From Gammaproteobacteria bacterium (GTDB lineage: Bacteria; Pseudomonadota; Gammaproteobacteria; GCA-002705445; GCA-002716945), in contig JAURQW010000013.1 of NCBI GenBank assembly GCA_030835925.1, forward strand, positions 1 through 48,703: a stretch of 48,703 nucleotides of DNA, in the 5' to 3' direction. Position 1 is the stretch's first letter, and each line of letters starts with the position of its first letter. The position numbers and the translations under genes were made by a program. This document shows, in pieces, positions 1-48,703 of the stretch. Below the pieces are notes generated by a model. It saw nothing but the letters and a program-made list of their open reading frames with translations. It searched no databases and was not told where the DNA came from.

Positions 1-19
1 AAATTAGGTTTAGGCTAAT

Positions 20-691
20 ATGAAAGATTACAAGATAGCTCCATCTATTCTCTCTGCAGATTTTTCAAGACTTGGGGAAGATGTTGAAAAGGTTATAAAT
101 TCCGGCGCTGATATTATACATTTTGATGTCATGGATAATCATTATGTTCCTAATTTGACATTTGGGCCGATGGTTTGCTCTGCATTAAGAGATTATGGTA
201 TAACTAGCCCGATTGATGTTCATCTTATGATCAAGCCAGTAGACCGGATCATTCCTGACTTTGCAAAAGCCGGTGCTGATTATATAACATTCCATCCAGA
301 AGCTAGCGATCATATTGATAGAACAATTGGTTTAATTAAGGAGCATGATTGTAAAGCTGGAATAGTGCTAAATCCTGCAACGCCATTAAGTTATCTCGAA
401 CATTGTTTAAATAAATTAGACATGGTTTTATTGATGTCTGTAAATCCTGGTTTCCCGGGTCAAAAGTTTATTGAAGGAACATACAACAAGATTTCTTTAG
501 TAAGAGAATTAATTGATAAAACTGGTAAAGACATAAGATTAGAGGTTGATGGAGGTATTAATTTGGAAAATATTGCTAAAGTTGCCTCAGCAGGCGCCGA
601 TACATTTGTTGCAGGATCATCAATTTTTAATTCTAAAGATTATGAAAAAACAATAAAATCAATGAGAGATCTTTTGAGTCAAGTCTCATAA
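20..691 (+). CDS. rpe: Ribulose-phosphate 3-epimerase
   Basis: Cytosolic enzyme of the pentose phosphate pathway that interconverts ribulose 5-phosphate and xylulose 5-phosphate. The 223 residues match the usual family length. Visible are the TIM-barrel opening [17 protein letters not shown] (5-21), the metal and catalytic stretch [17 protein letters not shown] (34-50), DVHLMI (66-71) and LEVDGGIN with the catalytic Asp at 177. It lies 12 bases before trpE. In Pseudomonas gph normally sits between rpe and trpE (family knowledge); here it is missing, which fits a compacted genome. Identity is certain; the gene is complete although only 19 bases of upstream DNA are in view. Confidence 0.97.
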
Positions 692-703
692 AATCTAGTA
701 TCA

Positions 704-2176
704 ATGACAGAGAAAGAGTTTATAGACTATATTAATCAAGGGTATAATTTAATACCATTATCATTATCAATCAAAAATAGTAATATTGACCCAATTGATG
801 TTTATGAGTTGTTATCAGATAAACCAAAAACGTATCTTTTTGAGTCTCTAGAGGGTAATAAAGATTGGAGTCGTTATACAATAATTGGTTTGCCATCGGA
901 TGAATATATTGAGATACATCATAATACAATTAATCATTATAAGAATGATGATAAAATAAATTCTTTGGAGAGTAGCGATCCTATTAGCTGGATTGAAGAA
1001 TTTCAGACTGGTTTTAAAGCCATACAAGATCCTAGCCTACCTAACTTTCAAGGAGGCTTGGTAGGATTTTTTGGTTTTGATACAATTCAATATTTTGAAC
1101 CAACATTAAATTTCAAACTTCAAGACGATCTCATGAAGACACCAGATATTTGTTTGATGGTTTCTAGGGAGATTCTAATCTTTGACAAAATTAATAATTT
1201 GATCCACATACTTGTATATGCTGATAATTCAATAGAAAGTTATAAATCATGTTCAGAAAAAATTGAAGGTCTTAAAGAATATCTGATTAACTTCGAGTCA
1301 ACAGGTTCTACAAATGGCCCCTCTACCCAGGATATTGATATTAAAATTCATCATCATTTTGAGAAAAAAAAATTTATTAAATCTATAGATAAAATCAAAA
1401 GATATATTGTTAACGGCGATGCTATGCAAGTGGTTCTATCTCAGAGAATGTCCCTTGATTTTCAGGGAAAACCAATAAGTTTCTATCGTGAATTGCGAGA
1501 ACTCAATCCATCTCCATATATGTATTATTTAAACATGGGCGATTATTATATAGTTGGCTCATCACCAGAAATCTTAGTGAGGCTTGAAGATGGTTTAATT
1601 ACAGTTAGACCAATAGCGGGAACAAGACCTCGAGGAATTAATGATAAACAAGATAGTCTTTTTGAAGATGAGTTACTGAATGATCCAAAAGAGAGAGCAG
1701 AGCATCTAATGCTTATTGATTTAGGAAGAAATGATGCTGGTAAAGTTTCAAAAATTGGGTCAATAAAATTAACCGATACAATGATTATTGAAAAATACTC
1801 TCATGTGATGCATATGGTTTCAAATGTAACCGGGGAGCTATCAAATAATCTTGGTATGATCGACGTTTTAAAATCAACATTCCCTGCAGGGACTGTCTCT
1901 GGAGCACCCAAAATAAGAGCTATAGAGATTATCTATGAGCAGGAAGATATCAAACGAGGTATATATGCTGGTGCAGTGGGATATTTAGGGTGGAACGGCA
2001 ACATGGATACGGCCATAGCGATAAGAACATCTGTAATTAAAAATGATAAACTATACATTCAATGTGGAGCTGGAATAGTAAATGATTCTGTTGCAGAATT
2101 GGAGTGGGAAGAAACCATGAACAAGGGCAAAGCAATAATACAAGCATACAAGAATTTAAGGAAAAAAAATATATGA
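704..2176 (+). CDS. trpE: Anthranilate synthase component I
   Basis: Makes anthranilate from chorismate, first committed step of tryptophan synthesis, using ammonia delivered by TrpG. The 490 residues are normal. The N-terminal domain keeps a feedback-type element (YLFESLEG, 43-50, the counterpart of the LLES tryptophan site). The chorismate-binding domain has [40 protein letters not shown] (from about 393) and [19 protein letters not shown] near the end. Its TGA overlaps the trpG ATG (ATGA), so the two subunits are probably translationally coupled. No leader peptide or attenuator is possible in the 12-base gap before it, so tryptophan control is probably allosteric or acts further upstream. 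Confidence 0.97.
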
Positions 2177-2745
2177 TATTAATGATTGATAATTATGACT
2201 CATTTACATATAACATAGTCCAGTATTTTGGAGAATTAGGTGAAAATCTTATAGTTTTTAGAAATGATCAAATAACTATAGACAAGATTATAGATTTGAA
2301 ACCAGATAAAATAATTATTTCGCCAGGACCCTGTACTCCGAATGAAGCTGGAATATCTATTGATGTAGTTAAAAACTTTTATAAATTCACTCCAATACTG
2401 GGAGTATGTCTTGGACATCAGAGCATAGGACAAGCTTTTGGTGGTAATATTATTTCAGCTAAAAAAATTATGCATGGTAAAATATCTCCCATAATACATA
2501 ATGATTCTCGAATGTATACTGATATCTCTAACCCCTTTGATGCAACCCGATATCATTCTTTGGTTATAGAGAAGCCATCCTTACCTAACTGCTTAAATAT
2601 AACTGCTTGGACGGAAGAAGATAATGATATTGAAATTATGGGCATAGAACATAAAGAATATCCAACTTATGGCTTACAGTTTCACCCAGAGTCTATACTA
2701 ACAACATCGGGTCATCAGTTATTAAAAAACTTTTTGGAAATATAA
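2173..2745 (+). CDS. trpG: Anthranilate synthase component II (glutamine amidotransferase)
   Basis: Glutaminase subunit that hydrolyses glutamine and feeds ammonia to TrpE. Class I amidotransferase fold with [14 protein letters not shown] at the start, the PGPCTP loop, nucleophile Cys79 in GVCLGHQ, and the His171/Glu173 pair in QFHPES; 190 residues, typical for the stand-alone subunit. The start is placed at 2173, where the ATG overlaps the trpE stop, rather than at the open upstream ATG (2104), because the family begins at [12 protein letters not shown] second ATG at 2182 is possible but would cut the first strand. It may also serve folate synthesis as a PabA, as in other bacteria with one such subunit (inference). 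Confidence 0.95.
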
Positions 2746-2747
2746 AA

Positions 2748-3770
2748 TTGTATATTGAGTTATTAGAAAAATTAAAAAATAATGAGAGTCTAACAAGGGG
2801 CGAGTCAAAGAGATTTATCGATTCTGTCTTCACAGGTAAAATCCCAAGTTCTGTATTAACAGAGTTTTTGATGTTATTAAATAAGAATGGTTTTGGCTCA
2901 GAAGAGCTGACAGGCTTTGCTATTTCCATGAGAGAAGCATCTAATAAGGTTGCTTTCAATAGAGAAGTAATTGATAACTGTGGTACCGGTGGCGATGGGT
3001 ATGGCACTTTCAATATATCAACAACAGCTTCATTAATAGCGGCATCAGTTGGAGTCTATGTTGCTAAACATGGGAACAAAGCAGTAACTAGTAGTTCTGG
3101 TAGTGCTGATATTTTAGAAGCATCAGGTATAAATATTAATTTGTCCCCTGAACAGGTTTCACTCTGTTTAGAAAAAAATAATTTTGGATTTATGTATGCA
3201 CCATTGCATCATTTGTCTATGAAACATGTGGCAGAGTCAAGAAAAACTATATCTCCAGATAAAACCATATTTAATTTGTTAGGACCCTTAACAAATCCTG
3301 CTGGTGCTAGAAAGCAACTCATAGGTGTGTATTCAAAAAAGCTGATGCCAATGATGGCAGAAACTCTCGTGAATCTGGATGTTGAAAAAGCTATGATTGT
3401 TCATTCAAATGATGGTTTAGATGAGATAAGTATTTTTGATGAGACAAAGATTACTGAAATAAATGGAGAGAAAATAAATAATTATACTTTGGATCCTAAA
3501 GATTACTTCGATTCAGATTATAAAATGTCGGAAATAATAGTGAGTAATACTGAAGAGAGTTTAGATGTACTAAATAAAGTAATAGATAATGAGCCTGGAG
3601 CAGCCAGAGATATTTCTTTGATAAATGCAGCTGCACTTATATATATTTCTGGTAAATCAAATACGATAGCTGATGCCCTCAATTTATGTAAGGATGCGTT
3701 AGAAACAAAGAAAGTCTATAATAAGTTAAAAAACTTAATAAAATATACCAATTCATTTAAAGATGCTTGA
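2748..3770 (+). CDS. trpD: Anthranilate phosphoribosyltransferase
   Basis: Transfers phosphoribose from PRPP to anthranilate, second step of tryptophan synthesis. 340 residues. PRPP and magnesium signatures are all present: GTGGDG (79-84), KHGN (107-110), SSSGSAD (115-121) and GPLTNPAGARKQLIGV. The start is a TTG at 2748, two bases after the trpG stop; the reading frame before it is closed by the trpG end and the sequence MYIELLEKL aligns with family N-termini, so a non-ATG start is the best choice. The 3' end overlaps trpC by 8 bases. Confidence 0.96.
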   Translation: MYIELLEKLKNNESLTRGESKRFIDSVFTGKIPSSVLTEFLMLLNKNGFGSEELTGFAISMREASNKVAFNREVIDNCGTGGDGYGTFNISTTASLIAASVGVYVAKHGNKAVTSSSGSADILEASGININLSPEQVSLCLEKNNFGFMYAPLHHLSMKHVAESRKTISPDKTIFNLLGPLTNPAGARKQLIGVYSKKLMPMMAETLVNLDVEKAMIVHSNDGLDEISIFDETKITEINGEKINNYTLDPKDYFDSDYKMSEIIVSNTEESLDVLNKVIDNEPGAARDISLINAAALIYISGKSNTIADALNLCKDALETKKVYNKLKNLIKYTNSFKDA

Positions 3771-4542
3771 TAAAATTATCCTTGATAAGACAGATGAAAT
3801 TAAATTACTAAAGAGTAGTCAAAAACACAGCATTGACGATCTATTATCTATGGAGTTCAACAAGCGAGATTTCTATAGCGCTTTAAAGAATAAAATAAAT
3901 TTAGGCAAAAATGCAATAATTGCTGAATTAAAAAAACATTCACCTAGCAAAGGTGCTTTAAATGAAAATCTAGATATTGCAAACTTTGCTAAGCTGTATG
4001 AAGAATCTGGGGCTGCATGTATATCTGTTCTTACTGATCAAAAATACTTTCATGGCGATATAAATGATTTGATGACAGCTAAAGAGAATGTAAATATCCC
4101 TATTCTGAGAAAAGATTTTATATTAGATGAATCACAAATTATTCAATCCAAGTTAATTGGTGCAGACTGCATATTATTAATCGTAGCTTGTTTATCTAAG
4201 GTACAATTTAATGAGCTTGTTGAAATCAGTCGTGAGCTGAACATAGAAATCCTAGTAGAAGTTCATGATAGAAAAGAATTAGATATTGCGTTAGAATCTA
4301 ATTGTAAAATTATAGGAATTAATAACAGAAACCTTAAGACATTTGATGTTTCCATTGAAACAAGTATGGATCTATGTGATTTTATAAAAGATGATGACGT
4401 TATAGTTATTAGCGAAAGTGGCATAAAGGATTTGGGCACTATCAAAATGTTGAATAGTAAAAATATTAACTCTTTTTTAATTGGCGAGAGTCTTATAAAG
4501 AGTAATAATCCAAGATCATTATTAAAAAAACTGGTTGGCTGA
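3763..4542 (+). CDS. trpC: Indole-3-glycerol-phosphate synthase
   Basis: Closes the indole ring from carboxyphenylamino-deoxyribulose phosphate. 259 residues, a monofunctional TrpC without a TrpF fusion. Catalytic residues lie in AELKKHSPSKG (Glu55, Lys57), LRKDFI (Lys117), LVEVHD, GINNRNLKTF and ISESGI. It starts inside the end of trpD and its stop is one base before the next ATG, so it belongs to the same operon. trpF, trpB and trpA are not in the window, as in Pseudomonas, where they sit elsewhere. Confidence 0.96.
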   Translation: MLDKIILDKTDEIKLLKSSQKHSIDDLLSMEFNKRDFYSALKNKINLGKNAIIAELKKHSPSKGALNENLDIANFAKLYEESGAACISVLTDQKYFHGDINDLMTAKENVNIPILRKDFILDESQIIQSKLIGADCILLIVACLSKVQFNELVEISRELNIEILVEVHDRKELDIALESNCKIIGINNRNLKTFDVSIETSMDLCDFIKDDDVIVISESGIKDLGTIKMLNSKNINSFLIGESLIKSNNPRSLLKKLVG

Positions 4543-4543
4543 T

Positions 4544-4930
4544 ATGAAAAAAACATTAGGCATAAAACATTTGGCATTAAAGGTTAAGCATTTCAGAGAA
4601 TGCTTGTCCTTCTATACTACTATAGTCGGCATGGAGATTGATTGGCAACCTGATGATTCTAATGCTTATTTATCTAATGGAAAAGATAATCTGGCTCTAC
4701 ATGAAGATAAAAATCTTAATCTCGAATCTAGTGACAATAGACTAGATCATTTTGGCATTATGTTAACTGATAAGAACCATGTAGATGAATGGTATGATAA
4801 AGTACTAGCTCTCGATATTGAGATATATAAAAAACCACAAGATCATCGTGACGGCTCAAGGAGTTTTTATTGTTATGATCCCGATAAAAATATATTGCAG
4901 TTTTTATGGCATCCATCACTTAACAAATAA
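4544..4930 (+). CDS. VOC (glyoxalase/dioxygenase fold) protein
   Basis: A 128-residue vicinal-oxygen-chelate protein of unknown substrate. It opens with KHLALKV (His9), has DHFGIML (His69) and ends with DPDKNILQFLWHP, the usual strand that carries the third metal ligand; here that position is Gln119 rather than Glu, and an alternative could be His123, so metal binding is uncertain. The start is put at the ATG at 4544, one base after the trpC stop, rather than the TTG at 4535 inside trpC. Its stop overlaps the speD ATG (TAATG). In Pseudomonas this spot between trpC and speD holds vfr and an OsmC-like gene, so this gene replaces them. Could be a glyoxalase- or fosfomycin-resistance-like protein; the function is not recognised. 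Confidence 0.85.
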   Translation: MKKTLGIKHLALKVKHFRECLSFYTTIVGMEIDWQPDDSNAYLSNGKDNLALHEDKNLNLESSDNRLDHFGIMLTDKNHVDEWYDKVLALDIEIYKKPQDHRDGSRSFYCYDPDKNILQFLWHPSLNK

Positions 4931-5679
4931 TGATAAAAAAAATTAGTAACGTCAGTACAACTTTAATAGTAAATACCTATGATTGCTTCTATTATAGCGA
5001 TGATCAGGACATTACTAGCTGCCAAAATAAAATATCAAAAAAATATAATTCGACAGACTTGCTGGATATTTCTAGAAAAATATCACAAACCATACAAACT
5101 GAAATACTTCATGAGTCATCACACAATTTTGAACCTTTTGGAGATAGTGGATCATTATTAATTCAAGCAGATCTGAAGTTATACAACTCTGCTACCTTAC
5201 ATTTAAAGGAAAGCCACATAACTTTTCATACATATATAGAGGATATTTTTGAACATTTTGCTATTGTAAGATTAGAATATCATATTTCATCTTGTTCAGA
5301 TGCTAATGTATATGATGGACTAAAAGATATAGTCCTAAATAAAAATAATCATAATATTTTTCCTGATTTAGTTTCAGTTGATTTTATTAGAAGAGGTGCG
5401 AAATACGGAAACACCCATAAAGATATTCTATATGATGCAAATACTTGGGGTTTTGAGAATTTCGGTAAATATGAGATTTCATCTGTTACCCAATCTTTGA
5501 ATACCGAGCATCATACATTTCTTCTAGAGAAAGATAGTATGGTTCAGAAATATCAATCAGAATATAATTTTTTCCCAATAGATAAAATCGAAGAACTAAG
5601 AAGCTTTCTATTATCTAGTTACAGTGATAGTTCAATAGATCTTAATACATTTGACAAAAAATCTTCGAAAAATAGCTAA
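4930..5679 (+). CDS. speD: S-adenosylmethionine decarboxylase proenzyme
   Basis: Decarboxylates S-adenosylmethionine to provide the aminopropyl donor for spermidine. 249 residues, close to the long (E. coli-type, about 264) class. The self-cleavage site is ESHITFHTY: Ser95 would become the pyruvoyl group, His100 is the processing histidine and Cys122 (HISSCSD) the catalytic cysteine. The following DLVSVDF.RRG matches the E. coli DIVTIDY.RG stretch. Oddly the residue before Ser95 is Glu, as in the short class, not Lys as in E. coli. speE is not adjacent. Convergent with coq7, 4-base overlap at the stops; the speD-coq7 neighbourhood is that of Pseudomonas. Confidence 0.9.
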   Translation: MIKKISNVSTTLIVNTYDCFYYSDDQDITSCQNKISKKYNSTDLLDISRKISQTIQTEILHESSHNFEPFGDSGSLLIQADLKLYNSATLHLKESHITFHTYIEDIFEHFAIVRLEYHISSCSDANVYDGLKDIVLNKNNHNIFPDLVSVDFIRRGAKYGNTHKDILYDANTWGFENFGKYEISSVTQSLNTEHHTFLLEKDSMVQKYQSEYNFFPIDKIEELRSFLLSSYSDSSIDLNTFDKKSSKNS

Positions 5680-6308
5680 AATAACGATGTTAGCTTTTTC
5701 ATAATTTTAGAAGATATATTCATACCGGTCTTTATTGAATTTGGAATTTCATTTGACCCAATTCTTTTCACTGTATCACGATGTCTTTCTTCATCCTTAG
5801 ATATTTTTTCCAAAAACTCTTTACTTCTAATATCATTTGCTGGAAGCTGTTTCATAGATTCTTTTAGATGATCTGTTACTTGTCTTTCTGTCTCTTCAAT
5901 AAAACCTAATTTCCAATCATTTTCTTTTATACCGGCCACTGAACCTAGAACATAAGATGATAGATACCATAGGGGATTCAAAACACTTGAGCTACCATTT
6001 AATTCTTTCAGCCTTAAGTTGCATAGTTTTAAATGCTCATTTTCTTCATTACATATATCATATAATTTCATCTTTAGATTTTGATCTTTTGTATGAGCTG
6101 CTTGTCCTCTGTATAACCCTTGTGCACATATTTCGCCCATATGATTGATTCGCATTACCCTCTCAGATGCCTTTGATTCATCTTTAGACAAATTTACTTT
6201 ATTTATACTAGATTTTTCAGGTATATTCCCTTTATTGTATATACAGTCAACAGCATACTCTATTTCTTCTATCAAGTTATCTAAGGACGAATGATGTTTA
6301 ATTTCCAT
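5676..6308 (-). CDS. coq7: Demethoxyubiquinone hydroxylase Coq7
   Basis: Di-iron monooxygenase that hydroxylates the ring at C6 (the step done by UbiF in enterics) in ubiquinone synthesis. 210 residues. The four-helix carboxylate ligands are all visible: Glu59 (NHMGEICA), Glu89xxHis92 (EENEH), Glu141 (EETERQV) and Glu173xxHis176 (DEERH). It is a peripheral inner-membrane protein. Read alone on the minus strand, converging on speD and diverging from rplM. Confidence 0.95.
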   Translation of the reverse strand: MEIKHHSSLDNLIEEIEYAVDCIYNKGNIPEKSSINKVNLSKDESKASERVMRINHMGEICAQGLYRGQAAHTKDQNLKMKLYDICNEENEHLKLCNLRLKELNGSSSVLNPLWYLSSYVLGSVAGIKENDWKLGFIEETERQVTDHLKESMKQLPANDIRSKEFLEKISKDEERHRDTVKRIGSNEIPNSIKTGMNISSKIMKKLTSLF

Positions 6309-6394
6309 ATGTTTTATTTAAACATCTATCATCTAACCAATAAATAAGTTTTTTTATAAATTTCTTGTATACAAGCGGTGATATGCGTAAAATC

Positions 6395-6823
6395 ATGGAT
6401 ACCGTTGAAATGGATAAACATATGAATAATAAAGATTGGTACATAATAGATGCTGAAAAAGCCGTATTAGGCAGACTTGCTTCAAAAGTTGCAAGTATGC
6501 TCAAAGGAAAACATAAGCCAGCATATGCTCCTCATGAAGATCATGGTGATTATGTAGTTGTTATTAATGCCAAGAACTTAAATGTTACAGGCAATAAAAT
6601 GGAAGATAAGGTCTATTATAAGCACACCGGATATATTGGTAACATGAAAAAACCTAATTTAGCTTCAGTTATGGAAAAGAATCCATCTTTCGTGGTAATG
6701 AATGCGGTCAAAGGGATGCTCCCAAAGAACCCGCTCGGAAGAAGCATGATCAAAAAGCTAAAAGTATATAATGATGAAAATCATGATCATCATGCTCAAA
6801 AACCAAAAAAACTAGAGATTTAA
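6395..6823 (+). CDS. rplM: 50S ribosomal protein L13
   Basis: Large-subunit ribosomal protein. From the ATG at 6395 it is 142 residues, exactly the E. coli length, and DWYIIDA falls at residue 14 as in E. coli. LGRLASKVASMLKGKHK, GDYVVVINA, KVYYKHTGYIGN and KGMLPKNPLGR are canonical. An in-frame ATG at 6383 and a TTG at 6365 lie upstream; 6383 has GCGGTG six bases before it, so it is a real alternative that would add MRKI. rpsI follows with a single base gap, the standard L13-S9 operon. Confidence 0.95.
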   Translation: MDTVEMDKHMNNKDWYIIDAEKAVLGRLASKVASMLKGKHKPAYAPHEDHGDYVVVINAKNLNVTGNKMEDKVYYKHTGYIGNMKKPNLASVMEKNPSFVVMNAVKGMLPKNPLGRSMIKKLKVYNDENHDHHAQKPKKLEI

Positions 6824-6824
6824 T

Positions 6825-7211
6825 ATGTATAAAGCCTACGGAACAGGAAGAAGAAAAACATCAAGTGCAAGAGTGTACTTGAATGAGGGAACTGGCGCTA
6901 TAACTATCAATTCGCGTGATGTAGATAATTTCGTACAATCTAAAGCGTTGAAATCATATCTATTAGCTCCACTACAGAAGTCTCAATTAGAAGGCAAGAT
7001 TGATTTGAAAATTAATGTTGCTGGCGGTGGGCCAAGCGGCCAAGTTGGAGCAATTGTACATGGCTTAACTAGAGCTCTTATAAAATATCAAAGCGACTTA
7101 CTCCCTATTCTAAGAAGAGAAGGCTTCGTAACAAGAGATGCAAGAAAGGTAGAAAGAAAGAAAGTTGGTTTAAGAAAAGCTAGAAAAGCTACTCAATTCT
7201 CTAAAAGATAA
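6825..7211 (+). CDS. rpsI: 30S ribosomal protein S9
   Basis: Small-subunit ribosomal protein, 128 residues. Opens with YGTGRRKTSSARVYL, has VAGGGPSGQVGAI.HGL and ends with the tRNA-contacting basic tail GLRKARKATQFSKR. Co-transcribed with rplM. Its TAA abuts the stop codon of rpiA on the other strand with no base between, leaving no room for a terminator between the two genes. Confidence 0.98.
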   Translation: MYKAYGTGRRKTSSARVYLNEGTGAITINSRDVDNFVQSKALKSYLLAPLQKSQLEGKIDLKINVAGGGPSGQVGAIVHGLTRALIKYQSDLLPILRREGFVTRDARKVERKKVGLRKARKATQFSKR

Positions 7212-7865
7212 TTACATATTTTTGATTCCATCATCACCAGATATTAATAGGTTATCGGCGCCTCTCATTGCAAATAAACCGTTAGTTACTACCCCAGGTA
7301 TATTATTAATTTTCTGCTCTAGCGCCATAGGTTCCAGTATTTCTAGCCCATGAACATCTAGAATTATATTGCCGTTATCAGTAATAAAATCATTTCTATA
7401 TACAGGTCTACCACCCAATTTTATCATTTCTAGTGCCACCATACTCTGTGACATCTTGATAACTTCTATTGGTAATGGGAAGCTACCCAGCGTTTTTACA
7501 TATTTGCTGTCATCGATCAAACATAAAAACTTCTCACTAGAATTTGCAATTATTTTCTCTCGAGTCAAGGCACCGCCACCACCTTTGATCAGCTGTCTTT
7601 TATCATTGGACTCATCTGCACCATCAATATAAAGCGGCAGCATACCTGATTCTCTTAATTCTATTACTCTTATTTTTTTTTCTTTTACCATTTTAGTGGT
7701 TAGTTCTGATGATGAGACTACAGCTTCTATTTTTGATTTTACAGTTTCAAGTTTATTTATTAACGCATGGACAGTAGTCCCAGAGCCTATTCCTATGATT
7801 TGTCCACTCTCAATATAATCTAAAGCAGCTTCCGCAACTTTATTTTTTTTTTGGTCCTGGTTCAT
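7212..7865 (-). CDS. rpiA: Ribose-5-phosphate isomerase A
   Basis: Interconverts ribose 5-phosphate and ribulose 5-phosphate; with Rpe it completes the non-oxidative entry of the pentose pathway. 217 residues, normal. IGIGSGTTVHALI, YIDGADE (catalytic Asp and Glu) and IKGGGGALTREKI are clear. The start is the ATG at 7863-7865, with AGAGGAAAA about ten bases upstream on the minus strand. It diverges from ilvA, the same arrangement as in many gammaproteobacteria. Confidence 0.97.
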   Translation of the reverse strand: MNQDQKKNKVAEAALDYIESGQIIGIGSGTTVHALINKLETVKSKIEAVVSSSELTTKMVKEKKIRVIELRESGMLPLYIDGADESNDKRQLIKGGGGALTREKIIANSSEKFLCLIDDSKYVKTLGSFPLPIEVIKMSQSMVALEMIKLGGRPVYRNDFITDNGNIILDVHGLEILEPMALEQKINNIPGVVTNGLFAMRGADNLLISGDDGIKNM

Positions 7866-7930
7866 AATTGTTATTTTCCTCTAAGTTTTATTAATATATG
7901 CTGTTATTATACATTATACATAGGCGTCAT

Positions 7931-9457
7931 ATGACAGAAAAGAAGCTAAAATCAGTTTATAATAAAATCAAAACATCTAATGTATATGATGTTGCGACAA
8001 AAACACCTCTAGATTTTGCTGCTAATTTATCAAAGAAGCTAAACAATGATATTTTTATCAAGAGAGATGATCTCCAGCCTGTTTTTTCTTTCAAACTCAG
8101 AGGCGCATACCAAAAAATCTCTAAATTAAAAAAAAATAAAAATATAGGCACTGTAATTGCGGCATCAGCAGGCAATCATGCTCAGGGAGTTGCTATGTCT
8201 GCGCAAAAATTAGCAATAAATGCTATTATTGTTATGCCTACAACAACACCTAAAATTAAAATAGATGCTGTAAAATCTCTTAAGGCAAATGTAATACTCC
8301 ATGGTGATACATATGATGACGCATATGATTTTGCTAAGCAAAAAGCAAAAGAAGAAAAAATTGATTTCATCCATCCATATGATGATCTTGATGTGATAGC
8401 TGGTCAAGGCACAATCGCACGAGAGATTATTGATCAGTTAGAATGTAAACCTGATTATGTCTTTGTACCAGTTGGTGGCGGAGGTTTGATAGCAGGTATA
8501 ACTGCGTATATGAGCCAGGTAAGCCCAAAAACAAAGATTATTGCAGTTGAGCCTAATGATTCTGACTGTTTTAATCAAGCTTTCAAATCTAGAAAAAGAG
8601 TTAAGCTTAATAATATAGGTATATTTGCTGATGGAGTAGCAGTAAAACAAATAGGCCGTCAGACATTTAATCTCACAAAGGATAAAGTTTATACATCAAT
8701 GGTGGTTACCACTGATGAAATTTGTGCTGGGATTAAAGATTTATATGATGAGACAAGAACAATAGCAGAACCTGCTGGAGCCTTATCGATTTCAGGTATT
8801 AAAAAATTTATTAAATCACACAATATTCAGAATAAAGTTTTTGTTGCTATTTTTTGTGGCGCTAATATGAATTTTGATAGATTAAGGTATGTCTCTGAAA
8901 GATCTGAAATTGGGGAATTAAATGAAATGCTTCTTGGAGTAACTATCCCAGAAAAACCTGGTAGCTTTAAGAAGTTTTGTTCTTTAATCGGTAAAAAATC
9001 AATAACTGAGTTTAATTACAGGTATTCAGATCAAAAAAAGGCCCATGTGTTTGTTGGGATTAAGTTATCAAACGGGATTAAAGATAAAAATCAAATCTTA
9101 TCTAATCTCAAAACAAATAAGTATAAGGTTATTGACCTAACCGATAATGAAGTAGCCAAGCTACATATAAGGTATATGGTAGGAGGTGTATCGAATAGCG
9201 CTTCTAATGAAATGATTTTTAGATTTATTTTTCCAGAGAAACCTGGCGAGCTATTTAATTTCTTAAATGCAGTTGGTAGTAACTGGAATATAAGTCTGTT
9301 TCACTATAGAAATCATGGTTCCGACTTTGGAAGAGTACTGATAGGTATTCAGGTTGAGCCAAAAGATTTAAGTGGATTACTTAGACACCTAAATACCCTT
9401 AATTACGAGTTTTTTGAAGAAACTAGCAATAAAGCATACCATTTGTTTCTGAGTTAA
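7931..9457 (+). CDS. ilvA: Threonine ammonia-lyase, biosynthetic
   Basis: PLP enzyme that converts threonine to 2-oxobutanoate, the first isoleucine step. From the ATG at 7931 it has 508 residues (E. coli 514). The catalytic core carries Lys55 in SFKLRGAY, SAGNHAQG (79-86) and VPVGGGGLIAG; the C-terminal part, from about 325, holds two ACT-like subdomains (FRFIFPEKPGELFNFLNAVG in the second), so isoleucine feedback is expected. An upstream in-frame start at 7898 would add eleven residues (MLLLYIIHRRH) unlike the family and was rejected. A hairpin terminator follows the stop directly. Confidence 0.96.
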   Translation: MTEKKLKSVYNKIKTSNVYDVATKTPLDFAANLSKKLNNDIFIKRDDLQPVFSFKLRGAYQKISKLKKNKNIGTVIAASAGNHAQGVAMSAQKLAINAIIVMPTTTPKIKIDAVKSLKANVILHGDTYDDAYDFAKQKAKEEKIDFIHPYDDLDVIAGQGTIAREIIDQLECKPDYVFVPVGGGGLIAGITAYMSQVSPKTKIIAVEPNDSDCFNQAFKSRKRVKLNNIGIFADGVAVKQIGRQTFNLTKDKVYTSMVVTTDEICAGIKDLYDETRTIAEPAGALSISGIKKFIKSHNIQNKVFVAIFCGANMNFDRLRYVSERSEIGELNEMLLGVTIPEKPGSFKKFCSLIGKKSITEFNYRYSDQKKAHVFVGIKLSNGIKDKNQILSNLKTNKYKVIDLTDNEVAKLHIRYMVGGVSNSASNEMIFRFIFPEKPGELFNFLNAVGSNWNISLFHYRNHGSDFGRVLIGIQVEPKDLSGLLRHLNTLNYEFFEETSNKAYHLFLS

Positions 9458-9458
9458 A

Positions 9459-9482
9459 AAAAGGCCCCATATGGAGCCTTTT
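9459..9482. terminator. Bidirectional rho-independent terminator
   Basis: AAAAGGC (9459-9465) pairs with GCCTTTT (9476-9482); inside, CC/GG extend the stem around an ATAT loop with one C-A mismatch. On the plus strand it directly follows the ilvA stop and ends in TTTT. On the minus strand, serving the H1-like gene, the tail is seven T (complement of 9456-9462), so it works better in that direction. Confidence 0.85.
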
Positions 9483-9493
9483 AGTGGTTCAGA

Positions 9494-9518
9494 GAGCTAA
9501 TCAAAAAATAATTAGCTC
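9494..9518. repeat. Perfect inverted repeat downstream of the H1-like gene
   Basis: GAGCTAAT (9494-9501) and ATTAGCTC (9511-9518) form a perfect 8-bp stem with a 9-base A-rich loop. It lies between the H1-like stop and the shared terminator, with no T-run on either strand, so it may be a 3'-end stabilising hairpin for the H1-like mRNA or a second weak terminator. Role is inferred. Confidence 0.5.
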
Positions 9519-9539
9519 AAATCTTCAACAATAATAGAA

Positions 9540-9845
9540 TTATCTTCTACGTTTTGTTGTTTTTTTCTTCTTTTTAGCAACTTTCTTCTTAGCTTTCTTT
9601 TCAGTTACTTTTTTCTTCTTTTTAGCAACTTTCTTTTTAGCTTTCTTTTTAGTTACTTTTTTCTTCTTTTTAGCAACTTTCTTCTTAGTAGTTTTTTTCT
9701 TAGCTACTTTCTTTTTAGCTTTCTTCTTAGCTGCTTTACGACGAGTAGTTGTTACTTTTTTCTTAGCAACTTTCTTCTTGCTCGCTTTCTTTTTGGTTAC
9801 TTTAGTTTTTCTCTTAGCAACCTTTGCTTTTTTCTTTGCTACCAT
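9540..9845 (-). CDS. Lysine-rich histone-H1-like DNA-binding protein
   Basis: A 101-residue protein made almost wholly of Lys, Ala, Val, Thr and a few Arg, resembling the C-terminal tail of histone H1 and bacterial relatives (AlgP/Hc1-like). Likely binds DNA or RNA non-specifically and acts in nucleoid packing. The C-terminal half has a 16-residue tandem unit (VAKKKKKVTKKKAKKK, VAKKKKKVTEKKAKKK, then VAKKKKKTTKRRR), seen in the DNA as a 48-base repeat. A very strong ribosome site (GGAGGAAA, complement of 9851-9858) six bases before the ATG argues it is a real, highly expressed gene. Such repeats change length easily between strains. Confidence 0.85.
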   Translation of the reverse strand: MVAKKKAKVAKRKTKVTKKKASKKKVAKKKVTTTRRKAAKKKAKKKVAKKKTTKKKVAKKKKKVTKKKAKKKVAKKKKKVTEKKAKKKVAKKKKKTTKRRR

Positions 9846-9910
9846 GGCTGTTTCCTCCGCAGTGTTTGGTATTCTTTTTCAGTTTATTTAGTTAAATTGA
9901 ATAAAACAAG

Positions 9911-9971
9911 TTTTTTTTCATTGTTTTTATTTTTTTTTAAAGTTTTTTTGTAGTATTTTGATTTATTTTTT
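9911..9971. promoter_or_regulatory. Phased T-tracts upstream of the H1-like gene (likely curved DNA)
   Basis: The 157-base gap 9846-10002 is extremely T-rich on the plus strand. Runs of T at 9911-9918, 9924-9928, 9930-9938, 9943-9949, 9956-9959 and 9966-9971 have centres about 11 bases apart, near the helical repeat, which predicts intrinsic curvature. It sits upstream of the H1-like gene's promoter region (a weak minus-strand candidate lies around 9880-9910). Functional role is inferred. Confidence 0.45.
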
Positions 9972-10002
9972 GCTTTTAACAAATATATTTATGTTTTTTA
10001 TT

Positions 10003-10461
10003 TTACTTCTCTTCTAATTTTAAAATATATTCCCAATCTTTCTTTTGAACTTCTGTAATTGATAGTCTATTACCTTTTTGAACCACTCTCATGTCTTTTA
10101 ATTTTTTATGAGACTTTAATTCACTTAATGTTATTATTTTTTTTAGTTTTCTCTTAAATTTAACATCTACCATTAACCATGTTGGGCTCTCTTTTTTGCT
10201 CTTAATATCATAATACTTAGCTTTTTTATCAAATGCGGTGTGATCTGGATAAGGCTTAGAGTTGATTGTCATTAATCCATATATACCAGGGATCTCACAA
10301 TTTGAATGGTAAAAAAAAGCTTGATCGCCAATCTTCATATCATCTCTAATCATATTTCTTACTTGATAATTCCTAATACCATCCCATGGCTCAGTCTTAT
10401 CTCTTTTTAGATCATCGATATTGTAGTCTTCTGGTTCATTTTTCATGAGCCAAAACTTCAT
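10003..10461 (-). CDS. EVE domain protein
   Basis: A 152-residue single-domain EVE (PUA-like) protein, family of human thymocyte nuclear protein 1. KFWLMKNEPEDY at the start, WDGIRNYQVRNM (27-38) and GDQAFFYHSN are the family signatures that line a pocket for modified bases. Cytosolic; the exact ligand is unknown. Its ATG overlaps the zapA stop (ATGA), so it is the last gene of the zapB-like, zapA, EVE operon. In Pseudomonas 6S RNA and fthC/ygfA follow zapA; neither fits here. Confidence 0.92.
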   Translation of the reverse strand: MKFWLMKNEPEDYNIDDLKRDKTEPWDGIRNYQVRNMIRDDMKIGDQAFFYHSNCEIPGIYGLMTINSKPYPDHTAFDKKAKYYDIKSKKESPTWLMVDVKFKRKLKKIITLSELKSHKKLKDMRVVQKGNRLSITEVQKKDWEYILKLEEK

Positions 10462-10748
10462 TTCTCGCCACCAATCTCTAGTAGTGATTGTTGCAAATTA
10501 TTAATTTCGTCTGATACATTAGCAAATTCTTTTAAATCATCTTCTTGTTTAAGATAAGAGCTAACTATATTTAATGCGGTCATGACGGCTACTTTATCTT
10601 TAGACATTGACGGTGCATTCTTTTTGATCTCCGACATTTTTATGTCCAAGTATGCTGCAGATTTTTGAAGTAGATCAATTTCAGATGTATTACATTTAAT
10701 TTTGTATTCCTGATCCATCACCGATATTGTTATTTGTTCTTGATCCAT
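10458..10748 (-). CDS. zapA: Cell division protein ZapA
   Basis: Small FtsZ-ring-stabilising protein. From the ATG at 10748 it has 96 residues; the N-terminal globular part (QITISVMDQEYKIKC, then LLQKSAAYLDIKMSEIK) is followed by a coiled-coil helix (DKVAVMTALNIVSSYLKQ onward). An in-frame TTG at 10760 would overlap the preceding gene, so the ATG, four bases after that gene's stop, is preferred. The operon diverges from ygfB, the conserved gammaproteobacterial arrangement. Confidence 0.92.
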   Translation of the reverse strand: MDQEQITISVMDQEYKIKCNTSEIDLLQKSAAYLDIKMSEIKKNAPSMSKDKVAVMTALNIVSSYLKQEDDLKEFANVSDEINNLQQSLLEIGGEK

Positions 10749-10752
10749 TGTA

Positions 10753-10959
10753 TTAACCAATATTCTTTATGCGTTCTAGGATAGCTTCTATCTGTTCTTT
10801 TGCAGCCTCATTTTTTTTAACAAGTTCTGCTTTTTCCGATACCAGATACTCCTGTTGTTTCTGCAGCAGTGAGTTTTCAATTTTAATCTTTTTCATATTT
10901 TCTTTGATATTATTAATAGATGCTCTTAGATCTTGCAGTTGTTCGGCTATTTTTGACAT
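10753..10959 (-). CDS. ZapB-like coiled-coil protein (TIGR02449 type)
   Basis: A 68-residue protein that is one continuous predicted coiled coil: IAEQLQDLRASINNIKENM, then heptads of I/L/V spaced through KIENSLLQKQQEYLVSEKAEL. Proteins of this size and look precede zapA in Pseudomonas-type genomes and are annotated as TIGR02449. A role in the division apparatus next to ZapA is inferred from position. Confidence 0.8.
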   Translation of the reverse strand: MSKIAEQLQDLRASINNIKENMKKIKIENSLLQKQQEYLVSEKAELVKKNEAAKEQIEAILERIKNIG

Positions 10960-11045
10960 AATCTACCATTAAAAATCATTTATTTAGAGACATATATTAT
11001 AATGTTTCTATAATAGATAATCTATCAACTATTTTAAAAGAAACA

Positions 11046-11588
11046 ATGAATAATTTAGAAAATAAACTTGAAACACATCTATCTTCTATTGATAGTTCTT
11101 TTACCATTGTTGAAGCGCTCGGCTATTTAACTGGATTTGCTTCATCAAACTGTGATTTTAACTCTTATAAAGAAGGTTTGATTACATATTTTAATTCTGA
11201 CTCTTTAGAAAAACCACCTAATCTTGATATTGATCTTATTGAAGACAATATTGATAATATTAGAGAAAATATTAAAACTGATACTTCAATCTTATTTTTT
11301 AATGACGAACCAGATTTATCAGCAAGACTACTATCTTTATCTGACTGGATTAGAAGCTACATCGTCAGTATAAATTATCTATGCACCAATAAACTTTTAA
11401 AAAATACATTAACACTTCAAGAAATATTGCATGATTTTTCAGAGATAACGAAGGTCAGTACTGATTATGACTTAGATGATGATAATCAAGTATTAGAGAA
11501 GAGCTATCAAGAAATTAGCGAGTATGTTGTTGCATCTATATCTCATATTTACAATGAATCTAATGAGGAGGCTTGCGCTAATGAGTAA
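11046..11588 (+). CDS. ygfB: UPF0149 (YgfB/YecA) family protein
   Basis: A 180-residue, helical, acidic protein of the UPF0149 family, first gene of the conserved ygfB-pepP-ubiH-ubiI operon. Family features are ALGYLTGFASSN (24-35) and LSLSDWIRSYIVSI. Its biochemical role is not firmly known; the P. aeruginosa homologue affects ampicillin-resistance regulation. It overlaps pepP by 8 bases, and the pepP ribosome site lies inside it. A TATAAT at 11009-11014 is a possible -10, without a convincing -35. Confidence 0.87.
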   Translation: MNNLENKLETHLSSIDSSFTIVEALGYLTGFASSNCDFNSYKEGLITYFNSDSLEKPPNLDIDLIEDNIDNIRENIKTDTSILFFNDEPDLSARLLSLSDWIRSYIVSINYLCTNKLLKNTLTLQEILHDFSEITKVSTDYDLDDDNQVLEKSYQEISEYVVASISHIYNESNEEACANE

Positions 11589-12891
11589 AAATTCAGTATT
11601 TAAAAAAAGAAGACTGCTTCTCGCAAAATATATGGAACCAAACTCAACTGCCATAATTAGTTCTTCTCCTATTCAAATTAGGAACAATGATTCGGCTTAT
11701 AGATATAGACAATGTAGTAATTTCTATTATTTAACGGGTTTTGAAAAGCCCGACTCTGTATTATTAATATATAAAGACAGATCTAACTCTGTAGCCCATT
11801 TTTTTTCTAAACAACCAAATAAACATGATAGCGTTTGGTCTGGGGAACTTCTGACTAGCAGAAAAATTCAAAATATTTATGGGTTTGATAAGTGTGGATA
11901 TACTGAAAATTTAGAACTTGAGTTATACAGCTATCTCAAAAAATCTAAATCAATTTATCATTCACTATCAAAGCAATCAGATTTAATGACTCTAGTCGAT
12001 GATTGCTTACAGAAAATTGAAAATAATTATCGAAAAGGTGCGGAACTCCCATCCAATCATTATTCAATTAATAAAATTGTTCATAAATTAAGATTAATAA
12101 AGAGTAATGAAGAAATAGCCATAATTAAAAAAGCATGTAAGATTTCTGCTGATGCCCATATAAATTTAATGAGCAAATGTAAACCTAACGTCTCGGAGAA
12201 AAAATTAGAATCACAGCTTTTATATGATTTTGGATCCAATAATGCTACTGAAGCATACACTTCCATAGTTGCTGGGGGTAAAAATGCATGTATTCTACAT
12301 TACATTGATAACTCTTCAAATTTAAAAAATGGAGATTTACTGTTGACCGATGCAGCTTGTGAATTCGAATATTATGCATCTGATATAACAAGGACAATTC
12401 CCATTAATGGTAGATTCACCCAAGACCAGAAGCTGATATATTCTTTGGTATTAAAGGCACAAAAAAATGCGATCTCAAAATGTATTGTTGGAAATACGCT
12501 CCAAGATGTTCACAAAGCCGCAGTTAGAACATTAACCAAGGGACTAATTGATCTTGGTCTACTTCGAGGTGATTATAAGTCTATAGTTAAAAATGAACTT
12601 TACAAAAAATTCTACATGCATAATACCGGTCATTGGATGGGCCTAGATGTCCATGACCCTCTTGAATATGCATCTGATGGTAAACCTGTAAAGCTCAAAC
12701 CAGGTATGATTTTTACAGTGGAGCCTGGTCTGTATATAAAAGCAGATAAAGATGTAAATAAAAGATTCCACAACATTGGCATAAGGATTGAAGATGACAT
12801 ACTAATTACAAAAAATGGACCTGATGTTCTAACTTCAAGGGCCCCAAAAGAGATATGTGATATAGAAAATATCATGAATAATATAAAATGA
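11581..12891 (+). CDS. pepP: Xaa-Pro aminopeptidase
   Basis: Manganese aminopeptidase P that removes an N-terminal residue preceding proline; cytosolic. 436 residues (E. coli 441). The creatinase-type ligands align with E. coli at a constant offset: Asp257 (LTDAAC), Asp268 (ASDITRTIP), His351 (TGHWMG), Glu381 (VEPGLY) and Glu404 (RIEDDIL). Start chosen at 11581: GAGGAGG at 11565-11571 stands nine bases before it, and the longer reading from 11524 lies wholly inside ygfB. Stop overlaps the ubiH ATG. Confidence 0.96.
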   Translation: MSKNSVFKKRRLLLAKYMEPNSTAIISSSPIQIRNNDSAYRYRQCSNFYYLTGFEKPDSVLLIYKDRSNSVAHFFSKQPNKHDSVWSGELLTSRKIQNIYGFDKCGYTENLELELYSYLKKSKSIYHSLSKQSDLMTLVDDCLQKIENNYRKGAELPSNHYSINKIVHKLRLIKSNEEIAIIKKACKISADAHINLMSKCKPNVSEKKLESQLLYDFGSNNATEAYTSIVAGGKNACILHYIDNSSNLKNGDLLLTDAACEFEYYASDITRTIPINGRFTQDQKLIYSLVLKAQKNAISKCIVGNTLQDVHKAAVRTLTKGLIDLGLLRGDYKSIVKNELYKKFYMHNTGHWMGLDVHDPLEYASDGKPVKLKPGMIFTVEPGLYIKADKDVNKRFHNIGIRIEDDILITKNGPDVLTSRAPKEICDIENIMNNIK

Positions 12892-14063
12892 ATAAAAAGT
12901 ATGATTTTTTAATTAGCGGCGCAGGGCTTGTCGGTGCTTTAACAGCTTTGCAATTGTCAAAACATGGTTATAGCTGTTGTTTGATTGAAAAAAATAACTT
13001 ATCAAAAAGCAGTACTCTTAAAAATTATGCCCCACTGTCACTCAACTATAGATCTTTCTTAATTCTTAAAAAATTTGGTTTATGGGATCAAGTAGAAAAA
13101 TTTGCCTACCCAATTAAAAAACTAAATTTAAAGAGTTTTAGTAGTTTAAATAGATTGTCGCTTAAGTCTACAGATATAGGTTTAAATAACTTAGGTTATG
13201 TGGTTGACCGAAGATCCCTATTATCAATATTTTTAGATGCTTTAACCCAATCATCTAAACTGGATATTATTGAAAATAATTCTATAAAAGATATTGAGGT
13301 AGTAAGTTCCAAAGATGATTGTATTATTTCAAAAATAGAATCTGAAAAAACTATTGAATCTAATTATTTGATAGTTTCTGATGGTATAGATTCAAGAATC
13401 AAAAATATGTTAAATATAGATTCTGAGATTATTGATTATTCTCAATCGTCATATATATATAATGTAAAAGCAGATTTTGAAGAAAATACTGCCATACAAA
13501 TATTTAATAAACATGGTATTTTTGCAGCCATACCTTATGAGGAGAACTATTTAAGTATAGTTCTTAGTCTTGATAAGAAATATGAAGAAAAGTATTTTAA
13601 TGGCAGCAAGCCTGACGAGGATTCAATTAGTGCTATTTATAAAAAATACATAAAAAATATTAGTAACTTTGAATTTGTCAGTAAATATTCGCTAATAACT
13701 TCAAGAGCGAACAATATAATTAAAGATAATATTTTGTTACTCGGAAATTCTTCTCAGTTACTTCATCCAGTAGGGGCACAAGGTTTCAATTTAGCGCTCA
13801 GAAATTTGGAAACCTTGTTAAAATGTATTCAGGAAGATTCAGATTTCTCTAATGTATCTGATTTAATTAATTCTGACAGAAAGTCAGCTTTTTCAAACGT
13901 TGACTACGCAACTAATATATTCGCCAGCGACATGTTGTTATCAAAGATAATTACATTTACTACATATAATTTAGTAAAATCATCTCCTGCCTTAAAAACT
14001 AAATTTTTAGAGAAGATACTAGGCCTAGAAGGTTATCCATATTTATCTATAGGTATTAAATAA
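12888..14063 (+). CDS. ubiH: 2-octaprenyl-6-methoxyphenol hydroxylase UbiH
   Basis: FAD monooxygenase that hydroxylates C1 of the ring in ubiquinone synthesis. 391 residues. The FAD signatures are intact: GAGLVG (11-16) with Glu34 at the end of the second strand, the DG motif VSDGIDSRIK, and the C-terminal GNSSQLLHPVGAQGFNLAL (about 286-304). GNxxQ rather than GDAAH is typical of UbiH, which separates it from the next gene. Inner-membrane associated within the Ubi complex. ATGA overlap with pepP and one-base overlap with ubiI. Confidence 0.93.
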   Translation: MNKKYDFLISGAGLVGALTALQLSKHGYSCCLIEKNNLSKSSTLKNYAPLSLNYRSFLILKKFGLWDQVEKFAYPIKKLNLKSFSSLNRLSLKSTDIGLNNLGYVVDRRSLLSIFLDALTQSSKLDIIENNSIKDIEVVSSKDDCIISKIESEKTIESNYLIVSDGIDSRIKNMLNIDSEIIDYSQSSYIYNVKADFEENTAIQIFNKHGIFAAIPYEENYLSIVLSLDKKYEEKYFNGSKPDEDSISAIYKKYIKNISNFEFVSKYSLITSRANNIIKDNILLLGNSSQLLHPVGAQGFNLALRNLETLLKCIQEDSDFSNVSDLINSDRKSAFSNVDYATNIFASDMLLSKIITFTTYNLVKSSPALKTKFLEKILGLEGYPYLSIGIK

Positions 14064-15220
14064 TGAAAAATATTGTTATTTATGGGGACGGGATTATTGG
14101 AAAACTAACCGCTTTAGTGTTATCTGATTTCTTTAATGTTCATTTAGTAACAAATAAAAAATCTAAATGTTTAGAAAAAAAACAGGCCAGGTATTTTTCA
14201 ATTAATCTGCTGTCTAAGTTCATGTTTTTGAAATATAGGCTATGGGATGATATTCAGAAAAATAGTATTATAGGATATGATGAAATTCTAACTTGGCATG
14301 AATCACTAAGCGAAGATATTTTATTTCGATCAAGAGATATTGCTTTTGATAAGCTAGGTTATATTGTAAAAGATTTAGATATTATTGAATCACTCGATAA
14401 TCATTTGAGTGTAAAAAAAAATATATTCAAGTTAGATCCAGGAGATTCAGACAAAATTGATAATATCAATACTATATTTAACATCAAATCAGATCATGTG
14501 ACGAGAGATTTTCTCAATCATCATCCTTGCCGATATAATAACATCGCATATGATCAAAAAGCTCTAGTTTTAAATTTGATTGTGAAAAAGGATATTAATG
14601 AAACCATTGCTCTACAAAGGTTTGCTAAAAATCAAATTCAGGGTATGTTGCCAATCTCTAATAATCAATATAATCTAATTTGGTCAGCAAATAGTTCTTT
14701 CGTAGACGAGCTTCAGGGATACAGCAATACTCATATAATTAATCTACTTAATAAGAACTTTAAGGGTAGAGTTAGTGAAATTACTGATATTTCTCCACCT
14801 ATAACTTTTCCGCTTACTGGCTTTAATTCTACAAAATATATTTTAGATAATTTCGTTTTGATTGGTGGCGCAGCTCATTCAATTCACCCAATGGCAGGAC
14901 TTGGCCTAAATATGGGCATACAAGATATTTATTTTCTACAAAAATCTATTAAAATGGAAGGTTCTATAGATGACGCTTTAAGTTCATATGAAAGATCTTG
15001 CATTATAAATAATAATAGATTTTTTAGAACAATTAATTTCCTTATGCAGTTTTTTACTAGTGGACAGACATCAAATATAGTCAGATCTAAATCTTTACGA
15101 ATTTTTAACAAGAATAAATTTCTTAAAGACAAAGTTATTAAAATTGCAACAGGTCTTGATGTATTAAAATCAGAATCAAAAGATCAATATTGTAAACCCA
15201 GTTATCAGCAGCATCAGTGA
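14063..15220 (+). CDS. ubiI: UbiI/VisC-family FAD monooxygenase, divergent
   Basis: Position after ubiH and the C-terminal GGAAHSIHPMAGLGLNMGI (about 268-286) place it with UbiI, the C5 hydroxylase of ubiquinone synthesis. It is 385 residues, but three FAD-binding signatures look degraded: the acidic residue ending the second strand is replaced (VHLVTNKK), the DG motif reads SDHVTR, and the Asp of the usual GDAAH is Gly. The first loop GDGIIG is kept. It may bind FAD weakly, use altered contacts, or act as a structural partner. The 3' end overlaps the convergent permease gene by 45 bases. Reading frame is intact. Confidence 0.8.
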   Translation: MKNIVIYGDGIIGKLTALVLSDFFNVHLVTNKKSKCLEKKQARYFSINLLSKFMFLKYRLWDDIQKNSIIGYDEILTWHESLSEDILFRSRDIAFDKLGYIVKDLDIIESLDNHLSVKKNIFKLDPGDSDKIDNINTIFNIKSDHVTRDFLNHHPCRYNNIAYDQKALVLNLIVKKDINETIALQRFAKNQIQGMLPISNNQYNLIWSANSSFVDELQGYSNTHIINLLNKNFKGRVSEITDISPPITFPLTGFNSTKYILDNFVLIGGAAHSIHPMAGLGLNMGIQDIYFLQKSIKMEGSIDDALSSYERSCIINNNRFFRTINFLMQFFTSGQTSNIVRSKSLRIFNKNKFLKDKVIKIATGLDVLKSESKDQYCKPSYQQHQ

Positions 15221-15970
15221 AAAGAAATACTTTAGCGTCGATGTATTTGTCATGAAGGTAATCCCAGCACCAATATAAGAAAAGATCAATGTGCTTATAG
15301 ATATAATTATAAATGCATCAAAATTTATAAAATCGAATATTGTAACACTAAAAATAGTTGTAACTTTACTTATTATGAATGTAATAACTATTCCTAGTAA
15401 CGCAATCGGAACACCACATGCAGCTGCAGTTGCGATACTTTTCTTCATGCTTTCTCCATGATATTTGAAGTATGGAGTTGTTAAAGTGCCGCCTCCTACA
15501 CCAAGCATAGTACTAATTGAACTTGTAAAAATTGAAAATATATTAATTAATTTATATTCTTTTTTTGAAACTATACTATTTTTTTTATCTACTTTTTCGA
15601 AAATTAAGTATAGAGATATCAGAATCAATAATAAACCATAATATAGTTTTATGGTGCCGCTCGATAATACAGTAATCAGTATTACTCCTAATAAAGATCC
15701 TATTGTTATGCCTGGAAGCATTTTATAAAAAATATCCCAGTTTACTAATTTATTTTTGTTATGTTTGATAGCAGCTGACATGCTTGAAATAACAACACAT
15801 GCAAGAGAGGTGCTGACAGCACTTTGCATCATATGTGCTGAGTTAATATCATAATTATTAAATATGAAAAACAGCATAGGCACAAAAACAATACCGCCGC
15901 CTAGACCTAAAAGCCCTCCAAGAAAACCCCCTAAGGATCCACAGATAACATAAAGAAGATAAATATTCAT
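15176..15970 (-). CDS. TauE/SafE family membrane permease
   Basis: A 264-residue inner-membrane protein with about eight hydrophobic segments and the two family repeats: GGFLGGLLGLGGGIVFVP (14-31) and TMLGVGGGTLTTPYFKYHG. Relatives export sulfite, sulfoacetate or other organic anions; the substrate here is unknown. It diverges from the serine-glyoxylate genes across a 112-base gap holding a palindrome, so it may be co-regulated with them. A -10-like TATAAT on the minus strand lies at 15996-16001. Confidence 0.88.
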   Translation of the reverse strand: MNIYLLYVICGSLGGFLGGLLGLGGGIVFVPMLFFIFNNYDINSAHMMQSAVSTSLACVVISSMSAAIKHNKNKLVNWDIFYKMLPGITIGSLLGVILITVLSSGTIKLYYGLLLILISLYLIFEKVDKKNSIVSKKEYKLINIFSIFTSSISTMLGVGGGTLTTPYFKYHGESMKKSIATAAACGVPIALLGIVITFIISKVTTIFSVTIFDFINFDAFIIISISTLIFSYIGAGITFMTNTSTLKYFFSLMLLITGFTILIF

Positions 15971-16003
15971 TTTTAAGATTGCCTAAAATTTATATATTAT
16001 AGT

Positions 16004-16032
16004 TTAAAATACCCACAATTGTGGCATACTAT
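16004..16032 (+). promoter_or_regulatory. Candidate sgaA promoter with palindromic operator in its spacer
   Basis: TTAAAA (16004-16009) and TACTAT (16027-16032), each four of six matches to consensus, are 17 bases apart. The spacer contains the perfect 12-bp palindrome CCACAATTGTGG (16013-16024). The palindrome also covers the -35 position of the divergent permease promoter (-10 at 15996-16001). A ribosome site AAGGA at 16071-16075 precedes the ATG. Operator function and the regulator are inferred; no regulator gene is nearby. Confidence 0.5.
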
Positions 16033-16082
16033 ATGAAATTAAATTTTTAGTTAATTCATTTTAATATAATAAGGAAAAACAC

Positions 16083-17261
16083 ATGTCAGGAAATCATCAT
16101 TTATACGTGCCAGGGCCATCTAATGTGCCGGCTGCTGTGCAACAAGCAATTCACTGTCCAATGGAAGATCACAGGAACCCAACAATTCCAGATTTAATAG
16201 CTCCATTAATGGAAGATATGAAAAAAATAGTTTTAACAGAAAAAGGAAAAGTCGTTTTCTTTCCTTCATCTGGTACAGGTTGTTGGGAAGCTGCACTTCA
16301 AAGTACACTTAATATTGGTGATACTGTGCTAGGAGCCAGTTTTGGACAATTCAGTATGTTATGGCTAGATATGTGCCAAAGGCTTCAATTTAAAGCAATT
16401 ACAATGGAAGAAGAGTGGGGAACTGGAGCGAACCCTGAAAGTTATCATAGAGAGTTATCAAATGATAAGGATCATAAAATAAAAGCTGTTTTAGTATGTC
16501 AAAATGAGACCGCAACAGGTGTAAGAAGTGATGTTCTTGCTATAAGAAAAGTTTTAGATGATTTAAATCATCCTGCATTACTTATGGTGGATGGTGTTAG
16601 CTCAGTTGCGAGTTATGAATTTAGGATGGATGATTGGGGCGTTGATTGTATAGTTAGTGGATCACAGAAAGGTTTGATGCTACCTGCCGGAATTGGTATT
16701 TTGGGCGTGAGTCAAAAAGCAATCGCTGCCATGGAATCTTCAACTTACCCAAAATGTTATTTCGATGTTCAGGATATGTTGGCTAAACTAGAAACAGGAT
16801 ACACGCCTTATACTCCTCCGGTTAACTTACTAAGAGGAATGAGGGTTGCAATTGATATGTTGCTTGATGAAGGTCTTGAAAATGTATGGAAAAGACATCA
16901 TCGCCTTGCAGAGGGAACAAGGAGAGCAATTTTAGATGGATGGGGCATGAAATTATGTGCTAAAGAGCCAAAGTGGCATTCAGATACCGTCAGTGCGATA
17001 GTTGTTCCTGAAGGAGCCGATGCAAAGCCTGTTATTAGTACAGCATTCAATACATACAATTTAGCGCTTGGCGCAGGCCTTGCTAAAGTAGCGGGTAAAG
17101 TATTTAGAATAGGCCATCTTGGTGATCTAAATGAACTAATGCTTTGTAGCGCTATAGCTGGTGCTGAGATGTCTATGATGTCCAATGGCATTAAAGTTGA
17201 ACTTGGAAGCGGTATTGCAGCTGCCTCTAAGTATTGGCTAGATAATCCAGCGGGGAAATAA
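16083..17261 (+). CDS. sgaA: Serine-glyoxylate aminotransferase
   Basis: Class V PLP aminotransferase that moves the amino group from serine to glyoxylate, giving hydroxypyruvate and glycine. 392 residues. The Schiff-base lysine is Lys196 in SGSQKGLMLPAGIG; HLYVPGPSNVP at the start, FFPSSGTGCWEAAL and LVCQNETATGVRSD are characteristic of the methylotroph and alphaproteobacterial type. Two bases before the reductase gene. The protein looks richer in Ala and Gly and poorer in Lys and Asn than its neighbours, hinting at transfer. Alanine-glyoxylate activity cannot be excluded. Confidence 0.92.
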   Translation: MSGNHHLYVPGPSNVPAAVQQAIHCPMEDHRNPTIPDLIAPLMEDMKKIVLTEKGKVVFFPSSGTGCWEAALQSTLNIGDTVLGASFGQFSMLWLDMCQRLQFKAITMEEEWGTGANPESYHRELSNDKDHKIKAVLVCQNETATGVRSDVLAIRKVLDDLNHPALLMVDGVSSVASYEFRMDDWGVDCIVSGSQKGLMLPAGIGILGVSQKAIAAMESSTYPKCYFDVQDMLAKLETGYTPYTPPVNLLRGMRVAIDMLLDEGLENVWKRHHRLAEGTRRAILDGWGMKLCAKEPKWHSDTVSAIVVPEGADAKPVISTAFNTYNLALGAGLAKVAGKVFRIGHLGDLNELMLCSAIAGAEMSMMSNGIKVELGSGIAAASKYWLDNPAGK

Positions 17262-17263
17262 TT

Positions 17264-18235
17264 ATGACTAAACCAGTAGCAATAGTCACAAGAAAGTGGC
17301 CAGAGGAAAATGAGAAAAGACTTAAGGAATTGTTTGATGTTCAGTTAAATGAGTCAGATAAACCTTTTACAGCTGAAGAACTTAAATCAGCTCTCCAAAA
17401 CTGTGATGTATTGATGCCAACAGTGACAGATAAAATCACTGCCGATATATTATCTGTTGAGAACCGTAGAGCAAACATGATTGGGAATTTCGGAGTAGGT
17501 TTTAATCATATAGATATCAACGCTGCAAAGGAACAAGGTATTACCGTATCCAATACTCCAAGCGTATTGACAGATTGTACCGCAGACATCGCGATGTCGT
17601 TATTATTGATGGTAGCGAGAAGAGTAGGCCAAGGAGAAAGAGAGCTAAGGTCAGATAATTGGACTGGTTGGAGACCGACTCATCTACTAGGTACTAAAGT
17701 TACCGGTAAGAAATTAGGTGTGATTGGTTTTGGAAGAATAGGACAAGCTGTTGCTAAACGAGCTCATTTTGGTTTTGACATGGATATTCAATATTGGGAT
17801 CCATATGATATTCCAGCCGATGTAACTAAGAAGTTTAATGCAACTAAACTTGATACAATTGAGGACGTCTGCAGAGAATGTGACTTTGTCTCTATTAACT
17901 GTCCTGCCACAAAAGAAACATTTCATCTTATGAACGATGAAAGATTCAAATTAATGAAAAAATCAGCTTTTATTATCAATACTGCTAGAGGTGACATCAT
18001 AGATGAAAAAGCCTTAGTGAACGCCTTAGTAAATAAAGAAATAGCTGGTGCTGCTCTTGATGTCTTTGAAACAGAACCTAATTTACCAAATGAGCTTAAG
18101 ACTATGGAAAATGTTGTTTCTTTCCCACATTTGGGTAGCGCAACATCAGAAACTAGAATTGCGATGGGTAATACAGCAATAGACAATACTCTAGCTTTTT
18201 TTGCAGGGACAGAGTTGCCGAATAAAGTAGTCTGA
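17264..18235 (+). CDS. Hydroxypyruvate reductase / D-glycerate dehydrogenase
   Basis: D-isomer 2-hydroxyacid dehydrogenase, 323 residues, expected to reduce hydroxypyruvate made by the upstream aminotransferase to D-glycerate. Catalytic triad Arg242 (NTARGDI), Glu271 (FETEP) and His289 (FPHLGSA). The nucleotide fold has GFGRIG (155-160) with Asp179 at the end of the next strand (QYWDP), which favours NADH over NADPH. It could also reduce glyoxylate. Middle gene of the three-gene module, with ten bases to the kinase. Confidence 0.9.
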   Translation: MTKPVAIVTRKWPEENEKRLKELFDVQLNESDKPFTAEELKSALQNCDVLMPTVTDKITADILSVENRRANMIGNFGVGFNHIDINAAKEQGITVSNTPSVLTDCTADIAMSLLLMVARRVGQGERELRSDNWTGWRPTHLLGTKVTGKKLGVIGFGRIGQAVAKRAHFGFDMDIQYWDPYDIPADVTKKFNATKLDTIEDVCRECDFVSINCPATKETFHLMNDERFKLMKKSAFIINTARGDIIDEKALVNALVNKEIAGAALDVFETEPNLPNELKTMENVVSFPHLGSATSETRIAMGNTAIDNTLAFFAGTELPNKVV

Positions 18236-18245
18236 GCTGAAATTA

Positions 18246-19547
18246 ATGTCGCTTAGAGAAGATGCTAAAAAAATATATTCATCGAGTATTGCTAAACTAG
18301 ATCCATCTAGAACGGTATATGATTATTTATCATCACACAGTATAGTCAAACCTCATTTTGAAAAAATTTATCCTGTTGCATTTGGGAAAGCATCCATATC
18401 CATGATGTCGGGATTGTTGGACTACTTGAAAGATCAATTTCCAAAAACTTCGATACACGAAAAACCAATTGTTATTTCTAATAATTCTCAAGAAACTATA
18501 GAACATAATATTGATCTGCATTTTTCTTCCCATCCTGTACCAACTGAAAAAAGTATTGCGGCTGGAGATAAAGTAATAAATTACATTTCTTCTTCTAGTG
18601 ATAAAGACTTAGTTATATTTCTGATTAGTGGCGGAGCTTCGGCATTATTGTCTAAACCGCCTTCATCCATTGCGCTTGAAGATAAAATTACACTTACAGA
18701 TTTACTTTTGAAATCAGGAGCGTCAATTAATGAAATGAATACTGTCAGAAAACATATATCTGATATTAAGGGAGGAAGATTAACTAAGTTTGCTGAACCA
18801 TCATCATGTTATTCATTAATTATTTCTGATGTTATTAATGATGATATAAGTTCAATTGCGAGTGGTCCTACAACACATGATAAAACAACATATAAAGATG
18901 CTGAGATTATTCTCAAAAATTATAACTTATTAGGTAAAACCCCTGTATCTATTCTTAATCACATTAACAAAGGCGTTAGTGGTGAAATTGAAGAATCGCC
19001 CAAGAATATTCTTAATTGTGAAAATAAGATTATCTCAAGCAATAGATTGTACAGAGATCAACTAGCAGCATTTGCTAAAAACCATGGTTATAACCCAGTA
19101 TTGATCAAAAGAGACATAATTGGAGAAGCAAAAGAGGAAGCATTTTTTTTAATAGACCAAATTAACGAGCACACTGATAACACTTGTGATAAACCTTTAG
19201 CAATAATATCTGGTGGAGAAACAGTCGTAAATATGCAAGGCTTCGGCAAAGGAGGTAGAAACCAAGAGTTAGCTTTGTCTTTTCTAGCTAATAATAAAAA
19301 AATTAATACTCAAAGAGAATGGCTTTTACTGTCAGTTGGCACAGATGGGATTGATGGTCCTACAAATGCAGCTGGCGGCATTATTGATAATGCATCTGTT
19401 AAATCTATGATGGAGTCAAATAATGATATTAATAATTTTCTAAGTAACAATGATTCATATAACTATCTAAAAGAAATAAACTCATTATACATAACCGGTC
19501 CATCGGGCACTAATGTTGCTGATATACAATTGATTTTAGTAAGATAA
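18246..19547 (+). CDS. Glycerate 2-kinase (GckA/TtuD, MOFRL type)
   Basis: Phosphorylates D-glycerate to 2-phosphoglycerate, feeding lower glycolysis. 433 residues. N-terminal half: SSHPVPTEKS, LISGGASALLSKPP, MNTVRKHISDIKGGRL; C-terminal MOFRL part: ISGGETVVNMQGFGKGGRNQ and GTDGIDGPTNAAGGIID. This family is unrelated to the GlxK/GarK kinases of enterics and is the one used in the serine cycle and in tartrate (TtuD) pathways. Last gene of the module; convergent with hemL two bases beyond its stop. Confidence 0.92.
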   Translation: MSLREDAKKIYSSSIAKLDPSRTVYDYLSSHSIVKPHFEKIYPVAFGKASISMMSGLLDYLKDQFPKTSIHEKPIVISNNSQETIEHNIDLHFSSHPVPTEKSIAAGDKVINYISSSSDKDLVIFLISGGASALLSKPPSSIALEDKITLTDLLLKSGASINEMNTVRKHISDIKGGRLTKFAEPSSCYSLIISDVINDDISSIASGPTTHDKTTYKDAEIILKNYNLLGKTPVSILNHINKGVSGEIEESPKNILNCENKIISSNRLYRDQLAAFAKNHGYNPVLIKRDIIGEAKEEAFFLIDQINEHTDNTCDKPLAIISGGETVVNMQGFGKGGRNQELALSFLANNKKINTQREWLLLSVGTDGIDGPTNAAGGIIDNASVKSMMESNNDINNFLSNNDSYNYLKEINSLYITGPSGTNVADIQLILVR

Positions 19548-19549
19548 TA

Positions 19550-20821
19550 CTATTTCTGCTTTGCCCAGTTTTCAAATATTTTTATTGTATAGTCTAAATC
19601 TTTTTTTAAATGACTAGAAGAAATAAATCCAGCTTCATACATTGAAGGTGCAAAAAATACACCATGATCTAACATATAATTAAAAAAGTCTAAAAAAATA
19701 TGTTTAGGTGATTTATCAATATCCTTTAGATTCTCTAGTTTTGATTTAGTCAAATATATACCAAACATACCACCCTCTGAATCTGCAGACATGTCTAACT
19801 TATACTTGCTACATATATCATTGAATCTCGAAACAAAATATTGTGTTTTTTTAGATAGGTCACGAAAGTAATTTTTTTCTGATATTATTTCAAGAGTTTT
19901 TAAACCTGCTGCCATAGCTAATGGATTACCTGATAAAGTTCCAGCTTGATACACACTGCCTAACGGCGCTATGTGATTCATAATTTCTCTTTTGCCGCCA
20001 AATGCACCAACTGGTAACCCACCTCCAAGCACTTTACCTAAAGTAGTTAAATCAGGTATTACATTATATATATGTTGAGCACCTGCTTTTGACACCCTAA
20101 ACCCTGTCATTACTTCATCAAAGATGAGTACGATATTATTTTTAGTACAAACCTTTCTTAAATACTGTAAAAAACTTTTCCTAGCTCTAATAAAATTCAT
20201 ATTTCCAGCTATAGGCTCAATAATAATTGAAGCTATATCCCCACCTTTAATAGCGTTGTTTACAGCATCTATATTATTGTATTCTATGGATATAGTATTT
20301 CTTGCATTAGCTTTAGTAACCCCCAATGAATCCGGAGTCCCAAATGTTGATGCGCCAGAACCAGCTTTAATCAAGAAAGAGTCTCCGTGTCCATGATAAC
20401 AACCATTGAACTTTATGATTTTATCTTTGCCTGTGTATCCCCTTGCAAGTCTTATAGCACTCATAGTGGCCTCTGTGCCAGAATTTACCATCCTAATTTT
20501 TTCTATTGATTTATAAATCTGACAAACTTTTTTTGCTATCAAAACCTCATTTTGGCAAGGCGCTCCATAAGTAATACCATCTTTCATCGTTTTATTTAAA
20601 ACTTTCAAAATTCTGTCGTCTGAGTGCCCAAGGATTTGAGCTCCCCATGAACCAATAAAATCAATATATTTATTACCATCTTCATCAAATAGATACTGGC
20701 CTTTTGCTCTTTTTACGAAAAATGGAGAGGAATTTACAGATGAAAATGCTCTTACTGGAGAGTTTACGCCACCAGGGATATATTTATTTGCTTGTAAAAA
20801 TAACTTTTTTGAGTTTTTCAT
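19550..20821 (-). CDS. hemL: Glutamate-1-semialdehyde 2,1-aminomutase
   Basis: PLP enzyme making 5-aminolevulinate for haem from glutamate 1-semialdehyde. 423 residues, normal. Schiff-base Lys263 in TTLGKVLGGGLPVGAFGG, with NSGTEATMSAIRLAR (113-127) and FDEVMTGFRV. Cytosolic. The ATG overlaps the thiE stop by one base (TAATG), so the two are read together; in Pseudomonas thiE and hemL are also neighbours. Confidence 0.97.
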   Translation of the reverse strand: MKNSKKLFLQANKYIPGGVNSPVRAFSSVNSSPFFVKRAKGQYLFDEDGNKYIDFIGSWGAQILGHSDDRILKVLNKTMKDGITYGAPCQNEVLIAKKVCQIYKSIEKIRMVNSGTEATMSAIRLARGYTGKDKIIKFNGCYHGHGDSFLIKAGSGASTFGTPDSLGVTKANARNTISIEYNNIDAVNNAIKGGDIASIIIEPIAGNMNFIRARKSFLQYLRKVCTKNNIVLIFDEVMTGFRVSKAGAQHIYNVIPDLTTLGKVLGGGLPVGAFGGKREIMNHIAPLGSVYQAGTLSGNPLAMAAGLKTLEIISEKNYFRDLSKKTQYFVSRFNDICSKYKLDMSADSEGGMFGIYLTKSKLENLKDIDKSPKHIFLDFFNYMLDHGVFFAPSMYEAGFISSSHLKKDLDYTIKIFENWAKQK

Positions 20822-21450
20822 TATAAAATTATACTCTTAATATCTTCGATTTCTCTCTTTATTTCCTTATTATCAAAAACCCCAGAAATCATGCTTATCA
20901 TGTCGGGTTTATACTTAAGTAGACTACTCACATTAGATTTATTGATTCCACCAATAACACAAATTGGAATTTTAATTACTTTTTTTGCTTCTGTCAAAAT
21001 AGAGTGCTTGATTAACTTAGCCGACTCTTTTGAGGATGTAGGGTACATTGATCCAAAAGATACATAACTTGCATCGTTATCCATAGAATATTTGGCTAGT
21101 TCAATTGAATCATAACAAGATTTCCCTATTATAAAATTTTTACCAAAGTACCTTCTTGCAGACCTAAGATCCATGTCCTTTGAGCCTATGTGTAATCCGC
21201 TTATATCAAACATTTTTGCCATGTAAGGATCATCATTAATTATTAGTTTAACATTATTCATAATGCATAATAATGATATAGATTTTATTAAATAAGCTTT
21301 TCTTCTAAATGATAAATTCTTAGATCTAAATTGAATAATATTAACGCCTGATTCAACAACTATTTTTATATGATATAGATAATCAATATCAGATTTGTAA
21401 ATACTTGGAGTAATTGGATACAGACCATTGAGCGCTTTATTATTTTCCAT
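20821..21450 (-). CDS. thiE: Thiamine-phosphate synthase
   Basis: Joins the pyrimidine and thiazole phosphates into thiamine phosphate. 209 residues, a single-domain enzyme without a ThiD fusion. Family signatures are GLYPITP, IIQFRSKN, LIINDD, GLHIGSKDM, IIGKSCYD, YVSFGSMYPTSSKE and CVIGGIN. No TPP riboswitch is present: only 60 bases separate it from the divergent rubredoxin gene. Other thi genes are not in the window. Confidence 0.93.
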   Translation of the reverse strand: MENNKALNGLYPITPSIYKSDIDYLYHIKIVVESGVNIIQFRSKNLSFRRKAYLIKSISLLCIMNNVKLIINDDPYMAKMFDISGLHIGSKDMDLRSARRYFGKNFIIGKSCYDSIELAKYSMDNDASYVSFGSMYPTSSKESAKLIKHSILTEAKKVIKIPICVIGGINKSNVSSLLKYKPDMISMISGVFDNKEIKREIEDIKSIIL

Positions 21451-21510
21451 AAATATTTATAACAAATTAATTGGGTTTATCAAAGAATTATGAGAAACTA
21501 CTGAAATATT

Positions 21511-21678
21511 ATGAAAAGATATCTATGTTTAATTTGCGGGTTAATTTATGATGAGGCGAAAGGATGGCCTGATGATGGTATCGAACCTGGAACAAAATGG
21601 GAAGATGTGTCAGAAAACTGGGCTTGTCCTGATTGTGGAGCTGGCAAAGAAGATTTTGACATGATTGAAATTTCATAG
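21511..21678 (+). CDS. Rubredoxin
   Basis: A 55-residue iron-sulfur electron carrier found by direct reading. Two CxxCG knuckles (CLICG near residue 6 and CPDCG near 39) hold one Fe(Cys)4, flanked by the usual [18 protein letters not shown] and DVSENWACP. Soluble, cytosolic; usual partners are alkane hydroxylases, superoxide reductases or oxidative-stress enzymes, none of which is nearby. It diverges from thiE-hemL; the MATE gene begins ten bases after its stop. Confidence 0.95.
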
Positions 21679-21687
21679 GTTAGTTTA

Positions 21688-23013
21688 TTGTTTCTTAATA
21701 TAAATTCGATTGATCGAAATACACTTAAAATTGCAATCCCTTTAATTATATCTAATATAACAATTCCTCTGGTTGGTTTTGTTGATAATGTAATGATGGG
21801 GCATTTAGGTTCTATAATCTATATCGGCGCTATCGGCGTAGGAGCAATTGTTATAAGTTATATTCTCTTTAGCTTTGGCTTTATTAAATCACTAACCACA
21901 GGATTTGTTTCTCAACATAGCGGTAGTAAATCTAACCAGAAGTTACAGCTTTCACTCATCCATTTAACGCTTATATCTATGTCAATCTCTATTGTAATCC
22001 TTTTTTTTAGAGATAATATTATTTATTTTTCACTTCTCTTGATGGATCCATCGTTAGAAGTTTACAAGGGAGCTAAAACTTATCTTGATTATAGAATTTG
22101 GTCTGTACCAGCAATTTTCTTTAGAGATATATTAATTGGATACTATATAGGGTTGCAGAAAACAAAGATTGCAATGGGAATCAGTATCACAGTTAACATT
22201 ATTAACATTTTATTAGATTACATTTTTATATTTCACCTGGGGTATGATATTGAAGGTGTTGCTATCGCATCATTAATTGCCGAGTATTCAATAATCTTAT
22301 TTATTTTATATGCACTAAATACTGAAAAAATATTTTCTAACTCCCCTATATCATCTAGTCAAATATTTGAATGGAAAAGTATCAAGAGTAAAATTATGGT
22401 GAATGCTGATATGTTTATTAGATCTTTCTTACTAATGACAATATTCGTATACTTAATGAGCATTGGCGCAAGTTATGGTAATGAAGTGTTGGCTGTGAAT
22501 ACCATACTATTAAATTTCTTTTTTTTATTTTCTCATGGTATAGATGGTTTTGCTCACTCTGCAGAAGTCCTTGTAGGTAATTCTATAGGCAAGAAGAATC
22601 AAAATGCACTGAGCAGTTCAATTTACTCGACGGGAAAGTTGTCTGCTTATTTGTTAATATCTTATTTAGGTTTTTTTCTACTTTTCAGTGGGTCAATAAT
22701 TTCATTTATTACAGATAGTCAAATAGTTAATTCTTTATCTAATAGTTATATGTTCTATATTTATATGATTTTTATATTTGCTACAGTTGCTTTCTGGCTT
22801 GATGGGGTCTTTATTGGTGCCATTCAAGTAAAGTTGCTAAGAAATGTTATGATTTTATCAGGCATTACCTTTTTCATTCTAGAAACAACACTTTTGGGAG
22901 GGGATAACGATGGTTTATGGCTTTCATTTCTTATATTTTTTGCGATGAGAAGTTTGCTTTTAACCATTTTTTTATATAAATATATGAAAAAAAACAAGTT
23001 TTTAGAATTTTAA
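21688..23013 (+). CDS. MATE efflux protein, DinF-like
   Basis: A 441-residue inner-membrane transporter with about twelve helices, of the DinF branch of the MATE family, exporting organic cations or toxic compounds with Na+ or H+. The opening AIPLIISNITIPLVGFVDN and VMMGHLGS match DinF closely, and HGIDGFAHSAEVLVG is the second-half counterpart. The start is a TTG at 21688; no in-frame ATG precedes the first helix, so a TTG start is the best reading. Probably co-transcribed with rubredoxin. No lexA box was seen. Confidence 0.87.
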   Translation: MFLNINSIDRNTLKIAIPLIISNITIPLVGFVDNVMMGHLGSIIYIGAIGVGAIVISYILFSFGFIKSLTTGFVSQHSGSKSNQKLQLSLIHLTLISMSISIVILFFRDNIIYFSLLLMDPSLEVYKGAKTYLDYRIWSVPAIFFRDILIGYYIGLQKTKIAMGISITVNIINILLDYIFIFHLGYDIEGVAIASLIAEYSIILFILYALNTEKIFSNSPISSSQIFEWKSIKSKIMVNADMFIRSFLLMTIFVYLMSIGASYGNEVLAVNTILLNFFFLFSHGIDGFAHSAEVLVGNSIGKKNQNALSSSIYSTGKLSAYLLISYLGFFLLFSGSIISFITDSQIVNSLSNSYMFYIYMIFIFATVAFWLDGVFIGAIQVKLLRNVMILSGITFFILETTLLGGDNDGLWLSFLIFFAMRSLLLTIFLYKYMKKNKFLEF

Positions 23014-23049
23014 CTTATACTGATTACAGTTCATTATATTTATGCTATA

Positions 23050-23069
23050 TTGATTAAAATTTTGGTCAA
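23050..23069. repeat. Imperfect inverted repeat upstream of ferredoxin
   Basis: TTGATTAAAATTTTGGTCAA is a 20-base near-palindrome around an AAAATTTT core; the only breaks are two positions that would form G-T pairs. It ends 20 bases before the ferredoxin ATG, a place where an operator or an mRNA hairpin could act. It does not match the IscR, Fur or FNR consensus spacing I know. Confidence 0.4.
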
Positions 23070-23089
23070 TACTAACCTAGGAGAGAGAA

Positions 23090-23437
23090 ATGGGATTTTT
23101 CGGAGATTTATTCAAAAAAGCTGAGCCAGTTACGGTTACAGTTAAAGGTACAGGAGAAACATTTAAATGTGAGCCTGGTCAGTTACTAATGAAGGCGGCT
23201 TTTGCAGCTGATGTTAAATGGCCTCATTCATGTAAAGTTGGTAGTTGTGGTTCTTGTAGAGCAACAATAGTTGAGGGTGAAGGAGTATATCCTTCTAGTC
23301 CATGCGACCCTACCGCTTTATTACATAAAGAAGAAATGGACAATGGAATGGTTATAGCTTGCCAATGGGTTCCCAAAACTGATATTACGGTAGATGTTGC
23401 TATTGGTACAGAGGGCGACAAAAGAGGGATGATTTAA
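23090..23437 (+). CDS. 2Fe-2S ferredoxin
   Basis: A 115-residue plant-type ferredoxin fold. The cluster cysteines are in SCKVGSCGSCRA and the fourth in VIACQWVP. The N-terminus MGFFGDLFKK is an amphipathic stretch that may touch the membrane. The ribosome site AGGAG (23079-23083) is good. It resembles single-domain ferredoxins that feed oxygenases or desaturases; its partner is not in the window. It is monocistronic, convergent with plsC eleven bases on. Confidence 0.9.
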   Translation: MGFFGDLFKKAEPVTVTVKGTGETFKCEPGQLLMKAAFAADVKWPHSCKVGSCGSCRATIVEGEGVYPSSPCDPTALLHKEEMDNGMVIACQWVPKTDITVDVAIGTEGDKRGMI

Positions 23438-23448
23438 TCTTTCTATAA

Positions 23449-24201
23449 TCAGAGTTGACTTAATGATGAAGAGACTGAGTTAGCGGATTTTTTTGCTAAC
23501 TCATATGCATCTGACATAGAAGTATCAATAACCTCTCCAAAATACAACACTACTATAGTATTTTTTCTACTCAAACATCTTAACGATATTTTTAAAAGAG
23601 TTTGAGATTTATCTGCCCAACATACACTATCATCTGAAGACTTATCAGATGGATAGTCAACTGGGTATCTAATAAATATAGACTGCAAATTACTTTTTGT
23701 ATGCGCAATTGAATTAAATAATTTACTATGAAATTTTTTTATTTTAACTCCATTACCAATTCTACCTTCTGGAAAAAAAATTATATTCTTATTTTTATCT
23801 AGATAGTACTTCATCGATTTTATTACATTGTCATTGTCATTACTATTACCCCTATTAATAAATATAGTGCCTGTCTTGCTAGCTAAACGACCGATGATCG
23901 GCCACTTCTTAATTTCTGATTTAGCAATAAAGTTAGATGGAACTATTGAGTTCAATACTATAATGTCAAGAAAGCTAATATGATTAGAAACAAATGCTTT
24001 TGCTTTATTGGATATAATTCCTTTGGATATAATTTTTAATCCAAATAGAAAAATTAATACTTTCATCCAATATTGACTGATTTTATGATGTACTGGTTTT
24101 AGACCTATGGTCGACTTAGGAAAAAAAATTAATATAATCAAACCTATCAATATGTGAATAAAAATCAAAGGCAAGCGTATTGATAAAAATATTATTTTCA
24201 T
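23449..24201 (-). CDS. 1-acyl-glycerol-3-phosphate acyltransferase family (PlsC-like)
   Basis: A 250-residue lysophospholipid acyltransferase with an N-terminal membrane segment ([18 protein letters not shown]). The catalytic HX4D is NHISFLD, followed by a substrate block FINRG and [10 protein letters not shown], the counterpart of FPEGTTSNG. It may be PlsC itself or an OlsA/ornithine-lipid type enzyme; the sequence alone does not decide. It starts inside the stop of the DUF255 gene (ATGA), forming a two-gene operon. Confidence 0.85.
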
Positions 24202-26201
24202 TTTTTCATAAACTCAATAAGTTTTTCTATGGAACTTATTGGCTCTAAACATATATTATTTTGACATATATATGCTGTAAAATTACCTTCTGGTTTTTTA
24301 TCAGATAAGCCGTCTGCCTTTAAAGTAATATTATTAGTAATAAAGTATATATTGTCATTCAAAGTATCAAGTTTATTAATTAGATTCTGATTATCACTTA
24401 GATTGCTTTCTTCACATCTAATTATAATTAGTCTTTTAGAGCTATCTGTCCTAGGGGCTACCAATAAAAGACTTGAATGCGATGAATTAGACCTATTTAA
24501 TGAATCATGTGCTGAATTGATTGCATTCTCTACAGCTTCAATATACTTTGTTAGTCCTGTTAGCTCATAAAGCTCCATGAGAGCGCCTATTGCTATACTA
24601 TTACCTGATGGAAGCGACTCATCCATATATGATTTTGGTCTATATATAAGTTCTTCATGGTTATCAGATGTAAAATAAAACCCCCCATTCTCTTTGTCCT
24701 GAAAATCATTAATTAAGACATCTGTTGTTTTAATTAAAAAATCAAAATAAGAATTGTCCCACTCAATTTTGAGTATTTCTAAACATGCTCTTGAAAGAAA
24801 TGCATAATCATCAAGATATGCATTGAAGCATGCTTTGTCATGATAACATGCATATAATTTACCATCTTGCCACATATTATTTTTTATAAAATCAAATGAT
24901 TTTCTTGCTGAAATCAAATAATCTTTATTTTCAGTCACCTTATATGCATTTATCATTCCCTCAATCACTAATGCATTCCATGAGACGAGTACTTTTTTAT
25001 CTGTTCCTGGCCTGATCCTTTCATCTCTTTTGTGAAGTAATTTCTTGCATATCTTGTTTGCTATATCTATGTTTTCAAGATAGTAACTTTCATTAGTTTT
25101 GGTCACATGCAAGTGATATTTGCCATCAAAATTTGGCCTATCATATACAACGAACATTTTTTTAAAAACATCAATTTCTTCTTTATTTAGTATATTCTTT
25201 AAATCATCACCTGACCAAACATAGAATTTACCCTCTATCCCTTCAGAATCAGCATCAATAGTTGAATAATAACCTCCATCATTACTTTGCATTTCAGCTA
25301 AGAGCCAGTCACATGTCTGTGATAGTTTATTAAGATACATTTTATTGCCTGTTTTCCTAAATGCATTAGCTAATATGCTAATCATAGGGCCATTATCGTA
25401 CAACATTTTTTCAAAATGTGGGATCATCCATAGTTCATCAACTGAGTATCTGAAAAACCCACCTTTTAAATGATCAAAAATACCAGAGCAGCACATTCTA
25501 GAGAGTGTTAAGTTTATAGCATCCAACACATCCTTGTCTTGTTTTTTTAATGTCTTAATAAGAAATTCTAAATTGTTGATATGGGGAAACTTTGGCGCCG
25601 ACCCAAAACCACCATGAACCTTATCCATAGAGGCTAATAATTCATTTTTAACTTTTTCCATCAGGTCATCATTGATGATGTTTTTTGATTCCTTTGATTT
25701 ATTTAAATTATTAAAAATATTTTTAATTTGGATATTTTGTAATTCTATGTCTCTTTTTTGATCTATATAAAAATCATTTACTCTAATCAAAATATCTTTA
25801 AAAGATGGTAATCCATGTCTTTCAGTATTTGGGAAGTATGTCCCAGCAAAAAATGGGAACTTCTTTGGCGTCATAAAGACAGTAAGAGGCCACCCTCCTG
25901 TTTTGCCAGTAATTATAGTTTGAGACATCTGATAAATTTTGTCTAGATCTGGTCTTTCTTCTTTATCAAGCTTTATATTAATAAAGTTTTTATTCATTAT
26001 TTCTGCTGTAGCATCATCTTCGAAAGATTCATGTGCCATTACATGACACCAGTGACATGCAGAATAGCCTATTGATAACATGATAGGTTTGTCTTCTTGT
26101 TCTGCTATTAGGAATGCTTCATCAGACCAAGGGTACCAGTCTACTGGATTATCAGCATGTTGAAGAAGGTAATCACTTTTTTCTTTTTTTAATCTATTCA
26201 T
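24198..26201 (-). CDS. DUF255 thioredoxin-domain protein (YyaL/SPATA20 family)
   Basis: A 667-residue protein: an N-terminal thioredoxin-like domain with [14 protein letters not shown] (12-25) and the active-site-like Cys49-His-Trp-Cys52 in [14 protein letters not shown], followed by a long six-hairpin glycosidase-like (alpha/alpha barrel) region with [24 protein letters not shown] and [11 protein letters not shown]. Widely conserved and without firmly known function. No signal peptide, so cytosolic. It heads an operon with the acyltransferase and diverges from lgt. Confidence 0.93.
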
Positions 26202-26262
26202 TATTTGATTCTATACTACAGTTTCATAGGCTATTATAATTACTATAATAATTCAATTTTAA

Positions 26263-27048
26263 ATGATATATACACATAATATACATCCAATAATAGTTTC
26301 AGTAGGACCGATAGACTTGTATTGGTATGGAGCTATGTATGCTATTTCATTTCTACTAATTGATTATTTGATGAAGAGAGAGGTTGTCCATAACACCACG
26401 TATGAATTTAATGTTAGTTTTATTGATCAATTAGTTTTTATCTCGATACTGTCGGTTATTATTGGCGGTAGACTGGGATATGTGATTTTCTATAATTTTG
26501 ATTATTATGTAGAAAACCTTAATAAAGTTTTTTATATCTGGGAAGGTGGAATGTCATTTCATGGAGCTTTGATAGGCGTTTTTGTTGGTCTTATGTTTTT
26601 GAGCATTAAAAACAAAATAAAATTCTTTAAATTATCTGATTTTCTAGTTCCATTTATACCAATTGGTTTATTCTTAGGAAGAATTGGAAATTTTATTAAT
26701 TCAGAGTTATATGGCTCTCCCACTAATTCCAATTGGGGAGTTATTTTTCCACTAGTAGACTCAGTACCAAGGCACCCATCAATGTTGTATGAAGCTTTTC
26801 TAGAAGGGATAGTATTATATTTACTATTATTGTTTTTCAAGATCAATCAGCCCTTCACAGGCACCCTAACTGCAATATTTTTAATTTTTTATTCTATATT
26901 TAGATTCTGTGTAGAGTTTGTTAGAGTGCCAGATCTACACATTGGCTATATTTATTCAACATGGCTAACAACAGGTATGATTTTATGTGTACCGATGTTT
27001 TTTGTTGGAATCTTAATTTATTATTACTCAAAAAAAGGTAGAATATAG
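26263..27048 (+). CDS. lgt: Prolipoprotein diacylglyceryl transferase
   Basis: Inner-membrane enzyme that attaches diacylglycerol to the lipobox cysteine of lipoproteins. 261 residues, about seven membrane helices. The conserved stretches are [34 protein letters not shown] (with the essential His) and [16 protein letters not shown]. First gene of lgt-thyA-folA; thyA begins one base after its stop. AT-rich TATAAT-like hexamers lie in the 61-base gap upstream. Confidence 0.97.
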
Positions 27049-27049
27049 T

Positions 27050-27844
27050 ATGAAACAATATCATGATTTACTAAAAGAAGTTTTAGCGAACGGAAGCATT
27101 AAATCTGATAGAACAGGTACGGGCACTATATCATTGTTTGGATATCAAATGAGATTCAACTTATCAGATGGTTTCCCTTTATTAACTACAAAAAAAATTC
27201 ACTTCAAATCAGTTGTATATGAACTTTTATGGTTTTTAAAAGGCAGCACTAATATAGATTACCTGCAAAAAAATGATATTAAGATATGGGACGAATGGGC
27301 AGACGAAAATGGTGAGTTGGGGCCAATATATGGGAGTCAATGGCGTTCATGGGAAAATTCTAATGGTGAGCAAATTGATCAGATACATTTATTGATAGAG
27401 AGCATTAAAACAAATCCAAACTCACGAAGACACATTGTTTCAGCTTGGAATGTTGGAGACCTTGATAAGATGAACTTACCGCCATGTCATATTCTCTTTC
27501 AGTTTTACATTTATGATAATAAATTATCATGTCAATTGTATCAACGTAGTGCAGATATATTTCTTGGAGTACCTTTTAACATAGCATCTTATGCTCTGCT
27601 TACTATGATGGTAGCGAATCAAGCAGGGCTTGATTATGGTGACTTCGTCCACACATTTGGTGATGCTCACATATATTTAAACCATAAAGATCAGGTAAAT
27701 GAGCAGCTTAAAAGAACGCCTAAGAAGTTGCCCACAGTCATAATAAATAAAAATGTAAATTCCATCTTTGATTATAAATATGAAGATTTCTCTCTAATAG
27801 ATTATAATCCAGATAAGCATATCAAAGCTCCTGTATCTGTATGA
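27050..27844 (+). CDS. thyA: Thymidylate synthase
   Basis: Methylates dUMP to dTMP with methylene-tetrahydrofolate, releasing dihydrofolate. 264 residues, identical in length to E. coli, with the nucleophile Cys146 in [11 protein letters not shown], and [27 protein letters not shown] and [10 protein letters not shown] all in place. ATGA overlap with folA, which recycles its dihydrofolate product. Confidence 0.98.
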
Positions 27845-28335
27845 CACCAATAATATCAATAATTGTAGCAATGGATAAAAATAATTTAATTGGTAAAAAA
27901 GACAGAATACCATGGCATATCCCAAGCGAATTAAAGAGATTTAGAGAATTAACAATGGGAAAGCCAATTATAATGGGCAGGAAGACCCATGAGTCTATAG
28001 GAAAAATTTTAGATGGAAGAGATAATATCGTCTTAACCACAAATAAAAAGTATACTCATGATGGTATTATTATTTATCATGATCTGCGAAGTATATTTCA
28101 AGATTATTCTAGTCACGAAGAACTATTTATCATAGGTGGATCTGAAATCTATCAGCTTGCTTTTCCTTTTGCTAAGAAATTATATATTACATATGTTCAA
28201 GGGGAGTTTAATGGGGACACATGGTTTCCTGAGTTTAGTTTAGATAACTGGTCAATAATATATGATCAGAGTTTTGAATGTTCAAAAAGTAATATTAGAT
28301 ATTCAGCAAAAATTTATAATAAGATTAATGAATGA
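27841..28335 (+). CDS. folA: Dihydrofolate reductase
   Basis: Reduces dihydrofolate with NADPH. 164 residues. [24 protein letters not shown] holds the substrate site; the acidic catalytic residue is Glu30 where E. coli has Asp27, as in vertebrate enzymes and some bacteria. The NADPH motif is [12 protein letters not shown] and the late strand is IIGGSEIY. The last 11 bases overlap the end of apaG on the opposite strand. Confidence 0.96.
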
Positions 28336-28702
28336 CTCTTGGAATTGTTAAAACAAATTCTGGTATCTCAGCATCAAAATATTTTTCAGAATCATTGATC
28401 ATTTGATATGTACCTTTCATGGTTCCTAATGACGTTTCCAATACTGTTCCACTGGTATACTGATACTCATCACCTGGGTTGATGTAAGGTTGATCCCCTA
28501 CTACGCCTTCACCTTTAACATTTTGGACTTTACCATTAGCATCTTCTATTATCCAGTGTCTAGATAGAAGCTTAGCTCCCATATCACCTTTATTTTTTAT
28601 AGAGACCGTATACAGAAAATAAAATTTATTGTTATCAGGATCAGATTCCTGTTGCAAGTAGCTTGTATCTATTGATATTGAGATATTATTATTCTTAGAC
28701 AT
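28325..28702 (-). CDS. apaG: ApaG protein
   Basis: A 125-residue fibronectin-III/immunoglobulin-like fold protein. Family signatures are FLYTVSIKNKGD, LLSRHWIIEDANG, VKGEGVVGDQP and the C-terminal GTMKGTYQMI. Function is not settled: it is linked to Co2+ resistance/Mg2+ homeostasis in Salmonella and binds pyrophosphate in vitro. In many genomes it neighbours ksgA and apaH; here it stands alone against folA. Confidence 0.94.
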   Translation of the reverse strand: MSKNNNISISIDTSYLQQESDPDNNKFYFLYTVSIKNKGDMGAKLLSRHWIIEDANGKVQNVKGEGVVGDQPYINPGDEYQYTSGTVLETSLGTMKGTYQMINDSEKYFDAEIPEFVLTIPRVIH

Positions 28703-28797
28703 ATTTTGATCATTACCTATTTGTGCTAGCTATTTACTGTTAAAATAGAATATACATTAATTTTAGACAGATTGAATCAAATTTAAAAGTAAAAAAT

Positions 28798-29133
28798 ATG
28801 AATATTGAAGATTTAGCTATATACAAAAAATTCTTGAGTAAGTTTACTGATAATAAAAAAAAAGCTCTTGAGGGACTAGAAACCATTAAAGAGATACTAA
28901 ATACAGAATCCAGAGAAACATCAGAGATGTTGGAGATTTACAGAAAATATATGGCTGGGGAAGAACTTGACAAAGATGCCATTAATAAGGCAAACAATCA
29001 ATTTGCAGATTTGATCAAGAATGCTGGCTTACTTGGTGTATTTGTATTGCCAGGTGGGCTAGTTGCAATAGCCTTCTTAGTGAAGCTAGGGAAAAAATTC
29101 GGAATTGACATTCTGCCAAAGAGATTCAAGTAA
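28798..29133 (+). CDS. Small LETM1-like protein
   Basis: A 111-residue protein: a charged helical N-terminal half (IKEILNTESRETSEMLEIYRK is typical in feel) and a hydrophobic C-terminal helix LLGVFVLPGGLVAIAFLVKL followed by GKKFGIDILPKRFK. The pattern of a Pro-containing hydrophobic helix, then LGK..GI.ILP, resembles the end of LETM1 domains, which in mitochondria affect ion exchange. Probably membrane anchored by one helix. Similarity is short and function is unknown. It sits alone between divergent apaG and a convergent membrane protein. Confidence 0.65.
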   Translation: MNIEDLAIYKKFLSKFTDNKKKALEGLETIKEILNTESRETSEMLEIYRKYMAGEELDKDAINKANNQFADLIKNAGLLGVFVLPGGLVAIAFLVKLGKKFGIDILPKRFK

Positions 29134-29137
29134 TAAC

Positions 29138-29575
29138 TTAAATATTTCCGCCTTTTTTCTGTATCCTTAGTCCTAAAATAAGGGAAGGTAGCAAGAATAT
29201 GGCGAATAAAAGCACAAACTGATGAAACCTATTAAGGTCCAGAACATTCAATAAGCCAGCAGCTATTAAATTAATCCATATATAAAAAAAGATCAAAAAT
29301 CTATCAGGATTCTTTACCCAGGTCATATGTTGTAACATCAGCGTAGTAGGTAATTTACCGTGTAAACCATATAAAATAAGAATGATTAAAAGTGAGATGA
29401 TTGTGCTTATTACTATGGATGCAGCTAGTAAACTTGATAAACCAAGCATCACAAGCGTATTGTTGATCATCAAAAGGTAATCTTCCGTCCATAACCAAAC
29501 AAGCAGTGCTGTCAAAACACCATAAGTAAACGCTCTTACACCTTCCGGACTAATAGACTTCCAAGGATCACCCAT
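29138..29575 (-). CDS. Hypothetical four-helix membrane protein
   Basis: A 145-residue protein I do not recognise. It has about four hydrophobic segments (roughly 17-36, 40-70, 90-112 and 118-136), a short cytosolic-looking loop HGKLPTTLMLQHMTWVKNPDR, and a basic C-terminal end. The ATG at 29575 has a good ribosome site (GAGGAGAT) on the minus strand, supporting a real gene. Convergent with the LETM1-like gene, with four bases between stops, and divergent from gmk. Confidence 0.75.
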   Translation of the reverse strand: MGDPWKSISPEGVRAFTYGVLTALLVWLWTEDYLLMINNTLVMLGLSSLLAASIVISTIISLLIILILYGLHGKLPTTLMLQHMTWVKNPDRFLIFFYIWINLIAAGLLNVLDLNRFHQFVLLFAIFLLPSLILGLRIQKKGGNI

Positions 29576-29651
29576 AATATTATCTCCTCATATTATTATC
29601 TTTGTATTATAATTCAATTTTATCACTATGGATAATTATTAATTATTTATT

Positions 29652-30266
29652 ATGTCTACTATCTACATCATAAGCGCACCCTCGGGTGCAGGTAAAACTA
29701 GTTTAGTAAAGGGGCTCTGCAATTCTCTTACATTTATAAAGCCATCTGTATCTTATACCACAAGAAAAGTAAGGGAATCTGAAGTTGATGGAAAGGATTA
29801 CTTTTTTGTAAGCAGAGAAAATTTTGAAGAAAAAATTAGCAATAATGATTTTCTCGAGTACCAAGACGTATATGGAAATATGTATGGATCTACATTGGAG
29901 TCAGTCAATACAATAACATCCCATGGTTCGGATGTAGTCTTGGAAATCGACTATAAAGGGATGCTAGCTGTTAAACGAGAACTACCTCATGCAATATCTG
30001 TATATATCACTCCTCCTAGCATAGAAACCCTTAAAGAGAGATTATTGAAACGAGGAGAAGATACCGAGGAAGTAATTAACAAAAGGATGGCATCCTCCTC
30101 ACATGAGATGACATATGCTAAATATGCAGATTATACGGTTATCAATGATAATTATGATGATGCTCTTAATCTATTGAAGGGAATCATTTTATTAAATCGA
30201 ATTAATCATAGGCAATTAAGTAGCTGGGCTAATTATCTCAATAAAATCAACAACCGCATTGTTTAA
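29652..30266 (+). CDS. gmk: Guanylate kinase
   Basis: Phosphorylates GMP to GDP with ATP. 204 residues. P-loop SAPSGAGKTSL (8-18), GMP-binding SYTTRKVRESEVDGKDYFFV and the lid LLKRGEDTEEVINKRM. First of the conserved gmk-rpoZ-spoT set, which links guanine nucleotide supply to (p)ppGpp metabolism. Confidence 0.97.
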   Translation: MSTIYIISAPSGAGKTSLVKGLCNSLTFIKPSVSYTTRKVRESEVDGKDYFFVSRENFEEKISNNDFLEYQDVYGNMYGSTLESVNTITSHGSDVVLEIDYKGMLAVKRELPHAISVYITPPSIETLKERLLKRGEDTEEVINKRMASSSHEMTYAKYADYTVINDNYDDALNLLKGIILLNRINHRQLSSWANYLNKINNRIV

Positions 30267-30310
30267 AAAGTTTTATCTGATACAATGATTTGATCATATA
30301 AGGAACAAAA

Positions 30311-30745
30311 ATGGCTAGAATTACAATTGAAGACTGCTTGGAACAACTTGATAACGCATTTGATATATGTGCTCTTGCAGGTAAAAGAGCTAAAGATTTA
30401 GCTTCAGGAGCTGATCCACTTGTTGAATCAAAAGATAAACCTACAGTTATCGCACTAAGAGAAATCTCCGCTGGCAAGATTGGTATGGACTATTTTGAGA
30501 TCAGCAATAAAGAGAAAATTGAAAGTCAACTATTTGGTGATGGCATTAGCGAAGAAGAGGTAATCACAGAGTTATCTCAACAACTTGAAGAAATGCCTTC
30601 TACTGAATCACTTGCATCTTCAAGCAATCAACAAGATATCTCAAATGATAATACATTAGATGCTAGTCCTGCTATTAATGATGATGTTAAGCTAAATGAT
30701 GATGTTGATGAGGCTGGCGCATCTAAAGATAAAGTTATCGAATAA
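30311..30745 (+). CDS. rpoZ: RNA polymerase omega subunit with acidic tail
   Basis: Small RNA polymerase subunit that helps assemble beta-prime. ARITIEDCLEQLDNAFDICALAGKRAKDL and KPTVIALREISAGKI are the family core, complete by about residue 60. At 144 residues it is about 50 longer than E. coli RpoZ (91); the extra C-terminal part is rich in Asp, Glu, Asn and Ser and looks disordered. Low-complexity tails of this kind occur in other gammaproteobacteria; a role is not known. Ribosome site AAGGA a few bases before the ATG. Confidence 0.94.
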   Translation: MARITIEDCLEQLDNAFDICALAGKRAKDLASGADPLVESKDKPTVIALREISAGKIGMDYFEISNKEKIESQLFGDGISEEEVITELSQQLEEMPSTESLASSSNQQDISNDNTLDASPAINDDVKLNDDVDEAGASKDKVIE

Positions 30746-30763
30746 TCAACACCATTATTACTA

Positions 30764-32926
30764 ATGGACAAAACAAGCATAATAAAGAATTCTCGAGAAT
30801 TTAACATATCGAGTAAGAAGTATTTAGATTTTAAAAAAAAAATTAGTAAATACTTGAACCCCTATCAAGTAAAAAAAATTGAAAAGTCTTTCAATCTAGC
30901 TTGCGATGCTCACAAAGGACAAGTTAGAAAATCTGGAGAAGCATATATACACCACCCTCTATCGGCTGCATCTCTTCTTGCAGACTTTCAATTAGATCAT
31001 GAGTCTATCATGGCGGCTATATTACATGATGTGATTGAAGATACTGAAATAGGAAAAGAAAATTTAAAAAAAAGTTTCGGTGTTAAAGTTGCTGAACTTG
31101 TTGATGGGGTAAGCAAGCTTGACAAATTATCTTTCTCTACTAAGGAGGAAGCAGATGCAGCTAACCTGAGAAAAATGATATTGGCGATGAGTCAGGACAT
31201 AAGGGTGATATTAATTAAACTTGCAGATAGGAAGCATAACTTAGAGACGATAGATGCATTAGATAGCAAAAAAAGAAAAAAAATTGGTAAAGAAACATTG
31301 GAGATATTCGCTCCAATTGCCTTACGTTTAGGCATTCACTCATTGAATAAAGAATTAGAAGATCTAGCATTTGAAACTGTCTATCCATTTAGATATGCAA
31401 CCCTGCGCAGCATGATTCAAAAATCCAGAGGCAACAGAAAAGAACTGATGGAAAAGATTAAAAATCTAATTGAAAAAAAATTACAAGATGAAGGTTTAAA
31501 TACAAGTGTTGTCGCAAGGGAGAAGCATGTATATGGTTTGTATAAAAAAATGAAACTGAAAGAATTTAAATTTTCTCAAATTAATGATCTTTTTGGAGTT
31601 AGAGTGATTTCTAATACAGTAGATGATTGCTATAGATCTCTCGGTATAATTCATAACCTATATACTCCTGTCCCTGGTCGCTTCAAAGATTACATAGCAA
31701 TCCCAAAGTCAAATGGGTATCAATCATTACATACCTCTATAATTGGTCCACATGGATTACCTATAGAGATTCAAATTAGGACAAAAGATATGAATATTCT
31801 TGCAGAGTCTGGTATTGCGTCACATTGGTTTTATAAATCTAAAAATATCCCATCACTAAAAAATTATACGAAGGAACAACAATGGATCACCAATTTATTA
31901 AGTATACAAAAAGATTCAGGTAATCCTAAAGAATATTTGAAAAGTATAAAAGCTGATTTACATCCTGGTAAGGTTTATGTCTTTACCCCTAAGGGCAATA
32001 TCTTAGATTTACCAAAAAGATCAACAATAATAGATTATGCATATGCAGTTCATACCGACCTAGGTAATAACTACGCATCTTCTAAAGTTGATGATTTACC
32101 AGCATCACCTAGCACTATATTAAAAAATGGGCAAAGAGTTGAAATACTAGTTAATAAAAAATTTATACCTGACCCAGGCTGGTTGAATTTTGTTGTAACA
32201 GAAAAAGCCAGACATTCTATAAGAGCCTATTTGAAGTCGATTAAGAAGATCGATGCAATAGCATTAGGCAAAAAACTATTAGACTACTCATTAAAAGACT
32301 TCGATATACAACTAAATGACATACCCAAGAAAACCTTGAATATTGTGTTGCAAGAATATTCATGTGAGACAATTGATGACCTTTATGCTGAGATAGGCCT
32401 AGGGAATAGTATAGCAAAATTGGTGGCAATGAGAATCGCTCCTACCGATATGCCATTAAAAGAAAATAGTGCATCTAATACTGACATACAAATTAGAGGG
32501 ACCGAAGGCTTAGTTGTATCATATGCTAAATGTTGTTATCCCATACCTGGCGATCCAATACTTGGTCATATCAGCCAAGAAAAAGGAGTTGTAGTGCATA
32601 GACAAAAATGTAGGAGCTTAAATCATATGAAAAAATCTAGTGATGAGACTCTAGATTTGTCATGGGCAGATAATGTTGATGATACTTTTAGCGCATCAAT
32701 TAAGGTTGAAGTTGAGAATGTTAGAGGTGTGTTAGCAATGATTTCCGCACAAATTGCCCAAAATGACTTTAATATAGAAAGTGTAACTTATGACGATACA
32801 AAGACGACAGGGCATAATATAATGGTATTTGTGATATCAATTAATGGAGTTAAAGAATTAAATAAACTAATTAAAAAACTTAAGAAAAATAGTAATATTT
32901 TAAATGTAGAAAGGAAAAGAAGTTAA
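30764..32926 (+). CDS. spoT: Bifunctional (p)ppGpp synthetase/hydrolase
   Basis: RelA/SpoT homologue of 720 residues. Hydrolase HD domain: His63-His64 (YIHHPLSAA) and His88-Asp89 (ILHDVIEDTEI), so degradation should be active. Synthetase domain: RVIS.TVDDCYRSLG, GRFKDYIAIPKSNGYQSLH and IEIQIRTKDM. Then TGS (VYVFTPKGNILDLP, near 405) and a C-terminal ACT domain (from about 645). Synthetase residues look intact, so this may be a full bifunctional enzyme; whether a separate RelA exists is not visible. Downstream ubiE begins two bases after the stop, where enterics have trmH. Confidence 0.96.
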   Translation: MDKTSIIKNSREFNISSKKYLDFKKKISKYLNPYQVKKIEKSFNLACDAHKGQVRKSGEAYIHHPLSAASLLADFQLDHESIMAAILHDVIEDTEIGKENLKKSFGVKVAELVDGVSKLDKLSFSTKEEADAANLRKMILAMSQDIRVILIKLADRKHNLETIDALDSKKRKKIGKETLEIFAPIALRLGIHSLNKELEDLAFETVYPFRYATLRSMIQKSRGNRKELMEKIKNLIEKKLQDEGLNTSVVAREKHVYGLYKKMKLKEFKFSQINDLFGVRVISNTVDDCYRSLGIIHNLYTPVPGRFKDYIAIPKSNGYQSLHTSIIGPHGLPIEIQIRTKDMNILAESGIASHWFYKSKNIPSLKNYTKEQQWITNLLSIQKDSGNPKEYLKSIKADLHPGKVYVFTPKGNILDLPKRSTIIDYAYAVHTDLGNNYASSKVDDLPASPSTILKNGQRVEILVNKKFIPDPGWLNFVVTEKARHSIRAYLKSIKKIDAIALGKKLLDYSLKDFDIQLNDIPKKTLNIVLQEYSCETIDDLYAEIGLGNSIAKLVAMRIAPTDMPLKENSASNTDIQIRGTEGLVVSYAKCCYPIPGDPILGHISQEKGVVVHRQKCRSLNHMKKSSDETLDLSWADNVDDTFSASIKVEVENVRGVLAMISAQIAQNDFNIESVTYDDTKTTGHNIMVFVISINGVKELNKLIKKLKKNSNILNVERKRS

Positions 32927-32927
32927 A

Positions 32928-33668
32928 ATGGATAATAAAGTAAATTTTGGATCAAAAAAGGTTGATATAAAAGAAAAGCCTAAATTAGTGTCTGGCATAT
33001 TTAGTTCGGTTTCAAATAAGTATGATTTAATGAATGATGCTATGTCTCTTGGCTTACATAGAGCCTGGAAAGAAAAAATGTATATGGTTTCAAAAGCACA
33101 AGATAATGAAGAGATTCTTGATATTGCAACAGGCACCGGAGATATTGCCCTAAAATTTTTAAAAAAAAGAGATAATATAAAATTAACCTGTTTAGATGAA
33201 AATAGTGAAATGCTTCAATTATGTAAAGATAGGTTAATAGATAATGGCTTTATTGAAAACATAAAATTTAATAACAGCTCTATAGAAAAAGCTGAGCTTA
33301 ATAAAGATAAATATTCACTAGCGACGATAGCTTTTGGATTCAGGAATTTTACAGATCATAAGAATGCATTAAAAAATATATATGAATCAATTACTCCTGG
33401 TGGACGTTTAGTGATTATGGAATTTACTACTCCTGCAAATAATGTATTAAAAAATATTTTTGAAAAGTATACTCATTTAGTAATACCAAAAATAGGCAAG
33501 CTTCTAGCTAATGATTATGATAGTTATAAATATTTAGCCGAATCTATAACATCATTTTTTAGCCCATCGGAAGTAAGTGATATGCTAGAGAATGCTGGAT
33601 TTGAAAGTGTCCGATATGAATACCTTCCTGGCAACATGGTTACGATACATGTAGGTTATAAATGTTGA
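32928..33668 (+). CDS. ubiE: Ubiquinone/menaquinone C-methyltransferase UbiE
   Basis: SAM-dependent C2 methylation of the benzoquinone ring. 246 residues. VSNKYDLMNDAMSLGLHRAWK and the SAM motif LDIATGTGDIAL are diagnostic, with FGFRNFTD and GGRLVIMEFTTP following. Since no men genes are seen, ubiquinone is the likely product. First of the ubiE-ubiJ-ubiB operon, overlapping ubiJ by seven bases. Confidence 0.97.
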   Translation: MDNKVNFGSKKVDIKEKPKLVSGIFSSVSNKYDLMNDAMSLGLHRAWKEKMYMVSKAQDNEEILDIATGTGDIALKFLKKRDNIKLTCLDENSEMLQLCKDRLIDNGFIENIKFNNSSIEKAELNKDKYSLATIAFGFRNFTDHKNALKNIYESITPGGRLVIMEFTTPANNVLKNIFEKYTHLVIPKIGKLLANDYDSYKYLAESITSFFSPSEVSDMLENAGFESVRYEYLPGNMVTIHVGYKC

Positions 33669-34252
33669 AGAATAAATCGTCAGCAATTAAATATATTAAT
33701 AAAGTATTGCAGAGTGATGTGTTTAATAAATCTATACCTGATAATTTCTTATCAGAGATAAACAATAAAAAAATTAAAATTAATTTGAAAGATATTAACT
33801 ATTCTACAATATTACATATATCTGATAACACTATAATCATATTAGATGAAGAAGGGAATTTTGATGTAGAGTTAATTACAACGCCAGCAACCTTAGCCTT
33901 ATTTATTTTATCAAAAGGCTCTGATAAATTTTCAAGCAAAATCATAATAAATGGTGACATTGATACAGCAAATAAATTTAATAACTTTTTGAGTAGTTCA
34001 GAGAAGATAAAAGAAATATTAATACACCTGATAGGAAAAGAAAAAACAAAAGATATTGAAAAGGGAATTAAAAGCATTACTGTATTTTTTAACGATATCT
34101 TCTCCTCATCAACCTCTGATTTAGTTGACTTTTTAACTGATGACTTAACAGTTTTACCATCAAAGTCTGATGTAAATCAGTTTTTGGATGAAGTAGATAG
34201 CCTCAAAAGTAGAACCGATAAACTATATCAAAAATACAAAGATGTTAAATAA
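33662..34252 (+). CDS. ubiJ: Ubiquinone biosynthesis accessory factor UbiJ
   Basis: A 196-residue protein between ubiE and ubiB, the invariant place of UbiJ. N-terminal SCP2-like lipid-binding fold (KIKINLKDINYSTILHIS, VELITTPATLALFIL) and a C-terminal helical part (SDVNQFLDEVDSLKSRTDKL). It carries ubiquinone intermediates within the soluble Ubi complex, together with UbiK. The sequence is divergent and the call rests largely on position and fold pattern. Overlaps ubiB by 11 bases. Confidence 0.85.
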   Translation: MLKNKSSAIKYINKVLQSDVFNKSIPDNFLSEINNKKIKINLKDINYSTILHISDNTIIILDEEGNFDVELITTPATLALFILSKGSDKFSSKIIINGDIDTANKFNNFLSSSEKIKEILIHLIGKEKTKDIEKGIKSITVFFNDIFSSSTSDLVDFLTDDLTVLPSKSDVNQFLDEVDSLKSRTDKLYQKYKDVK

Positions 34253-35885
34253 TATTCTTAGAATCTTGCAAATCGCACGTCTTTTCATCAAGTATGATGT
34301 AGATAAAATGTTGGTTAACTGTGGCAGCGGAAGATGCAAGTTTTATTTTTATATGCTTCCTTGGAACTGGTTCAGAACAAGACGTATTGAAAATATACCT
34401 CTTAAAATTAGAATGATGTTTGAGGAGCTTGGCCCGATATTTGTGAAGTTAGGCCAAGTAATATCAACAAGGAAGGATTTGCTATCGGATGATATTGCAT
34501 TAGAGCTATCAAAGTTACAGGATAATGTTAAACCATTTCCAAAAGACATATCTATGCAGATTATTGAAAATGAACTTGGAGATAAAATATCGAATATATT
34601 TAATAATTTTACTGCTGAACCTTTGGCATCAGCTTCGATAGCCCAAGTTCACTCTGCTCAATTAAAAAACGGGAAGGATGTGATTGTAAAAGTAGTTAGA
34701 CCAGGAATCCATAAAGCTATTGAGAAGGACTTATTATTGATGAAAAGGATTGCTGAATTCTTAACATCTTTGTCTGATGATTTTAAAAGAATGCATCTGA
34801 TAGAAGTTGTTAATGATTATGAACTTCTTGTCTATGATGAAACTGATTTAATAAAAGAGTCAACAAATGCGAAAAAAATTAGAGACAATTTTAAGAATTC
34901 TAAACTAATTTATATACCGGAAATATATTGGAATTATGTAACTAGAAATATTTTAGTTATGGAGAGGACTTATGCAACGCCTATAAACGATAGAGAAGAG
35001 TTAATTAGACAAGGTATTGATTTTAAAAAGCTGGCAACTAATGCAGTAGAAAGTTTTTTCATACAAGTATTTGAACATAATTTCTTTCATGCAGATATGC
35101 ATCCAGGAAATATATTCGTTGATAAAATTGGAAATGACGTCCAGTTTGTTTTAGTTGACTTTGGAATTATGGGATCACTGAGTACATTTGATAAAAGATA
35201 TTTAGCTGAAAACTTTGTTGCTTTTTTTAATCGTGATTATGCAAAAGTCGCGAGATTGCATGTTGAGTGCGAATGGGTTCCAAAAGATACAAATATTTCT
35301 TTGCTGGAAAAAGCTATAAGAGATAACTGTGAATCTATGTTAGATAAATCCATAAAAGATGTCTCTTTGAGCGATATAATTCTTGGACTATTTGATACAG
35401 CTAGGAAATTCAAGCTAGAAGTCCAGCCTCAATTAATCCTAATGCAAAAAGCTCTGTTGTATACCGAAGGATTAGGTAGAGAGTTCCATCCTGAGTTAGA
35501 CTTATGGAAAACATCTAAACCAATTCTTGAAAAATGGATGAATAAACAAAAGGGCTTTTCTGCAGCTTTGAAGAATTTAAAAAATAATTATTCTGATATA
35601 GTTGATTTGTTGCCTGAATTACCAGGCGCTATGCGCAAAGTCATTAACTTGTTGAATAATGATCAGCTTAACTTAGATAGAAATTTAAAAAAACTAGAGC
35701 ATATTGAAAATTCAATATTTAAGAGTACAAGAAGAAATTATTGGATGTCTGCAATTTTAATATTTACATTGTTTGCTATCACTCTAACTTATCTAACAAT
35801 TAATAATATTCTTTATCAACCAATTTACTTATATATCTTATTCTTTTCTATATTGATCATTATAATGAGGCCTAGAAAAAAATAA
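34242..35885 (+). CDS. ubiB: UbiB atypical kinase/ATPase
   Basis: Membrane-bound ADCK/ABC1-family ATPase needed for ubiquinone synthesis. 547 residues. Motifs: KLGQVISTRKDLL, the Ala-rich loop ASIAQVHSAQL with the Lys of VIVKVVRP, FFHADMHPGNIFVD and the DFG-type VDFGIMG. Two C-terminal membrane helices (about 503-545) anchor it. uvrD follows with a one-base TAATG overlap. Confidence 0.97.
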   Translation: MLNNILRILQIARLFIKYDVDKMLVNCGSGRCKFYFYMLPWNWFRTRRIENIPLKIRMMFEELGPIFVKLGQVISTRKDLLSDDIALELSKLQDNVKPFPKDISMQIIENELGDKISNIFNNFTAEPLASASIAQVHSAQLKNGKDVIVKVVRPGIHKAIEKDLLLMKRIAEFLTSLSDDFKRMHLIEVVNDYELLVYDETDLIKESTNAKKIRDNFKNSKLIYIPEIYWNYVTRNILVMERTYATPINDREELIRQGIDFKKLATNAVESFFIQVFEHNFFHADMHPGNIFVDKIGNDVQFVLVDFGIMGSLSTFDKRYLAENFVAFFNRDYAKVARLHVECEWVPKDTNISLLEKAIRDNCESMLDKSIKDVSLSDIILGLFDTARKFKLEVQPQLILMQKALLYTEGLGREFHPELDLWKTSKPILEKWMNKQKGFSAALKNLKNNYSDIVDLLPELPGAMRKVINLLNNDQLNLDRNLKKLEHIENSIFKSTRRNYWMSAILIFTLFAITLTYLTINNILYQPIYLYILFFSILIIIMRPRKK

Positions 35886-38086
35886 TGGTTGATACTGACA
35901 TATACAGTGATCTTAATGATCAACAAATTGCAGCAGTCCAGTGTTCTTTAGGTAACAAACTAATATTAGCTGGTGCTGGTAGTGGGAAAACTAGAGTTTT
36001 AACTTGCAGAGTTGCTGAGTTAATAAATAAGTACGATATTAGACCAAGCAATATACTTGCTTTGACATTTACAAATAAAGCATCAAACGAAATGAAACAG
36101 AGGCTCGAGAAATTACTAAGAATTTCATCTCAGGGACTATGGTTTGGAACTTTTCATGGTATATGCAGGAGATTATTAAAGATACATTGGAAGGAAGCTG
36201 GTATTAATGAACACTTCACAATATTGGATTCTCAGGACCAATTAAGAATAATCAAAAGAATTATAAAAGCTAAAAACTTAGATGAGAATTTATATGATCC
36301 TAAGGCGCTGCAATCTTTTATAAACACCCAAAAAGATAAAGGCAAGAGGTTTAATAACATAAATAATGATGACGATAAATATAGGGATATTTATAAAGAA
36401 TATGATGAAGCATGTAGGCAAACAAATTCTGTAGACTTCGCAGATTTAATATTATTAACCTATGAAATGTTAAAGAGAAATATAAAAATTCTTGAATACT
36501 ATAATAAAAGGTTCAAAAATATTATGGTTGATGAGTTTCAAGATACAAATACCCTTCAATTTAATCTATTAAAACTATTAAATGGCACCGATGGTTCTTT
36601 ATATGCTGTTGGAGATGACGACCAGTCTATTTATGGCTGGAGAGGAGCTAGAAGTAAAAACATAAAATTTTTTGAAGATGAGTTCAATAATGTTGAAATA
36701 TTCAAGTTAGAACAGAATTATAGATCTACTAATGAGATATTATCTGTAGCAAATAACTTGATATCTTATAATAAAGAGAGACTTGGTAAAAATCTTTGGA
36801 CTAACTCAGCCAAAGGTAATCCAGTATATCTCTATGAGGCTTATAATGGTGATGATGAATCTAATTTCATTGTTGAAAAAATTCAAGAGCATATATCTAG
36901 TGGTGGAAAAAGATCAGATATAGCCTTACTGTATCGATCGAACTTTCTCTCTCGTAGATTAGAGGAGGAATTAAATTCTCGAAGTATTCCATATAGAATA
37001 TTTGGAGGCTTCAGGTTCTTTGAAAGAGCAGAAGTCAAAGATGTTATCGCATATCTTAGGATTACAGTTAATACTTCTGATGATTCAGCTTTTGAGAGAA
37101 CAGTTAACAACCCTCCCCGAGGGTTAGGTGAAAAAACTATCCAAGTTATTAGAAATTATGCCAAAGAAAATGAATTATCAATGTGGGACACAATAAACCA
37201 AATTCATAAAACTAATATTACTAGTACGAGAGCACTTAATGCGCTTAATAGTTATATCAGTATAATTAATGAGTTGATTATCAATGTCAAAGACTTAGAT
37301 TTGAAAAACCTTATTGAGAAGACTATAAGTCTCTCTACCTTAACAAAGTATTATGAGTCAAAAAAAAATGAAGAATCGCTCTCTAAGCAAGAAAACTTAG
37401 AAGAATTATTATCTACTGCAGAAAGATTCTATCAAAATAATATTGATAGTGAGGATGTGCTATCGGAGTTTTTGGATAATGCTGCTCTAGAAGCTGGTGA
37501 ATTTCAATCAAAAACACATGAAGACCCTGTTCAGCTAATGACGATTCACTCTGCTAAAGGTTTGGAATTTCCAATTGTTTTTTTAACTGGTATGGATGAG
37601 GGTATATTTCCTAATGAAAATAGAAATCTTAATAAAGATTTTCTCGAAGAAGAACGCAGACTTTGTTATGTTGCAATCACCAGAGCAATGCAAACTCTTT
37701 ATATAACTCATGCAAATATGAGATATATGCATGGCAATAATAATTTTTTAATACCTTCAAGATTTATAGGTGAAATAGATGATGACCTTCTAGAGCCTAT
37801 TAAATCAAATAGCACAAGACCTTTTAAGTCTAATAAAAAGTATAAGATGGGCGATCAAAAGTTTGATGATGAATATTCTCAAGAGACACATACTGAACAT
37901 TTCTCCCAAGAGGACAATTCAGTCTATATTAAAATAGGCCAGCGAGTACGACATCTTAAATTTGGGAATGGTGTAATACTTAGTTATACTGGTAAGGGGG
38001 ATAGCTTGAAGATTCATATAAATTTTGAAAGCTATGGTAAAAAGTGGCTAGTTATGTCTTATGCCCAGCTTGATTTTAATATATAG
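35885..38086 (+). CDS. uvrD: DNA helicase II UvrD
   Basis: Superfamily 1A 3'-5' helicase for nucleotide excision and mismatch repair. 733 residues. Motif I LAGAGSGKTRVLTCR (29-43), Ia LTFTNKASNEMKQRL, II VDEFQDTN, III GDDDQSIYGWRGA, IV EQNYRST, V TIHSAKGLEF, VI EERRLCYVAITRA. The C-terminal Tudor-like domain (GQRVRHLKFGNGVIL) that binds RNA polymerase in UvrD/PcrA is present, favouring UvrD over Rep. Confidence 0.96.
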   Translation: MVDTDIYSDLNDQQIAAVQCSLGNKLILAGAGSGKTRVLTCRVAELINKYDIRPSNILALTFTNKASNEMKQRLEKLLRISSQGLWFGTFHGICRRLLKIHWKEAGINEHFTILDSQDQLRIIKRIIKAKNLDENLYDPKALQSFINTQKDKGKRFNNINNDDDKYRDIYKEYDEACRQTNSVDFADLILLTYEMLKRNIKILEYYNKRFKNIMVDEFQDTNTLQFNLLKLLNGTDGSLYAVGDDDQSIYGWRGARSKNIKFFEDEFNNVEIFKLEQNYRSTNEILSVANNLISYNKERLGKNLWTNSAKGNPVYLYEAYNGDDESNFIVEKIQEHISSGGKRSDIALLYRSNFLSRRLEEELNSRSIPYRIFGGFRFFERAEVKDVIAYLRITVNTSDDSAFERTVNNPPRGLGEKTIQVIRNYAKENELSMWDTINQIHKTNITSTRALNALNSYISIINELIINVKDLDLKNLIEKTISLSTLTKYYESKKNEESLSKQENLEELLSTAERFYQNNIDSEDVLSEFLDNAALEAGEFQSKTHEDPVQLMTIHSAKGLEFPIVFLTGMDEGIFPNENRNLNKDFLEEERRLCYVAITRAMQTLYITHANMRYMHGNNNFLIPSRFIGEIDDDLLEPIKSNSTRPFKSNKKYKMGDQKFDDEYSQETHTEHFSQEDNSVYIKIGQRVRHLKFGNGVILSYTGKGDSLKIHINFESYGKKWLVMSYAQLDFNI

Positions 38087-38097
38087 AGTTTTTTGAT

Positions 38098-39171
38098 ATG
38101 AAAAGAAGAAAGTTCCTAAAATCTATTGGCGGATCATTAACCGTAAGTTCTTTGCTAATATCGTCAGCCAATAGTGCAACTCAAAAAAATCAATATAAAT
38201 GGAAGATGGTAACTTCATGGCCTAAAAATTTTCCTGGTTTAGGCGTAGGGGCTGAAAATTTAGCAAATCTGATTAATAAATTATCAAATAATCGTATTAA
38301 AGTGAAAGTTTTTGGAGCTAATGAGTTAATACCACCTTTAGAGGTTTTTGATTTTGTCTCAAATGGTGGTGCAGAACTCGGTCATTCAGGAGCATATTAC
38401 TGGAAGGGTAAAAGCGCGGCTTGCCAATTTTTCTCTTCAGTTCCTTTTGGTATGAATTCTCAAGAAATGAATGCATGGCTTTATTATGGTGGTGGCATTG
38501 AGTTATGGGAAAAACTATACAATAGATTTAATCTAATACCAAGGCCTGCAGGTAATACAGGTGTTCAAATGGGTGGTTGGTTTAACAAGCAAATCAATTC
38601 TGTAAACGATCTAAAAGGATTAAAAATGAGGATACCTGGTTTAGGTGGCGAGGTTTTATCCAGAGCAGGAGGCGTTCCAGTTACTTTAGCAGGGTCAGAA
38701 ATTTTTACTGCACTTCAAACTGGAGTTATAGATGCAACAGAATGGGTAGGGCCCTATAACGACCGAGCTTTTGGATTACATAAAGCTGCAAAATATTATT
38801 ATTACCCTGGCTGGCATGAACCTGGCCCTACAATTGAATGTATAATCAACAAAAAGGCATATAATTTGTTGCCCGAAGATTTACAGCTTATCGTGGATGT
38901 TGCTTGTAAAGCAGCAAATATTGATATGCTTAGTGACTATACAGCTAAAAATAATTTAGCATTACAATTTTTAAAATCAAAGAAAATTGAAATACTTAAG
39001 TTTCCTGATGAAGTCTTATTGAAATTAAAAAATCTCTCGAAAGAAATACTAGTAGAAATCAGTAAATCTGATGCTATAACTCAAGAGGTTTACAATTCTT
39101 ATTCAAAGTTTAGCAGTGCTGTTAGCCCATGGACAAAAATCTCGGATAAAGCATATCTAGACATCAGATAA
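38098..39171 (+). CDS. TRAP transporter substrate-binding protein (TakP-like)
   Basis: Periplasmic solute receptor of 357 residues, DctP superfamily, TakP branch that binds 2-oxo acids. It has a twin-arginine-type leader (RRKFLKSIGG near residue 3, hydrophobic stretch, SANSA near 28). Family motifs: FQF-like AACQFFSSVPFGM, GGGIELWEKLY, LKGLKMRIPGLGGEVLSRAGG (carboxylate Arg), EIFTALQTGVIDATEWVGPYND and YYPGWHEPGPT. It converges on the membrane subunits, overlapping dctM by eight bases, instead of leading them in one operon. Substrate is inferred. Confidence 0.9.
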   Translation: MKRRKFLKSIGGSLTVSSLLISSANSATQKNQYKWKMVTSWPKNFPGLGVGAENLANLINKLSNNRIKVKVFGANELIPPLEVFDFVSNGGAELGHSGAYYWKGKSAACQFFSSVPFGMNSQEMNAWLYYGGGIELWEKLYNRFNLIPRPAGNTGVQMGGWFNKQINSVNDLKGLKMRIPGLGGEVLSRAGGVPVTLAGSEIFTALQTGVIDATEWVGPYNDRAFGLHKAAKYYYYPGWHEPGPTIECIINKKAYNLLPEDLQLIVDVACKAANIDMLSDYTAKNNLALQFLKSKKIEILKFPDEVLLKLKNLSKEILVEISKSDAITQEVYNSYSKFSSAVSPWTKISDKAYLDIR

Positions 39172-40522
39172 TCTTCGGTAGCATGGTAGCTATTTCAGGT
39201 ATCAGGAATACTATAACTATTGCAATAATTTGAATGATTATAAAAGGCATTACACCTTTATAAATATCTTGAGTAGAAATTTCTTTTGGAGCAACACCTC
39301 TAAGATAAAAGAGCGAGAAACCAAATGGAGGTGTTAAGAAAGATGTTTGCAATACCATTGCTATCATAATCGCTATCCAAACTGGATCAAACCCATAAGT
39401 GAATAATACTGGCCCAAAAAGAGGTATTATTATGAATATAATTTCTATGAAATCTAAAATAAAGCCGAGAAGAAACATTATTGCCAAAGTAATTATCAAG
39501 GATAGATATTTATTTTCTGGTCCATAGGATAACAAACTATGTATCAACTCCTCACCTTCCAATCCTCTAAATACTAGGGAGAAAAATGTTGCGCCAATTA
39601 AAATTAGAAACACCATGCTCGTCAGTTTAATTGTTTCTAGCGAAGTAATCTTGATGATTGATAACTTAAGTTTATTTTTTAATATGGATAATAATATGGC
39701 TCCAACTGCACCTAACGATGCTGCTTCTGATGGCGTTGCAACACCAAAGATTATTGAGCCTAATACAATAATAATTAAAAAAATTGGAGCTATAAGAGAT
39801 CTAACTATATTTACATCAGATATAGAAGTTTTTTTTTCACGAGGAATAGTTACTGAATTTATTTTCAATGATTTAATATAAAATATATAAATCATGGGTA
39901 GTAATAATCCGGGCAATAAAGCACCTGCAAATAAATCTGATATTGTTACAGTTTCAGGTGAAAAGATTCCCATATTCAACTGAGCTTGTTGATAAGCAGA
40001 AGAAATAACATCTGCAAGTAATATTAATACCAATGAAGGAGGTATGATTTGACCTAGAGTCCCAGATGCACATATCACACCACAGGACAGACTTTTTGGA
40101 TAATTATTTTTTAACATTACTGGCAGAGATAATAAACCGAGGGTCACCACACTGGCTCCCACAATTCCAGTACTTGCTCCCATTAATACCCCAACCAATA
40201 CAACTGAAATAGCTAGCCCGCCATTAGTGTTTCTATATAACTTATTCATAGATTCTAGTAATTCTTCAGCAATTTTTGTTTTTTCCAGAGTTAACCCCAT
40301 AAAAATAAAAAGTGGTACAGCTAGAAGATTTTGGTTCGACATAATTCCAAATATTCTGTTTGGAATTGCTTGCAGGAATGCAGTATCGAAAAACCCTATT
40401 AGAGATCCAAGAAGTGCAAACAACAGTGCGTTACCAGATAAAACAAAACCTGCAGGTATTCCTGATAATAAGAAACCAAAAGTAAACAAAATAAATATTA
40501 GTGCGAAGATTTCAATACTCAT
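39164..40522 (-). CDS. TRAP transporter large membrane subunit (DctM family)
   Basis: A 452-residue, twelve-or-so-helix protein that forms the Na+-coupled translocation path. GIPAGFVLSGNALLFAL, NQNLLAVPLFIFMGLTLEK, GASTGIVGASVVTLGLLSLPVM, IPPSLVLILLADV and FLTPPFGFSLFYLRGVAP are the DctM signatures. Partner of the DctQ subunit just upstream (ATGA overlap) and, by proximity, of the binding protein on the opposite strand. Confidence 0.92.
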   Translation of the reverse strand: MSIEIFALIFILFTFGFLLSGIPAGFVLSGNALLFALLGSLIGFFDTAFLQAIPNRIFGIMSNQNLLAVPLFIFMGLTLEKTKIAEELLESMNKLYRNTNGGLAISVVLVGVLMGASTGIVGASVVTLGLLSLPVMLKNNYPKSLSCGVICASGTLGQIIPPSLVLILLADVISSAYQQAQLNMGIFSPETVTISDLFAGALLPGLLLPMIYIFYIKSLKINSVTIPREKKTSISDVNIVRSLIAPIFLIIIVLGSIIFGVATPSEAASLGAVGAILLSILKNKLKLSIIKITSLETIKLTSMVFLILIGATFFSLVFRGLEGEELIHSLLSYGPENKYLSLIITLAIMFLLGFILDFIEIIFIIIPLFGPVLFTYGFDPVWIAIMIAMVLQTSFLTPPFGFSLFYLRGVAPKEISTQDIYKGVMPFIIIQIIAIVIVFLIPEIATMLPKII

Positions 40523-41013
40523 GACCTTGAAACTCTAATATGTTTGATCAATTCAGATATACCTTGTAAAAAAATTAAAATCCCAGTTATAGGTATTAAT
40601 GACTTCAAAATAAAAACAAGATTTAGACCGCCCGCTTCGCTTGAGCCTTCAAGTATTACCCATGATTGTTTGGCCATATCAATACTTATATATATGATAA
40701 ATAAAGCAGTAGGAAGTATGAAAGAAACTAGTCCTGCTACTGATATGACTCTTTGGGTTCTCTTATTAAATCTATTATAAATTACATCAATTTTAACATG
40801 AGAGTTTTCTTTCAACGCATAACTTATCCCGAACATAAAAATAAGGGCATGCAGATACATTATTATTTCCTGGATAATAATATAACTCATATTAAAAATA
40901 TATCTAAAAAAGACCGAAGAAAAAACAAGAACTATTAGAACGATTAATATATATAATAGTCCATTAGTAATATTATCAGTAAGTTTATCAATCAGTATCT
41001 GAAACTGTTTCAT
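40519..41013 (-). CDS. TRAP transporter small membrane subunit (DctQ family)
   Basis: A 164-residue protein with four membrane helices. VLVFSSVFFRYIFNMSYIIIQEI and ALKENSHVKIDVIYNRF are the DctQ family pattern, the latter linking helices two and three. It begins inside the end of thrB (26-base overlap), so thrB-dctQ-dctM are likely read as one transcript. Confidence 0.9.
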   Translation of the reverse strand: MKQFQILIDKLTDNITNGLLYILIVLIVLVFSSVFFRYIFNMSYIIIQEIIMYLHALIFMFGISYALKENSHVKIDVIYNRFNKRTQRVISVAGLVSFILPTALFIIYISIDMAKQSWVILEGSSEAGGLNLVFILKSLIPITGILIFLQGISELIKHIRVSRS

Positions 41014-41938
41014 ATTTATTATTTAACCGATCTATTAATATGTTTTCAAATACACCCGGGTCTTTAATATGGGTTATTTCTCCTATCTTAGGGTAATGCA
41101 GATCTAATAGCCTAGACAAATAAAATCTTAATGCTCCAGCAACTAATGCATGTTGCCAGTAATTAAACTCGTCACTATTTATGTTCCTTTGCTCAGAGTA
41201 AGAAATCATCACATTTTTGCACTTATCAATTATAAGTTTTCCATCAAGATCTGAGCACCAATCATTAACTACAACTGCGAGATCATAAATTAAATAACCT
41301 TTACATGAATAATAAAAATCTATCATTCCTGATATTTTATCATTATGAAACAGAACATTATCCCTAAATAAATCAGCATGTATTGTGCCAACAGGGAGGT
41401 CCTGAGCAATCAGATCTTTTTGCATCTCTATTGCTCTAGAGATTATTTCACTTTGACTTACAGTGATTACACTAGATAATTTTTTAAATGATTCAGTGCA
41501 CCATTCTATCCCCCTTGTATTTTTTAGATCAATATTAAAATCTGAACCGCAATTATGAAATTTAGCAAGCAAATTACCAATCATCGAGCATTGTGGGTTA
41601 TCCGTAGATATTATTGATTTACCGGATAATTTTTCAATTATTGCTGATGGTTTGTTTTTTATTTCAATAAATAATTCATCCTTTTTTGACTTCATAACTT
41701 TTGGGCATAAAAGACCTCTTTCGCTTAGGTGATTCATGAACATGAGATAATTCGTAATATTGCCACCATCAATGTTTTCAAATATTGTGAATATATATTC
41801 CTTTAGATCTGTTTTTAATAGATAATTAGTATTTTCAATACCATCAGATATACCAGTAAGACTGATTGGAGACCCTATTGAATATTGATTCAAGTGATTC
41901 TTTAACTCTTCTTCATTAATTTTTGTATATACAGACAT
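40988..41938 (-). CDS. thrB: Homoserine kinase, type II (aminoglycoside-kinase fold)
   Basis: Phosphorylates homoserine in threonine synthesis. 316 residues, of the Pseudomonas/alphaproteobacterial family unrelated to the GHMP-type ThrB of enterics. Catalytic loop TIHADLFRDNVLF and Mg-binding GMIDFYYSCKGYLIYDLA are diagnostic. It diverges from polA as in Pseudomonas. A choline/aminoglycoside kinase reading is less likely given the polA neighbour. Confidence 0.9.
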   Translation of the reverse strand: MSVYTKINEEELKNHLNQYSIGSPISLTGISDGIENTNYLLKTDLKEYIFTIFENIDGGNITNYLMFMNHLSERGLLCPKVMKSKKDELFIEIKNKPSAIIEKLSGKSIISTDNPQCSMIGNLLAKFHNCGSDFNIDLKNTRGIEWCTESFKKLSSVITVSQSEIISRAIEMQKDLIAQDLPVGTIHADLFRDNVLFHNDKISGMIDFYYSCKGYLIYDLAVVVNDWCSDLDGKLIIDKCKNVMISYSEQRNINSDEFNYWQHALVAGALRFYLSRLLDLHYPKIGEITHIKDPGVFENILIDRLNNKYETVSDTD

Positions 41939-42002
41939 AGCTATTTTATTTATTTTAAGTTATAACTTTTGAATGAATAAACTTAACATAGGTTAGATCA
42001 TT

Positions 42003-44690
42003 TTGGTTGATAAAAATGCAAAAAACTTCGTTTTAGTTGATGGCTCATCATATTTATATAGAGCATATTATGCTTTACCGCACTTAAAAAATAGTGATGG
42101 TGAGCATACTGGTGCTATTTATGGTGTCTCTAATATGCTCTCTAAGCTACTAAGAACCTATAACCCATCATATCTATGTGTGATATTTGATGCCAAAGGA
42201 AAAAACTTTAGACATGAAATATATGATCAATATAAAGCAAATAGATCATCCATGCCTATAGAATTATCACAACAGGTATCTCCAATAATTGATTTGATCA
42301 AAAGCCTTGGTATAAAAATTTTACAAGTTCCAGATGTAGAAGCAGATGATGTGATTGCTACACTGGCAAGCCAAAATTATAAAGATAATATAAAAGTGCT
42401 AATATCTTCTGGCGATAAAGACTTAGCTCAGTTAGTTAATAGCAGAGTCACTCTTGTTAATAGTATGGATGAAAAAATACTAGACACTAATGGCGTGATA
42501 AAAAAATTTGGCGTGCCCCCAGAAAAAATATTTGATTATTTAGTTTTAGTTGGAGATACATCAGATAACATCCCTGGTGTAGATAAAATTGGCCCAAAAA
42601 CAGCTGTCTCATTATTAGATAAATATGATAACTTGGAAACAATCATCCAAAATATAGATAACATCAAGGGGAAAGCGTCAGAAAATTTATCTAAATCTAT
42701 GGATTCAATTGCTATTGCCAAGAAACTAATAGAGTTAAAAAAAGATGTAGACATCAATCTAGATTTAGAAAAATATATTATCTCTAAGAGAGATGAATCA
42801 ACATTGTCAGATTTAACTTCAAAGTATCAGCTCAAAAGTCTCTCGGATAGTTTTGGCATAAAGAAAGCTAAGAAAAACACTGATATAAAAAAGTCCTATG
42901 AGGTAATCAATAATGAGGCTGATTTTGATAAACTATTGCAAAAGTTAATAAAAAAGAAAATATTTTCATTTGATACTGAGACAACATCGCTAGATCCTAT
43001 TTCAGCTAAACTTGTAGGATTTTCTTTTTCAACATCAGAAGGAGTAGGTTATTACATACCTTTCAGTCATGATGAAAATAATAATATTAATATCAAAGAA
43101 GACAAAATCTTTACGATGTTAAATGAACTTTTTAGAAAAAAAGAATTAACAGTTATCGGGCAAAATATTAAATATGATATTAATGTTCTATCTAAATATA
43201 AAATAACATTCAAATGTAAAATCGACGATACGATGCTTTTATCTTATATATATAACTCGTCCGGTAAACATGACTTAGATAGCTTAGCAAAAAAATACCT
43301 AGATTATGAAAAAATAAAATATGATGATGTCGTGGGCTCGGGTTCAAAACAGAAAATATTTTCTGAAATAGATATAAGTAAAGCAAAAACTTATGCTTGT
43401 GAAGATGCGGATATAACATTAAGGCTTTATAATTTTTTTATAGAAAAGTTAAGCAAGCTAAAAGAACAGTTTGCTTTATATAATAATGTTGAGCTACCTC
43501 TATTAAATGTTATTTCTCAAATTGAACAAAATGGAGTGATGATAGATCATAAAAGTTTACTAAAGCAAAGCATAGATCTTGGTGAAAGAATTAAATCAAT
43601 AGAAAAAGATGTCTATAAATTGGCTGATCAAGAGTTTAATATTGGCTCACCAAAACAACTCCAGGATATTTTTTATAATCAACTAAAACTCCCAGTAATA
43701 AAAAAAACACCTAAAGGACAGCCTTCGACAAATGAAGATGTCATGCAGGAATTATCTTTGATGCATGAGTTACCTAAGTTAATTTTACAATACAGAAATC
43801 TATCAAAGCTTAAAAACACATACACTGATAAGCTTGGTACTCAAATAAATGATAAAACTCATAGATTACATACTTCATATAATCAAACTGTCACTATTAC
43901 TGGAAGGCTTTCTTCTTCAAACCCAAACTTACAAAATATTCCAGTAAAAACTGATGACGGAAAAAAAATAAGAAAAACATTCATAACTACAAAAGAAAAC
44001 AAAATACTTTCTGCTGATTATTCACAAATTGAGCTAAGAGTGATGGCTCACATCTCAAAAGATAAGTCACTTATCAATAGCTTTTTAAACGGAGAAGATA
44101 TCCACTCAGCAACTGCTATTGAGGTCTTTTCTCTAAAAAATAAAACCCCTAGCGAAGAAGAAAGAAGAGCTGCCAAAGCCATTAATTTTGGATTAATCTA
44201 TGGCATATCATCATTTGGTTTAAGTAAGCAACTAAAAATTAACAATAATGACGCTAAGGATTACATAGAAAAATACTTCATTAAATATGAAGGTGTTAGA
44301 GATTTTATGGATAAAATAAAAAAAGATGCTAAGAAAAAGGGATTTGTTTCTACTATGCTTGGTCGTAGAGTTCATGTTCCTAATATTACCCATAGTAATT
44401 TCCAAATTCGAAGTGCTGCTGAACGCACAGCTATCAATGCTCCTATACAGGGGACTGCAGCTGATATCCTCAAGGTAGCAATGATAGATATTGCTAAATG
44501 GATAGAAAAAGATAATGCTCCAGTAAAAATTATTATGCAAGTTCATGATGAGCTTGTATTTGAGGTTAATAAAAGCTTTATTGAAGAGGCAAATAGTAAA
44601 ATATCTCAGTTAATGGCAAATTGTTTTAAGCTGGATGTGCCTTTAATTGTAGATGTCGGTATCGGTGATAACTGGGACAAAGCCCATTAA
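42003..44690 (+). CDS. polA: DNA polymerase I
   Basis: Repair and Okazaki-fragment polymerase, 895 residues, all three activities predicted. 5' nuclease: FVLVDGSSYLYRAYYAL, VEADDVIATLA, SGDKDLAQL, GDTSDNIPGV. Proofreading: FDTETTSLD, GQNIKYDINVL and YACEDADITL keep the catalytic carboxylates. Polymerase: SADYSQIELRVMAHIS (about 668 on), RRAAKAINFGLIYG, QVHDELVFEV. The start is a TTG at 42003; a stop three codons upstream excludes a longer reading, and VDKNAKNFVLVDGSS aligns with known N-termini. Confidence 0.97.
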   Translation: MVDKNAKNFVLVDGSSYLYRAYYALPHLKNSDGEHTGAIYGVSNMLSKLLRTYNPSYLCVIFDAKGKNFRHEIYDQYKANRSSMPIELSQQVSPIIDLIKSLGIKILQVPDVEADDVIATLASQNYKDNIKVLISSGDKDLAQLVNSRVTLVNSMDEKILDTNGVIKKFGVPPEKIFDYLVLVGDTSDNIPGVDKIGPKTAVSLLDKYDNLETIIQNIDNIKGKASENLSKSMDSIAIAKKLIELKKDVDINLDLEKYIISKRDESTLSDLTSKYQLKSLSDSFGIKKAKKNTDIKKSYEVINNEADFDKLLQKLIKKKIFSFDTETTSLDPISAKLVGFSFSTSEGVGYYIPFSHDENNNINIKEDKIFTMLNELFRKKELTVIGQNIKYDINVLSKYKITFKCKIDDTMLLSYIYNSSGKHDLDSLAKKYLDYEKIKYDDVVGSGSKQKIFSEIDISKAKTYACEDADITLRLYNFFIEKLSKLKEQFALYNNVELPLLNVISQIEQNGVMIDHKSLLKQSIDLGERIKSIEKDVYKLADQEFNIGSPKQLQDIFYNQLKLPVIKKTPKGQPSTNEDVMQELSLMHELPKLILQYRNLSKLKNTYTDKLGTQINDKTHRLHTSYNQTVTITGRLSSSNPNLQNIPVKTDDGKKIRKTFITTKENKILSADYSQIELRVMAHISKDKSLINSFLNGEDIHSATAIEVFSLKNKTPSEEERRAAKAINFGLIYGISSFGLSKQLKINNNDAKDYIEKYFIKYEGVRDFMDKIKKDAKKKGFVSTMLGRRVHVPNITHSNFQIRSAAERTAINAPIQGTAADILKVAMIDIAKWIEKDNAPVKIIMQVHDELVFEVNKSFIEEANSKISQLMANCFKLDVPLIVDVGIGDNWDKAH

Positions 44691-44704
44691 ATATGGATTG
44701 GCAT

Positions 44705-44732
44705 TTGAAGTATTATGATGATGCTATATAAT
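44705..44732 (+). promoter_or_regulatory. Sigma-70-type promoter for cytochrome c4
   Basis: TTGAAG (44705-44710) and a perfect TATAAT (44727-44732) with a 16-base spacer. The predicted start of transcription, about 44739-44740, is only some five bases before the ATG at 44745, so the mRNA would be nearly leaderless and no clear Shine-Dalgarno sequence is present. Confidence 0.6.
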
Positions 44733-44744
44733 GCTTTTTGAGCT

Positions 44745-45359
44745 ATGAATAAATTATCATTTTATATAACAACTGCATTCTTAATGGTATTATCTGTAAG
44801 CATTCAAGCAGCAGATCTAATAAAAGGCAAGGAAAAGAGTGTCGCATGTGTCGCATGTCATGGGCAGGAAGGAATAAGCCCAAGCCCAGTATGGCCAAAT
44901 CTAGCAGGTCAACATGCTGATTACTTATCAAAACAGCTCTATGAATTCAAGCAAGGTGCTAATGGAAATAGAAATAATTCCATTATGTATGGCATATCAT
45001 TAACTTTGTCAGATGACGATATTTCCGATTTGTCAGCTTATTATGCATCATTGGATAATGCAATTGGAACTACCTCTGATAAATACCTAACTCTTGGTCA
45101 GAACATATATAGGGGTGGAAATATGGAATATAAAATTCAGGCTTGTATAGCTTGTCATGGCCCTGCCGGCAAAGGAAATGGCCCGGCTAAAATACCTTCT
45201 TTATCTGGTCAGCATGCTGATTATTTATATTCACAACTGAAAAATTTTCAAAGCGGAATAAGATCTAATGATCCAAACAAAATGATGAGAAATATTGTTC
45301 ATCGTATGACTGATGAAGAGCTAAAAGCTGTCTCTGATTATATTCAAGGGCTATACTGA
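44745..45359 (+). CDS. Cytochrome c4 (dihaem)
   Basis: Periplasmic dihaem electron carrier of 204 residues, probably feeding a terminal oxidase. A signal peptide (FYITTAFLMVLSVSIQAAD) is followed by two similar domains, each with CxxCH: Cys35-Cys38-His39 (CVACHG) and Cys134-Cys137-His138 (CIACHG); NLAGQHADYLSKQL and SLSGQHADYLYSQL repeat the post-haem helix. Usually next to polA and dsbA in Pseudomonas, as here, but engB, which lies between polA and c4 there, is missing. Confidence 0.96.
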   Translation: MNKLSFYITTAFLMVLSVSIQAADLIKGKEKSVACVACHGQEGISPSPVWPNLAGQHADYLSKQLYEFKQGANGNRNNSIMYGISLTLSDDDISDLSAYYASLDNAIGTTSDKYLTLGQNIYRGGNMEYKIQACIACHGPAGKGNGPAKIPSLSGQHADYLYSQLKNFQSGIRSNDPNKMMRNIVHRMTDEELKAVSDYIQGLY

Positions 45360-45973
45360 TGAAATTTTTTAGACTTATGCCATTGGCGTTAATACTGATC
45401 TTTAGCAATTTAGGTTATTTAGCAGAGGCATCTCAAAAATATATTCAAATTTCCAATCAAAAACAGACCGAAAACGATAAAATTATTATTTATGAATTCT
45501 TTTGGTACGGATGTCCTCATTGTTATAACCTAGAACCTACAATGGATCGGATTGAAATGAACTTAGACAAAGACACAATGTTGATCAAAGTCCCTGTTGC
45601 GCTAAGGGATACATGGGAGGTTCATGCTAAAGCTTATTATGCACTACAACAGATGAAATTAGATGATAACTTACATGAGAAGATCTTTACTGAGATACAC
45701 ATTAATGGCAATAGACTTGATACGAAAGAAAAGTTAGAAGAATATATAAAAGATCAAGGTTACAATGCAAAGAGTTTTGCTGAATACTTTGATTCATTTG
45801 GAACAGATTTACGGGTAAAGAAAGGCTCAAGATTGGCTAATCAGTATCAAATTACCTCTGTCCCAACATTAATTATAAATGGGAAATATAAAACAAGTGG
45901 ATCTCTTGTGAGTTCATATGATGAGCTTTATGATGTTGTGCAATTATTAATAGAAAAAGAGAGAGTCAATTGA
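45359..45973 (+). CDS. dsbA: Thiol:disulfide oxidoreductase DsbA
   Basis: Periplasmic oxidant that puts disulfides into exported proteins. 204 residues with a signal peptide (LMPLALILIFSNLGYLAEA) and thioredoxin fold. Active site Cys52-Pro-His-Cys55 in FFWYGCPHCYNLEP; cis-Pro loop ITSVPTLIING. Overlaps the c4 stop (TGATG), so it is co-transcribed with the cytochrome, a conserved pairing. dsbB is not in the window. Confidence 0.95.
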   Translation: MKFFRLMPLALILIFSNLGYLAEASQKYIQISNQKQTENDKIIIYEFFWYGCPHCYNLEPTMDRIEMNLDKDTMLIKVPVALRDTWEVHAKAYYALQQMKLDDNLHEKIFTEIHINGNRLDTKEKLEEYIKDQGYNAKSFAEYFDSFGTDLRVKKGSRLANQYQITSVPTLIINGKYKTSGSLVSSYDELYDVVQLLIEKERVN

Positions 45974-45978
45974 CTTTT

Positions 45979-45987
45979 AAAGGAGAT
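45979..45987 (+). promoter_or_regulatory. Strong ribosome binding site of folD
   Basis: AAAGGAGAT, an almost full anti-16S match, ends five bases before the folD ATG. A near-identical TTTTAAAGGAGATAT stands before the PII gene at the right edge. These are clearly stronger than most sites in this window. Confidence 0.75.
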
Positions 45988-45992
45988 ATACA

Positions 45993-46841
45993 ATGGTAGC
46001 AAAAGTAATAAGCGGAAGAGAAGTTGCAGAAAATATTCTAACAACAGATCTAAAAAATAAAGTTATTGAGCTAAATAAAAAAAATATTAAACCTAAGCTT
46101 ATAGTAGTCTTAGTAGGTGATATGAAAGCATCGGCAAGTTATGTTGCACAAAAAGAGAAATTTGCTGTGAAGGCAGGAATTGAGTCAGATGTAATGCGTT
46201 TTGAATCATCAGTAACTGAATCTGAAATTCTTGATCAGATTGATATTATTAATAAAGATAAGAATATCCATGGGGTTATAGTTCAATTACCATTACCAGA
46301 CCATATATCTGTTGCTAAAGTTTTGAATAGAATAGATCCATCAAAAGATGTGGATGGTTTTACACCTACGAATGTTGGTAAATTATTCCTTGGTGAGGAT
46401 ACTTTAGTATCTTGTACACCAAAAGGAATAATGCAAATGCTTGCATCTACTGGAACAGACTTGAGCGGGAAAAATGTTACTGTAGTTGGGAGATCTAATA
46501 TTGTGGGTAAACCTGTCGCTATACTATGTCTACAGCAAAATGCTACTGTAACAATGTGTCACTCACGCACAAAAGATCTTAATGCAAAACTATCAGATGC
46601 AGACGTTGTAATAGTTGCAGTCGGTATACCTAAATTTATTAATGGTGATCAAATCCCTAAAGATAGTATTGTAATTGATGTGGGTATACATAATATAGAT
46701 GGCAAGCTCTGTGGTGATGTTGATTTCGATTCAGCTTCATTAAAAGCATCTGCCATAACACCTGTGCCTGGTGGTGTAGGTCCGATGACTGTGTGCGCCC
46801 TGATAGAGAATACGATATTAGCAGCTGAGAGAATAGGTTAA
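45993..46841 (+). CDS. folD: Methylene-THF dehydrogenase / methenyl-THF cyclohydrolase
   Basis: Bifunctional folate enzyme linking methylene- and formyl-tetrahydrofolate. 282 residues. ASYVAQKEKFAVKAGI carries the key Lys; VQLPLPDHI, PSKDVDGF, CTPKGIMQML, GRSNIVGKPVAI (NADP site) and PVPGGVGPMTV are canonical. It supplies C1 units for thyA, formyl-methionine and purines. Its TAA touches the discriminator base of the tRNA on the other strand. Confidence 0.97.
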   Translation: MVAKVISGREVAENILTTDLKNKVIELNKKNIKPKLIVVLVGDMKASASYVAQKEKFAVKAGIESDVMRFESSVTESEILDQIDIINKDKNIHGVIVQLPLPDHISVAKVLNRIDPSKDVDGFTPTNVGKLFLGEDTLVSCTPKGIMQMLASTGTDLSGKNVTVVGRSNIVGKPVAILCLQQNATVTMCHSRTKDLNAKLSDADVVIVAVGIPKFINGDQIPKDSIVIDVGIHNIDGKLCGDVDFDSASLKASAITPVPGGVGPMTVCALIENTILAAERIG

Positions 46842-46914
46842 GCGCCTGAGAAGATTCGAACTTCTGACCTTTAGCTTCGGAAGCTAATGCTCTATCCAAC
46901 TGAGCTACAGACGC
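46841..46914 (-). tRNA. tRNA-Arg (anticodon CCG)
   Basis: Cloverleaf read on the minus strand: acceptor GCGTCTG with CAGGCGC (one G-T pair), D stem GCTC/GAGC, anticodon stem TTAGC/GCTAA around loop TTCCGAA (anticodon CCG, decodes CGG), five-base variable loop AGGTC, T stem AGAAG/CTTCT with loop TTCGAAT. CCA is not encoded. The discriminator position, complement of 46841, would be U, unusual for tRNA-Arg, and is shared with the folD stop codon. A tRNA-Arg beside folD is also seen in E. coli (argU) and Pseudomonas. Confidence 0.95.
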
Positions 46915-46986
46915 AAATATATGATGAATTAATTATTTCTTTTAGTATAATCTACACAAGAAATAAAACATGGATATTCTACAATT

Positions 46987-47481
46987 ATGGAACATAAAGT
47001 ATCAGACGCTGAATTTTATAAGATCTTTTCAATCTTGTCAGTCATTATAATAGTTTTGGCTATATTTATAGCGATTTTGTCAAATGTATTTGCAGGTTAT
47101 TCATCTAGTGGAGAAGATAATTATAAATCAGAGCTCCAAAGCTTAACAGATCAAAGAACCCAACCATCTGGAAGAACTAATCTAGCAAGTAACCCTTCAG
47201 TAAAACAAGCTCAAAAACCAGTGGTGGTTGCGTCTAAGAAATTATCTGGTCAAGAGGTATATAATGCAGCATGCATGTCATGTCATGCAAGCGGAGCTGC
47301 TGGAGCACCTATGACCGGTAACAAAGACCAGTGGTCAGAAAGAGTATCTAAAGGTAAAGATACTTTATATGCTAGCGCAATAAATGGGATTGGTGTGATG
47401 CCAGCAAAAGGTGGTATATCAACCTTGTCAGATGATGAAGTTAAGTCAGCTGTAGATTATTTAATATCAGAAATTAATTAG
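46987..47481 (+). CDS. Membrane-anchored cytochrome c5
   Basis: A 164-residue monohaem cytochrome c. One N-terminal anchor helix (13-35, IFSILSVIIIVLAIFIAIL), a low-complexity linker, then a c5-type haem domain: Cys96-Met-Ser-Cys99-His100 and distal Met138 in INGIGVMPAKGG. Periplasmic side of the inner membrane; likely electron donor to an oxidase. A TATAAT at 46946-46951 may be its -10. Convergent with ubiK, four-base overlap. Confidence 0.93.
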   Translation: MEHKVSDAEFYKIFSILSVIIIVLAIFIAILSNVFAGYSSSGEDNYKSELQSLTDQRTQPSGRTNLASNPSVKQAQKPVVVASKKLSGQEVYNAACMSCHASGAAGAPMTGNKDQWSERVSKGKDTLYASAINGIGVMPAKGGISTLSDDEVKSAVDYLISEIN

Positions 47482-47702
47482 TCATCTAATTTTTTTTCTA
47501 ATTCTTCTATCTTTAATCTAGTTTTTAAAAGCACTTTCTTTTGAATATCAAATTCTTCGCGTGTTACTAAATTCATCGAATGTAAGTAATCTTCTATAAG
47601 TGTTTTTAAACCATTTTTTAATTCTTTTCGAGAATCAGAATCATTCGAAGGTATTAGTTTTTCGATTTTACCGACTAGATCTAAAATTTTCTTTGAATCC
47701 AT
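47478..47702 (-). CDS. ubiK: Ubiquinone biosynthesis accessory factor UbiK
   Basis: A 74-residue protein of the YqiC/BMFP family. N-terminal amphipathic helix (ILDLVGKIEKLI) and C-terminal trimeric coiled coil (LVTREEFDIQKKVLLKTRLKIEELEKKL), the family layout. With UbiJ it supports ubiquinone synthesis. Its position, divergent from the glnK locus, is as in Pseudomonas. Its ribosome site (AGGTG) overlaps the NtrC-like site upstream. Confidence 0.92.
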   Translation of the reverse strand: MDSKKILDLVGKIEKLIPSNDSDSRKELKNGLKTLIEDYLHSMNLVTREEFDIQKKVLLKTRLKIEELEKKLDD

Positions 47703-47704
47703 TA

Positions 47705-47721
47705 TGCACCTGTTTTGTGCA
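47705..47721. promoter_or_regulatory. NtrC-like binding site
   Basis: TGCACCTGTTTTGTGCA is a 17-bp site with perfect TGCAC/GTGCA arms, matching the NtrC consensus TGCAC-N7-GTGCA. A further TGCAC half-site starts at 47727. The centre is about 143 bases before the expected start of the sigma-54 promoter, a normal enhancer distance. Confidence 0.75.
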
Positions 47722-47829
47722 GTTAATGCACTTAATTAAACATATTACTTTATTATGTAATAATTATATCATAGCGATTAATTATTACATACATCCCTCA
47801 AAACATAGCATTCATAGGTTTTTAGCTGT

Positions 47830-47846
47830 TGGCATAGTTTATGCAT
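47830..47846 (+). promoter_or_regulatory. Sigma-54 (RpoN) promoter
   Basis: TGGCATAGTTTATGCAT fits the -24/-12 consensus TGGCAC-N5-TTGCW with the exact ten-base gap between GG (47831-47832) and GC (47843-47844); mismatches are C to T at one position and T to A at another. Transcription would begin near 47856, some 75 bases before the porin ATG. With the NtrC-like site upstream it forms a complete nitrogen-control element. Confidence 0.75.
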
Positions 47847-47929
47847 TAGGTAGTGTGAAGCTTGACTTTTTTCGTTGATAAATGTCGAACTTATAACTTG
47901 AAAATAAATAAATATAAAAGGAGAAAAAT

Positions 47930-48610
47930 ATGAAAACACTAATGAGAAAATTCTTACCAGTCTTTATGGCTGTCAGTTTTTTTGTTCCTTTAGCTGTAGC
48001 ATCTGAATCAGCTGTAGCTGATGATGAAGCTTCATCTATAAGTTACAACGTTGGGTATATGTCAGATTACTGGTATAGAGGTGTTCACCAGTCAGATTCT
48101 GCTGTTAGTTTTGGCGCAGATTATGAGTCTGGAGGGTTTTACCTTGGTACTTGGTGGGCTGATGTAGATACTGGTCTTGAACATGATTATTATGGCGGCT
48201 ATGCATTTAGTGCAATGGGCATAGATATGTATGTTGGCGCTTCAGGATATTATTATACTGATAATTTTGATTCAGATTATGAAGAATTAAATTTTGGTAT
48301 TGCTATGGGTCCTGTTTCAATTGACTATGCAGATGGTAAATATAAGACTGCAACTGATGATGCATATGATTATACATCTGTTGCGCTTGACCTAGCTGTT
48401 GTTGGTTTACCAATGACATTCACAGCTGGTTTCTGGGGTGGTGACACTTTAAAAGGTAATGTTTACACTCTTGATTATGCTACAACAGTTGCAGGAGTCG
48501 ATGTTGGCCTTCAAGTAGGAAGAAATGATGATGACATCACGCAAGGTTCACGAGGAGCTAGCTCTGTAGATACAACATTTGGAGTCTTTACGTTAGGCTA
48601 TAGTTTCTAA
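47930..48610 (+). CDS. TorF-type outer-membrane protein (TIGR02001 family)
   Basis: A 226-residue secreted beta-barrel-like protein. Signal peptide ends near residue 26 (PLAVASESA). The mature part has alternating aromatic strands: ISYNVGYMSDYWYRGVHQS is the family hallmark, repeated GGFYLGTWWADVD, EELNFGIAMGPVSIDYADG, and a C-terminal Phe (FGVFTLGYSF) typical of outer-membrane proteins. Members are annotated as putative porins and often precede glnK. Ribosome site AAGGAG at 47918-47923. Nitrogen control is inferred from the promoter. Confidence 0.88.
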   Translation: MKTLMRKFLPVFMAVSFFVPLAVASESAVADDEASSISYNVGYMSDYWYRGVHQSDSAVSFGADYESGGFYLGTWWADVDTGLEHDYYGGYAFSAMGIDMYVGASGYYYTDNFDSDYEELNFGIAMGPVSIDYADGKYKTATDDAYDYTSVALDLAVVGLPMTFTAGFWGGDTLKGNVYTLDYATTVAGVDVGLQVGRNDDDITQGSRGASSVDTTFGVFTLGYSF

Positions 48611-48654
48611 CAAATTTTTAAGTTACAATTAAGTTTTAAAGGAGATATTTATCA

Positions 48655-48703
48655 ATGAAATTAGTTATAGCAGTAATCAAGCCTTTTAAGCTCGATGAAG
48701 TAA
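48655..48703 (+). CDS. glnK: PII nitrogen regulatory protein, 5' part
   Basis: Cut by the window end after 16 codons: MKLVIAVIKPFKLDEV is the invariant PII start. A strong ribosome site (AAAGGAGAT, 48638-48646) precedes it. No promoter or terminator was seen in the 44 bases after the porin gene, so it is probably read from the sigma-54 promoter. glnK rather than glnB is preferred because of the porin and ubiK neighbours; amtB would be expected next. Confidence 0.85.
   Translation, partial: MKLVIAVIKPFKLDEV

Follow-up and report, generated by a model that had tools for sequence, protein, structure and literature searches.

How is transcription controlled at the extreme end of the DNA analysed here, where a gene for an outer-membrane protein is followed by the beginning of a PII gene? 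The window (the whole stretch examined, 48,703 nucleotides from a gammaproteobacterium of the GCA-002716945 family) carries at this end what the original prediction described as a complete nitrogen-starvation switch, consisting of a 17-bp NtrC site and a sigma-54 promoter. The site, a predicted NtrC-binding palindrome TGCAC-N7-GTGCA (TGCACCTGTTTTGTGCA; 47705-47721, no strand), is present as described and is conserved at the orthologous place in relatives. It is followed on the plus strand by the sigma-54 -24/-12 promoter element TGGCATAGTTTATGC (47830-47844), whose spacing is indeed correct, with GG and GC at the fixed distance, and for which a start site is predicted near 47855. The figure of about 143 bases given for the distance between site and promoter corresponds to the distance to this predicted start (the palindrome centre lies at about -142); the two elements themselves are 125 bp apart from start to start, with 108 bp between them. 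Downstream, as predicted, are torF (47930-48610, plus strand), encoding a TorF/Gcw_chp outer-membrane beta-barrel protein of 226 aa (Pfam PF09694, E 1.5e-9), and the PII gene glnK, with a ribosome-binding site AAGGAGAT immediately 5' of it. Only the first 16 codons of glnK (48655-48703, plus strand) precede the contig end, and the full gene is found at the equivalent place in relatives. The divergent neighbour on the minus strand is ubiK (47478-47702; PF04380, E 3.3e-18).

The 44-bp gap between torF and glnK was searched for terminator and promoter matches and contains none, which agrees with the claim that the PII gene has no visible promoter of its own. In most relatives the genes follow the order torF, glnK, amtB. 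This order is broken in the source genome by the contig break, and amtB is found cut at the edge of contig C21, as would fit a break after glnK. Since the genes downstream of this truncated amtB are the same two as in the relatives, C21 very probably continues the torF-glnK contig. The element described as complete is thus complete as regards its two sites, both of which are intact, but the operon is cut by the contig end, with amtB on the edge of another contig. A distant gammaproteobacterial locus (L145), with a TorF protein 38% identical, shows this gene order too, together with a match to sigma-54 (TGGCATAGCTGATGC) and NtrC-like sites that have two mismatches, and the torF-glnK-amtB arrangement is therefore probably older than the GCA-002716945 family.

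The TorF protein scored 45.2 bits against TIGR02001, below the cut-off of 47.15, and 38.6 against the Pfam Gcw_chp profile (PF09694), above its threshold of 24. Its predicted structure is a beta barrel (pLDDT 77), for which the best PDB matches were porins such as VhGalP and KdgM, the nearest being KdgM-type oligosaccharide porins. On the basis of this model, TorF is likely to be an outer-membrane channel.

A match to the sigma-54 consensus is, taken alone, no better than chance in the source genome: the window contains 30 loose matches (23 expected), and of the eight strict matches genome-wide, six fall within open reading frames. The weight of the match before torF derives instead from its position and conservation. 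The promoter is present at all 21 orthologous loci, where about 0.0005 matches are expected per 300 bp per strand; the motif tTGGCA...tttaTGCAt has been retained while the flanking DNA has diverged, and the information content (20 of the 21 loci) is 1.68 bits per column in the promoter versus 0.39 upstream. Sigma-70-like matches before torF were at chance level. The strict sigma-54 patterns proved unsuited to a census of the regulon, as they return mainly coding-region background and missed a GTGC variant before the second amt gene. Sigma-54-like matches in or near unrelated genes of relatives (L108, L110, L111 and L112), with no ammonium gene downstream, were dismissed as chance occurrences.

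The presence of rpoN and ntrBC, which the original prediction had named as a check, was confirmed: rpoN is on contig C22 of the source genome and a glnA-ntrB-ntrC operon on C24. No true enhancer-binding protein other than NtrC (TIGR01818, 616 bits) was detected in this genome, and most of the 25 family genomes likewise contain one; weak sigma-54-activator matches, many of about 800-880 aa, were taken to be other AAA+ ATPases. A sigma-54 element lies 51-80 bp upstream of glnA in 20 of 20 genomes, and 54 bp upstream of the source glnA-ntrB-ntrC operon (L106 4101-4155, G000:C24), near which the NtrC-like sites are weak (two-mismatch matches only). The second amt gene (G000:C4, L169 about 2822-2836) has a sigma-54-like element of its own, TGGCACACTTTGTGC, which also occurs in relatives, and where amtB has become separated from glnK in relatives it too is preceded by a sigma-54 element. 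Because glnA, the second amt gene and the relocated amtB all carry such elements, the set of sigma-54 targets is likely to be small and concerned entirely with ammonium.

A single exact copy of the palindrome is present in the 918,761 bases of the source genome (0.29 expected under a first-order model). The 25 family genomes contain 22 exact palindromes, versus four for a reversed-pattern control; 14 of them precede torF and three precede glnA, and the remaining five are close to the background level of the control. The additional copies in G015, G018, G020 and G011 (C3) were consequently set aside, their number being about that expected from the control. The copy in G011:C3 (L116 1386-1402) is situated 113 bp before a porin-like gene and may be either an extra target or a chance match. 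Before torF the NtrC site is exact in 13 of 20 loci and has one mismatch in five more, so that a best site with at most one mismatch is found in 18 of 20, where about 0.5% would be expected. Both elements thus stood the comparison with relatives that had been proposed as a check, and their conservation and position span six genera. The view that the two matches arose by chance and have no function, which might appeal to the commonness of the sigma-54 consensus in this genome, is refuted by this as far as comparison can refute it, and its probability is negligible. Judged by the comparative evidence, the nitrogen-starvation switch is real and conserved, and its type is a known one; rpoN, ntrB, ntrC and the conserved sites all support the predicted control by nitrogen.

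Where the palindrome is kept, its distance from the promoter ranges from 89 to 173 bp, a variability which fits that expected of an enhancer working by looping. In most loci of genus g2 a second site, 13 bp further upstream, overlaps the first, and several loci of the same genus as the source genome have an extra TGCAC half-site downstream. In the window this half-site (47727-47731, plus strand) lies 22 bp beyond the first half-site of the palindrome, on its downstream side; with similar repeats in L005, L008 and L010, it is possibly a weak second NtrC site. Such half-sites lend some credit to a reading in which the sigma-54 promoter is genuine, but NtrC acts mainly through scattered half-sites, or from solution as the sole activator, and can do without the single palindrome. 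No enhancer-binding protein besides NtrC was found in the genome, and in L005 and L008 (same genus) the palindrome has degraded to TGCAC half-sites while the promoter is intact. We nevertheless regard this reading as unlikely, given that 18 of 20 loci have kept the palindrome intact or almost intact, many more than chance would give. Only 2 bp separate the NtrC site from the start codon of ubiK, and the site covers a Shine-Dalgarno-like AGG of this gene (47700-47721), and this closeness is kept in many relatives; ubiK might be affected by NtrC. A further proposition is that the palindrome chiefly serves ubiK, with NtrC acting as a roadblock on the ubiK leader and torF using another promoter. 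The conserved sigma-54 promoter faces torF in all loci, and the sigma-70-like matches offer no better candidate than chance, which makes this proposition very improbable. We are therefore confident, from the conservation of both elements, that 47705-47844 represents an NtrC-activated sigma-54 promoter of a torF-glnK-amtB operon; this confidence covers promoter and operon, and the manner in which PII is modified is rated separately below.

Wherever a PII gene was found in the family (PF00543), there was one per genome, always behind torF; the family genomes without a match are incomplete drafts, and the source glnK falls in the contig gap. In G017 (G017:C4:751802-753409; L011/L026) two torF genes in tandem precede glnK, which stands behind the second, and amtB is relocated. 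In G002 (G002:C1:114018-115076; L024) torF and glnK are broken by stops and frame changes, the PII gene being split into two pieces, owing to either sequencing error or decay. The same profile detected no second, constitutive PII (GlnB) in any family genome with PII. The uridylyltransferase GlnD, which usually modifies PII, gave no match in 24 of the 25 family genomes, including ones 97-100% complete, in a single profile search (TIGR01693) of draft genomes, 11 of which are at least 90% complete. This search did pick up E. coli and Caulobacter, as well as a fragment of 212 residues in G008. The fragment was rejected: it lies in an open reading frame at the end of G008:C17 that begins as an ATP-grasp-like gene, which is also present in the source genome, and becomes GlnD-like in its last few hundred bases (L200 about 1360-1971). 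It looks like an assembly chimera at a contig end.

The E. coli-type glutamine synthetase has a tyrosine at the position where E. coli glutamine synthetase is adenylylated. At the aligned position 19 of 20 genomes, including the source genome, have phenylalanine, and tyrosine was found only in G016. A loss of the covalent arm of the cascade would agree both with the missing GlnD match and with this phenylalanine. In the one relative checked, PII has kept its T-loop and Tyr51, which counts against a GlnD-less reading, because such retention would be expected if some modifying enzyme remained.

We infer transcription from the promoter, binding of NtrC, the response to nitrogen and the sensing of 2-oxoglutarate, and these would combine as follows. 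When nitrogen is short, NtrB would phosphorylate NtrC, and NtrC-P would bind the palindrome, some 142 bp ahead of the start site, from where looping of the DNA would let it open the sigma-54 holoenzyme poised at 47830-47844. Expression of the operon would then yield the putative TorF outer-membrane channel, GlnK (PII) and the AmtB ammonium channel. With glnK as the sole PII gene detected in this family and no match to GlnD, PII signalling is probably direct: PII would bind 2-oxoglutarate and ATP/ADP and report them to NtrB without being uridylylated. More GlnK would in turn provide feedback, restraining NtrB and closing AmtB when ammonium returns, and PII would thus be both sensor and product of the switch. 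Such a stripped-down Ntr circuit likely has sigma-54 promoters at glnA-ntrBC, torF-glnK-amtB and the second amt gene. Comparison supports the NtrC/sigma-54 switch well, while GlnD-less sensing is what we infer. We lean, with moderate confidence, towards a minimal Ntr system in which sigma-54 serves NtrC alone and a few ammonium operons, the sole PII is made by the switch itself, uridylylation and adenylylation have been lost, and nitrogen status is sensed purely through the metabolites that PII binds.

The switch appears to turn on the sole PII gene and the ammonium-uptake genes in marine bacteria with tiny genomes. This setting could open to comparison a long-standing question, namely how much of the Ntr cascade a working nitrogen switch needs. 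If the reading is true, streamlined marine bacteria with NtrBC, sigma-54, one PII and no GlnD would offer naturally occurring cases in which PII signals through metabolite binding and nothing else. A search of the open-access literature found no report of NtrBC/sigma-54 with PII but without GlnD.

The Ntr system of E. coli comprises NtrB/NtrC, sigma-54, a glnA-ntrBC operon and an NtrC-controlled glnK-amtB, together with GlnB, GlnD and an adenylylated tyrosine in glutamine synthetase. The bacteria described here share NtrB/NtrC, sigma-54, the glnA-ntrBC operon and a glnK-amtB of the NtrC/sigma-54 type, but have one PII, no GlnD match and phenylalanine at the adenylylation site of the synthetase. 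GlnD is also present in Pseudomonas. The promoter itself is textbook and the operon type is already known: in Herbaspirillum seropedicae, nlmA-glnK-amtB is NtrC-dependent, its expression rising about 21-fold when nitrogen is limiting (PMC3023670), and the word "striking" in the original prediction was in this respect an overstatement. The two operons are alike in that a gene for a membrane or periplasmic protein comes first, followed by glnK and amtB; unlike Herbaspirillum, where GlnD and a further PII protein, the constitutive GlnB, are present (PMC3023670), the family described here has glnK as the sole PII gene found, and the search for GlnD gave no credible match. A single NtrC-controlled PII gene associated with amt is shared with Pseudomonas stutzeri A1501, which has just one PII gene; there an NtrC site precedes glnK, amt genes are co-transcribed with it, and torF, which leads the operon here, goes unmentioned in the available part of the account (PMC8443478). 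The closest parallel for PII without glnD is provided by other streamlined aquatic bacteria, SAR11 IIIa/LD12, which have glnB without glnD (PMC10030771). The available part of that account mentions no NtrC/sigma-54 system, whereas the bacteria described here have kept the NtrC/sigma-54 promoter, ntrBC and rpoN.
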